Below are positions 1 through 64,000 of a stretch of DNA of 64,000 nt, piece by piece (within the stretch, counting starts at the first letter, position 1; every line of letters starts with the position of its first letter). This stretch comes from Gossypium raimondii (taxonomy: Eukaryota > Streptophyta > Magnoliopsida > Malvales > Malvaceae). The stretch lies in contig NC_068569.1 in assembly GCF_025698545.1 (NCBI RefSeq), forward strand, positions 3,100,001 to 3,164,000, in the 5' to 3' direction. A model generated the notes under the pieces. The model made no database searches, was not told the origin of the DNA, and worked only from the letters and a program-made list of their open reading frames with translations. Position numbers and translations under genes: made by a program.

Positions 1-230
1 ATAATATTACATTGTTGATTGTTTCTCACTATTTGACAGCAGTTTCTGACATGGTTAAAACTATGGTCCTGGAAGTATTGTTGGCATTTTGGCTTGTTTT
101 ATCAAATATTTCTGTGAAGTCCATTCTTCTTGTGCCGATAGCTGACTGAAAGAGGGAAATAACTTGAAATTTTCAATGTAACCTTACAAATTAGTTTCTT
201 TCTTTTCCTTTGTGTTTGGAGAAATTGCAG

Positions 231-497
231 CGAGGTTCTGAGCCTCTGCCCAAATATTCAAAGGCAGTGCCATCAAAGGATGAGGATGATGATGGACTAG
301 AGGAGGAAGAGGAGGAGCATGGAGAGACACTATGTGGGGCTTGCGGAGAGAGTGACGGAGCTGATGAATTCTGGATTTGCTGTGATATATGTGAGAAATG
401 GTTCCATGGAAAGTGTGTCAAGATTACACCAGCAAGGGCAGAGCATATTAAGCAGTACAAATGCCCATCTTGCAGCAACAAGAGAGCACGGCCTTGA
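231..497 (+). CDS. AL: Alfin-like PHD finger protein, last exon (partial gene)
   Basis: Only the last coding exon lies in the window; the earlier exons, with the Alfin N-terminal domain, are upstream. The exon begins after the acceptor at 229-230 and stops with TGA at 495-497. It encodes a linker with an acidic run ([16 protein letters not shown]) and then a complete Cys4-His-Cys3 PHD finger ([30 protein letters not shown]), ending in the basic tail NKRARP. In plants this family reads histone H3 methylated at lysine 4 in the nucleus and acts in repression and stress or root responses; binding here is inferred from the conserved aromatic and acidic residues. Arabidopsis AL4 (AT5G26210) neighbours a carrier and a NOL1/NOP2/Sun gene as here, which supports an AL4-type identity. 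Positions 1-230 are the preceding intron. Confidence 0.93.
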
Positions 498-860
498 TGA
501 TGACAGGTCGGTGGCCCTTGCCTTGAATTCTGTCATCTTGGAGTCTGCTAATTGTCTCGAAGCTCATGTACTCAACTCAAGTATGTTGGTAGTAGATTAT
601 GTTCTTTAATCTTAGCAAATCTTTCTCAGCTTTTTATTTGTAGGTCGCAAAGCTGTTTAAGTTGTTCTCTGAAAATCATTGTTCTTCCTGCCGTAGGAAG
701 GGAGACTTGACTTTTGTTTAAGTTTGATCTTATTGTGTTTATATGCATGCAATTGCGTTTTTCTTTTGGTATTCAATGAGCTTGTAAAGTGTAATGCTTT
801 GGCATCCTTTGAAAGGAAAAAAGATGAATGAAATAATGGATGAGACACCTTTCAGCCCAC
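498..860 (+). other. Probable 3' UTR of the Alfin-like gene
   Basis: T-rich sequence directly after the stop codon with no coding potential. Several polyadenylation-like motifs (for example AATGAA near 828) are present; the true end cannot be fixed by eye. Confidence 0.5.
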
Positions 861-3803
861 CACAACGGCCTGTTAAGGGACGGTTCTTGGTCCAAGTGGT
901 GTTTCTATCATACGTTACGAATTCATTTGAATGCTAATCAAATAATATTATAAAATAAAGATGGTATAGATGGAGAAATGAAAATCTTGTCCTTTTCCGC
1001 CATTTTTTTAACTGTTCAACCAAATATTGTTTAAGGCGTTAGTATCGAGTTACGTTTTATTGCTGTCGAGAATTCTTTAATCTTAATCAGATGATTATAT
1101 TTGGTTCAATGATTTCGTTTAAGATAATCAGTTTTTATGTTTTTCGAAAACTGTTACATTTCTTGAGTAAAATAACAAACTCTCCTGATCTTTGATTTTC
1201 TTGCAAGTTTTGTTATACAACCTCTCACATCATTGTCGTTGTAAAGAGACAAGATATGACTTTGCTACTAGTAAGTTCAAGACGCATAGCATCCATTATC
1301 TCTCATATATAAACTCCTTCAAGATATCATCGGACACAACATTTAGAAACCTTCCTTTTTAATCATATAGACCCTCATAAAACAAGCTTCTCTCTACATT
1401 TCCCTGACCATCACAATGTACAAGGGTTCTCTGCCCCCAACTAGTGTGAATTGTCATAATCATCACTATCTACTACTTTCTCTTGTTGATCTCACTTGAG
1501 AACAAGTTTAAAATTTTTTTTCAGCTAAAGTTTTGTGGTTTATTATTATTATTATTATTATCAGGAATAAATATATACATGAAATTTTCGTTTTGATTTG
1601 ATTATATGCATTAAAAAATAAATACATAAATTTATTTTTATATTAGATGAATATAATTATATGTATGTAATATATAAAGATAAAATGATTTTATAACAAT
1701 AATTGTGTTGATAATTTGTGATAATTGGATCGAATCAAAATTTCATGTATAAAATTACATTTTAGGCCAAAGTTCATTTATAATTTTGAGATAATAATAA
1801 CTAATAAGTTGATAAACTTTAACTTTATTACATTTTAATTGTTAATTGATTAATATTATTATAAGTAACTTTTCTTATTTATTTAAAAGAAGTTGACATT
1901 TTGTATATTGTTATCATTAGTCTTATCCTTTTTTTAATTTTCATAATTAACTTCACTCTTAGTACCATTTAAATTTGGTTTCATTTTATTCATGATTAAG
2001 TATAATTCGATAAAAATTCTATTAGGTTATTTCATATTGCCTCAGTCAAATTAATGAATTTTACATTCCAACCCATTGTACCAAACCCAAGTAAGAAAAG
2101 GTTTCTGAATAACCTAATAATAGAAAATAATGTTATACTTACATGTTCTTTGATCCAAACTGTCCCTAACGACAAGGATTAGATTAGAGGCGATGCTAAT
2201 CGTATTAAAATAGTACTTAGCATATTGTTTTATATATGTGTGTGTTCTCGATTGAAACGCCTTGTCAACCATGGGAGGCAAATGAGTTGCATCATGTCAT
2301 GTGTGAACCTTTGTTTATAACATCAGTTTGGGTATTGTAACTCCATTGAAATTTAAAAAGAAAAATATGAAAATGGTTCTACTCCATTGTAAACTGTAAC
2401 TCCTAAGTAAAATAAGCTTGAATAATGAATCCAACGGTGGGCTTTTCTTTTCTTTTTTTAAGGATATTATGACGGCTCTAACTTGGTTTCGTTTGAATGT
2501 CAGCATCCAGTTTTCTGAAACATGTAACCAAAAATGAATCCTGTTGCATTTTGTTCGAGATCTCTCACCTTTGTTTTAAAAGAAGAGAAAAAACAAAAGA
2601 GAAGTCGTCCTCAAATTGGCTTCAATCTCAGTTGTTTCTTTTGGTCTCTGAGACGGACAAGTATGCCGTATGCATGCTGTTGAGGTTAAAAATCGAACAG
2701 GACACAGAGAATGATGGGAAGGTCTGCCTGTAGTTTCTGCTGGTGTGGTTCGTATTGGGTGGTCCATAGTAAATAAAAAGGGCAAATGGGTTATGTTATC
2801 AGCCCCTGGTTTTTGGATCCCTGTCTGCTTTGCTTTGATTGTGTCACTCTGACTCCTTATCCCTATCATTTCTCTCTGTTGCCTTGCCCGCCCCCAATCA
2901 CTGCTTCTTTACTTCTTTGCATTTACCGATGCAGATGCAAGTTATTGGGTTTAAAACTCATATGTTGTAGATTTGCTTTCGGCAGTATTAAAGATGAAAG
3001 TGAACGGTAATGTACTAGACTTCATTAATATATATTTTTTTATCCTGTTTTAAATCAAGTATGCATTCAAAGAACGGAACCCATTTCCAGCACCAGTATC
3101 TATATCACATTACTGTAGTTAAAAAGTGAAAATTTCAGCACACTGAATTTGAAGCCTTTAACACAATTTCATTACCATTTAGACTAATGCATTTTTGGAT
3201 AAGTGAAAGAGATAAAACTTTTTTTTCCCTATTAATTCGTATAGCAGGATTGCTACCCCATACTATAAGGCTAAACTAACTGGCCATGGGTTCGCATAAA
3301 GGAGATACAGTGAAACATGGGCTAGAAAAATTATTCAAATATGTACAGTGTTCTGCAGTAAGAGGGCATGTGGTGTCTCTGTTGCATTTCAAGATGCCGT
3401 GCACCTCAGGTCTTGTTTAAGAATACCCTGGGAGTAATTTCCTATACATATGACTGTTAATCTCTAGTGCACCGTGCAGGTGACCAAAATTTAAAACGAA
3501 AGAGACACGGTTTATTGTTTTATATTCAAAAGCTGGTTGACTGCTCAATCTTTGGATGATTTACTTTTGTCATTTTTTTTGACCAAGTCTAACTGTACGA
3601 TTTCTTTTAACAATTGGGTAATGTTGGGGCCGAGATTTGAGAAGTTGGGATGCGTTATATGACCCACAGTGAGAAGCTTTAAGTATTAACCCTTCTGTAT
3701 CCAAAAATTTTCTGTCTTTTCAAGTTTTAGAGGGGCACAGCCAAAGTATCATATTGGTTAAAGTAAAAGCAACTTCTTCATGTCCTTAAACTGAAATAAC
3801 TTA
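861..3803. other. Intergenic, AT-rich, no gene seen
   Basis: Apart from an ATT microsatellite near 1541-1561 and ordinary AT-rich DNA, I see no conserved coding segment. Open frames here are short and lack recognisable motifs. Confidence 0.6.
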
Positions 3804-3952
3804 GAGTGAGTTTAGAAGGAAGGTGCGTTTACTTGCGGTTAATATAAAAATAGCGATAGCGGTAAAATTAAATACTGTAACAATATTATAGCGTGAAACA
3901 AAAGTAAACTAAACACACCGTACCGCACCCAATCGCCCATCCAAACCCACCC
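3804..3952. mobile_element. Tourist-like (PIF/Harbinger) MITE, 149 bp
   Basis: The right end CCCATCCAAACCCACCC pairs with a decayed left end GAGTGAGTTTAGAAGG, and the element is flanked by TTA at 3801-3803 and 3953-3955. A three-base TWA target duplication with a GGGTNNGTTTGG-type terminal repeat is typical of PIF/Harbinger MITEs. A better-preserved relative lies at 61686-61831. Both have subterminal motifs of the GGTGCGTTTA type. Confidence 0.75.
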
Positions 3953-3955
3953 TTA

Positions 3956-4236
3956 AGCAATAAATAGACAAAATTCACTTATTACAGAGTGACTTGTTCT
4001 TTTTCAATCATAATTAGAATGAGAAAAGGATGTAGTTATAATAATAGATTGAGAACATGAAATTATTAAAGAGTGAGCCAAATGAAAAAGAAACAAAATC
4101 TTATACATAGATATATGTTTTACATCGATAGTGATACTCATCATTACAGAGCCAAACTAAGAAGATAAAAATGTACACTTAACTAAGGAATAGGGTCACA
4201 AACTTCTCAAGTGTGAGAAATCTGTATGTTTTTCAT
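3956..4236. other. Spacer and probable 3' UTR of the carrier gene
   Basis: AT-rich sequence downstream of the minus-strand carrier stop codon. No coding potential seen. Confidence 0.4.
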
Positions 4237-5295
4237 TCATGATGATAAGCTGTCTCGACTCTTAGCTGATAACCGTTTTAAGAACTCATAGGTAGTGATC
4301 ATGGTTGTGGCAGACATAGACATTGATGCCCACCTTGGTCCCAGTCCCCTGTAACAAGCAGACAATCCGCCTTCTTTAACCAAATTCCTTATTGTCTGCA
4401 AAACCGTCATAGGTCTTCTTACCCCATTGTCTTCTCCATCCAGGACCTGTAACCTGGTTTTGATGGTGTCAAGTGGCATAGTGATTAAAGCTGAAACACC
4501 ACTAGCCATGGCTGCACTTAAACCTTGGACTGCCACCACGGCCCTTGAATCAGGCTTGAAACCAGATCCTTCAATCACACCAGTTTCATCTTTTTTACCC
4601 ATGGAGCAACCAATACCACCCCAAATGAGCTTGTGAGCAAGAGAGTAAGATGTCCACCAAACAGCATTAGATGGTGCATATGTCAATATTGAGATCCCAA
4701 ACCCCCTATACAACCCTCTAGGACCATCTGCATACAGAATCTTCCTAAACGCATCAAGACCATTCTTATATCGACAAGAATGCACGTTTGAAATTGCATT
4801 CTTGCAACTGTTACTATTGTTGTAACCTTGAACCATAAGTCTTTGGCTCACAACATCGATTGGGGTCCAAACGAGTTGTGCAGCCATAGCTGAATTTAAC
4901 CCAGCAGCAGCACTAGCTATAGCCGTTGCTGTAGTGTCTGAAAACCCTAAACGAACAGTTGCAGTGCCAACACTGCTCTTGGTAACCTCAAGGACTCCCA
5001 TGTAAAGTGCTCGAGCTGGGATTGTCCCCATCAAGGAGGTACCAAAACCCCTATAGAATCCTCTCAACCCTTCATATCTCATAATAGAGAGAGACATCTT
5101 AGAGCAAGAAATTTGAGCGGATGACACCTGTTGCCTAGTTTTCAAGACTACTATAGGGTAAAGAGCAGCAGATACACCTGAAAATAAAGCCGCACCAAGG
5201 AAAAAGAACTTGGATTTATCAAGCATGTGCCAATCTATATCTGCCGGTATATGAATCTCTGACCTTGAATCATCCTCAGCTGCACTTAAACTCAT
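4237..5295 (-). CDS. Mitochondrial carrier family protein (SLC25A44-like)
   Basis: Single coding exon of 352 residues, from the ATG at 5293-5295 to TGA at 4237-4239. Upstream in-frame sequence has no ATG, so this start is favoured. Three repeats of about 100 residues fit the six-helix inner-membrane carrier fold. The signature Px[D/E]xx[K/R]x[R/K] is seen as PIVVLKTR in repeat 1 (acidic residue replaced by Val), PIDVVSQR in repeat 2 and a canonical PLDTIKTR in repeat 3. Repeat-end motifs GFYRGFG, GLYRGFG and ACYRGLG are present. The family exchanges metabolites across the mitochondrial inner membrane. The closest relatives I recall are AT5G26200 and AT1G72820; the related animal SLC25A44 moves branched-chain amino acids, but the plant substrate is not deducible here. 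It is divergent from the sHSP gene at 6999. Confidence 0.93.
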   Translation of the reverse strand: MSLSAAEDDSRSEIHIPADIDWHMLDKSKFFFLGAALFSGVSAALYPIVVLKTRQQVSSAQISCSKMSLSIMRYEGLRGFYRGFGTSLMGTIPARALYMGVLEVTKSSVGTATVRLGFSDTTATAIASAAAGLNSAMAAQLVWTPIDVVSQRLMVQGYNNSNSCKNAISNVHSCRYKNGLDAFRKILYADGPRGLYRGFGISILTYAPSNAVWWTSYSLAHKLIWGGIGCSMGKKDETGVIEGSGFKPDSRAVVAVQGLSAAMASGVSALITMPLDTIKTRLQVLDGEDNGVRRPMTVLQTIRNLVKEGGLSACYRGLGPRWASMSMSATTMITTYEFLKRLSAKSRDSLSS

Positions 5296-6880
5296 TTTCG
5301 CCACTTTTGTAAGCTGTTTAGTGCAAATAACTAAAATCTGCTCTCTTTTTGTTATCCTTTCACCAAAATTAATCAGAAACCACCTTAAAATCCTATTCAA
5401 AACTCAAATGTAAAACAACCCAGCTCTATTAAAATATAACTCCAACTACTTGGGTTTTCTATAAAATTAAAGCTACAAATTAATACGAGAGCGATGAAAG
5501 GATCAAAAGGCAAAAAGAAGGAAAATTTATGAGGGGTATTTATTCTTCCAGTATTTGGACTGTACAAAAGTTAGGAAATCTAAGCGGAAAGAAAAAGGGA
5601 AAAAAAAGATTTCTTTCGTTAGTATGATTAGGTATAAAAAAAGAAGAAAAAAGAATGGGGTTTTGTTGGTTTTCTTTTCTTCCTTTTGCGAAGCCAAATT
5701 TGTGAGCGAACGTGGATCAGCAGAAATAAGTCGAACATTCACTCACCATACAAGAACCCCAGATTTTATTTTTGATTCTTACCAGAAAAAGTCCAAGCCT
5801 TTGCAACATCTTCAATCAAGGCTTCATCTTAATTTGTCAGATAGGCAACTGGGAAATCATAAAGAGAGAGAAGCACAGATCTCAAAAGCGCAAAGAATAT
5901 AAATGAAGTGGGGCAAAAAGGGGGTTATGGGGGTGGCGGGTTCACGGAAAACGAAATGCTGAAGAGGATAGTGTCAATAAGAAGGAAATGGAAAGTGAAG
6001 GAGTGGGAGAGAATGAGAAAAAAATAGAGCGCTTTAACGGTAGAGACCAGAGAGCAATGGGATTGTAGCAAAGTGTTAGCGTATCGAGGAAAATAGACAC
6101 GTGTCGGTAATTGCTTCTATAGGTATTAGTTTTATAGGCTGATTTCAAGGTTCAATTGTTTTAAGCAGCTTGATTGTTGGCAGGGATTAGCTTGCTTGCT
6201 ACCCTCTGATTTCCAACTAAACTGTGGGTGAGTCAGTCTCAGTAATATGTTTGTGTTTTATAAATGGATGCCTCAAATTTCATATACAGGATGTCAGTAA
6301 CCAGTATCTCACCATTTATGGCAACAAGGAACCCTCTGATTTGAGTCTGTTTTTCCCTTTTCTCTTTGAGGTAAGTTAAATACAGCAAAGCAAGCCATTC
6401 TATCTATTTATCTATCTATCAAAAGACTTCACCTTTTACTCATTGTTTTGGCCTATAAAACTCTGTACTTCAGTCTTGACTTTGATCCAGGGAACTAAAA
6501 ATTAACCTTCGACACATTAGGTATTAAAGTAAAAATGAAATTGGGTAAGATTTTGATAAGGAATTTTGATCAGGACATTACATGATGAGATGAACCTTTT
6601 ATGCTGGTCAAGCTTGGCCCAAGAGCAAATTTGGGTTATTTTTAGCCTTGTTACACATGAAATTATTCATTGCAGATTTGATCCAACCTATCTTGCATGG
6701 CAACACGGGCCCTGGCATTGTTAAGTACAGTTTGGACCCAAAATATTAAAGAAATGGAAAATTACAGAACAATTGCTCGTCTTCTTCAATATTCTAGACA
6801 GAATGTTACAGAGCCCCATTACCAAACTTTTCCATCTGCACCGATTAATCTCTAGAACTCTCGTCTCTCTTGATTACCTC
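5296..6880. other. Divergent intergenic region between carrier and first sHSP
   Basis: Holds the carrier 5' leader and promoter and the distal sHSP promoter. Purine-rich between about 5560 and 5670. No conserved coding segment; the open frames at 5555-5902 and 5942-6148 lack recognisable motifs and family similarity. Confidence 0.5.
6096..6105. promoter_or_regulatory. Palindromic G-box / ABRE-like site
   Basis: GACACGTGTC contains the CACGTG core bound by plant bZIP and bHLH factors, embedded in an ABRE-type context. It lies about 800 bp upstream of the carrier ATG and 900 bp upstream of the sHSP ATG, so the target gene is uncertain. Confidence 0.45.
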
Positions 6881-6889
6881 CTATAAATA
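6792..6889 (+). promoter_or_regulatory. Promoter of first sHSP: imperfect heat-shock elements and TATA box
   Basis: Degenerate heat-shock element pieces are at 6792-6808 (TTCTAGACAGAATGTTA) and 6850-6862 (CTC-ta-GAA-ct-CTC). A TATA box, TATAAATA, is at 6882-6889, about 110 bp upstream of the ATG. The elements match the alternating GAA/TTC rule only in part. Confidence 0.5.
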
Positions 6890-6998
6890 TGAATCAGCTC
6901 TTCGCTTCCCAAATCACTCTGAAAATCAGCTTAAAACTCATTACATAAACGTCTTTCTTTCTATATCCCTTGTCTGTTTATATTTTAGAGCTTGAATT

Positions 6999-7478
6999 AT
7001 GGCTTTGAGGAACTTTGGCTTCGATTCTCCACTCTTTACAATCCTGGAAGACATGCTGGACATCCCGGAGGAACAAGAGAAGTCCCGAAATAACCCATCT
7101 CGAGCCTATGTTCGAGATGCAAAGGCCATGGCTGCCACTCCAGCTGACGTGATAGAGTACCCAACATCTTACGTCTTCATCGTGGACATGCCCGGCATAA
7201 ATCACGGCGAGATCAAGGTGCAGGTTGAAAACGAGAATGTGCTTGTGGTGAGCGGGGAGCGAAAGCGTGAGAAAGAGAAAGATGAGAAAGAAGGGGTGAA
7301 GTATGTGAGGATGGAAAGGAGAGTGGGCAAGTTTATGAGGAAGTTCGCATTGCCTGAGAATGCGAATATGGATAAGATATCTGCAGTTTGTCAAGATGGG
7401 GTGTTGAGAGTGACGGTGGAGAAATTACCTCCACCTGAACCTAAGAAGCCCAAGACCATTGAAGTTAAAGTTGCATAA
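6999..7478 (+). CDS. HSP17-CII: Class II cytosolic small heat-shock protein (17-18 kDa)
   Basis: Intronless gene of 159 residues, the usual length for the class. The N-terminus ([15 protein letters not shown]) and the [12 protein letters not shown] segment are hallmarks of plant class II cytosolic sHSPs. The alpha-crystallin domain runs from about residue 45 to 145, with the consensus II motif [10 protein letters not shown] and consensus I near [16 protein letters not shown]. The C-terminal anchor KTIEVKVA carries the IXV-type motif for oligomerisation. The protein is an ATP-independent holdase that forms large oligomers in heat stress. The linker contains an extra charged run (EKEKDEKEG) not shared with the neighbour at 8813. 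An AATAAA polyadenylation signal lies near 7581. It is the tandem paralogue of the next gene, like AT5G12020/AT5G12030. Confidence 0.96.
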
Positions 7479-8590
7479 GAGAGTTATGGTTGTTGATCTG
7501 TTCGATTTGATAAAAAACAAATCAAAGAAACGTCAGTGTTTCATTCTGGTTGTGTGAGTTTTGAAGTTTATCAACACAGAATAATAAAGTTAAGGTTTCT
7601 TTATTTTGATTTCATGTTGAAGAAGATCGAATGTTGCGTATTAATGCAGTATAACAATAAAACTGGATTTTGGTTACTAGTTGCCGCATTTCTTTACAGC
7701 ACAGAATAAAATTTGTTTTACCAAAAGACAACATCCCATTGAACAAACCTTTAATTTACTGCATCCTAAAGCAACAACTTAATTTTCAGCTAAGCTATTC
7801 TTCAACCTAGCTTCGTCATGCATATTATAGATGGAGTTGAGAGTCATGGGATTCCATTCATCTATCACCTCTCTTTTTTTTCAGTCTTGGCTTCTTAAGA
7901 TAACTTATTGTAATGATATCTGTCTCATTTTAAGAATTAGTGTAAGCATTTGTATGCTATGAAAAATGAGAGCTGAAACCATTACAACTTTAAAAAAGAA
8001 GGAAAAAATAAAGCATTCTTCCTCTCCTTAGGTTCTTCGAACTTTGCTTTCATTTTTTATCCTTTAAGAGAACTCTTTTCTTCCTTCATTTGATCACTAA
8101 GCTTACGTTTCAATAGATAATAACTTGAGAACTGGTTTGAAATCAGAAAATGAGAGAGCTGGGTGTATCATTTATTCAAGAAGCACTGCTTGGATGTCTA
8201 GGCCTTAGAACCGGTAGGCTGTCTCAAGCCTTTGAACTATTGTATAATAATACTATTATTTGATGCGATCAAACTCTTATTAAAGATCTTTTTGCATTAG
8301 GTTATGAGTTTCTTCAGGAAAAAGAGCATATGAACTCTAAAATGTTCGATTTTATAGGAATTTTTGGACTTTGATTTTCGATTTTTCTCTAATTTTCTTC
8401 TTTTTGGAAGTTATTTTTTGCTGTTCTTTGTAGTTGTGTTGTTAAACGGTTTGCCCTACCGTTTAACTCTAACCAATGATTAAATAGAACCATTCCAAGA
8501 AAAACAAAACAAAATCCGGCCCACCGCACCGTATGTTGTGTCAATCAATGACTCGCTCTTTCCTGTAGTGTGTAAGAAATTCTAGACCTT
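7479..8590. other. Spacer between the two sHSP genes
   Basis: Contains the 3' UTR of the first sHSP and the distal promoter of the second. No coding segment recognised. Confidence 0.5.
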
Positions 8591-8599
8591 CCCAAAACA

Positions 8600-8704
8600 T
8601 TCTGGAAGAGTGGAAATCCTTGAAGAATATGTGACATTATAACACAACCTTCTCGAAAACTCTCGACGTCTTCTTCCAGAAACTTCCTACCCAACCTTAT
8701 AAAT
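8600..8704 (+). promoter_or_regulatory. Heat-shock element cluster and TATA box of second sHSP
   Basis: Three well-formed elements occur before the TATA box. TTC-tg-GAA is at 8600-8607. TTC-tc-GAA-aa-CTC is at 8650-8662. A perfect three-unit TTC-ca-GAA-ac-TTC is at 8674-8686. TATAAAT follows at about 8698-8704. This is the arrangement bound by trimeric heat-shock factors, with the last element about 12 bp before the TATA box. Confidence 0.82.
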
Positions 8705-8812
8705 GAGCTAATCCCATTCATGATTCCCTATCCAAGCCGAGAAACGTAGTTAATTTGCAACCGAAAACCGAATCAAGATCTTCGCAATCTCATCCAGCTA
8801 CAAAAAAGAAAA

Positions 8813-9283
8813 ATGGATCTCAGAATCATGGGTTTCGATTCTCCGCTCTTGAATACTCTCCAACACATGATGGATCTTTCTGACGATACGGAGAAGATCC
8901 CGAGCGCACCATCAAAGGTTTACATGCGGGATGCCAAAGCCATGGCTGCAACACCAGCGGACATTAAGGAGTACCCCAAGTCTTACGTGTTCATCGTCGA
9001 CATGCCGGGGCTGAAATCAGGGGACATCAAGGTCCAAGTGGAGGACGACAATATGCTCTTGATCAGCGGAGAAAGGAAGCGAGAGGAAGAGAAAGAAGGA
9101 GCCAAGTACGTGAGAATGGAGAGGCGGGTCGGCAAGTTTATGAGGAAATTTGCGTTGCCTGAGAATGCTAACGCTGATGCCATCTCTGCAATCTGTCAAG
9201 ACGGGGTTTTAACTGTTACTGTGGAGAAACTGCCACCCCCTGAGCCTAAGAAACCCAAGACCATCGAGGTTAAAATAGCTTGA
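8813..9283 (+). CDS. HSP17-CII: Class II cytosolic small heat-shock protein, tandem paralogue
   Basis: Intronless gene of 156 residues starting at the ATG at 8813-8815. It shares the class II N-terminus ([11 protein letters not shown]), the [12 protein letters not shown] segment, the alpha-crystallin core ([30 protein letters not shown]) and the C-terminal KTIEVKIA with the gene at 6999. The two differ mainly in the first 40 residues and in the linker after GERKRE, where this copy is shorter. Role: cytosolic chaperone holding unfolding proteins in heat stress. Its promoter has strong heat-shock elements, so it is probably the more strongly heat-induced of the pair (inference). It is convergent with the NSUN5-like gene, leaving 368 bp between stop codons. 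Confidence 0.96.
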
Positions 9284-9651
9284 AGCAGCTTTAGATTTAC
9301 GGTTAATTGTCAATGGGGGCTTTAAATAAGTTGGGGGTTAGCCCTGCAAGTAGTTTCTAGCGTTTGCCGTGGTGGTTTCTGAGTGTGTTAAACGTTTGAT
9401 GTCAGAGTTCTATGTCGTGTTGTGTTGAAATCATGAAATGCAGATGTTACCGTTAGTATTTTCTTGTATTTTCCATCTCTGGTTTTAATCACATATGTTT
9501 TTGCTAACAATGGTCAATGGAATTCCTCATGCCAGGCAGAAATTTATGGCTAAAAGAGAAAGGGAAAGACTTGCAGCAAATTGTATTAAAACTTGGGAGG
9601 TAACATGACAAAACAGGGTTGATAAAAAAAATTTAATCAAATAGCAGGCTG
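9284..9651. other. Convergent 3' region between sHSP and NSUN5-like gene
   Basis: Holds both 3' UTRs. No coding segment seen. Confidence 0.5.
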
Positions 9652-12600
9652 TTATTTCAGGTTAACCCTAAAACTAGGTTTAGAATATAAAAACATTTTA
9701 AACATTCCGCCAAACAGGGTTGGCATTATAATTCTCGCCTCTTTCTTGCTAAGATTTTTCTTTTTAGTACGCTCTACAAGAGACAGATGAGATGAATCAG
9801 GGCTCAGCGATGGGTGGATTACGGATCCTTCTTCCCTGATAAACAGAGCAATGAAAAAGCCTTCTTTGTCCTCACCCGGGTCAGTCCGGAGCAAATGTTC
9901 AACTACAAAGCAATAACGCAGCGGAATTTTAACTAATTAATACACACCAAATACCAATGTCCAAAAAGCAGCCAATCACAGACATGGATATTGTGGGGAT
10001 AAATCATCAACTTACAGCCTTCTAGAACCGGAAGACCACGACGGTGCCACTGGGGAAAAGGTGTTGCTAGTCGAAAACCATGAGATGCAGCAAGGGGTAA
10101 AATAGACTTGACAACATCTTCATTTTCAATTTGGTGGATGGAACAAGTGCTGTAGACTATTCTCTCAACTTGGGGAACTGTCGTTGAGAATGTAAAACAT
10201 ATAATCAGCCCATAATTTAAATGCCACATAAATAAAAGCATGAAACATATATATACTTAACAGCACAGTGCATGTGTTAGCGCTTTCTTTTGAAAGGCGG
10301 CCAGCTTGGTAAGTCTCTCTGTTTCATCAACATTTGCTGATTGACCTGAATAATTTAATATGCAGATAAGAGAGAAAACAAGGAGCAATTTGGACAGAGT
10401 TAAAATCTATGAACAGCATAATGTTCACATTGTAATGAAATAATAGTAACTGCAAAACTCATTTGATAATAAATACTTAAATAGGAAACTAACTTGGTAT
10501 GACAATATAAGTAATACCAAATAAGAAGTTCGCATCAGTAACACTTGCTTCTAGAAAGTTTTATGATTGAATAGATGCACATAATTACCTTAATCACTAA
10601 AAAAAACTAAGAAAGGAAGCTATTACCACACTACAAAGATGCACATAATTACCCGCAGCATGAGATGGAAGCAGATGGTCCAATCTCTCAGCAACTGTAC
10701 CAGATCCAGAGCAGGAAGGATCTAAAAGAATGGCACGCACCTGCAACGTCAATTTGCTTGAGAACTTGAAGAATAAGTAAGACTGTAGCATTAAAGAAGC
10801 TAGAGGAGAAAGACATTTGATGTTTAAAACTAGTGAATGGAACTTGACACACTGCTGAGGTGAGCTGCTTATGCTTCAATTGAAAGAACAACCGGCTAAC
10901 AAAAGAGCCATGCAACTAAAACTCATTTAGTCTCTACTTCTGAGACTCAAACAAGTTTAAGTATTGCACAAACATCTGCCTTTTGAAAAAGGCATGTCTA
11001 ACCTATTTTAACTCAGGACACAAACGAGTGCATGCTTACCTTGGAGTATGGAGGATCTTTTGGGTCTAAGCTTAGAAAATCGCTATGAAAAACTTCAATA
11101 TCTACAACCAATTAAGAATAACATACCACAGCAAAAATTTTCATTCAGAAGCGAGGATGATGATTAACAACATATGCGAGGAGTTGACTGAAATGAAAAC
11201 AAATAATTATAAAACAAGGATAACAGGAAAAGAATGCTTTACAATGAGAACAGATTTTAAGTTGTATATAGCAGGCTATTCCATGATGAAAACCAGTGTT
11301 ATATAGAATAAGAGTAGTCCTTAAATAGACAAATCTAAACAATCAAAAGATATTTGCAAGGATACTACATGCGCCAGATAGTCTGACAGTGTCTGCTAAA
11401 CGTTTTATCCTTTCCTTGTTCAGTTCACAGGCTATGACCTTTCCTTTCCCTCTCATAAGAGCAGCGAGATGGACAGTTTTATTCCCTGGAGCTGCACATG
11501 CATCAAGAACCTTCACAGAAATATGGAAGTAAGCATGCTATAAATAGCTGCCAACATCAAACTCAAGCAGGAAACTTATGAATATCTACCACACAACCAA
11601 AACGAATCTGCATGGGTACAGAATATTTATATAGTCACAAAGTAAGGATGACTCGATATACCATGTACAACATAAAAATGATAAAATAACAATTTCTCTA
11701 GCGAGAAGACTTGGTAAACAATCAATGTCTGATGACCATTAACTAACCTCCCATCCTGGTTCAGGATCAAGAGCCGCTGCCACCATAGAACTTGCTTTCC
11801 CCTGTATGATTGCAAATTTGAATCAAACAAAAAAACTAAAAAAATTTGAGAAACTGCTATTAGTGCATAGTAACAATATTCCAACAGTAGACAACTATAA
11901 TAGTCGCTCATTTATGAACTTATTAATGACTTACTTGCATAAACACACTTCCATTCATGACCAAAGGGTGATCATGAAGATCACATTTTGGTGGGAGTTT
12001 TAACAAGTCAGGGACCAGGTCATCTTTCTCCACCTATTAAGAAAATGAAAAGTTTTAACAAAATAACACACAAAAAAAACTGACTTCGAAAAGTAGACAC
12101 AGATTAGAGATATCAGCAAAGTAAAAACATAAGAAAGAAAAAGAAGAGGTAACCAGACCTGCAACCATGGACTTTTTATTAAATATATGATAAGAATAAG
12201 CAGCAAAGAGAAAGGTAAGAACGGTTGCTTTAGAGATTACTCTATATTACATAAAACATTCAAAATAATGCATGACACCCCACTAAGGTTTAGCTTTAGC
12301 GTAGGTTGCAAAAGTACCATGTATTGTTTCCTCAATTCAATTAAGGCAGAATCAACATCCAGTTTAAGTGTGTTGACACGAACATATCGTGGTTTTGAAA
12401 CATCTGCAACACATTTATGCTACGCATCAAGTAACGAAAGAATGACACACTTGGATGTAAGAAAACATCTTACTTAACACATACCAGGAGTTTGGTAATG
12501 GTCTAACAAATCTTCAATGCGCTTCATCTTTTTCCTCACCAAAAGCCGAGCTAAAGCAGACTGAAGAGAGACTTTTCTCTGTAGCAAAAATTTCTCCGCT

Positions 12601-13631
12601 TCACCAACAAATGAAATTTCCTAGAGATCAGAATCATTAGACGAGATTACCACAAGTACAACAAAAAGGACACACAACATTGGCAAAAATAGCATATAGA
12701 AGATGAAACCTTTAGCAAATAACTTCAAAACCATTCTATTAAAAAAGTCACTACAACTCCTCAGCATAGCTCACTCCCTCACATGAACTCAGTGAGACAA
12801 CCTTAGAAATTCAGGAATTCTGAGGAAAGAAAGGTAAACAATATCATATTCACTTTTTTCAAATTTGAAATAAAAGTTCCTTCTTAGAAAGCATAAGATT
12901 CTTTGAGACACTAGACATAAAACGGCTTATCGTTAATTGCATAGAAAGTTCACATATTGTCTCGAGAAATGCAGAAAGTGAAAAGAAAATGTAAAAAATG
13001 GAAATGTGAAGCTAATGAAGATACAAAAAAATAAAAAATAAAAATACCTGACCAAAAAGAATATCATATGTGATTATATAAACCAATTCCACTTGCCTCT
13101 GCAACATCAAGATAATAATCAGAATTATCAAACACTTTACAAGGCAAATTCAGGAAAAACAAAAATCACTAAAACTCATAAATTTTTACCTTCCATCTAC
13201 TATTCAATATGTTAGCACCCTCCAGCACATCCTTAATGATAGGAAGATCTGAAAACAAGTCAACCCAAATGTGAAGCGTAAACCAAAAAAGAAAAAGAAG
13301 AAGAGCTATGTTAAATAAAGCTTCAAATGGTTCTGCTATTATCATCGAACAGAAACACTGATAGAAATAAAGAGAAGAATAAAGTTAAGTTACGTTTGAG
13401 GGTTTGACAAACGAGAGCGAAAGTAGCCTTCTTGTTCTTAATAGACGGGCTATAAACGAGGGACTTTATGGAGGCTACGGCTCGTCGATGAGCGTCTCCT
13501 TGAAGAACTGATCGCAGTACCTTGGCCGCCTCCCTCCTCGAGAAGTAAGCAGACCTCTCGGCGTTGCTCATTCGAGGCTTCTTCTTCTCGGCGGCTCCCG
13601 ATGATGGTTGCTTCGCCTTGAAACGGGCCAT
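9652..13631 (-). CDS. NSUN5: NSUN5-like 25S rRNA cytosine-C5 methyltransferase
   Basis: Thirteen coding exons (minus strand, first to last): 13394-13631, 13190-13248, 13048-13098, 12485-12620, 12318-12403, 11935-12033, 11748-11801, 11369-11510, 11040-11101, 10653-10740, 10265-10345, 10016-10177, 9652-9902. They total 1509 nt, 502 residues. Motif I is LDACAAPGNKT (SAM binding), followed by VIACELNKERIKRL; motif IV is LLDPSCSGSGT; motif VI is YSTCSIHQIENEDVV. The two conserved cysteines (DPSCS and STCS) are the release and nucleophile residues of the NOL1/NOP2/Sun family. Plant NSUN5 (AT5G26180) methylates a cytosine in nuclear-encoded 25S rRNA in the nucleolus. The exon ending at 10265 needs a GC donor (10263-10264) to stay in frame. 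A diverged piece of this gene is repeated at 25325-25940. Confidence 0.93.
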
Positions 13632-14926
13632 TGTTTGCAAGAGAGTGGGGAGAGCCTAGGAGGGAGCAAGCAAAGAAAGAAACCTCTGAAAATCCCACGA
13701 TCGGATTCAACTCGATCCAAAACGCACCGTTTCCTCATTGTGGAGCTAGGGCTCTCCACACCGGGCTGGGAAATAAGTTTCAAGCCCAAGTTTGACCCAA
13801 CAATCAATGCAGTGGGCTTGATTAGCCTCAAGGATCTGGATGTTGTGGTCACTGATATGGTCTCCATCACCAACAATTCCAGCCGTAACCAACCATAGAA
13901 AGGCCCATTAATCTATTTACATAATCCATAGGGCGTAAACCTGCACCTCCCTCCAAACTGAGAGAATCTTTTCCTGTAATAAATGGGATGTAGATAGTGG
14001 ACCACGTTGGAATCTAGTCATTGCTGACATACAGAACCGGGACCACCTATGGGGCCTGAAGTCACCTAATTGTAAGTCCAACTGCATTTTGGGGACAAGT
14101 TTGTAAGTTTAATATTTTTTAAGATTGCTTTAAAATAATATTATAAATTAATAATTAAAATTAAATTTTAAAATAATAAAATTTATTTAAATATTATTAA
14201 AAAATAACATTACAATTTGCAAATATCTAATGAGCTTCGAAAGCTCTTTTCCAAAAAGGAAGCTTGGAAGGAAAAAAATTTTAAAAGCACACTTTGTGTA
14301 AAGGACTAGGAAGAAATAAGGAGTGGCGGCGCCCGCACAAGTTTTAAAATTAAAAATTATAAAATAAAAAGAAATTTAATTGAAGTTGAAAATATTAAAT
14401 ACTTTTACCTTTTGTTTTTAAATTAATACTAAAAATAACATGTATTGATTGAATGACAAATGATTGATGGTTGAGGAAAGAAAGTGTGAAAATTGATTTT
14501 AGAAAGCCGATTTCCTTTTCCATTATAAAAGTATGTATTAGTTAGATAATTAATATATAATGAGCATTAGCATGGAACGTTTTCCGCATAATGACAAATT
14601 AAGCTTTTAAAATTGATATATATATTTAAATTAAAGTTGGTTAAAATTTAAACTTAGGGCCGAAGTTAAATTTTTTTTAAGGGCGAAATTAAATTGTAAT
14701 TTTATGATAGTAAAATTATATTTTCATCATTTTAATAGTCTCTATCTTTATAGTTTTTAAAGGATTAATCAAAATTTTATTATTTTTAGGGGAGGTCAAA
14801 GTGCAATTTTACCTTTACTAATTTAAAATTTTAAAAATTTCAAAAAAGCCTAAATGAAAAAATTTTCATTCTAAGGGGGCCGGGGCCCCTGCCAACCCCT
14901 GGTTTCTCCCCTGATTTAACCGTCAA
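13632..14926. other. NSUN5-like promoter and repeat-derived spacer
   Basis: From 13632 to about 13900 is the upstream region of NSUN5. AT-rich DNA follows. About 14655-14915 resembles the low-GC MITE at 25460-25679, sharing segments such as TAATTTAAAATTTTAAAA and GCCAACCCCTGGTTTC. No gene seen. Confidence 0.5.
14655..14915. repeat. Degenerate member of the CCAGCCCCT-type MITE family
   Basis: Long stretches are alignable by eye with 25460-25679: a GGGGTCGAAATTAAATT-like start, AATAGTCT...TCTTTATA, TTTTTAGGGG...TCAAA, and an end near CTGCCAACCCCTGG. The outer terminal repeats are not clear in this copy. Confidence 0.5.
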
Positions 14927-16704
14927 TGTCACAATACGATTTTGGGCCTAGTTAGAACAGTAGTTTCGGGACCATAAATCCAACGAGAAAAAATTTATTC
15001 TTATTATATTTTTATGGTCTACAATTTCACGGAATAATTTCATGAAAATTTTGTTCGAAAATTTCGACGTTTGAGCACTCAATTTAATAAAAAGGACTAA
15101 ATGTAAAAAGTGCAAAAATTGAGTTCTACATGTTAGAAGTGTCCAATTGTTATGAAATTTTAAATTGGAGATCCTTATATGGTAATTAGACCATTTGTTA
15201 AGTTGATGGACAAAAATGGACATGGTTAGGCATGTTTCCAAAGTTTTTCATTAAGGGCATTTTAGTCATTTAGTATTTAAAATGAATTAAAAAAATTAAA
15301 AGCCAATTTTTGTCCATCTTCAAGCTAGGGGCTGAAATGTGCATGGAGAAACCATGGCTAGGGTTTTTCAAGCTTCGAAGCTCGATTGTAAGTTCGTTCT
15401 ATCCTCGTTTTTAATGATTTTCACGTTTTTGAAATCCTTGTAACATGATTTATTTATTTCTACCATTTATTTGAGATATGATGAAGGTCTAAGTTTTGAC
15501 CCATGTTAGAAATTTGTGTATTTTGATGGTAAATGGTAGATTATGCATGTTTATGGCTAGAATGATTTCGAAATCCCCTGTTCTGACTTTGGAAAATCAT
15601 TAAAAATTGTACAAAAATAATTATGGGATAAACTTTATATGTTTAGAATCCTGAATGAGTCTATTTTCAAAACAAACAAACGATAACATTATTTGAATTC
15701 TGTACTATGAAATAATTAATTTTAGTGAAGAAGGGTCAGAACTGTAGAGCAGTGAAACAGGGAAAACTTTAAACAATAAACTGTACTTATTGACTAAGCC
15801 AAAAATTTTGAAAATTTTATGGCAAAAAGATATGTGAGTCTAGTTTCAAGAAAAATTAACGGGTCTTAATTTGGAGCTCGGTAGCTCGAGATATAAATAA
15901 ATTAGTGACTCATACTCAGACAGACAGTTTGAATTTACATACAAGAAAATAATGAAAGTATGGATAATGTTATTTAAGTGTGTTATACACATTAAGGATG
16001 TGGAATAGAGAGGAGGAGGAGGAAAATTGGAAAATATATGAATAATTTGTGTAAAATTGGCCATATGCTCGATTATGATTGATAAACGATGAAATAGAAA
16101 TAATGCTTATATTTGCGCGTGATTGGTCATGATTTAACATTTTGTGGGAAAATAAAGTTTCATAGTATGTGTGTATGATATATTTGGAATATGATTTGGC
16201 TTGAAGTAATGTCATGAATGGTTTATGAATTAACACATGTTGGTAAGTTTGATACATGAACAAATGTTGTACTCATCCATGCTTATAATGCTTATGCTAT
16301 ATGTTTATTTGGGTTAATATTTTTGGTGTACATGCTTAGGCTTTGGCCAAGTTGTGGTTGGATTATGCCATGTTAAACTTATAAGTTATGCATTGAGATG
16401 GTAAGTGCCTAAACGGAAATTGCTAGTGATAGGATTTGAAGTGTGAGCATGAGAAATTGTGAATTGAATAAAAAGAAATGAAGCATTGAATTGCACGAGT
16501 ATGTATCGGATCTCGTAGGCCCTATTTATTATGATTATAATATATTGAGGATATATTGTGAAGAATTATAAAAGCATGTTAATAATTTGAAAGTTTTAAT
16601 TTAGATGAAATTTTATAACTCGGTTCAATATGTTTACAAGTTTATGTGTTTTGGTAATGCCTCGTACCCTATTTCGGTGTCGAATACAAGTAAGGGGTGT
16701 TATA
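14927..16704. mobile_element. Solo LTR of a Gypsy-type retroelement (fossil)
   Basis: A 1778-bp segment starts TGTCACAATACG and ends GGGGTGTTATA. It is bounded by an identical 5-bp target duplication, GTCAA, at 14922-14926 and 16705-16709. No internal gag-pol region is present, so this is a lone LTR left by recombination between two LTRs. Sequence style, length and ends match LTRs I associate with Gossypium Gypsy elements; the family call is from memory. The matching target duplication suggests a fairly young to middle age. Confidence 0.8.
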
Positions 16705-16709
16705 GTCAA

Positions 16710-18261
16710 CTTTTCAAAAAGAATGGAATTATTTTTTAAAGAAAATATTAACTAAAATGTTAAAATTTTAAACATGAAAGCCCTATAACAATCCATGTGT
16801 ACTTTATACTATCTTTTTACAAACTTAACATTTTTAAAATTTTAATTTATTTTATAAAATTCAATTTTTTTGCTAATTTGACATTTAAGATAAATAATAT
16901 CATATCAAGATGTACACGTGGGTTGCCATGTACGTTGACACACCAACGCCATTAAAAAGTTAATGTTTTAATTAATATTTTATTAAAATATTATTTGACT
17001 CTATTTGAAAGATTAATAATAAATTTAGCTTTAAAAAATTAGAGCAAAATTGATAAAATATATAAACATTAAAGACTAATGGTACGTTTGTTTGGTGTAA
17101 AATATTTTACTAAAAATAATTTCTAGAAATTGAATTTATTTTCTGAAAAATCTTATACCTTTTGGTGTTTGGATAATTTTGAATAAAATAATCAAGAAAT
17201 CATTTTAATATTATATTTGTATTTAAATTAAATAATGATTATTAATGGTCCAATACAAATTAATTACATTCACTAACATAAGCATATATTTTAATTAAAA
17301 CATCTACTTCAAATTATCAATTTGAGCCATTACTAAACAATGTCATAATATTTTTTGGCCAAAGACAGAATATATAGAGAACTCAAACAAATGGAATAAA
17401 AAGACAGAATAAATTAGTACAATCAATCCCTGATACACCAAGCTACAGTCAACCAAGAAACAAATTTATTCAATGGTTAGGCACTTTTTAGGTGATTGAA
17501 ATTTTACTAATTTAAAATTTTAAAAGTTCTATATTATAGGATTTGGGCCCCTTCCACCCCTGTCAACGGTTAAGATTTGAACCTCTAAGCAAAACATCTG
17601 TCCAATCATCAACACCAACTCTACCATAAAACAACTACATAATCTGATGTTAATAAAAATAACAATGGAGCAACAATGTCTATAAACCTTCCACCTCATG
17701 AACCGCTTTAACACATCTACATGCCCACTTTGAACACCTTTAAAAAAATCAACAAATCATCTCTTTCAGTAAGTCTCCTTCGTTAGAAAATGCATAAGAT
17801 GTCACTCGGACACATTTCTTAGAAACAAACAACAATGCTTTCAAAATCATCAAAATTTTCATTAGTAAGTGAGCTAAAATAATACAAGGCTGTGAACTAG
17901 CTAAAAAAACACATAAATAATGCAAATACGCTCTGTACAAAACCAAGGTGTGTTGATTGGAGATGCAAGGAGAGGCGTTTGGCTGAGAGAGAATGAAGCA
18001 GAGAAAGGCATCTGAGAGAAGAAAGAATGGAGAAGCAAAACCACAAGTCCATTATATATATATATATATATATTTTGTCTAAAGAACATTTTACTACAAA
18101 ACACGCGAATTTTAGGTCCATTTGTAAAATATTTTACCTTCACTAAAAACATCGGATAAAGTGTTGCCGGTCTCATGTTTATTACCCATAGAATGGACTT
18201 TTGTCTGCCGTAAAATTAATTTAATTTTTTTAAAACAAAACCGCGATCAATCATTCTAACA
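16710..18261. other. AT-rich intergenic stretch with repeat remnants
   Basis: A further scrap of the CCAGCCCCT-type MITE is visible near 17489-17567. A (TA)n microsatellite is at 18053-18072. The segment starting at 17088 (GTTTGTTTGGTGTAAAATAT) looks like a MITE end, but I could not find its matching partner. No gene seen. Confidence 0.45.
18053..18072. repeat. (TA)n microsatellite
   Basis: About ten uninterrupted TA units. Confidence 0.9.
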
Positions 18262-18479
18262 TAACAGTGTGTTTGGTTCAGTGTAATAGGTAATCCATTA
18301 CGCCCCGATTACGCGTCTATTACATTAACGACCTATTCCGACATTTGGTTAGCTGTAATAGGTATTACGCGCGTATTACAATCCCGACCTAATCCTCAAA
18401 TTCCCTGCTTTTCTATTCCCTTCCCAACTCTCTGTTTTACCCACCCGACCCACCCGACCCTCTCCTTTTTCTGTCCTCA

Positions 18480-18596
18480 TCATTTCTCCTCGCCTGCCTT
18501 TACCGATTCTCTCTGTCGATCATTTTTTCCCTTTCATTTGTTGCAGCACGTTTGAAAGCCACTGCTTCATTTTTTTCTCTCGGTCTCGGCGTGAGG
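18480..18596 (+). pseudogene. Possible captured 5' leader exon
   Basis: A pyrimidine-rich, GC-richer block ends in CGTGAG followed by GTATGAATC at about 18597, which looks like a leader exon with a splice donor. It could be the 5' UTR exon of the PTI1-like fragment at 19836. This link is inferred only from order and spacing. Confidence 0.3.
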
Positions 18597-19835
18597 TATG
18601 AATCTTGAACTTTTCATTTTAGTTTTCTGTCTTTGCCTTGGATTGTGGCTGCTTTGCATGCTGATTTGTCTGTCTTTTCATTTCTTCATTTTTTCTATCG
18701 GTCTCTGTTTTCGCCGGCTTCACTGTCTCAGATCTTCAGTTCAACTAATAGGCAGAGTCTCTTTTTGAACTGATTGCTTCACTTCATCGTCCCCAAATTT
18801 CAGGTGGTATTTCCATTATATGGATGTGTATATATATTATTTTCGTTTGGATGCTTTTGATTGACATGCAAACGGGTCAATGTAATTAGGTGATTTTCGG
18901 TACTCACGAAACTGTTTGATTTTTTAAAACTGTGATAAATAAATAAATAAAAAGGTTGTTGAATGCTGTGTTTGACTGGCCTTTTATGCGTAATCTTATA
19001 AGCTATACATTTGGTGAGTGGTTGATCTGTTTGATAGAGTGATTTAACTTGGATATCTGTGCTTCGTTTTACTGGGGAGAGTTTATTGAATAGAATTTCT
19101 CATAATATATCGATTTTAAGTAGTAGGGGAACTTTTAGGTATTTAAAGCGGGTGAAATTGTAGATTTGGGCATTTTCGTTTTATGAAAAGTTGTGGCTAA
19201 AAGCCTTACCAAACTTTGTTTCCAATGATTTCAAGTTGATTGTGAGCAATACTGCCCTGTGGTTTCTTTTGATGTTTCCGCATGCCAGGCTGCATTTTGA
19301 TAACCCAATGAAAGTTTAACTCAACTCACCTCTCATTTCATAGGATATTATGTTTGAGAATGAAATGCCGCAATTTCATGAGTTTATGGAATTGATCTCA
19401 TATGCATACCTGGAATAGTTTTTTTTTTTCCTTTCATTTCTTTCTGCTCTTATGCAAAACAAATGGGAGTTTGCTTTATAGCATGTTATTTGATTCAAGG
19501 ACAAATATTATATAACAAGATATGTTATCTGGTTTGCCAGACTAAAGAAATGCTCCACATGGACACAATGAAAAGACTTCCAGTTCTGTAATATCTGGAC
19601 TACAAACTAGCAGATTGTGAAAAAACTAAATGCATTTTACTTCTGCAGTTTTTCCTGGAAATTGCTTTCATCTATCTAACCTAATATTTGTGCTCTGCGT
19701 ATTTGCTGGAGTGCAGTTTTGCGGTTTCTATATAAGAAATCTGTTTTTCTTTTTTGATAGTTGTACTCACAGATATTCTTCCTTGAATTCCTAGATTTGG
19801 ATCTTGCAAATTAGAGATAATTCGCAAGAGGAACT

Positions 19836-19877
19836 ATGAGTTGCTTTGGCTGTTGTGAAGAGGATGGCATCTTGTGA
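19836..19877 (+). pseudogene. PTI1-like kinase N-terminal fragment inside the TIR element
   Basis: An ATG opens MSCFGCCEEDG and then meets a stop after 13 codons. MSCF-CCEED is the very conserved, acylated N-terminus of plant PTI1-like receptor-like cytoplasmic kinases. The rest of the kinase does not follow, so this is a captured fragment rather than a gene. The leader just before it has no repeats. The call rests on about ten residues and is therefore moderate. Confidence 0.5.
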
Positions 19878-20149
19878 CAAAATTTGCAAATTTTATGCTC
19901 TTGGGTTGTTTTTACATTTAAATCATATGGCATATTATATTTATGGTTTAGGGATACTGCCTTTGAGTCTTCTTTTTTTGGTTTGATATGGCCAGTTCTA
20001 GTTGCTGGAGTGCAGACCTGCGCCAGGCTCCATGCCTGATTGTTCTTGCTTATTCTTCATTGTAATGAAATTATAACTAAAACTTTAATTGAGGTACAAA
20101 GCTATTGGACTAGTTTGAATTGTATCTAGTTTGTAAATGAAAAACTCAG

Positions 20150-20446
20150 ATGTTTGCTTCTAAGATGGGGTTCCCTCCTGATGAAAATTTGATCAAGGAA
20201 AGCGAGGAAAAGCTAGGCAAAGTTCTGGATATTTATGAGGAGAGGCTGTCAAAGAACAAGTACTTGGCTGGTGATTTCTTCAGCCTTGTTGACCTGAGCC
20301 ACCTGCCATTTACTCAGTACTTGGTGGGTCAAATGGGAAAGGAATACATGACAACCAGCAGGAAGCATGTGAGTGCTTGGTGGGATGATATTAGCAGCAG
20401 ACCGTCCTGGCAGAAGGTTCTCCAGCTCTATGCTCCTCCTTTCTAA
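20150..20446 (+). pseudogene. GSTF: Phi-class glutathione S-transferase, C-terminal fragment
   Basis: A 98-residue open frame matches the C-terminal helical domain of phi-class GSTs. It includes KVLDIYEERLSKNKYLAGDFF, with the LAGD and DLSHLPFTQYL motifs, and ends SAWWDDISSRPSWQKVL, the family's usual C-terminus. Full-length GSTFs are about 215 residues. The thioredoxin-like N-terminal domain that binds glutathione, normally in exons 1-2 and the start of exon 3, is absent for more than 1.8 kb upstream. The fragment begins inside the usual exon 3, so it cannot make an active enzyme alone. It lies within the TIR element at 18265-22200. The frame is intact, so capture may be recent or the frame may be retained. 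Confidence 0.8.
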
Positions 20447-20806
20447 GAATTGAAAATGATGCAATCTGGGGATGGGGTCTTTTTAATGAAGTCTGCTTTG
20501 TTGTTTAGCAGTTTGGTTTGGTTTGGGGTCTGGTCTTTGACTGTTTTAAGAGGCCAACTAGTTATCCTATGTTAGTTATACTTACAATAAAATGTTGGTA
20601 GGGGTAGGGGTTACAGTTATCGTTTTGTTTGCCTATGTTTGATATTATGAATAAAGATGAAGAAATCATGGAGATATCAAAGAGAATCAAGTGCACAATT
20701 GAATGTGCTTCAAAGGCAAATTTTTTCTTTTATTTTCTATGGTTTTATTACTTATTGATTTTCTTTTTGTTGGTTTAAATCTTCGAAATAATTGTCCAAA
20801 AGGTTT

Positions 20807-20936
20807 TGGTAGTATTGGCATTGGCATCAATAAAAGTTTGAGCTTACTATGAGTATAATTTGAACCCAAATGTGGTAGTGTTGGCATTGGCATTAATAAA
20901 ATTTGAGCTTACTATGAGTATAATTTGAGCTCAAAT
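20807..20936. repeat. Tandem duplication of a 65-bp unit
   Basis: 20807-20871 and 20873-20936 are near-identical. Both carry TTGGCATTGGCATYAATAAA and GAGCTTACTATGAGTATAAT. They lie just after the GST fragment's 3' sequence. Confidence 0.85.
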
Positions 20937-21460
20937 CACATTTATGATCACCCAAATCATATTTGAGGTGATAAATACTTTATCCATCAAGTTAATACTG
21001 AGGTTCAAGTTAATTATGGTGTTTATTTATTGTTAATAATTTATACAAACTTATGATTATAAGTAGTGTAAAAAGGTAAATTATTTACTATGATATCAAA
21101 CAAGTGAAGTGGCTTATTATAAGTTAATTATGTTTATGCGAATATAATTCTCAAGTTATATTATGATTTTAGTAAATTCATGTAAGAATATTTATTATTA
21201 AGAATTTTATGAAATTATATATCATTATTAAATTATATTTAATATTAATTATTTTAAATTATATAAATTCATATAAGAATATTTATTATCAAGAGTTTTA
21301 TGAAATTATATATTATTATTAAATTATATTTAATAATAATTATATTAAACTATACAAATTCATTTAAGAAAATTTATTAGTAATAATTATTTTAAATTTT
21401 ATTAAATCATATATTTTAATTAAAATATATTTAATAATAATTATTTCAAATTATATTTTA

Positions 21461-21940
21461 TAGTATCATATATTATGATTTTAAGTAAATTCATATAAGA
21501 ATATTGATTATTTAGAATTTTATTAAATCATATATTTTAATTAAAATATATTTAATAATAATTATTTCAAATTATATTTTATAGTATCATATATTATGAT
21601 TTTAAGTAAATTCATATAAGAATATTGATTATTTAGAATTTTATTAAATCATATATTTTAATTAAAATATATTTAATAATAATTATTTCAAATTATATTT
21701 TATAGTATCATATATTATGATTTTAGTAAATTCATATAAGAATATTGATTATTAAGAATTTTATTAAATCATATATTTTAATTAAAATATATTTAATAAT
21801 AATTATGTTAAATTATATTTTATAGTATCATATATTATGATTTGAGTAAATTCATATAAGAATATTGATTATTAAGAATTTTATTAAATTATATATTTTA
21901 ATTAAAATATATTTAATAATAATTATGTTAAAATATGATT
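21461..21940. repeat. 121-bp AT-rich tandem array, about four units
   Basis: The start TAGTATCATATATTATGATT recurs at 21461, 21582, 21703 and 21823, giving a 120-121 bp period with few differences. The preceding 21150-21460 contains more diverged units built from the same words (AAATTCATATAAGAATATT, ATATTTAATAATAATTAT), so the array is younger at its right side. Confidence 0.9.
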
Positions 21941-22200
21941 AAATTATTTATTATTGATATTAATAATCTTATTAAAATTTAATAACAATAACAATAATCA
22001 TTTATCAAAACAAATTTATGCTATGGGTATTCTAGTCATTTTAGTTTTTTTCCATTATGCTATTACACCTCTATTCCATTCAACCAAATACAAGATTACT
22101 ATTACGTCTCTATTCCATTACATTCAACCAAACAATTGATTTGCTATTACACCTCTATTTCATTACGCCTCTATTCCAATACAGCGAACCAAACGTGCTG

Positions 22201-22822
22201 TAAATTTAGATTGGGTGATATGGTTTTTTATATATAAATAATTATAAGATATTAATTAATTACTATTATAATTTTAAAAAAAATTATATACGAAAATGAT
22301 TCATTTATTACAATGAAAGTTGATATTGTCTGATCAACCGAGGACATCACCTCTTTTTCCCTTAATCATTACTCAAACCATTAAATTTTTTTAAAAGATA
22401 ATTTTAGCATCTTCACTGTATCAAGCGGCACATGTATGTATTTTTTAGAATATTCGTAAAAAATACGGATATTTACAGTAAAAAAAAAAGAAAAACTATA
22501 TTTCCCTATATTTCCTTAATGGTGCCTCTGTTGACTACACCAGTAAATTTTTAAAAAAAAGTTTCTGTCAATTAAAATAAATTGAAAACAAAAGAAGAAA
22601 AATTAGTAATTCTTGACACCCACTTTCCCAGGCCCATTAACTGTTATAAAAGTCATACCAAAAAGCTCGTTGACAATGATAACGACATCAAAGTCACCTA
22701 CAATTTGTATGAACCATGCCACTTAGGCTGTTAACTTGTTATCCTCATCCAGTTCTAGCAACCGGCCATTAGCTACTGCCAGAAAATCCAAGCATCAATC
22801 TAGCAAAGCAAAGCGTTTGCTA
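22201..22822. other. Upstream region of the methyltransferase gene
   Basis: AT-rich promoter and leader. The open reading frame continues upstream from 22822 to a TTG at 22736 with a Ser-rich stretch, but without an ATG. I see nothing else. Confidence 0.5.
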
Positions 22823-24735
22823 ATGGAGGGTCTAATTCAGGTGCCTTATGATGTTACGGTCAGGTTCATGTTGACTTCCTTGGAGCGCAATTTGTTGCCT
22901 GATGCTATTATAAGGAGGTTGACTCGGCTTCTCCTGGCTAGTCGTCTTCGTTCTGGTTATAAACCCTCCACTGAGCTGCAACTCTCCAATCTCCTTCAGT
23001 TTGCTCATTGTATGTAACATTTCTTAGATTAAACCCTTTTTTTCTTGGATTTGATTTGATTTGATTTGATTTGATTTGACTGTGTCCAAACTGACTTGTT
23101 TGTTTGCTTTGTAGCCCTAAAGGAGATGCCTATAGCTATCAAGACAGACAAGCCTAAAACTCAACATTACGAATTGCCAACCTCTTTCTTCAAGTTGGTT
23201 CTTGGGAAGAACTTCAAATACAGGTTCTTTTCCTTCTTTTTTTCCCTCTCTTTTTGTTTGATCTTGTGTACTGCTTTTTTAGTTGTTGGGTGAATTTTTT
23301 TTTAATGGGATGATGCAGTTGTTGTTACTTTTCTGACGAGTCGAAAACTTTGGAGGATGCTGAGGAAGCAATGTTGGAACTGTACTGTGAGAGATCGCAA
23401 TTAAAAGATGGCCAAACAGTTCTTGATGTGGGGTGTGGATGGGGTTCACTTTCTCTATACATTGCCCGTAAGTACCCCAATTGCAGGGTTACAGGGATTT
23501 GCAATTCCACCACTCAGAAAGCTTTTATAGAGGAGCAATACCGGTAAATGCTCCACTTGCTAAATGAAAAGTATTATTACTCCATGTTAATTTATTACTT
23601 TTTTATTCTTTAAAACAAATTTATGGTTACCCTTCATAGGGATCGGCAATTGCAAAATGTGGAGATCATTGTTGCGGACATAAGCACATTTGAAATGGAG
23701 GCATCATACGACAGGATATATTCGATTGAAATGTTTGAGGTTCATTGTTTTCGACTTTTCGTACAGTCTGTGCTACTACACAGTTTTAATGTTGGTGATT
23801 TGAAATCTTATAATTTCTGCTTTTTAACAGCATATGAAGAACTATCACGATCTTCTCAAGAAGATATCAAAGTGGATGAAAGAGGATAGTCTTCTTTTTG
23901 TTCATTATTTCTGCCATAAAGCATTTGCTTACCACTTTGAGGTGTGCAAAATAATCTGATTGTGCCGAGTAACCCTAATTGTTATTGCTAATATGGGTTT
24001 ATGCAATAGCTAGACGTCATCCGGTTTTCGAGAGTCTATTTTAAATCCAAGGGATTTTACCTGAAATGACAATATCTTGTCAAATTATTTTAATCTAGGA
24101 CATAAATGAAGATGACTGGATAACCAGGTACTTCTTTACAGGAGGTACAATGCCTTCAGCTAATCTGCTTCTATATTTCCAGGTAAAAAGCCTTTTTACA
24201 TCTCATATATGCTATGAATTCTGAAAATTGAAATTCAATAGCCGTAGATTTTGACGTCATATTTATGATCTGCATGACCCAACTGATTTTAATGCCTTGT
24301 TGTCCATCCTTGGTACGCAGGATGATGTTTCTGTTGTCAACCATTGGCTTGTGAATGGGAAACATTATGCAAAAACTAGGTGAGAGCAGTTGTTTTGTAA
24401 TACCAATATAAAAGATCATTACAGTCTTTCAATAGCTATACTAACTTGTTTAACCACCCTGATTCTTCCCTGAGAAATAGCTATAGTATTTGTTTCCCTG
24501 TTAGCAATTTGAAAGTTCAGAGAGTACACTTTTATATTGCAGTGAAGAGTGGCTGAAGAGGATGGACCGAAGCTTGGCTTCCATTAAGCCAATAATGGAG
24601 TCCACCTATGGCAAGGATCAGGCTGTGAAATGGACAGTGTATTGGAGAACATTCTTTATTGCTGTTGCGGAACTCTTTGGATACAATAATGGAGAAGAAT
24701 GGATGGTTGCACTTTTCCTATTCAACAAGAAATAA
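22823..24735 (+). CDS. Coclaurine N-methyltransferase-like SAM methyltransferase
   Basis: Eight exons: 22823-23009, 23115-23223, 23319-23543, 23640-23739, 23831-23941, 24099-24182, 24321-24379, 24543-24735. They total 1068 nt, 355 residues, the family's normal length. The ATG at 22823 ([10 protein letters not shown]) fits homologues; there is no ATG further upstream in frame. Motif I is [16 protein letters not shown] (SAM binding), followed by [18 protein letters not shown], the acidic ADISTFEM and [10 protein letters not shown]. The C-terminus [17 protein letters not shown] is family-typical. It belongs to the cyclopropane-fatty-acid-synthase/coclaurine N-methyltransferase family; Arabidopsis relatives are AT4G33110 and AT4G33120, with unproven substrates. 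In benzylisoquinoline-making plants, relatives N-methylate coclaurine, but that pathway cannot be assumed here. Exon 5 to the 3' flank is duplicated downstream. Confidence 0.95.
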
Positions 24736-25320
24736 AGCCGTCATCAATGCTCATTTCCACCAATAATCAACTTTGGGCATTAGGGGACTAAAATAAGAGC
24801 AACTGTAGAATCGTTGAATATTTTGCAACTCGTACGAGTCACACACGTCTTGCTACTTGTTCCATTGGAAAGACGAATGCATTTTGTACTTTGGACGAAA
24901 CCAAACAACTGCATCAAGAAGCGTCAATGCAGAGAATAAATCATAGCATAAAATTTAAATAATTGATGAAAGTATAACTTCCGTTAGTTACTTCACCTGT
25001 TTAGTTTTACACTATGTAGCAACATTCTCAACTGGGTTTCCACTATTATCTTGAAAATGGAACCAACAAAGTCATCAGCTTCCAAGGAGCCTGGCTATGA
25101 CTGTTCTCCATCATAGACCCAGGGTACTTCATACAGAAGTTGCAAGGAAGGCTATCAGGGATTAACAGGCTCAAGTTCATCAGCAATAACTTGTTTGGTT
25201 CCCTTCTCATATCTCAGCCACTCTAATGTAGCTTGGATGGCCATACTTGATAGGCTTCCTTCTCTAATGACGTCCTTTCTTTTCTACTCTGAAACAAATT
25301 ATTGATGCCTATAACTTCTT
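24736..25320 (+). other. 3' flank of the methyltransferase, part of the duplicated unit
   Basis: This flank is repeated with small indels at about 26865-27510. Shared landmarks include CATTAGGGGACTAAA, AGCCTGGCTATGACTGTTCT and TACTTGATAGGCTTCCT. There is no gene of its own. Confidence 0.7.
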
Positions 25321-25324
25321 CTTT

Positions 25325-25940
25325 TTCCTTTTTGAAAGGAGGTCAGCTTGTTAAGTTTCTCTTTTTCATCAATATTTGCCGATTGACGTGCATAATTTAA
25401 TATGGAGATAAGAGGGAAAACAAGGAACAATTTGGATAGAGCTAAAATCTCTGAGCAGCAGCGAATCCAGAAAATTTTTGTAGGGGTCGAAATGAAATTT
25501 TAATTTTTAATAGTCTAAATCTTTATAAATTTTAAAGAATTAAATCAAAATTTTATAATTTTAGGAGTCAAAATATAATTTTATCTTTATTAAATTAAAA
25601 TTTTAAACATTTCTAAAGGACCTAAATAATAAATTTTTATTTTAGGGTGGTTGGGTCTCTGCCAGCCCCTAGATTCGCTTTTGTTCACCTTGTAATGAAA
25701 TAACAGTAACTACAAAATTCATATGATAATAAATTCTTGAATAGGAAAGTAACTTGGTATTATATTATAAGTAATGCTTAATTATAAGGTGTGTTGTGGT
25801 GGTTGTTTACCTCATGCTTTAATCATGTAATTGGGGTTTTATCATCATTTATGGAAATAAAGCATATTTCATAATCACTAATGTTGGTTAGGCTTTAATT
25901 GAAGGCACAACTGGCTAACAAAAGAGCCATGCAACTAAAA
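25325..25940 (-). pseudogene. Fragment of the NSUN5-like gene, displaced copy
   Basis: About 25325-25790 aligns with 10283-10520 of the NSUN5-like gene (part of coding exon 11 and its upstream intron), apart from a MITE inserted at 25460-25679. A second block at 25892-25940 aligns with 10875-10922 (GGCTAACAAAAGAGCCATGC is identical in both). The region 10536-10870 is not represented; 25800-25890 is unrelated. The exon 11 piece is diverged (for instance GGAGGTCAGCTTGTTAAG against GGCGGCCAGCTTGGTAAG). It lacks almost all of the gene and cannot be functional. It is joined directly to the truncated methyltransferase copy. Confidence 0.85.
25460..25679. mobile_element. Low-GC MITE inserted in the NSUN5 fragment, 220 bp
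   Basis: The ends AGCGAATCCAG and CTAGATTCGCT are inverted repeats. Comparison with the intact NSUN5 intron (AACAGCATAATGTTCAC near 10411-10427) shows this block as an insertion absent from the parent sequence, which confirms its limits independently. A related copy lies at 14655-14915 and a scrap at 17489-17567. A clean target duplication is not visible, so the superfamily is unassigned. Confidence 0.75.
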
Positions 25941-25981
25941 ACTAGGGATAGTTTTGATGCGTTTGACCGTTCAAGTTATCA

Positions 25982-26864
25982 GGATCTTCTCAAGAAGATA
26001 TCAAAGTGGATGAAACAGGATAGTCTTCTTTTTGTTCATCATTTCTGTCAGCATTTGCTTACCACTTTGAGGTATGCGAAATAAACTGATTGTGCTGAGT
26101 AACCCTAATTGTTATTGCTAAAATGGGTTTATGCAATAACTAGACGTCATCCCGTTTTCGAGAATCTATTTTAAATCCAAGGGATATTAGCTGAACTGAC
26201 AATATCTTGTCAAATTATTTTAATCTAGGACATAAATGAAGATGACTGGATAACCAGGTACTTCTTTACAGGAGGTACAATGCCTTCAGCTAATCTGCTT
26301 CTATATTTCCAGGTAAAAGGCCTTTTTACATCTCATATATGCTATGAATTCTGAAAATTGAAATTCAATAGCCGTAGATTTTGATGTCATATTTATGATC
26401 TGCATGACCCAACTGATTTTAATGCCTTGTTGTCCATCCTTTGTACGCAGGATGATGTTTCTGTTGTCAACCATTGGCTTGTGAATGGGAAACATTATGC
26501 AAAAACTAGGTGAGAGCAGTTGTTTTGTAATACCAATATAAAAGATCATTACAGTCTTTCAATAGCTATACTAACTTGTTTAACCACCCTGATTCTTCCC
26601 TGAGAAATAGCTATAGTATTTGTTTCCCTGTTAGCAATTTGAAAGTTCAGAGAGTACACTTTTATATTGCAGTGAAGAGTGGCTGAAGAGGATGGACCGA
26701 AGCTTGGCTTCCATTAAGCCAATAATGGAGTCCACCTATGGCAAGGATCAGGCTGTGAAATGGACAGTGTATTGGAGAACATTCTTTATTGCTGTTGCGG
26801 AACTCTTTGGATACGTTAACGGAGAAGAATGGATGGTTCCAGTTTTCCTATTCAAGAAGAAATA
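25982..26864 (+). pseudogene. 5'-truncated duplicate of the methyltransferase (exons 5-8)
   Basis: Starting inside exon 5, this copy repeats 23848-24735 with only scattered differences, including in introns, so it is a recent duplicate. Exons 1-4 with the SAM-binding motif are missing. Exon 5 has a small deletion (CCATAAAGCATTTGC in the parent against GTCAGCATTTGC here), which shifts the frame so that it ends RYAK-stop. Exons 6-8 (26229-26312, 26451-26509, 26672-26864) keep open frames and splice sites. The last exon has changes giving YVNGEEWMVPVFLFKKK. The duplicated unit runs on to about 27510, with an extra block near 27342-27448. Confidence 0.9.
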
Positions 26865-27510
26865 AAGCCATCATCAGTGCTCATTTCCACCAATAATCAG
26901 CTTGGGGCATTAGGGGACTAAATAAGAGCGACTGTAGAATCGCTGAATATTTTATGCAACTCCTACTCCATTGGAAAGACGAATGCAACTCCTACTCCAT
27001 CAATGTAGAAAATAAATCACGATAGAAATTAAATAACTGATGAAAGTATAATTTCAGTTAGCTACTTTACCTGTTTTTTTTTCACTATTTAGCAACATTC
27101 TTAACTGGGTTTCCACTATTATCTTAAAAATGGAACCGACAGCATCACCAGCTTCCAAGGAGCCTGGCTATGACTGTTCTCCATCATAGACCCAAGGAAC
27201 TCCATACAGAAGTTGCAATGAAGGCAGGCTATCAGGGATTAACAGGCTAAAAATTCAATAGCAAGTACTTGTTTGGTTTTCCTTCTCATATCTCAGGCAC
27301 TCTAGTGTGGCGTGGAGGGTCATACTTGATAGGCTTCCTATTACTGTTAAGTTGCAAAGCTTAGGTATTCTAGTGATTAACAAAAAACTGCTTGTAACGT
27401 TATGATGATATGGAGCCGAGAAATTATACTTGAAAACCAGACTTTTGCTTTCTCTAATGAACTCCTTTTCATTTCTACTCTGAAACAGATTATTGATGTC
27501 TTTATATTTT

Positions 27511-28390
27511 GACAACTATATACTAGTTTTTCTGTAGGTTCCATCTTGTCCTTTCTTAGGTGCGGTTTGCCTTTTTCTTCACTGTTAAAAATTGATGCTG
27601 TGTCATTACTATTATTTTCCATTGCTTTCTTTCCTTCTCCAAGTAAAAGCAGGAGTGAATTTCGAAGCTCACATTACCTTGTCTCCACTAGACTCACATC
27701 AATCAGTAATGGAAGAAATGGAACAAGTAATCAAGTAAAAATGGGATGAAAAACATTCAAACCAGTGTTTATTTGAATTATAATCGAATGAAAGTAAGGC
27801 AACGTAGATAAACATTAACACCAATATTTCTACATGCACCATGCACTATGAGAAAAGAAGCACCTTGCATGGCCAAAAATGATCACTTCCAAAACCATAT
27901 GCATTGGCCGGCTTATTGTGCTACAAAAACTAGAAACATCTCGTCAAAAGCAATCATCAATTCATTCAGACAATGGAAAGATGAAGAAAAACCCTAGTAT
28001 CTTCCAAATTTGACAAACTTTTTATAAGCACCATAGGTTGAAATAATACAAACAAATACCTCTCTGAGTGATTTCTTTTTAACTCGGAGGCTCTCAATGA
28101 ATACAAATTTCCCACAATGTCAGTAGGCATGGAATTGACATAATCTCCTATTTTCCTACGGCACAGCTAAGATTTACAATACAATAGCCAGAACCTCGCA
28201 TGGTTTGCATCAAGACTCTTGAAACAATGGAGAGGTGCTAGAATGGTGCATGTTCTATACTACATAAGAGACTGATACTGTGATACAAAAGCCTCCTCTC
28301 CCTTGAGAAACAAATGGGAAAAACTATATTGAAGCATATAAGAATATGCCATATAACAAGATTGAAGACCAAACGATGGTTGAGAGATCA
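27511..28390. other. Convergent spacer between methyltransferase copy and PP2C
   Basis: Probably includes the 3' UTR of the PP2C gene from about 27760 onwards. No conserved coding segment. Confidence 0.5.
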
Positions 28391-31027
28391 TCAGGTCTTA
28401 CTCTTGAACTTCCTTTGAGCTTTGAGATCCACCACAATTACTGTGATGTTGTCCTTGCTTCCTTTTTGAAGAGCTCGGTTCGAAAGGTATTCTGCTGCAG
28501 ATTGAGAAGCTGGATCGATCGTCTCGCCCCTTTCTGGAGTCAGTGTAGCACCGTTCTTTTTGTGCCATTGAAGTATTCGTCTCCGAGCTAGGTCACATGC
28601 TTCTTCATTTGACATTACATCCCATAGACCATCACTGGCCAAAATGAGGCATTCATCTTCTTTTGCTCTAGGAACAAACACTACTTCTGGATCTGGAATG
28701 ATCCATGGCTTCAAATATCTATCACCTGAAACAACAAGAATCACCATCATCATTTCTTCTTTTTAATTATTCTGTCCAGTCAAATTATTTATAATTAATT
28801 GTGACATGCATCAATCCAGTACACTTAAAAAAAACATATCAACATGGTAACACCTGCAATCAGGTGCGTTATAAGTTTGTCATTTGACAAGAGGAGCTTA
28901 TATTCTATTATCCTGCACGGACTTTATAAAAGAAACACCTAAGAATCTATCCTCAGAAATAGCCAAGTAATGCTTACTTCTTGAGAAAAACAACACACTA
29001 ATAGCAATTTGAAGTTAATTGCAAGTTAAATCATATAAGATTGATGCCAAATTATAATTTAAAAGATATCATACTTCCAAGGTTTAATACTCAAAATGAA
29101 ACTTCTAAATCAGTTAGGACACATTGTTTCATCGTGCAAACTTTAATCAAGAGAAAAACAAATGCATGGATATTTACAATTTATTTGATTATAAAACAAC
29201 CGTACCTTGTACATTTTGAACAGTTTATGCACCAAAAAAGACTTAAGACACGCATATGCCAGAGGAAGCTAGAGTAAAAATTTCAAGAAAAACAGCAATA
29301 TATTTTGATTTACTACTCTGTCACCCGATTAAGGCACTGCAATGATTATTTTACACAAAACTAAGACAAATTCATCAAATTCTGAAGTTCCTCCACCCTT
29401 GTCTCTTATTCTAAATTATGGTTTGAAAAGAAAAAATAAAAGCATATGAAAAACATAAAACGGTAAGCAAAGAGTTCAATTCATCATAACTGAAAGACAT
29501 ACCAATGGACCTTGACATTGCAAGAACACCGAAAACTCTATGACCATTCCATTGGATAACCTTGCCTCCAGCGGCTTCAATCCTTTCATATTCATCTTCT
29601 CGATTTGGCTAAATAAACAGAATAAAAGTTAAATGGGTATAAGTTACTAACAGTAAGAAATACAAGAGGATATAAAGGCAGAATTTGCAGTCTCTTACTT
29701 TATGGTCCACAGACAAAGCCATGGGCTGTTTCCCACGACATAGAACAGCTCTTGAATCTCCACAGTTTGCTACAATAATATGAGAAGAACAAATGAGGGC
29801 AACAACAGCAGTGGAACCAACTGTTTCAGGAGCAACAGGTTCCTGATCAGCTTTTCCCACAATCTCAGCATCAACTTTAACAAAACAATTTGTGAATGCC
29901 TTTTTCCATAGCTCTTGGCAACCATCTGTAATGTTTGCATTACTCTGGCATTCCTTAATGGACTCTATTTCCTCAGCCAAGGCAGAGTGAATACGCCCGC
30001 GACAGTAGTTTGCAACCTGTACAACGGCAAAGACCAGGAAACAAAATTACTTCCAGGACATCTCATGCATGATTTAATGGAAAGATACAAATCAAACAGT
30101 CCAACTAACCTGTGAACCTCCATGACCATCATAGACACCAAAGAAATGAGCGGTCTGATCAACAAAGTCCTTGCTAAGGCCATCAACTACCCGATCACCA
30201 ATTAACAACTGAATTGGAACCTTTAAAAATCGAGGCACAGTAGCAAAGGCATCCTCCATCTCAGGTCTCCTTCCGCATATAGAGGTAGATCCCCAAAGAG
30301 GCACATATTCAACCTCAAACACACTGCGCCCAACCTGAGCTGTTGTACTCGGTTCCTTTTCGAGAGCCAATTGAAGAACCACTGCAGATGGCTTCTGTTC
30401 AGACCCATCTCCAATCTCTTCCTCAAGGTTTACTGCCACAGCAAGGGGATCACTTGCAAACACTGTTTCAACATTTGACTCCACAAACTTGGTGGCTTTT
30501 GCAATAATATCAACACTGCAAATGCTTTTCTCATTGTCCATGGTACTTGGTGTTCCTACCTCAGAAGTAGCATCAAAACCCAAAAAATCCTCCCCGCAAA
30601 GGCTACTAGTTTCACTGGCAACCGATAATGAACAAGAGCTATCAAGATCAAAAACCCGATCACCTTCCAGTGAGAAAGAATCCTCCTCCCCGCTGTCTCG
30701 GTCCATAACATCATTACTAGAAATCCAACCATCTTTACTATCAGAAATCATATCCATGGAGGTAGTAGCTCTTTCTCCCTTGACTTCTCCTGTCAGTGGC
30801 AGCTCTACACTACTTTCTTTAGTCTCCATACCAGCATAGTTACAATCCACATCTTCAGCAGTATCTAAATGGTTAGTAGCCTTGGTTTCAGAATCAGTTA
30901 AAACAGGAGCAGGACTTGCCGTAAGCTTAAGTCTTGTGATGTCCATACAGGTAGCAAAGGTAGAGTTTTCACACACTGAGTTACCTAATCTAAATGGCAC
31001 TGCGACCGTCAAAGACATCTCCTCCAT
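28391..31027 (-). CDS. HAB1: Clade A protein phosphatase 2C, HAB1-like (ABA co-receptor)
   Basis: Four coding exons: 30110-31027, 29699-30016, 29503-29608, 28391-28725. They total 1677 nt, 558 residues. The ATG at 31025-31027 gives [12 protein letters not shown], matching the HAB1/HAB2 N-terminus. The first 220 or so residues are an acidic, Ser-rich, poorly conserved extension. The PP2C catalytic domain follows, with [25 protein letters not shown] and QKGSKDNIT carrying the metal-binding Asp and Gly residues. The segment [23 protein letters not shown] retains the tryptophan lock that contacts PYR/PYL-bound abscisic acid. Such enzymes dephosphorylate SnRK2 kinases without ABA and are inhibited by the hormone-receptor complex, in nucleus and cytosol. 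The upstream region is purine-rich with a (GA)n at 31578-31595. Confidence 0.96.
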
Positions 31028-33560
31028 CAAAATCCCTATATTGGCAGTACAAAAAGTTACCCTCCAACCCTTCAAACATCACACAACCTGTCATTTTTCA
31101 ACGAAACTATGACCTTCTGATGAAATAAAGAATAACAACGGAATGTGAATGGTGGGTTTTAAGAGGCCATTTCCCATGCCTTGATCAACTAAAAGGTGTC
31201 CAAAAAAGAAGGATACGAGTTCAGGTGTCGCAACTTGTTGGTGAGCAGAAACGGTAATGAAAGGGATATGGGTTAGTCAGATCTGGTCAACTGCAAGTGG
31301 ATCCAAACTTCCATTTGTGGAAATTATTACCCAAAAATAGTAACTTTAGACTTTGATTATGCTTTATTTCCAACTTCTTCTCTGGAGCTTTCTTTAATCT
31401 TTATCTCCCTTCATCAACTAAACACAGAAGAACCAGAAAAACAACTTAATATCCAAAGTCCATATAAACCATATATTTATAATAATTTTCAAAAAAAAAA
31501 AAAAACTTTAAGAGAACCACAATTACATCAAAATTAAAACCAAACCCTTATCCTCAAACACAAAAAGAAAGACTAGGAGAGAGAGAGAGAGAGAGGAAAA
31601 AAATAAAAAGGGTCATGAGAAAGAACTCAAAGAAAGGTGATCTCCCCCCGCCCCCCAAGAATCACAGGAAAACTCTACATAGTACTTTTTTCTTTCAAAT
31701 ATCAATTAAAGAGTTCCCTGGATCTGAGGCAACCTTCCCAACCTCATGTAGTTTTGGACCTTTGGTTTCCCCACCAGTTACCGCTCAGTCCCTCCCCCTC
31801 ATCCTTCTCCCTCTCTCTGTCAAATAATTGGGTACAATTATAATAAAAAATGAAAATAAATGTAGAAACTTTAACCAAAAGAGAAAGAATGACTACTACC
31901 TAATTTTGTCAACTGTAGTTAAGTCTTCTATTTCCCTCTCGTTATAGTTGTTCCAAGCAAGGACCATTTAACATCTGGGAGACGAGACATTGAAAAAGAG
32001 AAAAAAAATCAAGTGAGAAAGAAAATCAAAGATATGGATTTTTCAAAAGAAAAAAGATATGGACCTAGCTTACCATTAAAAGAAATAAATGGTGGACAGC
32101 TCAAGTGGTCATTAAGGATTCAAAAAAGACTTAATTTTTTTACTTCACTAAAAGGGCAAAAAAGAAAAGAACTTTTATATTCTTTTATCTTTTATTTATA
32201 CTTGCAATATCAATATTCTGGGGTATTTAGAGAGTTGAAGGAGCCAAAGAAAAGGTGCTGGAGAAGAAAAGGAGAAGTGAAAAAATTAATAGAAGAAACT
32301 GCATTGGTAAAATGAAAAAGACAGAGAGAGGAAGATTAAAATAAAAGAAAAAAGAGATGACAAATGTCAAATCTTGAAAAGCATATTAAAGCATCTCTTT
32401 CTTTTGTCCTTCTTATTTTAATTTTTTTTTTATCCTCCAACCATACAAGTTTCTTTTCTAAATTCTATCTTAATTAATTTTAATAAATACGAAGAAAAAA
32501 AATAGTACTACTGTTAGATTTTTGCTAGGCTTTCTGCTTATCAGCATCTGGCATCTTTTATTCGTTGTTTTTCTTGGCCATCTTTTTTCTTGAGAACTTG
32601 TTTGATTTTATCAACCTCAATTATTGGCATGACAGGTTTCTTTTAATTAAGAATTACTAGGACTTTTACTGGTTTATCTTTGTTTTCTACTTCATTAGTT
32701 TAGTTTATCATCCAAAAGCAGTGGACACCTAGTGAAGAAAATGTTGGTCTTTACACCTATTTTTTTTTATTTTACTTTTATGGATTAATAAATTACTATA
32801 GATGTAGAATTTCTGAAATGAAATTTATTAAAATATAATATCTTAATGCTGATCTTTAAATAAACTTTTTAATGGTATCCGTGGTCTAAAAATTGAAGAT
32901 CAAATTGATATCAACTAAAAAATTGAATACAAATATTTTACTCTACCAATAGTTGAACCGACAGCTTTTTTCCTATAATTAATCTGTTAATTATATTAAA
33001 ATTTAGGTTTGGTGCATGAGTATGACAGTAAGTCAAAATCAACCAAAATTTACCTGCCTCAAGTGAAAAGTATAATCCTTGGCAACCTCTCAAACAATCA
33101 CAACATATCTATCTCACCTAAACAATTGATTTATATGTTAATCATAGTTGATTTATTGGCTCAAACTTGACCTTTTATTTAGCCTATTTGGTTTGGTTGT
33201 ATTTTAGGTAATGGCCAGCTTTGACCTCCTTTTTTTTTTCACCTCTAGTTTCCTTGTTAGGACGACAACTGCTACTACTTTCTAAGTCAATGGCAATGGA
33301 CTTTTTCTTCAAGGCACGAAACCTTTGGTTTTTCCATGGTTTCAGGATTAAGATTTTTTAAGCCAATTTGCTGTTAGTCTTTTGGGTCATCATTTCCTTG
33401 GACCAAACCACAAGATTCAATCCTAAAGGGCCTGATTCAGACCATCCTAGATTCTCAGATTCAGACAGAAGAAAATCCTGTTTTTGATTGAAGGAAAGGT
33501 CGATAATCCCTGTCACCTAACAGAAAAAATATGTTAGAATTCTAACCGGCCACCATGAAT
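31028..33560. other. PP2C upstream region and AT-rich intergenic DNA
   Basis: The first 800 bases are probably leader and promoter, with purine-rich and (GA)n tracts (31578-31595). The remainder is AT-rich; open frames such as 32013-32315 are low-complexity Lys-rich and not convincing. Confidence 0.5.
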
Positions 33561-33992
33561 TAGAGGTGTTCATGGGCCAGGCAGGGATGGGTCCAGAAAA
33601 ATTTTGGCCCGCATCCTAGGCCTGGGTCCGGCCCAAAATATGGGCCTAAAATTTTGTCTAAATCAGGCTCGAGAAAAATTTCTAAGCCCGAGTCTGACCC
33701 GACCCAGCCCATTTTTTAATAAACACCAAAAAATATTTTAAAATTAAAAAATTAAAAAATATTTTAAAATTAAAAAATAAAAATATATATTTATTATATT
33801 CGGACCGGGCCCGGGCCAAAAAAAGTGATACCCGAGGCCCTGTCCATTTTCTAAACGGGCCTCATTTTTTTGTCTAAACTCATATTTCGAGCCTATATTT
33901 CTACCCGAATCCCCTCATATTTCGAGCGGGCCGTCGGCCCGGCCCATAAACACCTCTACCATGACGGTCCGCCTGGCCCATGAACACCTCTA
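33561..33992. mobile_element. hAT-type MITE, 432 bp, with 8-bp target duplication
   Basis: The left end TAGAGGTGTTCATGGGCCAG is matched exactly, in inverted form, by the right end, which finishes GGCCCATGAACACCTCTA. Both are flanked by CCATGAAT (33553-33560 and 33993-34000). An 8-bp duplication and a TAGNG start are hAT hallmarks. A second, internal right end (GGCCCATAAACACCTCTA) lies at about 33942-33959, so the right terminus is duplicated inside the element. The core is AT-rich with GGGCCCGGGCC blocks. Confidence 0.9.
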
Positions 33993-34000
33993 CCATGAAT

Positions 34001-34881
34001 ACATGTCCGTCAGATGATTTGAAGGAAAAAAAAAACACTTACCAGATCGTAGTCTTCAAGTTGGTTGATCGTATTTTTACATGTTATAATAACATTATAT
34101 AGATTTTATAAATCTTAGCATGCTAATAATTCTAATATGAAATAGTCATTTTTAAAAATTATTTTCTGGTGTAGTTGTGCAGTGATGGCAATTATGAGGT
34201 CAACCCACTTCAGCAAAATTCAGGTGGTGTTTCCCATGATGGAGGAGCACTTAATAATTTGTATCAGTGGCCAAAGGAAGAAACAGGGAAGAATTGCTTA
34301 AAACTGTTCACTGATATAACATTTGCAAAAGTGGACAAACTTAAAAATAAAAAAGGCAGTCATGCAATAAAAATAGTAGGGGAGTACTTCAATGGACAAG
34401 TTACTGAAATGAAATTTTATCAGCAAAATGTTATTTCCTCGCAGCTGATTTCTAGTTTTTTGCTAATAAGTTTACACACAACTATAGGGGGGAATCACTA
34501 TTCCCAAAATGGCTTAATAGAGTTTCTCAGGAGTTTGATATCACTTAAAAATTTTGACCAGAAACTGCCACTAGAGAAGGCAAATTTTACTAAAGCCAAC
34601 CTGGGCAGCCAGTGCCAGTGCATCAGCAAGTTCAGAACCCTGATCTAACTTCTAATACACAGCCTATTTGGCTGAAAAAAAAGGGTCTCAGCTTGTTCTA
34701 CCAGTCAACTAGGAACTGGGTTTTTAGATTTTTCTTTAAATACTTCTGTACACTTAACAAAGTGGTTCCATAAATCAGATGGCAGCCACTGCACAAGAAC
34801 TGAAGATCTTGGAGGATTGCCTACTTTAAAACAAGCAGAAATATCCATATATCACTGTAACAGGCTTTCCCTTCAGTTACT
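34001..34881. other. Spacer downstream of NDR; unrecognised 157-codon open frame
   Basis: The open frame at 34175-34648 (+) starts with TTG and not ATG. Its codon content looks non-repetitive (it includes KLFTDITFAKVDKLKNKKG), but I recognise no family and see no splice signals that would make it an exon. It may be chance or a decayed gene piece. The rest is probably the NDR 3' UTR. Confidence 0.3.
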
Positions 34882-41198
<6,317 letters not shown>

Positions 41199-41203
41199 TT
41201 CCC

Positions 41204-41223
41204 CTCTCTCTCTCTCTCTCTCT
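41204..41223. repeat. (CT)n microsatellite in the NDR 5' leader
   Basis: Ten CT units lie 6 bp upstream of the ATG and are followed by (GTCT)n near 41238-41254. On the mRNA strand these are GA-rich, a common feature of plant leaders. Confidence 0.85.
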
Positions 41224-41478
41224 AAAATCTCCCGTTCTCCGTCTGTCTGTCTGTCTCTCTCTCTCAGTATATATATTTATATATTTCCTCTTCTAAAAGC
41301 TTTCAACTTTTTTCTGTATATCTCTTTACTTAAAGAAAGATAAAAACTTTCTGATTTACTGCAACAGCCAAGGAAGAGAGATGATGGAAGAGAAAACAGA
41401 GAGCTCTTTCACTGATTTTCCTCTTAATCTTCTACTTCCACTCTCACCATCCTTTCCTGTTTATACCCAATAAAAATC

Positions 41479-41490
41479 ATCCACGTGGAT
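41479..41490. promoter_or_regulatory. Palindromic G-box upstream of NDR
   Basis: ATCCACGTGGAT is a 12-bp palindrome with the CACGTG core, 280 bp upstream of the NDR ATG. It is a candidate site for bZIP/bHLH factors. Confidence 0.45.
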
Positions 41491-44400
41491 AAATACCATC
41501 ATGGCAGCGTATTGATTCTTGTTTTGGAGCGGGTTCAGGGTGGGACTGGGAGCAGTGGAGGATATGTTTTTATTTTATTTTTAAGCAATAAATTTAGCGA
41601 GTGTTGTCAGCGTAGGAATGGGGGGAAAGAAACTCTCACGCGCGGCGATGAAAGCGTGAATTCCCTTCGAGATGCGGTGGAGAGAGGTGTCGTTTTCCGG
41701 TCATAAATGATTATTTAACACATTTTAGGACAAGAAAGCTGCAATCGGGCCCACTGGGTTCTGGGTTATGATTGGACAGTGCCGCTCACTCGCCTCGAAT
41801 ACAATGTGGGTTTTTGTCTGTTTCCAATTTTTTTTAATTATCTGGTCAGTGATTGGCTGTCTTTTGCTGCTTAAAAAAAAGGGTCGATCTCTTCTATTAA
41901 TGCTCACACACAAACTCACTGTTTGCATTATTGTTTGTTCCCTTTGATCTTAGTTGTAACAAAAGAAATTCATATACTGAAATCTTACGACAACCTTAAC
42001 ATGCTGCTGTCTTTTATATTTATTGTTATTATTTCCCTTTCAAGATTATAAAGGTGGTAAATAAATCATGGATTCTTCAATTAAATTATTATTTATAAGA
42101 ATATTTACCAAATACAATAGTTTGATGATTTCTATGCGTTAGAACTTACAATTCTAGACATGTTTAATTTAATTGATTTGTGTAATTATTTATTTCAATG
42201 GATTTTATAATTCATGCTTTAAATTTGTTTGAAGTGAATCATTTTACTGAAAAATAAATAAAATCCAATAGTAAAAAGGGAGCTTCGAAAATTACTCTTT
42301 TATTAATTAATGTTAATACTGTGTTAACTACATATTTAAAGCTCTAATAAAATAACTGATTATGGGAATCAAATCATTGAGTACAATAAGCTAACATAGT
42401 AATTAAAGCTGCAGTCAAACACTCCGCTCCTAATATTTTAATTTAATTAAAATTAAAAATAAGTTGTTATGTTTAATACATATATATATATTTTTTGTAT
42501 TAATCAATAAATTAGAGTTAAAATTATGGTGACTTGACTAAAAGAGAGCATATATATGTATATCTCATGTGTGGTGAGTTGTACTTTTTGGTAACACAGA
42601 AACCGGTAAAATCTAGTATCGGTAATCTAGGATTCTAAATAAGATGTGCTTTTTGGACATGTGAGGGTAGGAAAGATTACCTGTATCTATGCAGGCAATA
42701 TTGTCTTAAAAAATAATTAATTTTCACAGTGAAATCTAGCTGTTAAACCAGCAACACTCTGCCATAGAACTCATATATGATATGTATATCTCATGTGTGG
42801 TGAGTTGTACCATAATTAGACCAAATGATTCAGTACTCCAAAAAAAAAACCAAGTTCACCTGGGTCTCTCAACTTGTCCATTTTTTATTGGTCAATGACA
42901 GTTCTCGGTCATGTGATGACATCCCACATTAATGGGTCACTTTTGTAGTATTTCAGTATTTTTGTATACAGATGAGAAAATCATTGAAGTTGTACATTTT
43001 CTAAATGTGGGTGACATGAGAGAAATCAAAAATTGTAAACAAAGAGTGGGGGAAAATGAAATTGTTTTATCTTCCTTTCATGTTTGACAGCATTTAGGAC
43101 AGGCAGTTTAGCAGCAGCTCTCAAAAAGACAGCTGTTCCATTTGGTGTAGTGGGCAAGTTTTCAGAAGAAAAAAAGCCCTGTCTGTGGTTGCCTTTGTGC
43201 AATCAATCTAATACTTTTTGCAGTGTAAGAAGAACAATAGCTGCAATTTTAGTTTCAGATATGAGGTAGTGAAAATTGCTTAGACTACACTGTGACCCTC
43301 TTTGAAGCTTTTTAATGTCTTGAAAATTAATGTTAATTTTAGTTATAAAGCTTTTGTCATATAAATTGATCTTTAGTATATTTATTCGCCCTTGAAATCC
43401 CAATTTTTAACAACAAAAAAAAATTATTCCATGAAGACTAAATATTTTTTTAAATTCGTAAGTATTTCTTTACTATTTTCTTAAAAATTAATATATATAT
43501 CATCACTGTACTCAACTCAACACAATAGATGAAGCAATTAGGACTTAAAAGCAAAACCAAAACTTTCTTCGAATAAAAAGAAAACCTTTTGGACCATTCG
43601 ATCAAAACAAAAGGGTAAAGTTTCATTATTGGGCTGTTTAGAATATTTTAAGCCTGAACAAAACGGAGCCCAGGTAGTCCTCCCCTACTCTCAATCACCA
43701 AAATCGCCAATGGCAATAGCTGATAAGCAAAGAGGTTTCAATATGAAAGGGAAAGGGGAAGTTGCAGAAACACATGGGAGGGGGTGGGGGTACCTTATTA
43801 CAGGCAACGTGCTGTTACAGCTGACAGAAGTGCTCATGCTTGTCTTTTTCACATGTTTACGTTTTCTTTCTTTTGATTACTGGAATCTCGCTTGTTTGAT
43901 TATAAAGATTGTCTTCTGGGATCATTGTCTGCAAATTTTCAATCTATATGATATTTTGAATTTAGCTTCTTCTTCTTTTTTCTCCCGTTGTAGTGGATGT
44001 GATTATTATGATATCATTTAAACTGGACTTTGCTGGAGTTGATTACGTAAACCTTTCATGGATATTTAAGGAAGGCTCCCTAACGCCACAATGACAATTT
44101 ATTTACAAGGAACAAAGACATGTAAGTTTACTAATGGGTCTTTTCTCTCTATTTGACTTCCTAGTTATCGGTGGAGCTCTTTCCTCTGTTAGAATAACAC
44201 CTAAGTTGTATCAAACCAGTTACCATACATTTTTCTGCTTAAAGCTTTCTATGCATCATGATATCGACATGTTTTAATCATGTAATGGTTGCTATAATTG
44301 CCTAGTTCCCATGCAGATTGCAGCCCAATGCCTGTCTGAATCAGGCAACTCAAGGCAAGCTATTTTGCAAAACTCAATACAATTTCATTACAAACGTGGG

Positions 44401-45392
44401 GTTGACAACTAAAACTGAAATCTCATATTTTTAGGGCATCATACACCACGAGAGTGGTAGATTAAACGTGAAAAGAATATTTAGTTTGTTGAAGAATGTT
44501 CAGACAAAGACAAATCAATAAAACAGGGGCGTTTGAAGTCATCCAAGAAAGATTACAGGTTTGACTAATAAAAGATGTTATGCCCTGAAATTCGCCAAGG
44601 ACTTCAGCATTCCTATGTCTTGGGGATGAAGTCACCACGACAGCTATTCATTTCTTTGTTTAATAAACCAATAAATCAGGTGATAAACTTGCTTCTCCTG
44701 TCCTATTAGAATCATTTTGATTTGTCGTGTAGCTTGTAAATTTAATACTCAGTTGCGAGTGGATGTCAAGTATTAAAATAACCATAAAATCACCAGGCAA
44801 CCTAACCAAGGGCATAAGCTCATACTGTTAATATAATAACATATGAGAAAAATGAGAAAAACAAACAGTGCTAAAGCTTGAACCATATTTTGATTTTAAG
44901 CTGGTCTTGAGAGGAGATATGCAAAGATAAATCTGAAAGGGGCACTCCCAAAGTAATGGTAACAAAAATGGGCCTAAAGGGTCCCTTCCATTCATTTGAC
45001 TCAACAGGCTAAGTTCGTTCACAACAAAATTCAAGAAGAAAAAGAAAATTTTCATATAACCTTGTTTGAAATTGAACATCTAAAAGAATAATTTTGATTT
45101 TTGATTTCATTCATAGTCTTTATTCCATAATGGAAGCAGTATAGAACCAAGGAATACACATATCTTAATGTAAGTGAAAACCTAACAGGCTAACACTGTA
45201 ACTCAAAACTAAATAAATGTTTCATTCATTGGAGGGAACAAATATAGAATTTTACACATCCCTTCAAACAAATTTACAATTAATCCCTGCAATAATGTCA
45301 TACTACCTTGCAAAAAAAAAAAAAAGAATTTATAATCTTTCAAAAAAACAAATATTGGATATTCTCTGCCCCCCAAATTCCATTTTTGTAAA
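41491..45392. other. Long intergenic stretch
   Basis: No gene recognised. It contains an exact 30-bp direct repeat (42555-42584 and 42781-42810). The open frame at 43629-44021 has no family match I can see. 45080-45392 is probably the 3' UTR of the HARBI1-like gene. Confidence 0.5.
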
Positions 45393-46850
45393 TTACAGAA
45401 AAGCAGTGCCAGCAAGACCATGATGTAAAAGATTATGAGCAATAGCATCTCTAGCTTTCATCGAACTTACCGATTTCAAAGCAACTTCAGGGACCATTTC
45501 ATCATCAGCAAGCGCAAATTTCAAGTCTGGGTCGATCCCTTCATCCATCATTTCACAAATATTATGTAAAACACAACAAGCTCCCAGCACAACAGGCAAA
45601 TCCTGTAACTTAACCTCTGTCCTTTTCTGCAAACAACACCACCTCCCTTTAAGTCTCCCAAATGCTTCCTTAGCAATCTTTTGAATCTCCCCAATCTTTT
45701 CATTGAAAGCATGTTGTGTCCAAGTCAAATGCTGTTGTGTGTAAGGAACCAAAACCCAATCCATTAATGGATACCCTGAACTCCCAACAATCCAAACTCC
45801 TTTTAGTAATCCCCCATTTGCCCTTTGATACAAAGCTGATTTTTCAAGCACTTGATCATCGGTCATCGAACCCGGCCACCCTATACAAACATCTGTAAAA
45901 ACTCCCCTAGGATCGACCACGCCTTGTACGGTTATCGAGTACGAGGTTTTCTGGTTCCGCTCCGTGTGTCTCTTGTTGAAATACGCCGCCACGCTTATTT
46001 TCGGTGCGATAATCGGGATGTGCGTTGTGTACATTGATCCGACGACGTTTGGTATCCCCGAAATGCCCTCGAACTCTTCTTTTATTTTCCGCAAGGAATC
46101 CTCTTCTGGCCAGTGTAAGTATTTCGGCATCAAAACGCTGCGTATTGCCGAACACACTTCGAGGACCAGCTTATGACACGTCGAGATGCCTAAACCGAAC
46201 CGTTTCGAAACGAGCCGTAACGGTTCGCCTGTGGCTAGCCGCCAAATGCAAACCGCCACTCTTTGCTTAACGGGGATCGCGTTCCGTAACGTCGTGTCTT
46301 CTTTGGCGATAACGGAGTTGAGTTCTTCGCAGATGAGCTCGAAGGTTGACTTGCTCATCCTGAAAGCCTTCTTGAATTCTTCTTCGGGGTAATCGGGTCG
46401 GTTGCAGTCGTCCCACCAAGCCTTCGATCTGTCTTTTACCCATAATCGCCTTTGCTGACCCGACCCGGATTGTTTGTTCTGTTGGTTGGGTGATTGGTTT
46501 TCCGTTTGGCTAACGGCAGCGACAGCGACGGATGCCGCCATGGTTCGGGACTTCTTCCGCTTCACACGGTCGGTTTCGTCGATTTCGGAGTAGTAGTCTT
46601 GGAGATTGGTGTAAAATTCGAGCATAGTTCGAGTTTTTCTCTTGTGATTGGACTCCAAGATCGATTTCTCTTCATTGGATGCTTCGTTTTGCTCTTCATG
46701 GTCTCGCTTTTCTTGCTCTTCAAGCAACAGTAGCGAAGTGATAATACCGTTCAAATCTTTCTTCTTGGGTTCATTGTCGGTGGAACAGCTATCTTCATCG
46801 TCGGAAAATGTTTCCTCCCGTCGTCTCTTATAATTCTCGCCGTTAATCAT
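45393..46850 (-). CDS. Domesticated HARBI1-like (PIF/Harbinger-derived) nuclear protein
   Basis: A single coding exon of 485 residues. The ATG at 46848-46850 (MINGENYKRRREE) is the first in frame. The N-terminus is acidic and Ser/Lys-rich with nuclear-localisation-like KRRRE and KRKKSR. A DDE_Tnp_4/HARBI1 transposase-like domain covers about residues 160-440. Where active Harbinger nucleases have VxxxDGTHI, this has VVGSMYTTHI; where they have a D in GDSGY, it has VGSSGYPL. The catalytic acids therefore look lost, as in the Arabidopsis orthologue AT5G12010. C-terminal sequence (LGACCVLHNICE, NLLHHGLAGTAFL) is conserved with that gene. It is a host gene, not a transposon: no terminal repeats flank it and the neighbours are syntenic. 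Relatives such as ALP1 and HDP1 act in chromatin complexes; a similar role is inferred. Confidence 0.92.
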   Translation of the reverse strand: MINGENYKRRREETFSDDEDSCSTDNEPKKKDLNGIITSLLLLEEQEKRDHEEQNEASNEEKSILESNHKRKTRTMLEFYTNLQDYYSEIDETDRVKRKKSRTMAASVAVAAVSQTENQSPNQQNKQSGSGQQRRLWVKDRSKAWWDDCNRPDYPEEEFKKAFRMSKSTFELICEELNSVIAKEDTTLRNAIPVKQRVAVCIWRLATGEPLRLVSKRFGLGISTCHKLVLEVCSAIRSVLMPKYLHWPEEDSLRKIKEEFEGISGIPNVVGSMYTTHIPIIAPKISVAAYFNKRHTERNQKTSYSITVQGVVDPRGVFTDVCIGWPGSMTDDQVLEKSALYQRANGGLLKGVWIVGSSGYPLMDWVLVPYTQQHLTWTQHAFNEKIGEIQKIAKEAFGRLKGRWCCLQKRTEVKLQDLPVVLGACCVLHNICEMMDEGIDPDLKFALADDEMVPEVALKSVSSMKARDAIAHNLLHHGLAGTAFL

Positions 46851-46993
46851 TTCAAAGCAAGAAATAGTGAGGAAAAAACAAAAATTCGTTTCTTTGGGGA
46901 ATAGCAAAGCTGGGCGTTTTATATATGAAAAGAAAATGAAAATAAGGGAAAATATTTAATTTAAACAGGCGAAATTTTAAATAAATTAAAAAA

Positions 46994-47798
46994 GGGTAAA
47001 CTACACCTATAGTCACTTTTGTTTACCTTACGTTACGTTTTAGTCACTTATGTTTGAAATGTTACGTTTTAGTCATTTACGTTATCATGTTGTAACATTT
47101 TAGTCATTGAGCCATTAATAAATCGTTAATGGTGTAACGATAGCTGACGTGTACGTTAAATCATCATTTCAAACAAAATTTTAGGTTAAATTATACAATT
47201 GATCTCCATATTTTTTCCGTTTTAAGTAATTTAATTTTTTTTCTTTTATGTTCTTTAAACTTTCCTCTTTTTTTCCATTCTCTTTTGTTTCTCCCTCTGT
47301 TTTCATACCTTTTCCATTTCTTTTAACATATTAGGAAGTTGAATTGGCAATGAAAAAAGAAGTAAGAAGTCGACTGTCATCATTTGCCTATAACCAAAAC
47401 CCATAAACTCATACCATGCTTCTTTTTTCACTACCAATTCGACTTTCTGGTATATTAAAAGAGATAAAGAAGGTAGAAAAACAGAGGGAGAAGTAGAAGA
47501 GAATGGAAAAAAAAGGAAAAAAAAAGAAGAAAGAAAGTTAAAAGAACATAAAAGAATTAAATTGCTCAAAACGAAAAATTATGGGGACCAATTCTATAAT
47601 TTAACCTAAAGTTTTTGTTTGAAATGATGATTTAACGTGCCATGTCAGCTTACCATTACACCATTAACGACAATTAACGGCTCAGTGACTAAAATGTTAC
47701 AACACGATAACATAAGTGACTAAAATGTAACATTTCAAACATAAGTGACTGAAATGTAACCTAAGGTAAACAAAAGTGACCACGGGTGTAGTTTACCC
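46994..47798. mobile_element. Near-perfect palindromic Mutator-like MITE, 805 bp
   Basis: The left arm (46994 to about 47365) and right arm (about 47415 to 47798) are inverted copies along almost their whole length, leaving a loop of about 50 bp. The ends read GGGTAAACTACACC and, inverted, GGGTAAACTACACCC. It is flanked by ATTAAAAAA at 46985-46993 and 47799-47807, a 9-bp duplication as made by Mutator-like transposases, though the sequence is simple. The element starts 144 bp upstream of the HARBI1-like ATG, inside its likely promoter or leader. Confidence 0.85.
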
Positions 47799-47821
47799 AT
47801 TAAAAAATGAATTTTGCTTTT

Positions 47822-48324
47822 GGTAAACTACATAGAACTTTCATAGATTCTCATTTTGTGTACCATTTGCTAAAAGGGCATTGACGTTAACAAATGTTTT
47901 CATTTTAGTCACTCTCGGTTATAGAGATTGACGAAAATTCTAATTGGTACGTCAAATCATTCTTTTTATTTTCCACATAAGTATATAATTTCCACCTCCT
48001 TATTCTGGTTCTAACTCTTTAAATCTTCACCCTCTAATGCATCCCCTCCACTTTGAACCACCATCAACTCATTATGCTACTCTAACTCGAACCAACTTCC
48101 ATGAAACCCAAAATCTCAACCACTGGTCCCATCATCCACAACAATCCTGAATTACCACCGTCAAAACCAACCATCACCCACCTACACCACATAAATATAG
48201 TTAGAAGCCAATGCCAAGGACGACAAGATTTGTAGATTGAAAATGTTTTCAATCATGACTTAAGGGGTAAACTTAGAAAGTTTTAAGCCATTCTTTAAAG
48301 AACAAAGATAACAAATATATATAT

Positions 48325-48363
<39 letters not shown>

Positions 48364-48876
48364 TGAGGAGATTTTGGGCTATCGAACAATTGTGCCCGAT
48401 CAAAGTTTCGATGCTGAAGAAATGTGGTTCTCATGGCATTGCTAAAACAATAAGGGATAAAAGGAGTGAAACTTAGCTATTTCAAGGAGATTTGCTCCAA
48501 TAAAGTGAAATAGGAGGATGAGAAGCATTTTAGTGATGTCAACAATTGGAGATGGTCGCTAGAGAAGAAGCGGCGATGACATCACAATAATGTTCTTTAG
48601 GGTTTCAAAAAAAAAAAGAAAAATGGATGATAAGATATCCAAAATTATATTATGAGATTTTTTTGTGTTTAAAACAAATAATGAGGTGGAAATTGTATAC
48701 ATGAAAAAAAATAAAAAATGAGTTGGCATGCCAGGTAAAATTTCCGTAGCCCTTACAATCGATAGTGACCAAACTAAAATATTTGCTAACAACGGTGCCT
48801 TTTTTGCAAACTTGTCTTTTTAATGCTCAAAATGAAAATTTACAAAAATTGAGTGACTTAATTGTGCAATTTATCA
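47822..48876. mobile_element. Second, older long-TIR Mutator-like element
   Basis: The left 170 bases (GGTAAACTACATAG..., TTTTAGTCACTCTCGG..., ATAATTTCCACCTC) pair in inverted form with 48690-48876 (GAGGTGGAAATTGTATAC, AGTGACCAAACTAAAA, GTGCAATTTATC). Flanks TTTGCTTTT and TTTGTTTTT (47813-47821 and 48877-48885) could be a 9-bp target duplication with one change. The interior has a (GA)n run at 48329-48358 and no transposase. Confidence 0.65.
48329..48358. repeat. (GA)n microsatellite
   Basis: About 15 uninterrupted GA units inside the Mutator-like element. Confidence 0.9.
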
Positions 48877-48885
48877 TTTGTTTTT

Positions 48886-51800
48886 CTTTTCTTGTGGGGT
48901 TTGGAAAGTGTGGGGGAGAAAGGCATGAAAAGATTGGAGTAAGTGTGAACGCAAAGAGATTCAATCATTCAATTTCAATTGTGTGTTTTTGTGGGCAATT
49001 TTATATAAAAAGCAAATTCAAATACGATACATGTATTTAAAGAATATAATAATATTTGAAAGAATTAATCATAAGAAATAAATTCAGCTGGTAAAAAGAG
49101 AAAAGTTTTAAATTTTAACTACTTCCAAATACAAATTTTAATTATAGGCAGGAACGAAGCTTTAAAATATTATAAATACACTATTTTTCTTATAAGAATA
49201 ATTAATAATTAAATGTAAAATGTAAAATGCTTCCTTAAAATAACATTGCATTAATTGTGTTAACTAAATAATTCATCAATCATGTTAAATGCATTAATAA
49301 TTAAAAAAACTAAAAGACATTTTTCATTAAAATTATGTAATTAATGGTTATAAACATAAATAAGGAGGAAAAGCAGAAAGTCAAAACTTACAACTTTGGA
49401 TGAAGGCGCCAGCCAACATAGAGTTGCAATTTGTAAATAGGAATAAACATTTTTTAAAGAAAAATAGCGACCAGTGTGAAGTGTGAACGAGGCCTTTTAC
49501 TTTTTTTAGTTAAACTGTTTAGATAAGGAGGTGGTAGGCGCCTAGGCGGTAGGTGTGGGACGGTGGCCTTAGATTGGAATTAGATTACGTGGATTTTCCT
49601 ATTTTCTTTTCTTCTTTTTATTTTTTTATTTTGGGTAATTTCGGCTCTCTTAAATTTCAAAACTTGTTTGACGATAAGATATCTCCACATTTTATATGTA
49701 TAATTTGATAAAATTTTAACAAATATATATATATAATTAATTTCTCTGATTAGTAACGGACAAAAAAGAAAAGGCACGAAAATGGTTGTGAAATTTTTAG
49801 GCCCACAAATCGGTGCCTTGAGTCATGGCATTGGCAATTATAGATATCCATCTTAATTATTAAAAAATATATGCTTGGCTTGGCTTGATGATACTTTCAC
49901 ATTGACATTGACATTTATAATCATATTGTAAATATTTTATTTCATATTGAATGAATTTTGGGAAAATGATAAATAATGTTGAAAAAATATTACAATGATG
50001 ATGTATGTTTTATTTGTTTTAATTTTTAAATATGTTTGGAGAGACATTATTTTAATTTTATTAATTGAATTTTTACTCTTATATATAAAGGAGCAAATGT
50101 GCATAACATTCGAGAAGAATCTTGATTTCCTTTGGTACAAGTAAAACATTACGCCTGCCTGGATGGAATCAAGGATAAAACTAAGTCTAAACTTGAGTAG
50201 AATCTATTTATTTATTTATTTTAGGCTATGCATAAATGCAATATTTCAAAAAGAAAATTAAAATTATAATAAAATTAAATGACGTTTTGATTAATTTAAA
50301 ATTTTAGTGTTTTAAGTTAAAATTAGTGAATTTAATTTGATTTTGAATTGATTTTATAAATATAAAAGAATAAAAATATATATTTTAAATTAATAGATTC
50401 ATCATTAGCAGCAGTAACTAATCCCCATGAGTGAGGATTGGTTAAGAGATTATGGGTATAAAATTTTAGTTCCGCACTCAAAAACACTTAAGTTAATCTA
50501 ACTCTCAATAATTGAGGATTCAAATAAAATTCCTCCAAGGCATTGACCCAAAGCAAAAGCAATTTGAATGAATGCTCTCAATAATTCTATTACTCAATGA
50601 GGTGACTTTTATTTATAGTTGAGCCTCCAAAATTAATGGTACAAATTGAAGTATATCAACGGCTAATATTAAAAGCTATCTACAAAATCAATTTTTTAAG
50701 ATTATAAAATCATATCTTCTAAGATTACAAGTCATATCTAAGATTGCATATATTCGAAGATTACATTCCATATTTGTCATGCTTTGTAGATGGGCTTTCA
50801 ATCTCTCCAAGCAACGAGCCAGTTCGATTAAGCCAAATGATCTCCCTTAAACATGATGGATCACACAAGTGTGTCGTAGTTGCGGGCTTCCATACGCAAC
50901 CCATAACAACTACACCATGACAAAAATACTACTATAATAATATTTATTAATTTTTAGATAATTTTTAATTGAATTGATACATGTTATTAACTAAATAAAA
51001 AATTTAAGTTTAGTAATGTATATTACATTAGAGGGTTTTTACTAAAAAAAGTAAAAGTAAAAGTAAAACACTCATCACCTAAATAAAGCTAAGTTCAAAA
51101 ACAAGAAGAGTGTAAATTGGAATTTCAAGAAGTCTAAAATGAACACAGATAACACACTTAATTGCTTGATTACTGGTGTGCTGCTGAATGAATGTTACCT
51201 GATTTAGTGAAGAGGGGCTCAAGTGGGGTACACAAAGGTCACCATTTTTCAACATTTACTGCTACTTTTGTTTCTGCCAAAATTTGAAAATAAGAAAAGG
51301 TAGCCAAGATTTAAAGCATAACGTTAACTGTCCTTCGATTCTCTGGGACCAGTTCAGAAAAATCAAACCCAAAATACGTAAACAGTAAAAACGAGATTGG
51401 CCAAATCTGAAAGGCACATGCAGAGTCAACCATGCGTGTCTCTTTTTGACTTTTTGTATGCATCAAGTTTCGATTAGTAACATTAAAAATGAGGGTGCAG
51501 TGGCAGTGAGTAGTTGTTGAATGAGTCTTTTACCTAGAATAAAAGATTGCAGGCAGCGTGCATGCTTCCAAAGCTATTAATATAAGATAGACAATTTTGC
51601 AGGTGGATGGATGCTCCATGAAACTCTTAACGTGTCAAATGGTTGAATTTTCCGAATCTTTGGTGGGTTTGGCAAAAACCCAAATGCCATTCATATTCAA
51701 TTCTTTCAAATAAAGTTAAAAGATGATCATTTCCGGGCATGTACATCCTTAACTAGATAAAACCCCATTAAAGATTACTAATAAATTAAGGAAATCTCCA

Positions 51801-52320
51801 ATTCCTCTATTCGACTCATTATGTTATGATTCTAGAATATGCAAAACGTATGAATAAATATCTAAGCCCATGCCTATCACCATTTTTCTTTCTCTCCAAT
51901 ATTCAATTAAGAGAAACTCTAGAATTTGGTATGGTATGTTGGCGGCTATGGAAATTAGTAAGAAAATAATTTCTTTTTCCGAAGACATTAATCATAATGT
52001 TGATGAAATTGTGGGTTAGTTTAGGTAACGCATATCTTAATAAGTCGGGAAAGAGTTTTAAGTAAATTGGGTGGATATCATCAGGTAAAATTTAATGTTA
52101 ATTTAACGATAAATTTTTTTAATTAAAATATTCTCTCTATTCGTTCTAAAAATGAAAATAACTCTTTTAAAAAATATAATTTTATTTTTGTGCTCAACAT
52201 TTGTAGATAGAAACATTGGAATTTATTCCCCAGGGATGTTCTTTGAAATTTAAATGATAATGGGATTGTTGAATTCAGAATGAATTTAGAAATTTGTACC
52301 ATCACTCAAGCGAAATTGTG
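48886..52320. other. Long AT-rich intergenic stretch
   Basis: No gene recognised. 50400-50930 has higher complexity and terms such as CTCTCAATAATT repeated (near 50503 and 50575). It looks repeat-derived, but I cannot place it in a family or find its ends. Confidence 0.45.
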
Positions 52321-52324
52321 AGTT

Positions 52325-52590
52325 TAGGGTGATGGGATGCTAATAGCCCAGGGTGGCAGGAAAATCGTACTTGAGATTGATAATAAATTAATGCTTCATA
52401 TGCTGAATGGAGCAAAGGAAGACGCCAGTAATTTTTCTTTGGCCAAAAGCATACACGAGTTAAAATCAAACACATCTACAGGGAGGCAGATTTAGTGGCC
52501 GATTACATGGCTAGTTGGCCCAACAATGCACTAGGGGTCAAACACACATTACTTGCCGGTCGTATGGAAATTACATATGGGAGATAATGT
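52325..52590 (+). pseudogene. RNase H-like domain relic, probably from a LINE
   Basis: One frame reads GMLIAQGGRKIVLEIDNKLML (split here as GMLIA and RKIVLEIDNK). After a frameshift near 52450-52458, another frame reads VKIKHIYREADLVADYMAS and then ends with a stop at 52586. Acidic IDNK and the HIYREADLVADYMA block are the two best-known motifs of the plant non-LTR-retroelement RNase H (RVT_3) domain. The N-terminal part and any reverse transcriptase are not recognisable upstream. Confidence 0.6.
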
Positions 52591-52599
52591 TGTCTTTAC

Positions 52600-54977
52600 T
52601 CTTTAGTTTGATGTAATACAAGGCTTTGCCTTCTTTTCTACCCCAACAAAATGCATGCGCAATCATCTCTCTTCTTTTTCTAAAACAAACTCTCTGATTT
52701 GTCTCTAAAAGTAATCAAGCTCTAAATCTAGTTTGCTAGGTGGCTTGCCGTTACACTTTCCTCTCCTCTCTTCCTTTCCTTTTTCTTTGTCCCTTTGTTT
52801 CTATCCTTTATGAAAAGTTAAGCCTTGAACTGTGGTTCAGTTATCTACTGGCCCAAGGATGGATCCATTGATGGGATGCTACTATCCATTGATGGTTAGT
52901 AGCTCTTTTCTCCTCTTTTGCAATAGAGTTTTTATTTATTTATTTATCGAGGAGGATGAGATTGTTGTGAAACTACATGACTAATTAGTTTGGTCGATGT
53001 TATCTTTTTCTTTTCTCTCCTTTCTTTGTACTTTTTTTCATCCTATTTTCTTAAACTTTTCCCTGTTTTCTATTTTCGGTGTAATTTCTTGTATTTGTTC
53101 TTTTTATTTGTTTCTGTTTTATTTTGTCACTAAATTTGACTCTTTCGTTGCGACAATAGGGATATAGTTGATCCACGGATTCAACGCTCTCACACGCGAG
53201 TTTTTTGCATGTACCTGTCTGTAAGTCTTGTTTCCAAACATTTGTTGTTGATTTGGTTTGAGTTCTGAGTTGGGTTTTACGTGATCTTGAGCTCTATGTT
53301 TGGGGTTCTTTTGGTCCCCATTTTTGATCGCCTTCAGGCAATGTACGTAATAGCTATATACTAGTAGTATTGGCCACCTTTTTACAAGGAAGGATGTTTA
53401 TGTTAAAAAAAATTAAGAGAAATGATTTTCATAAGCAACAAAGCCTATAATCACTCACTTTTTCCAAAACTAAGTTGAATGTGAGATTCTAACATGTGAG
53501 AGCTTATTATATAGACAGAAAAAATAAATAAAGAGACGCAAAATAGTAAGGAAAAACATTGAACAAAAAAATTTATAACATACTTCATTTTCATGTCCTT
53601 GAAGTCTATACTTCTTCAGTTTTTGTAATAACTTTCTTCGTGTAGCCTTGCTGAACAACTGGAAATCCGTATCAGCATTAGCCATGCACACATACTTGGC
53701 TTTTGATGCTGTTAGATATATCGTATTGATAAATTAAAGGTATTGTTATCTTTGAATGATGCTAAAAGATCAACACATTCTCAAGATTTTGTCCACTGAC
53801 TCTGAAAAAAACTTAAAAGGCACCTCTTGCACCAATGAAGAAATCGAACGTGGTGGAAACTCATGACTGCTAAAGCTGGTTTAATCCAAATGGCACCTTC
53901 ATTGCCCATGAGTCATTTATTGAGGTCATGTGTCCAAATCATACATGCGCTAGTTTTTTAGCAGCCATGTTACCATGCACTCTTACTTTTTAGTGGTCAT
54001 AGTTTCTAGTTTCTACTCTTTGACCACTTCAGACAAATTCTCAAACTTTATTCAAAGTCTATTAACATGATACTCTAAAATAACCGTATGCAAAATTTAT
54101 TTTAGATGATGCATTCAAGCTAAATAAATTCAATGTCTCATGTATCTCTTTATCTGTAAAAGTTCAATAATTATTGTTTGGGATCTAATTATAAATTTTA
54201 AAAATTTCAAACATCTAACAGAACATTTAAAAGTTTTGCTAATGTGAGAGAAACGTGTATATAAAATTAAGTGAGAAATTCAATTTTTAAAAAAAATAAA
54301 TATAACTTATCTATTTTTATTTGAAAATTTTATAAAAAAATTTTATTATTATATTAAAAAAACAATCCAGAGGGATGCATATTTCTCTCAAGAAAAGATC
54401 CACTTTGATTTAAAAAAAAAAAAACTATCCAGCCATTTATAAATAATGGTGGGGAAGTTGTAGTTAGAATCCACAAAGGAAAATAGCTTTGCTCTAATTT
54501 TAGTTCCTTTAACATCGTCTGAACTGATCCATCCAACCATTCCAAGGAAGAGCTGAAGTTGAAATATCATGCTTTTTGACTAGATCGGCTGATGGCCAAA
54601 TGCTCTAATTATAGTAAAAAATAAAACAAACAATAAAAACTGCTGATAAACTCAAATGGCAGCCATTTTTTTCTTTTTCCTTTCGTTTTACAATACAGTT
54701 GTTGAAGGAACGGGCCAGGTCAAATTGCCTAAAACAAGGCAATGGCGGAAATAGATTCTTAAAAGTTCATTTCATGACCAAATATCGCATTGCATTGCGT
54801 CTAAACACCGGCAGAAATAAACCCCTCGACTAGGCTTTTTCTCCCTTCCCATCTTTCTTTCTTTCGTCTTACAAATAAAATATTATAAAAAAAAAATTGT
54901 ATATCGGGAGGTGGAGGGGCGCGTTTGTGACGGTGGTCGTGCCGGTGACAAAAGTTCTGGATTTGTTCCCTTGAGAT
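52600..54977. other. Intergenic, including promoter of the USP kinase
   Basis: No convincing gene. The minus-strand open frame near 53580-53691 contains QLFSKATRRKLLQKLKKYRL, which I do not recognise. About 54700-54977 is probably the promoter and leader of the next gene. Confidence 0.45.
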
Positions 54978-57911
54978 ATGGCTCCTCCTTTCTCATCTGA
55001 TGATAATATACCGACCAACACCACTGCGGTGGCCATCGACAAAGATAAAAACAGCCCACATGCTGTACGTTGGGCTATTGACCATCTCGTGGTCTCCAAT
55101 CCCTACATCATCTTGATCCATGTTAGGCATAGAAACCGTAGGTACCCTCTCTCTTTTCTCGTAGTAGTATTATTGTTATTATCTTCGTTGCCTTGTGACG
55201 CAAGAAAAGAGTTAATGAAACTATTGATCTTAAACCTTCCTTTTTCTGGTATATTTTTGTTCTGAAATCCAACATGCAGTGGGCGAAAGCGAATCTGATT
55301 ACGACATAAACCAGCTTTTCATTCCTTTTCGCGGCTACTGTGCACGCAAAGCGGTAAACAATCATCATGCAGAACAGTATTATAATTGTTTGTAATCAAA
55401 TTTCAAGCTGATATCCAATTTTTCATTGTCAAGTTCAGATTCAATTGAAGGAGGTTGTCCTGGATGATGCTGATATCTGTAAAGCACTTATGGACTATGT
55501 GAACAAAAACTTGATTAACAACCTAGTTATTGGCGGAGCAACAAGGAATGGTTTATCAAGGTTAAGCAATATAAATCTTCTTTCCTTCTTTATTCAAGCT
55601 CGAATTTATTTCTTTTCATCATTTTCTAACGATCAAAGGGGTTCAGTTATTTGACGTATAGGAAATGCAAGAATGACATTTCGGCAAGCTTGATCAAAAG
55701 TGCACCGGATTTTTGTTCTGTGTATGTGATTTCCAAAGGTAAGATACTGACAATGCGTACGGCACAGCGACCTATATCGAACACTGCTACCCCACCAAAG
55801 GCACCAAGCGGAATGCCACCGCCAATTCCGTCGGATCAATTTGAAGACGATGGAAGCAGGTGAAGGAAATTTGGTTTTACATTGTTGTTTATTGATTGGA
55901 TATTGGTCCGTTGTTGACATTGTATCTAAAACAGAGCATATTATGCGCGGGGAGGGTCGAGAAATGCAGGAGCGGATAGAATGTCAGTGGATAATACCCC
56001 GAAAGCCCCTATGCGTGACCGTGACAGGCAAAGAAGCTCGCCAGGAAATCTGTCATTTGACATTGATTCAGCTATGCGAGCGGCACAGCCTTCATCTAGC
56101 CAAGATTCTTTGTCTAGTGACTCGAGTTTTCCAAACAAACGCTCCCATGGATCTATCGATTTTTCAGACCAAAATTTAGATTTTTCTGTGATTTCCGGTC
56201 CCTCTACGGGGCAACTCCCGCAAAGCTCTGTAAGAAGAATTGACAGATAGTGAAATTTTATTCTATTTTACAGTAAAGCATTGGCTGTTTAATGGAAGAA
56301 TTGCTAACATTCATGGCCGTGAATTGCAGCGAGACATAGAAGCTGAAATGAGAAGGTTGAAGCTTGAACTTAAGCAAACCATGGATATGTACAGCACAGC
56401 TTGCAAAGAAGCTCTTACAGCCAAGCAAAAGGTAATCTTATACCAATATAGTCTCAACTCTTAAATTTCTATCAATTAAAGCAACAAGATAATACCAAGT
56501 GTCAATAACACTAATTTGAGAACATAATTAATGGACTTTTTCGAGTCCAGGCTAATGAGCTTCATCAGTGGAAGATGGAGGAGGCTCGTAAGTTTGAGGA
56601 AGCAAGGCTAGCTGGAGAGGCAGCTCTTGCCATGGCAGAGAAGGAGAAGGCTAAGTGCAAAGCTGCCATTGAAGCAGCTGAGGCAGCTAAGAGGCTAGCA
56701 GAGATGGAAGCACATAGAAGAAGACAAGCAGAGCTTAAAGCCAAGAAGGAGGCTGACGAGAAGAATCGAGCTTTGAATGCTTTGGCTCATAATGATGTTC
56801 GGTATAGAAAATATACCATTGAAGAAATAGAAGAAGCTACTGAAAACTTCGAAGCACATAATAAGATCGGAGAAGGAGGCTATGGACCTGTTTATAAAGG
56901 CAAACTTGATCACACTCCGGTTGCCATCAAAGTTTTAAGACCTGATGCTGCTCAAGGAAAGAAACAGTTCCAGCAAGAGGTTAGCTGTCAATGTTGGGAT
57001 ATCAAACAAAGATTATCATGTTCTTAAGATCATTTAATTTCAGTTGGAAAAGACCAAACAGGATGTTGGCATGGTTATCTTAAGCTAATACTTTGTTACC
57101 TGTACAGGTTGAGGTTCTTAGCTGCATGAGACATCCAAACATGGTCCTTCTCCTTGGTGCCTGCCCTGAGTATGGATGCCTGGTATATGAATACATGTTC
57201 AATGGCAGTTTAGAGGATAGGCTGTTCCGAAGGGGCAATACTCCTCCACTTTCATGGAGGAGACGATTTACAATAGCTGCTGAAATCGCAACTGCCCTTT
57301 TATTCCTTCACCAAGCAAAGCCAGAACCACTAGTGCATCGGGACCTTAAGCCGGCTAACATTCTCTTAGACCGAAATTATGTGAGCAAAATAAGCGATGT
57401 CGGCCTAGCACGGCTAGTTCCACCTTCTGTAGCTGACAGTGTGACACAATATCACATGACTTCAGCTGCAGGGACATTCTGTTACATAGATCCGGAATAT
57501 CAACAAACAGGCATGCTAACAACTAAATCAGACATATATTCCCTTGGAATAATGCTGCTTCAGATTATTACAGCCAAGCCTCCAATGGGTATTGCTCACC
57601 ATGTTGGAAGGGCCATTGAGAAAGGAACTTTCGCCGATATGCTTGATCCAGCGGTACCAAATTGGCCAGTTGAAGAGGCTTTATCATTTGCTCAATTAGC
57701 ACTCAAGTGTGTGGAGCTGAGAAAGAGGGACAGACCAGATCTTGGCACTATCATAGTGCCGGAACTTAACCGATTAAGAGACTTGGGAAGTAGCTCTGAC
57801 TCGCATAGCCATGGATGCCAGGGTAACAGCGGTGGTTATAGCAGTGATGGTAACACCGGTGCTAATGGTCGCAGTTCGAGGTCGATGCTGTCAGCAGATA
57901 GTCAGGTTTGA
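54978..57911 (+). CDS. Universal-stress-protein domain receptor-like cytoplasmic kinase
   Basis: Eight exons: 54978-55137, 55280-55353, 55439-55560, 55662-55859, 55935-56229, 56330-56431, 56551-56979, 57108-57911. They total 2184 nt, 727 residues. Residues 1-160 are a USP (adenine-nucleotide alpha-hydrolase-like) domain starting VAIDKDKNSPHAVRWA. A Ser/Pro-rich linker is followed by a long Ala/Glu/Lys coiled coil (about residues 320-420). The kinase domain has IGEGGYGPVYKG, PVAIKVLRPDAA, HRDLKPANILLD, YIDPEYQQTG and SDIYSLGIML. The metal-binding motif is DVG (KISDVGLAR) instead of DFG, as is normal in this family. The C-terminus is Ser/Gly-rich. It resembles AT5G12000 and the PUB51/52 group but has no U-box, so it should not be a ubiquitin ligase. 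Substrates are unknown. Confidence 0.95.
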
Positions 57912-59209
57912 GACTTATCTATCATTCACATTAAATTAGATGCATTGCTTGAAAAGTTTATGTATTTCAAATCATAGCCAAATAAACAGAAGAAACAGGA
58001 ATAGTTACAAGAACGTCTTCAGACAAGTGACTATTACTCAAAACCTGGTTTACTTACATAGTTTTGTTGTGTAATGGCTAGGAATCATTGACTAAGACTG
58101 CAAATTCTGACCCTTAAGAAACGGCAAACTGTAATGAAGATGGCACTAACTGAAGTTCCAACATAGATTGAAGGACTGAGAGAAAGAAACTGCTTGCATC
58201 TAAAGAGAAACAAGATGAAGAGGGATGGATGGATGCTGGATTATACAATATAACATAGGAATGTGTATATTTACAGGATCATTTTAGTACTTACAAAAAG
58301 CTGCTTTCGGAAATTAAGCCTTATTAAAATTACTTCATGTCTGTGCTTGCAGAACAATTAGCAGCTTTTTTTTTTTTTTTTAATTTATCTTTAAGAATTG
58401 AAAACTTACTTCCCGTCTTATATTTAGATGTATAATATATGAAAGTCGTTCATTAGTATCACAAATCATAATGATACACACTGAATCATCTAATAACACA
58501 GGTATTTTTTTCTTGTTCTGGATGAACATGGCCTGACAATTAGTTCCAAGCTGGCCTATAACAATTAGTTCCAACTCATACAAAATGCTGCTACAAGCAA
58601 AGAATTCCCTAGAAAGCTGCAATGAGGAAAAGGAGAATCAGGAGAGCCCTCTTATGAAAGAAAAGCACAAACAATGAATAAAGTTTTAAGGGTGACATAT
58701 TAAGCAAAGTTGAACTTATGATAAGAAAAAAGGTATAGAATGGTATTACCAACCAAGTTCAGCTTTGGATTCCCCCCTGCCATGAAAGCGAAAGCTTCAA
58801 AAGCCAAGCAGATTAGCACTAATGTATTTTTAACCATCTCATTCGATGTCTACTTTTTTTCAGTAGTATGATGTAATGCAATTATATTTGAAGGGTTACC
58901 AATTTCAAGCTATTTAGTAATCAATGCTACCTAGTGTTATTATGTGTCCAAAATATTGGCCATTTCGTTGTTTAATCCGATCGATTTAACAATTGAAAAA
59001 AAAAAAAAGTTGTGGAAGTAAATCTTTCACTTTACAGCAAAGCATCATAAACCATCATTAAGGAAGAATCTAAACCAGACTTTTAGAAGAGCCATACACA
59101 CGCTTGTATAAAGGTGCGTAGTTTTCATTTGGCATTTGTGTCGATAAAGCTTCAGAACATATAGCCATAACTGGTTTCTTTCAACTTATGTTACAAGAAA
59201 ACTAAAGAA
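57912..59209. other. Spacer between USP kinase and proline-rich gene
   Basis: Probable 3' UTR, then AT-rich spacer and the proline-rich gene's promoter. A poly-T run is at about 58366-58380. No gene seen. Confidence 0.5.
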
Positions 59210-59779
59210 ATGGTGATGGGTCGAGTTTTCCAAGGAAGCAAATGGCTGAAAATAGGGATCATGGGCATGATCATGCTGGCTAGAGTAACATCCGAGCATG
59301 AAATGGGGACACCATCAGACGGGTCACTATGCATCAGCGAATGCACAACATGTCCAGTCATTTGTTCACCGCCACCTCCGTCGCAGCTGAAGTCGTTTTC
59401 ACCACCGTCACCATCAGTTCACGACTCACCACCTGAACCTGATTACATCCCACCACAATTACCTGACTCTCAATGCTCACCACCACCATTAGAATCGGTA
59501 TCACTTCCATCTCCATCTCCACCTCCACCTCCACCACGGCCACCCTCACCCCCGCCACCACCAGCACCTTCATCGTATTCCTCAAAGGCTAGTCCACCAC
59601 CACCTCGTTTTGAGTACTTCTACAACGCACCTAATGGTCAAGGGCCACCTGCAATAGTAGGACCAATCCAGTATCCCTATCCTTACTACTATGTATCAAA
59701 GGCTTCCCCTCTTTCTTTTCAGGCATCCTTGTCACTTGTAATGCTGTTTTGTTTCACTGTTTTGTTATTGCGTTGTTGA
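59210..59779 (+). CDS. Proline-rich secreted protein with GPI-anchor-like C-terminus
   Basis: A single exon of 189 residues. A hydrophobic N-terminal segment (WLKIGIMGMIMLARV) looks like a signal peptide, followed by a small Cys cluster (CISECTTCPVIC). The middle (about residues 53-130) is built of SPPPP, PPPPPP and PSPPPPPAP runs like extensins and other hydroxyproline-rich cell-wall proteins. A Tyr-rich patch (YPYPYYYVS) comes next. The last 20 residues are hydrophobic (SLSLVMLFCFTVLLL) after a small-residue spacer, as expected for GPI attachment. It matches the proline-rich gene AT5G11990 in position between the USP kinase and COG8. Function in the wall is inferred from composition only. 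Confidence 0.85.
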   Translation: MVMGRVFQGSKWLKIGIMGMIMLARVTSEHEMGTPSDGSLCISECTTCPVICSPPPPSQLKSFSPPSPSVHDSPPEPDYIPPQLPDSQCSPPPLESVSLPSPSPPPPPPRPPSPPPPPAPSSYSSKASPPPPRFEYFYNAPNGQGPPAIVGPIQYPYPYYYVSKASPLSFQASLSLVMLFCFTVLLLRC

Positions 59780-60603
59780 AGGGTTGACGTTTATATGTTC
59801 TTTTATGGGGAGTAATGGTATCTCACAGGTAAATGTAGAGAAATCAGGAAGCCATTTGGCCTGTTCATTTTTTATGCTCGTTTATCATTCTATTTCTGGG
59901 GATGTTTAGACATAAATTAATTATAATATATCAGGTTTTTGTTATTCCTCATTTGTTTGGAACTTGTGCAAGTGTTCTTAATCTGTTCATCTATCATAAA
60001 TTTAAAACTTAGCAACAATAATCACAATTCCTAAAAATTAGTTTTCATGATTATAAAGCATAAAGAATACCTATTAAGCTAATTAAAACATTTCATCATA
60101 ATTTACATAAAATGAATTAATGTATATACATTGACGGTAGAATTTTAAGATGATTAAAAATAAATGATATATTTCATTTTTAATCCCTTAATTTGTAAAA
60201 TTAAATAACTCAATCTATACTTTAATTCTGCATTTTCTAAGTTCAAAAAACAAACAAATAAACTCCAAATTACAGTCTGATGTTCATCTTCGTAAGACTA
60301 GTTTAGGTTGGAATCAGTAAAAATAAAAAAATAATTATAATAATACATTAACACAGCGTTTTGTAAGTTAAAAAAAAGGGGTCTAAATCGGGTACCCGCC
60401 AGAATGCTGACATGGCCTGATATGATCAAGCTAACCGCTAACTCCTCGGAAGTCGGAGACTCACTACCAAAAAGTCATCCGGATCCAGAAATGTTCTAAC
60501 TGGAAAAGAAGCTGTAGCAAACTAAAGTTGTACCGACTTTTTTTTTTTTCAATCTCCTTTAAACCAAATTCCGGATCTGTTCCAGGATCCAGCAAACCAT
60601 AAT
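59780..60603. other. Spacer before the COG8-like locus
   Basis: AT-rich; no gene seen. The last 150 bases have the look of a 5' leader. Confidence 0.5.
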
Positions 60604-61685
60604 TTGGCAATGGTAATGGAGCTACAGAATGGAGACATCGCCGTTTCCCTATCAGCGTCAGTGGCCTCCGCCATGGCCAGTCTCCTCCCTCTCGCTTCCG
60701 TTTCTCAACAGCCTTACGTCTCCGAGCTCCTCTCCTTCACTCTCGATCGCCTCCATAAGGACATAAGGTCTCTCTTCCTTTTTTCCTATTGTCTTTCTTG
60801 TTTTCTTCTTTTCTTTGTATAAGTTGTTTGATACTGAATTAAGTTTATTGTTCCTGAATGAGAAAGGAACCGGAGCTTCTTCGAGTTGACACGGAGAGGA
60901 TTCAGAGGCAAATGCTAGAAGTGGCGGTTGGTAATTATCGCGCTTTCATCTCTGCTGCGGATGCGTTGGTTGCGATCAAAGAGGAAGTACCTTCTATCAA
61001 TAAGCATCTTGAATCGATGGTAATGACCCTACTTTTTCAATTCATTTGAGCTATGGTGTTATGTAACTGAATAATAGTGGTACAGGCCACCTAGTGAATC
61101 TCAATTATACCGGTTACCTTTGCTAATTAATATGAGTAAGAGCAAAAAACTTGAAAAATAGCTTCAATTATCTTGTGTTAGAAAGTATCTTTGGATAAAG
61201 CATGAGGGCATACACTGTGTTTTTTTTTTTTGGTTTTCCTAATGTGTTTGCTTCTCTTTCTCTGTCCCCATATTTATAATGGTGAAAGAAGGCAGAACTT
61301 GTACATCGGGTAAAGTTACTCTACTTAAGAGGAGGAATCAATCACAATATCTCATGGCTTTTCAGATAACTGTGATCCCAAACCTGACATCCGGTTGCAC
61401 AGAGTTTGTTGAATCTGCAGAACATATCTTGGAGAAGAGGAAGATGAATCAGACTCTGCTAGCAAATCATAGTACTTTGCTCGACTTGCTTGAGATTCCT
61501 CAGCTTATGGACACTTATGTGCTTGAATAAATTGTAAATGTTATTGAGACATTAATTGCTTCGAATGCACATTCTAGGATGCATAATTAAATTCAAAATT
61601 TCTGCAGATGTGTACGAAATGGCAATTATGATGAAGCTCTGGACTTGGAAGCATTTGTTTGCAAGCTCTCAACCTTGCACCCTAA

Positions 61686-61831
61686 GGGTGGGTTTGGATG
61701 GGCGCGGTGCGGTGCGTTTAGCTTACTTTTTGTCTCACGCTACAGCATCGCTACAGTATCTAATCTCACCGCCTCCGTTGTTTTTACACTAACCGTTAAT
61801 AGGTAAACGCACCGCCCATCCAAACTCACCC
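61686..61831. mobile_element. Tourist-like (PIF/Harbinger) MITE, 146 bp
   Basis: Ends GGGTGGGTTTGGATGGGCG and CGCCCATCCAAACTCACCC are inverted repeats with one difference. TAA flanks both sides (61683-61685 and 61832-61834). It is a sibling of the element at 3804-3952. It is inserted exactly at the exon-intron edge of the COG8 block that ends LSTLHPK. Confidence 0.92.
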
Positions 61832-62371
61832 TAAGTGAGTTAACTCCTATTATTTCCTTGTCAACTTTAGAAGACAATTGAGCGAGCTTTGCTTTTCCCT
61901 TCTTAAGAAGATTACCTGTTATTCAAGCAGTGGCTGTAGAAGTTAGGCAGACAACCCCATCGCTGCTCTCTCAGCTTCTCCAGAAGCTTCGCTCTAATAT
62001 TCAGGTATTTATTTGCAAGCAATGAGTGAAATTTTATTTTACTTGGAATTTAGTGAAGTACATGGTCCATGTATTGCAGTTACTGGAATGTCTTCTAATT
62101 ATTGGATATTTACGCCGAATAGGAGTGTTTGGCGAGTATGAAATGCGATTGCAGGTAACTTTTTGCACAGCTACTTCATCAATTTCCATCTCCGTTCCCT
62201 TATTTCTTTTTGGTCTTCATCATGTGTTGAAGTAATTGAGGGAGCAAATATAAAATAACAAATAATAAAAGGGAGGGACTGAATAAAAAGAAAATAAAAC
62301 AAACTTGGATACATAGAAAATAACACCAAAACTTAAGAAACCATTTACTTCCACTTTTATTTTCCTTTTAA

Positions 62372-63114
62372 CTCGTGGATATAAATGAAGAAATTCATGG
62401 CCCATTTATAAGCTTCCTAAGCCGGTTTAGACTAGATATACATACGTGTAATATTATTTTAATTTATGGATAAGATTATATGATGATAAGTTCAAAAGTT
62501 CTCTAAAACAATGAAAAAGATTGCAAAAGAAAAGAATCGGTGACTTCAACACTTTCTCTCATCAAACTTTTCTAACTCATTATTGTTTTTATGTCATCTT
62601 AGGATCAACAATTTAATTAGAAGAATCCAATCTTTCATATACGAAATTAAAATAAAATATATTCGTATAAAAATTAAATTATCGATAATGTATCTCCATA
62701 TGTTTCATTCATGAGTGAAAATCAAAATTTTCATTAATTAAATTAGTGCTTAATTGTTGCAATTCAATTGAAATAGCATAAAAAAATTATAGTAAAAAAG
62801 AAAAGTCGATGAGGGAAGTGTTGAAGTCACCGACTTCTCTCTTTCCCGATCTTTCTTACCGTTTTCAGAGAACTCTTATCATCTAAGCTTATCCATAGAT
62901 AAACTTATCCATAGATTAAAATGACATACTAACTCACGCATATAAATGAAGAAATTCATAGCCAACTTATAGGTTTCCTATACAGTTTAGATTAAATATA
63001 CATGCATATAATAATTATAGATAAGTTTATCTATGAATAAGCTTAAATGATGACGAGTTTAAGAGTTCTCTAGAAAACAGTAAGAAAGATCGAGAAAGAG
63101 AAGTCGGTGACTTC
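62372..63114. repeat. Three copies of a 90-bp module arranged + - + in a COG8 intron
   Basis: A module ending GTCGGTGACTTCA-type sequence occurs at about 62465-62570 (+), 62811-62905 (-) and 63028-63114 (+). The last two face each other as a hairpin (GAAGTCACCGACTTCTCTC against AGAGAAGTCGGTGACTTCA). A longer direct repeat joins 62376-62570 and 62937-63114 (both with ATAAATGAAGAAATTCATRG). It looks like one or two TIR elements of one family, nested or partly deleted. The superfamily is not clear. Confidence 0.7.
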
Positions 63115-63780
63115 ATGTGTGCCCTTCTGACAGCATTACTTAATGTTTCAGTTTTTGAGATGCCGAGAGACGTGGCTCACTAGGATTCTTGCGGATGTGG
63201 ACCAGAAAATGCTTATGAGTATTTAAAAGGGATGATAAGCTGTCATAGGATGCATCTTTTTGATGTTGTTAACCAATATCGAGCAATTTTTTCTGATGAT
63301 GCATCTGGAAGTGAAGAGAACTATGACGGTGGGCTTCTTTTTAGTTGAGCCATGCATCAGATTAGTTCAGACCTTAAAACTCTTTCATGCTCCCAAAGAT
63401 AACAGAGGGTGAATCACTGTCAAGTATTCTGGATCAGTGTATGGTGAGAAAAATTTTCGTTTCTAACAAGATCATAGTCAATATCAGCTTGTATCAAAAG
63501 ATTTCACTTTTTGAGCGAACTTGAAAGGTAATCTGGTTTCAGATTTGCAGTAATGCTACTCTAACACCACTTCATTTTAGAATGGGGTTAATTGTGCAAA
63601 AGAAACGCTGCTCCTAGGTGGCTGATTCATACCTCATGTGAAACAAGTAACTTTGTTGCTTCCAAATTTGGTAATAGTCTGTTTTGTTCTTTGTTGTTGA
63701 CACTTGACAGTATTGTGCAATAGGACTAGGTTGGGTTGGGCTGGATTTTCGAGGTTTGCTTCCATCTCTTTTTGAAGAGT

Positions 63781-64000
63781 AAATAAATAATCCTCTTTTT
63801 CTTGTTTCCCAAAACTGCGTTTTTCCTATATCTATGAGTAGTTACATTGATTTTTTTCGAAACTAAGGTGTTCATTTTGTCAATTGAAGTGATTAATTTT
63901 CTCGTCACGGTCTTCTCTAAAAAGATAAATAATAAGTATGAAATGTGCTCCATTTTTATAAGTGGGAATCCAACCTCTATACGATTAAAGGAAGGATGAG
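63781..64000. other. AT-rich sequence after the last COG8 block
   Basis: No further COG8 coding sequence is seen up to the window end; it may continue after a long intron. Confidence 0.4.

Follow-up and report, generated by a model that had tools for sequence, protein, structure and literature searches.

A probable non-autonomous PIF/Harbinger-like TIR element holding the end of a phi-class GST gene and probably the leader and start of a PTI1-like gene

The locus and its surroundings

The stretch of DNA analysed here, referred to below as the window (64 kb), contains an element of 3936 bp at 18265-22200, both edges of which can be placed to the single base. The element has terminal inverted repeats (TIRs), flanking TAA trinucleotides, repeats near its ends and an interior that includes DNA resembling plant genes; the coordinates of these features are collected in Table 1.

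Table 1. Parts of the element and its flanks, with positions counted in the window
Feature	Position	Strand	Basis
Left TAA, candidate target-site duplication	18262-18264		same letters as 22201-22203
Left TIR, CAGTGTGTTTGGTTC	18265-18279	+	end pattern and direct reading
Inner copy of end motif TTTGGTTNNNTGTAATRG	18344-18361	+	0 mismatches; oriented as left end
Pyrimidine-rich leader-like block, candidate leader exon, ending GAG/GTATGA	18411-18595	+	composition; putative role
Candidate leader intron, GTATGA...CTCACAG	18596-19772	+	splicing predicted
PTI1-like start, 13-codon frame MSCFGCCEEDGIL followed by TGA	19836-19877	+	frame read directly; PTI1 label putative
Phi-class GST C-terminal fragment, 98 codons, open, own stop	20150-20446	+	ATG 20150, TAA 20446
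Probable captured GST 3' end	20447-20655	+	putative; AATAAA at 20586-20591 and 20650-20655
Direct repeat, two 65-bp copies, 92%	20807-20936		repeat comparison
Tandem array near right end, A+T-rich (8% GC), units of ~91 and ~121 bp	21173-21934		repeat comparison
Two inner end-motif copies	22071-22088, 22115-22132	-	1 and 0 mismatches
Right TIR, CAGCACGTTTGGTTC	22186-22200	-	end pattern and reverse complement
Right TAA, candidate target-site duplication	22201-22203		same letters as 18262-18264

The downstream gene has its ATG at 22823, about 0.6 kb past the right end of the element, and its first frame gives a weak match to N-methyltransferase chains (3e-5). One unspecified frame among the 62 plus-strand frames scanned (see below) matches CMAS at 1.5e-18. 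Further downstream, in what appears to be an N-methyltransferase-like gene region, is a direct duplication of 90% identity (23843-25260 and 25977-27339). The sequence at 10288-10921 resembles 25330-25940 in three pieces (85-89%), and 25490-25676 is present only in the latter copy and is itself similar to 14713-14906 (78%). On the minus strand, 45393-46955 is an open frame of 520 residues with a DDE_Tnp_4 domain (6e-36), which looks like a domesticated gene, putatively of the HARBI1/ALP1 type, and just upstream of it lies a foldback of ~811 bp (46991-47801) that is 81% identical to its own reverse complement over 832 columns. At 62369-63115 direct repeats are interspersed with inverted ones (66-76% identity), perhaps another decayed foldback element. 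The gene content, which also includes small heat-shock and PP2C frames, recognised by eye, and mitochondrial carrier, kinase and PHD domains, recognised with Pfam, marks the window as plant nuclear DNA.

Ends, subterminal motifs and boundaries

A TIR element with TAA flanks had been proposed at this position in an earlier, sequence-only reading, and comparison base by base bears this out: the 15-bp TIRs are identical at 12 of 15 positions, and all three differences are transitions. Medicago PIF/Harbinger elements have TIRs of 14-25 bp, TTA or TAA duplications and ends that follow the rule G(N)5GTT, as given in the excerpted text of PMC2213677. The TIRs here fall within that range of lengths, are flanked by a 3-bp duplication of the TAA/TTA type and have GTT beginning seven bases in. 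Their first base is C at both ends, and not the G with which all Medicago ends in the table of that paper start, a G that belongs to the search rule of PMC2213677 rather than to a definition of the superfamily. Since both ends begin with C, we call the element Harbinger-like and do not treat it as a proven member. The excerpted account of rice Tourist-like ends notes high conservation at positions 1, 4 and 11; position 4 is T at one end of our element and C at the other, which counts against the Harbinger reading.

Among the published Medicago ends the best agreement is with subfamily MtPH-A6-1, whose end is tabulated as GGGTCCGTTTGGTTC (PMC2213677, in extract). The pattern TWA-N6-GTTTGGTTC was based on that row of the Medicago table, after the ends were known, because the row agreed with them; it has two matches in the window, which are the two element ends facing inward, with a chance mean of 0.02 and with two matches in 0 of 100 shuffles. 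When TWA is left off, GTTTGGTTC, which forms positions 7-15 of the TIRs, has one further match in the window, at 25193.

Inside the TIRs the end motif TTTGGTTNNNTGTAATRG recurs. It has 14 matches in the window at up to three mismatches, against 8.5 expected (a total of 14 or more came up in 3 of 100 shuffles), and the five copies with no more than one mismatch all lie within the two element ends, at 18272 and 18344 on the plus strand and at 22071, 22115 and 22176 on the minus strand; the pattern was read off these same ends, so part of this clustering is built in. TTTGGTT words at 19977, 20512 and 20517 fall outside the 14 matches. The inner copies are oriented like the outer ones, as repeated binding sites would be, and a binding role may be considered for them. 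As they share the orientation of the outer copies at each end, they look like subterminal repeats and not like remnants of inner TIRs. An interior-only alignment of the first 236 and last ~200 bases, made with the right edge set two bases too far right, favours, under three of four scorings, inner copies on the right over the outermost right end as partners of the left end, and under the fourth pairs an inner left copy with the right end, which is a point against the reading of the ends given here. The repeat comparison of the window used the same edge, and no second copy of the element was found in the 64 kb, where matches reach 28 bases at most.

A 3-bp duplication within A+T-rich DNA is weak on its own. 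No duplication of 5, 8 or 9 bp is present at the element ends (the 8-bp flanks are TAACATAA and TAAATTTA, the 9-bp flanks CTAACATAA and TAAATTTAG, unequal in both cases), and by eye there is none of 10 or 11 bp. Mutator duplications measure 9-11 bp, and as the ends show neither an 8-bp nor a 9-11 bp duplication, hAT and Mutator were rejected; the CACTA reading was dropped on inspection by eye, as the ends do not begin CACTA.

Inverted similarity is also found outside the TAA, between 18222-18261 and 22204-22243, over about 40 bases and with a gapped score of 26 outward compared with 24 inward. Because the similarity continues past the TAA as strongly as it does inward, the boundary is not beyond doubt. 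We consider it unlikely that the true TIRs are longer, reaching to ~18222 and ~22243 with the TAA internal, in which case the element would belong to another superfamily or be nested in an older palindromic element, the remaining variant being a Harbinger element inserted into a palindromic target. Random TAA pairs reach the outward score of 26 in 2 of 1500 cases, and single TWA sites do so in 9 of 1500; without gaps, the outward match is 11 of 16 bases, reached by 10 of 3438 TWA sites and by 0.12% of 20000 random TAA pairs, and in an earlier 40-base flank test 4 of 3000 random pairs did as well as the flanks. The joined flanks give a predicted empty site, CTAACATAAATTTAG, that is itself an imperfect palindrome. 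However, these flank tests were made after the similarity had been noticed, with lengths chosen post hoc, and the score of the earlier test falls within only the 95th-99th percentile of simple 40-base shuffles (element end again two bases too far right). Longer TIRs would also leave unexplained the TWA at the spacing required by published Harbinger ends, and none of the 5-, 8- or 9-bp duplications accompanies the ends. Insertion into an imperfect palindrome is the simplest reading of the flank similarity.

Gene-derived DNA and its coding potential

The best characterised of the gene-like segments is the GST fragment. Its 98-residue frame matches Pfam GST_C at 1e-15 and is identical at 69 of 97 positions to GSTF9 chain 6ezy (215 residues) over residues 118-214 of the latter, the PDB match through which the phi class was assigned; these two matches substantiate the 98-codon open GST phi fragment of the sequence-only reading. 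Host coding DNA thus lies between the TIRs, as expected of a Pack-TYPE element. Being without the N-terminal domain, the fragment should not be a transferase, to judge from its predicted product.

The second segment is more tentative. A PTI1-like start had been claimed, with a leader-like block upstream of it. The frame MSCFGCCEEDGIL is indeed present, and its putative PTI1 identity is proposed from a short resemblance of the peptide to PTI1 kinases; a text search of the literature for the peptide found no matching paper. Pyrimidines make up 78% of the 170-base window at 18411, which comes second on the plus strand to a region at ~41,100; some windows of the other strand equal it in pyrimidine richness. 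The sites of the candidate leader intron were picked by eye among two donor-like and eight acceptor-like sites. Of the proposed Harbinger-type Pack element with two gene fragments, then, the Harbinger-like ends and, by profile and PDB match, the GSTF fragment stand, and the PTI1 capture is a proposal from a short peptide resemblance.

A Pfam scan of the 41 six-frame stretches of at least 35 aa inside the element gave neither a transposase nor a Myb domain; among these stretches one matches GST_C families and the only other hits are to DUF5960 (0.09) and Cadherin_C_2 (0.28). Nor was either domain found in 24 plus-strand frames of 22-34 aa inside the element that start outside 21100-22000, so that the lack of a transposase noted earlier holds for the 41 and 24 frames scanned. 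A DDE transposase and ORF1 are expected of autonomous members only, and neither turned up in these frames. The full-length GST or PTI1 gene that would have spoken against the earlier reading was looked for in 62 plus-strand frames, comprising these 24 and 38 flanking frames of at least 38 aa from 14500-18264 and 22204-26500. Among the 20 families listed at E ≤0.5 there is no GST N-domain and no kinase domain, and hence no sign of a full gene here.

RNA families are absent from 18000-22400 at gathering thresholds. In viral and prokaryotic contigs there were no matches to the PTI1-like start, none to two end patterns, which are left/right composites that match neither end exactly, and none confirmed among pattern matches to the GST protein in 21 viral stretches. 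Given that these collections are not plant genomes and that the end patterns are composite, the absence of relatives there says little.

That the element may be transcribed from the captured PTI1 leader was suggested in the sequence-only reading. The arrangement of the two fragments raises the question of a working chimeric gene, in which transcription from the PTI1 promoter and leader would continue across the GST fragment as far as the polyadenylation signal of the latter; the predicted product is either a GST C-domain peptide of 98 residues or a short fusion. Both fragments are on the plus strand with the gene start before the gene end, the open GST frame has an ATG and a stop of its own, there are plausible leader intron sites, and AATAAA occurs downstream of the GST frame. 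Nevertheless, we judge such a gene very unlikely. When 4 donors were paired with 38 acceptors, skipping pairs less than 60 bases apart, none of the four GT dinucleotides in the 13-codon frame joined in frame to the AG at 20149 that precedes the GST frame; 16 of the GT-AG pairs do keep the frame, but each uses an acceptor within the GST frame and a donor that by eye is unlike the consensus. The predicted splicing therefore makes a PTI1-GST fusion protein unlikely; the GST peptide, moreover, would be one without the N-terminal domain. Somewhat less probable again, in our estimate, is a mobile ready-made transcription unit. Such a unit would have taken promoter, leader and leader intron from one gene and coding end and terminator from another, both in sense and in the right order, and each new insertion would then be transcribed and give rise to a GST C-domain peptide or to small RNAs directed at two host genes. 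The least probable reading is that this is not one transposed unit, and that ancestral pseudogene DNA lies between two unrelated end-like sequences, which would suit the 3 differences in 15 bases and the lack of a second copy in the window but not the fact that the end pattern and the close subterminal copies occur nowhere else in the 64 kb at that stringency.

Relation to known elements and proposed origin

In the MtPH-A6 family of Medicago (PMC2213677, in extract), GTTTGGTTC occupies TIR positions 7-15 in subfamilies 1 and 3, the duplications are TAA/TTA, and tandem arrays occur near the ends in subfamily MtPH-A6-4, with a 60-bp unit. Unlike the element described here, MtPH-A6 has ends that start GGGTCC and an array unit different from the ~91 and ~121 bp found here, and the word "capture" is absent from the main text of that paper. 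Pack-PIF elements of maize and rice (Gisby and Catoni 2022, PMC8903248, in the parts of that article drawn on here) have PIF ends (the TIRs of the cluster shown are 15 nt long), duplications that are mostly TTA/TAA, and gene fragments inside, and are classed apart from transposase-bearing elements; Pack-TYPE elements with DNA from several loci are reported in the same source. They differ in that the regions in cluster #18 measure 163 and 58 bp, compared with a 98-codon fragment and a possible gene start in one 3.9-kb element here. Pifvine-3 of grapevine shows transduplicated exon and intron DNA in PIF elements, and grapevine PIF duplications are mostly TAA/TTA, but the Pifvine-3 family encodes transposase and ORF1, which our element does not (Benjak et al. 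2008, PMC2528002, in extract).

The view that Mutator-like elements provide the best-documented cases of gene capture is in line with the text of PMC8903248 drawn on here; Pack-PIF elements and transduplication by PIF elements have also been published (PMC8903248, PMC2528002), and gene capture is treated, in the portion of it drawn on here, in a 2026 review (PMC13317346). As Pack-PIF and Pifvine-3 are already in the literature, the element is a new example and not a new kind, and nothing shown here exceeds what the excerpted papers report for Pack-TYPE elements.

There is good support for a non-autonomous Harbinger-like element that contains host gene DNA. For the fuller statement, that the 3936 bp are a non-autonomous PIF/Harbinger-like TIR transposon holding the end of a phi-class GST gene and probably the leader and start of a PTI1-like gene, we put the probability at roughly 0.8. 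The insertion site of such an element would be a TAA that lies some 0.6 kb upstream of the N-methyltransferase-like gene, and the element would have moved by means of a transposase supplied in trans that recognised its ends and perhaps the subterminal motif. Its host DNA would have been copied from at least one gene, a phi-class GST, of which it has the final 98 codons and probably the 3' end. A second source is probably a PTI1-like kinase gene, represented by its leader and start, and both pieces are in plus orientation. This DNA was most likely gained by error-prone repair inside the element. Capture by fusion of two neighbouring elements, a model presented in the excerpted text of PMC8903248, was set aside as without support from the orientation of the motifs; the model permits loss of the inner TIRs, so the orientation does not refute it. 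Today the element would probably be a passenger without a protein product.

The locus offers a clear case in which gene DNA was captured by a Harbinger-like element and not by one of the much-studied Mutator-like elements. A gene end and a probable gene start in the same orientation form a layout from which a chimeric gene could arise, and the terminal and subterminal motifs provide a concrete query for the family of the element in the host genome.
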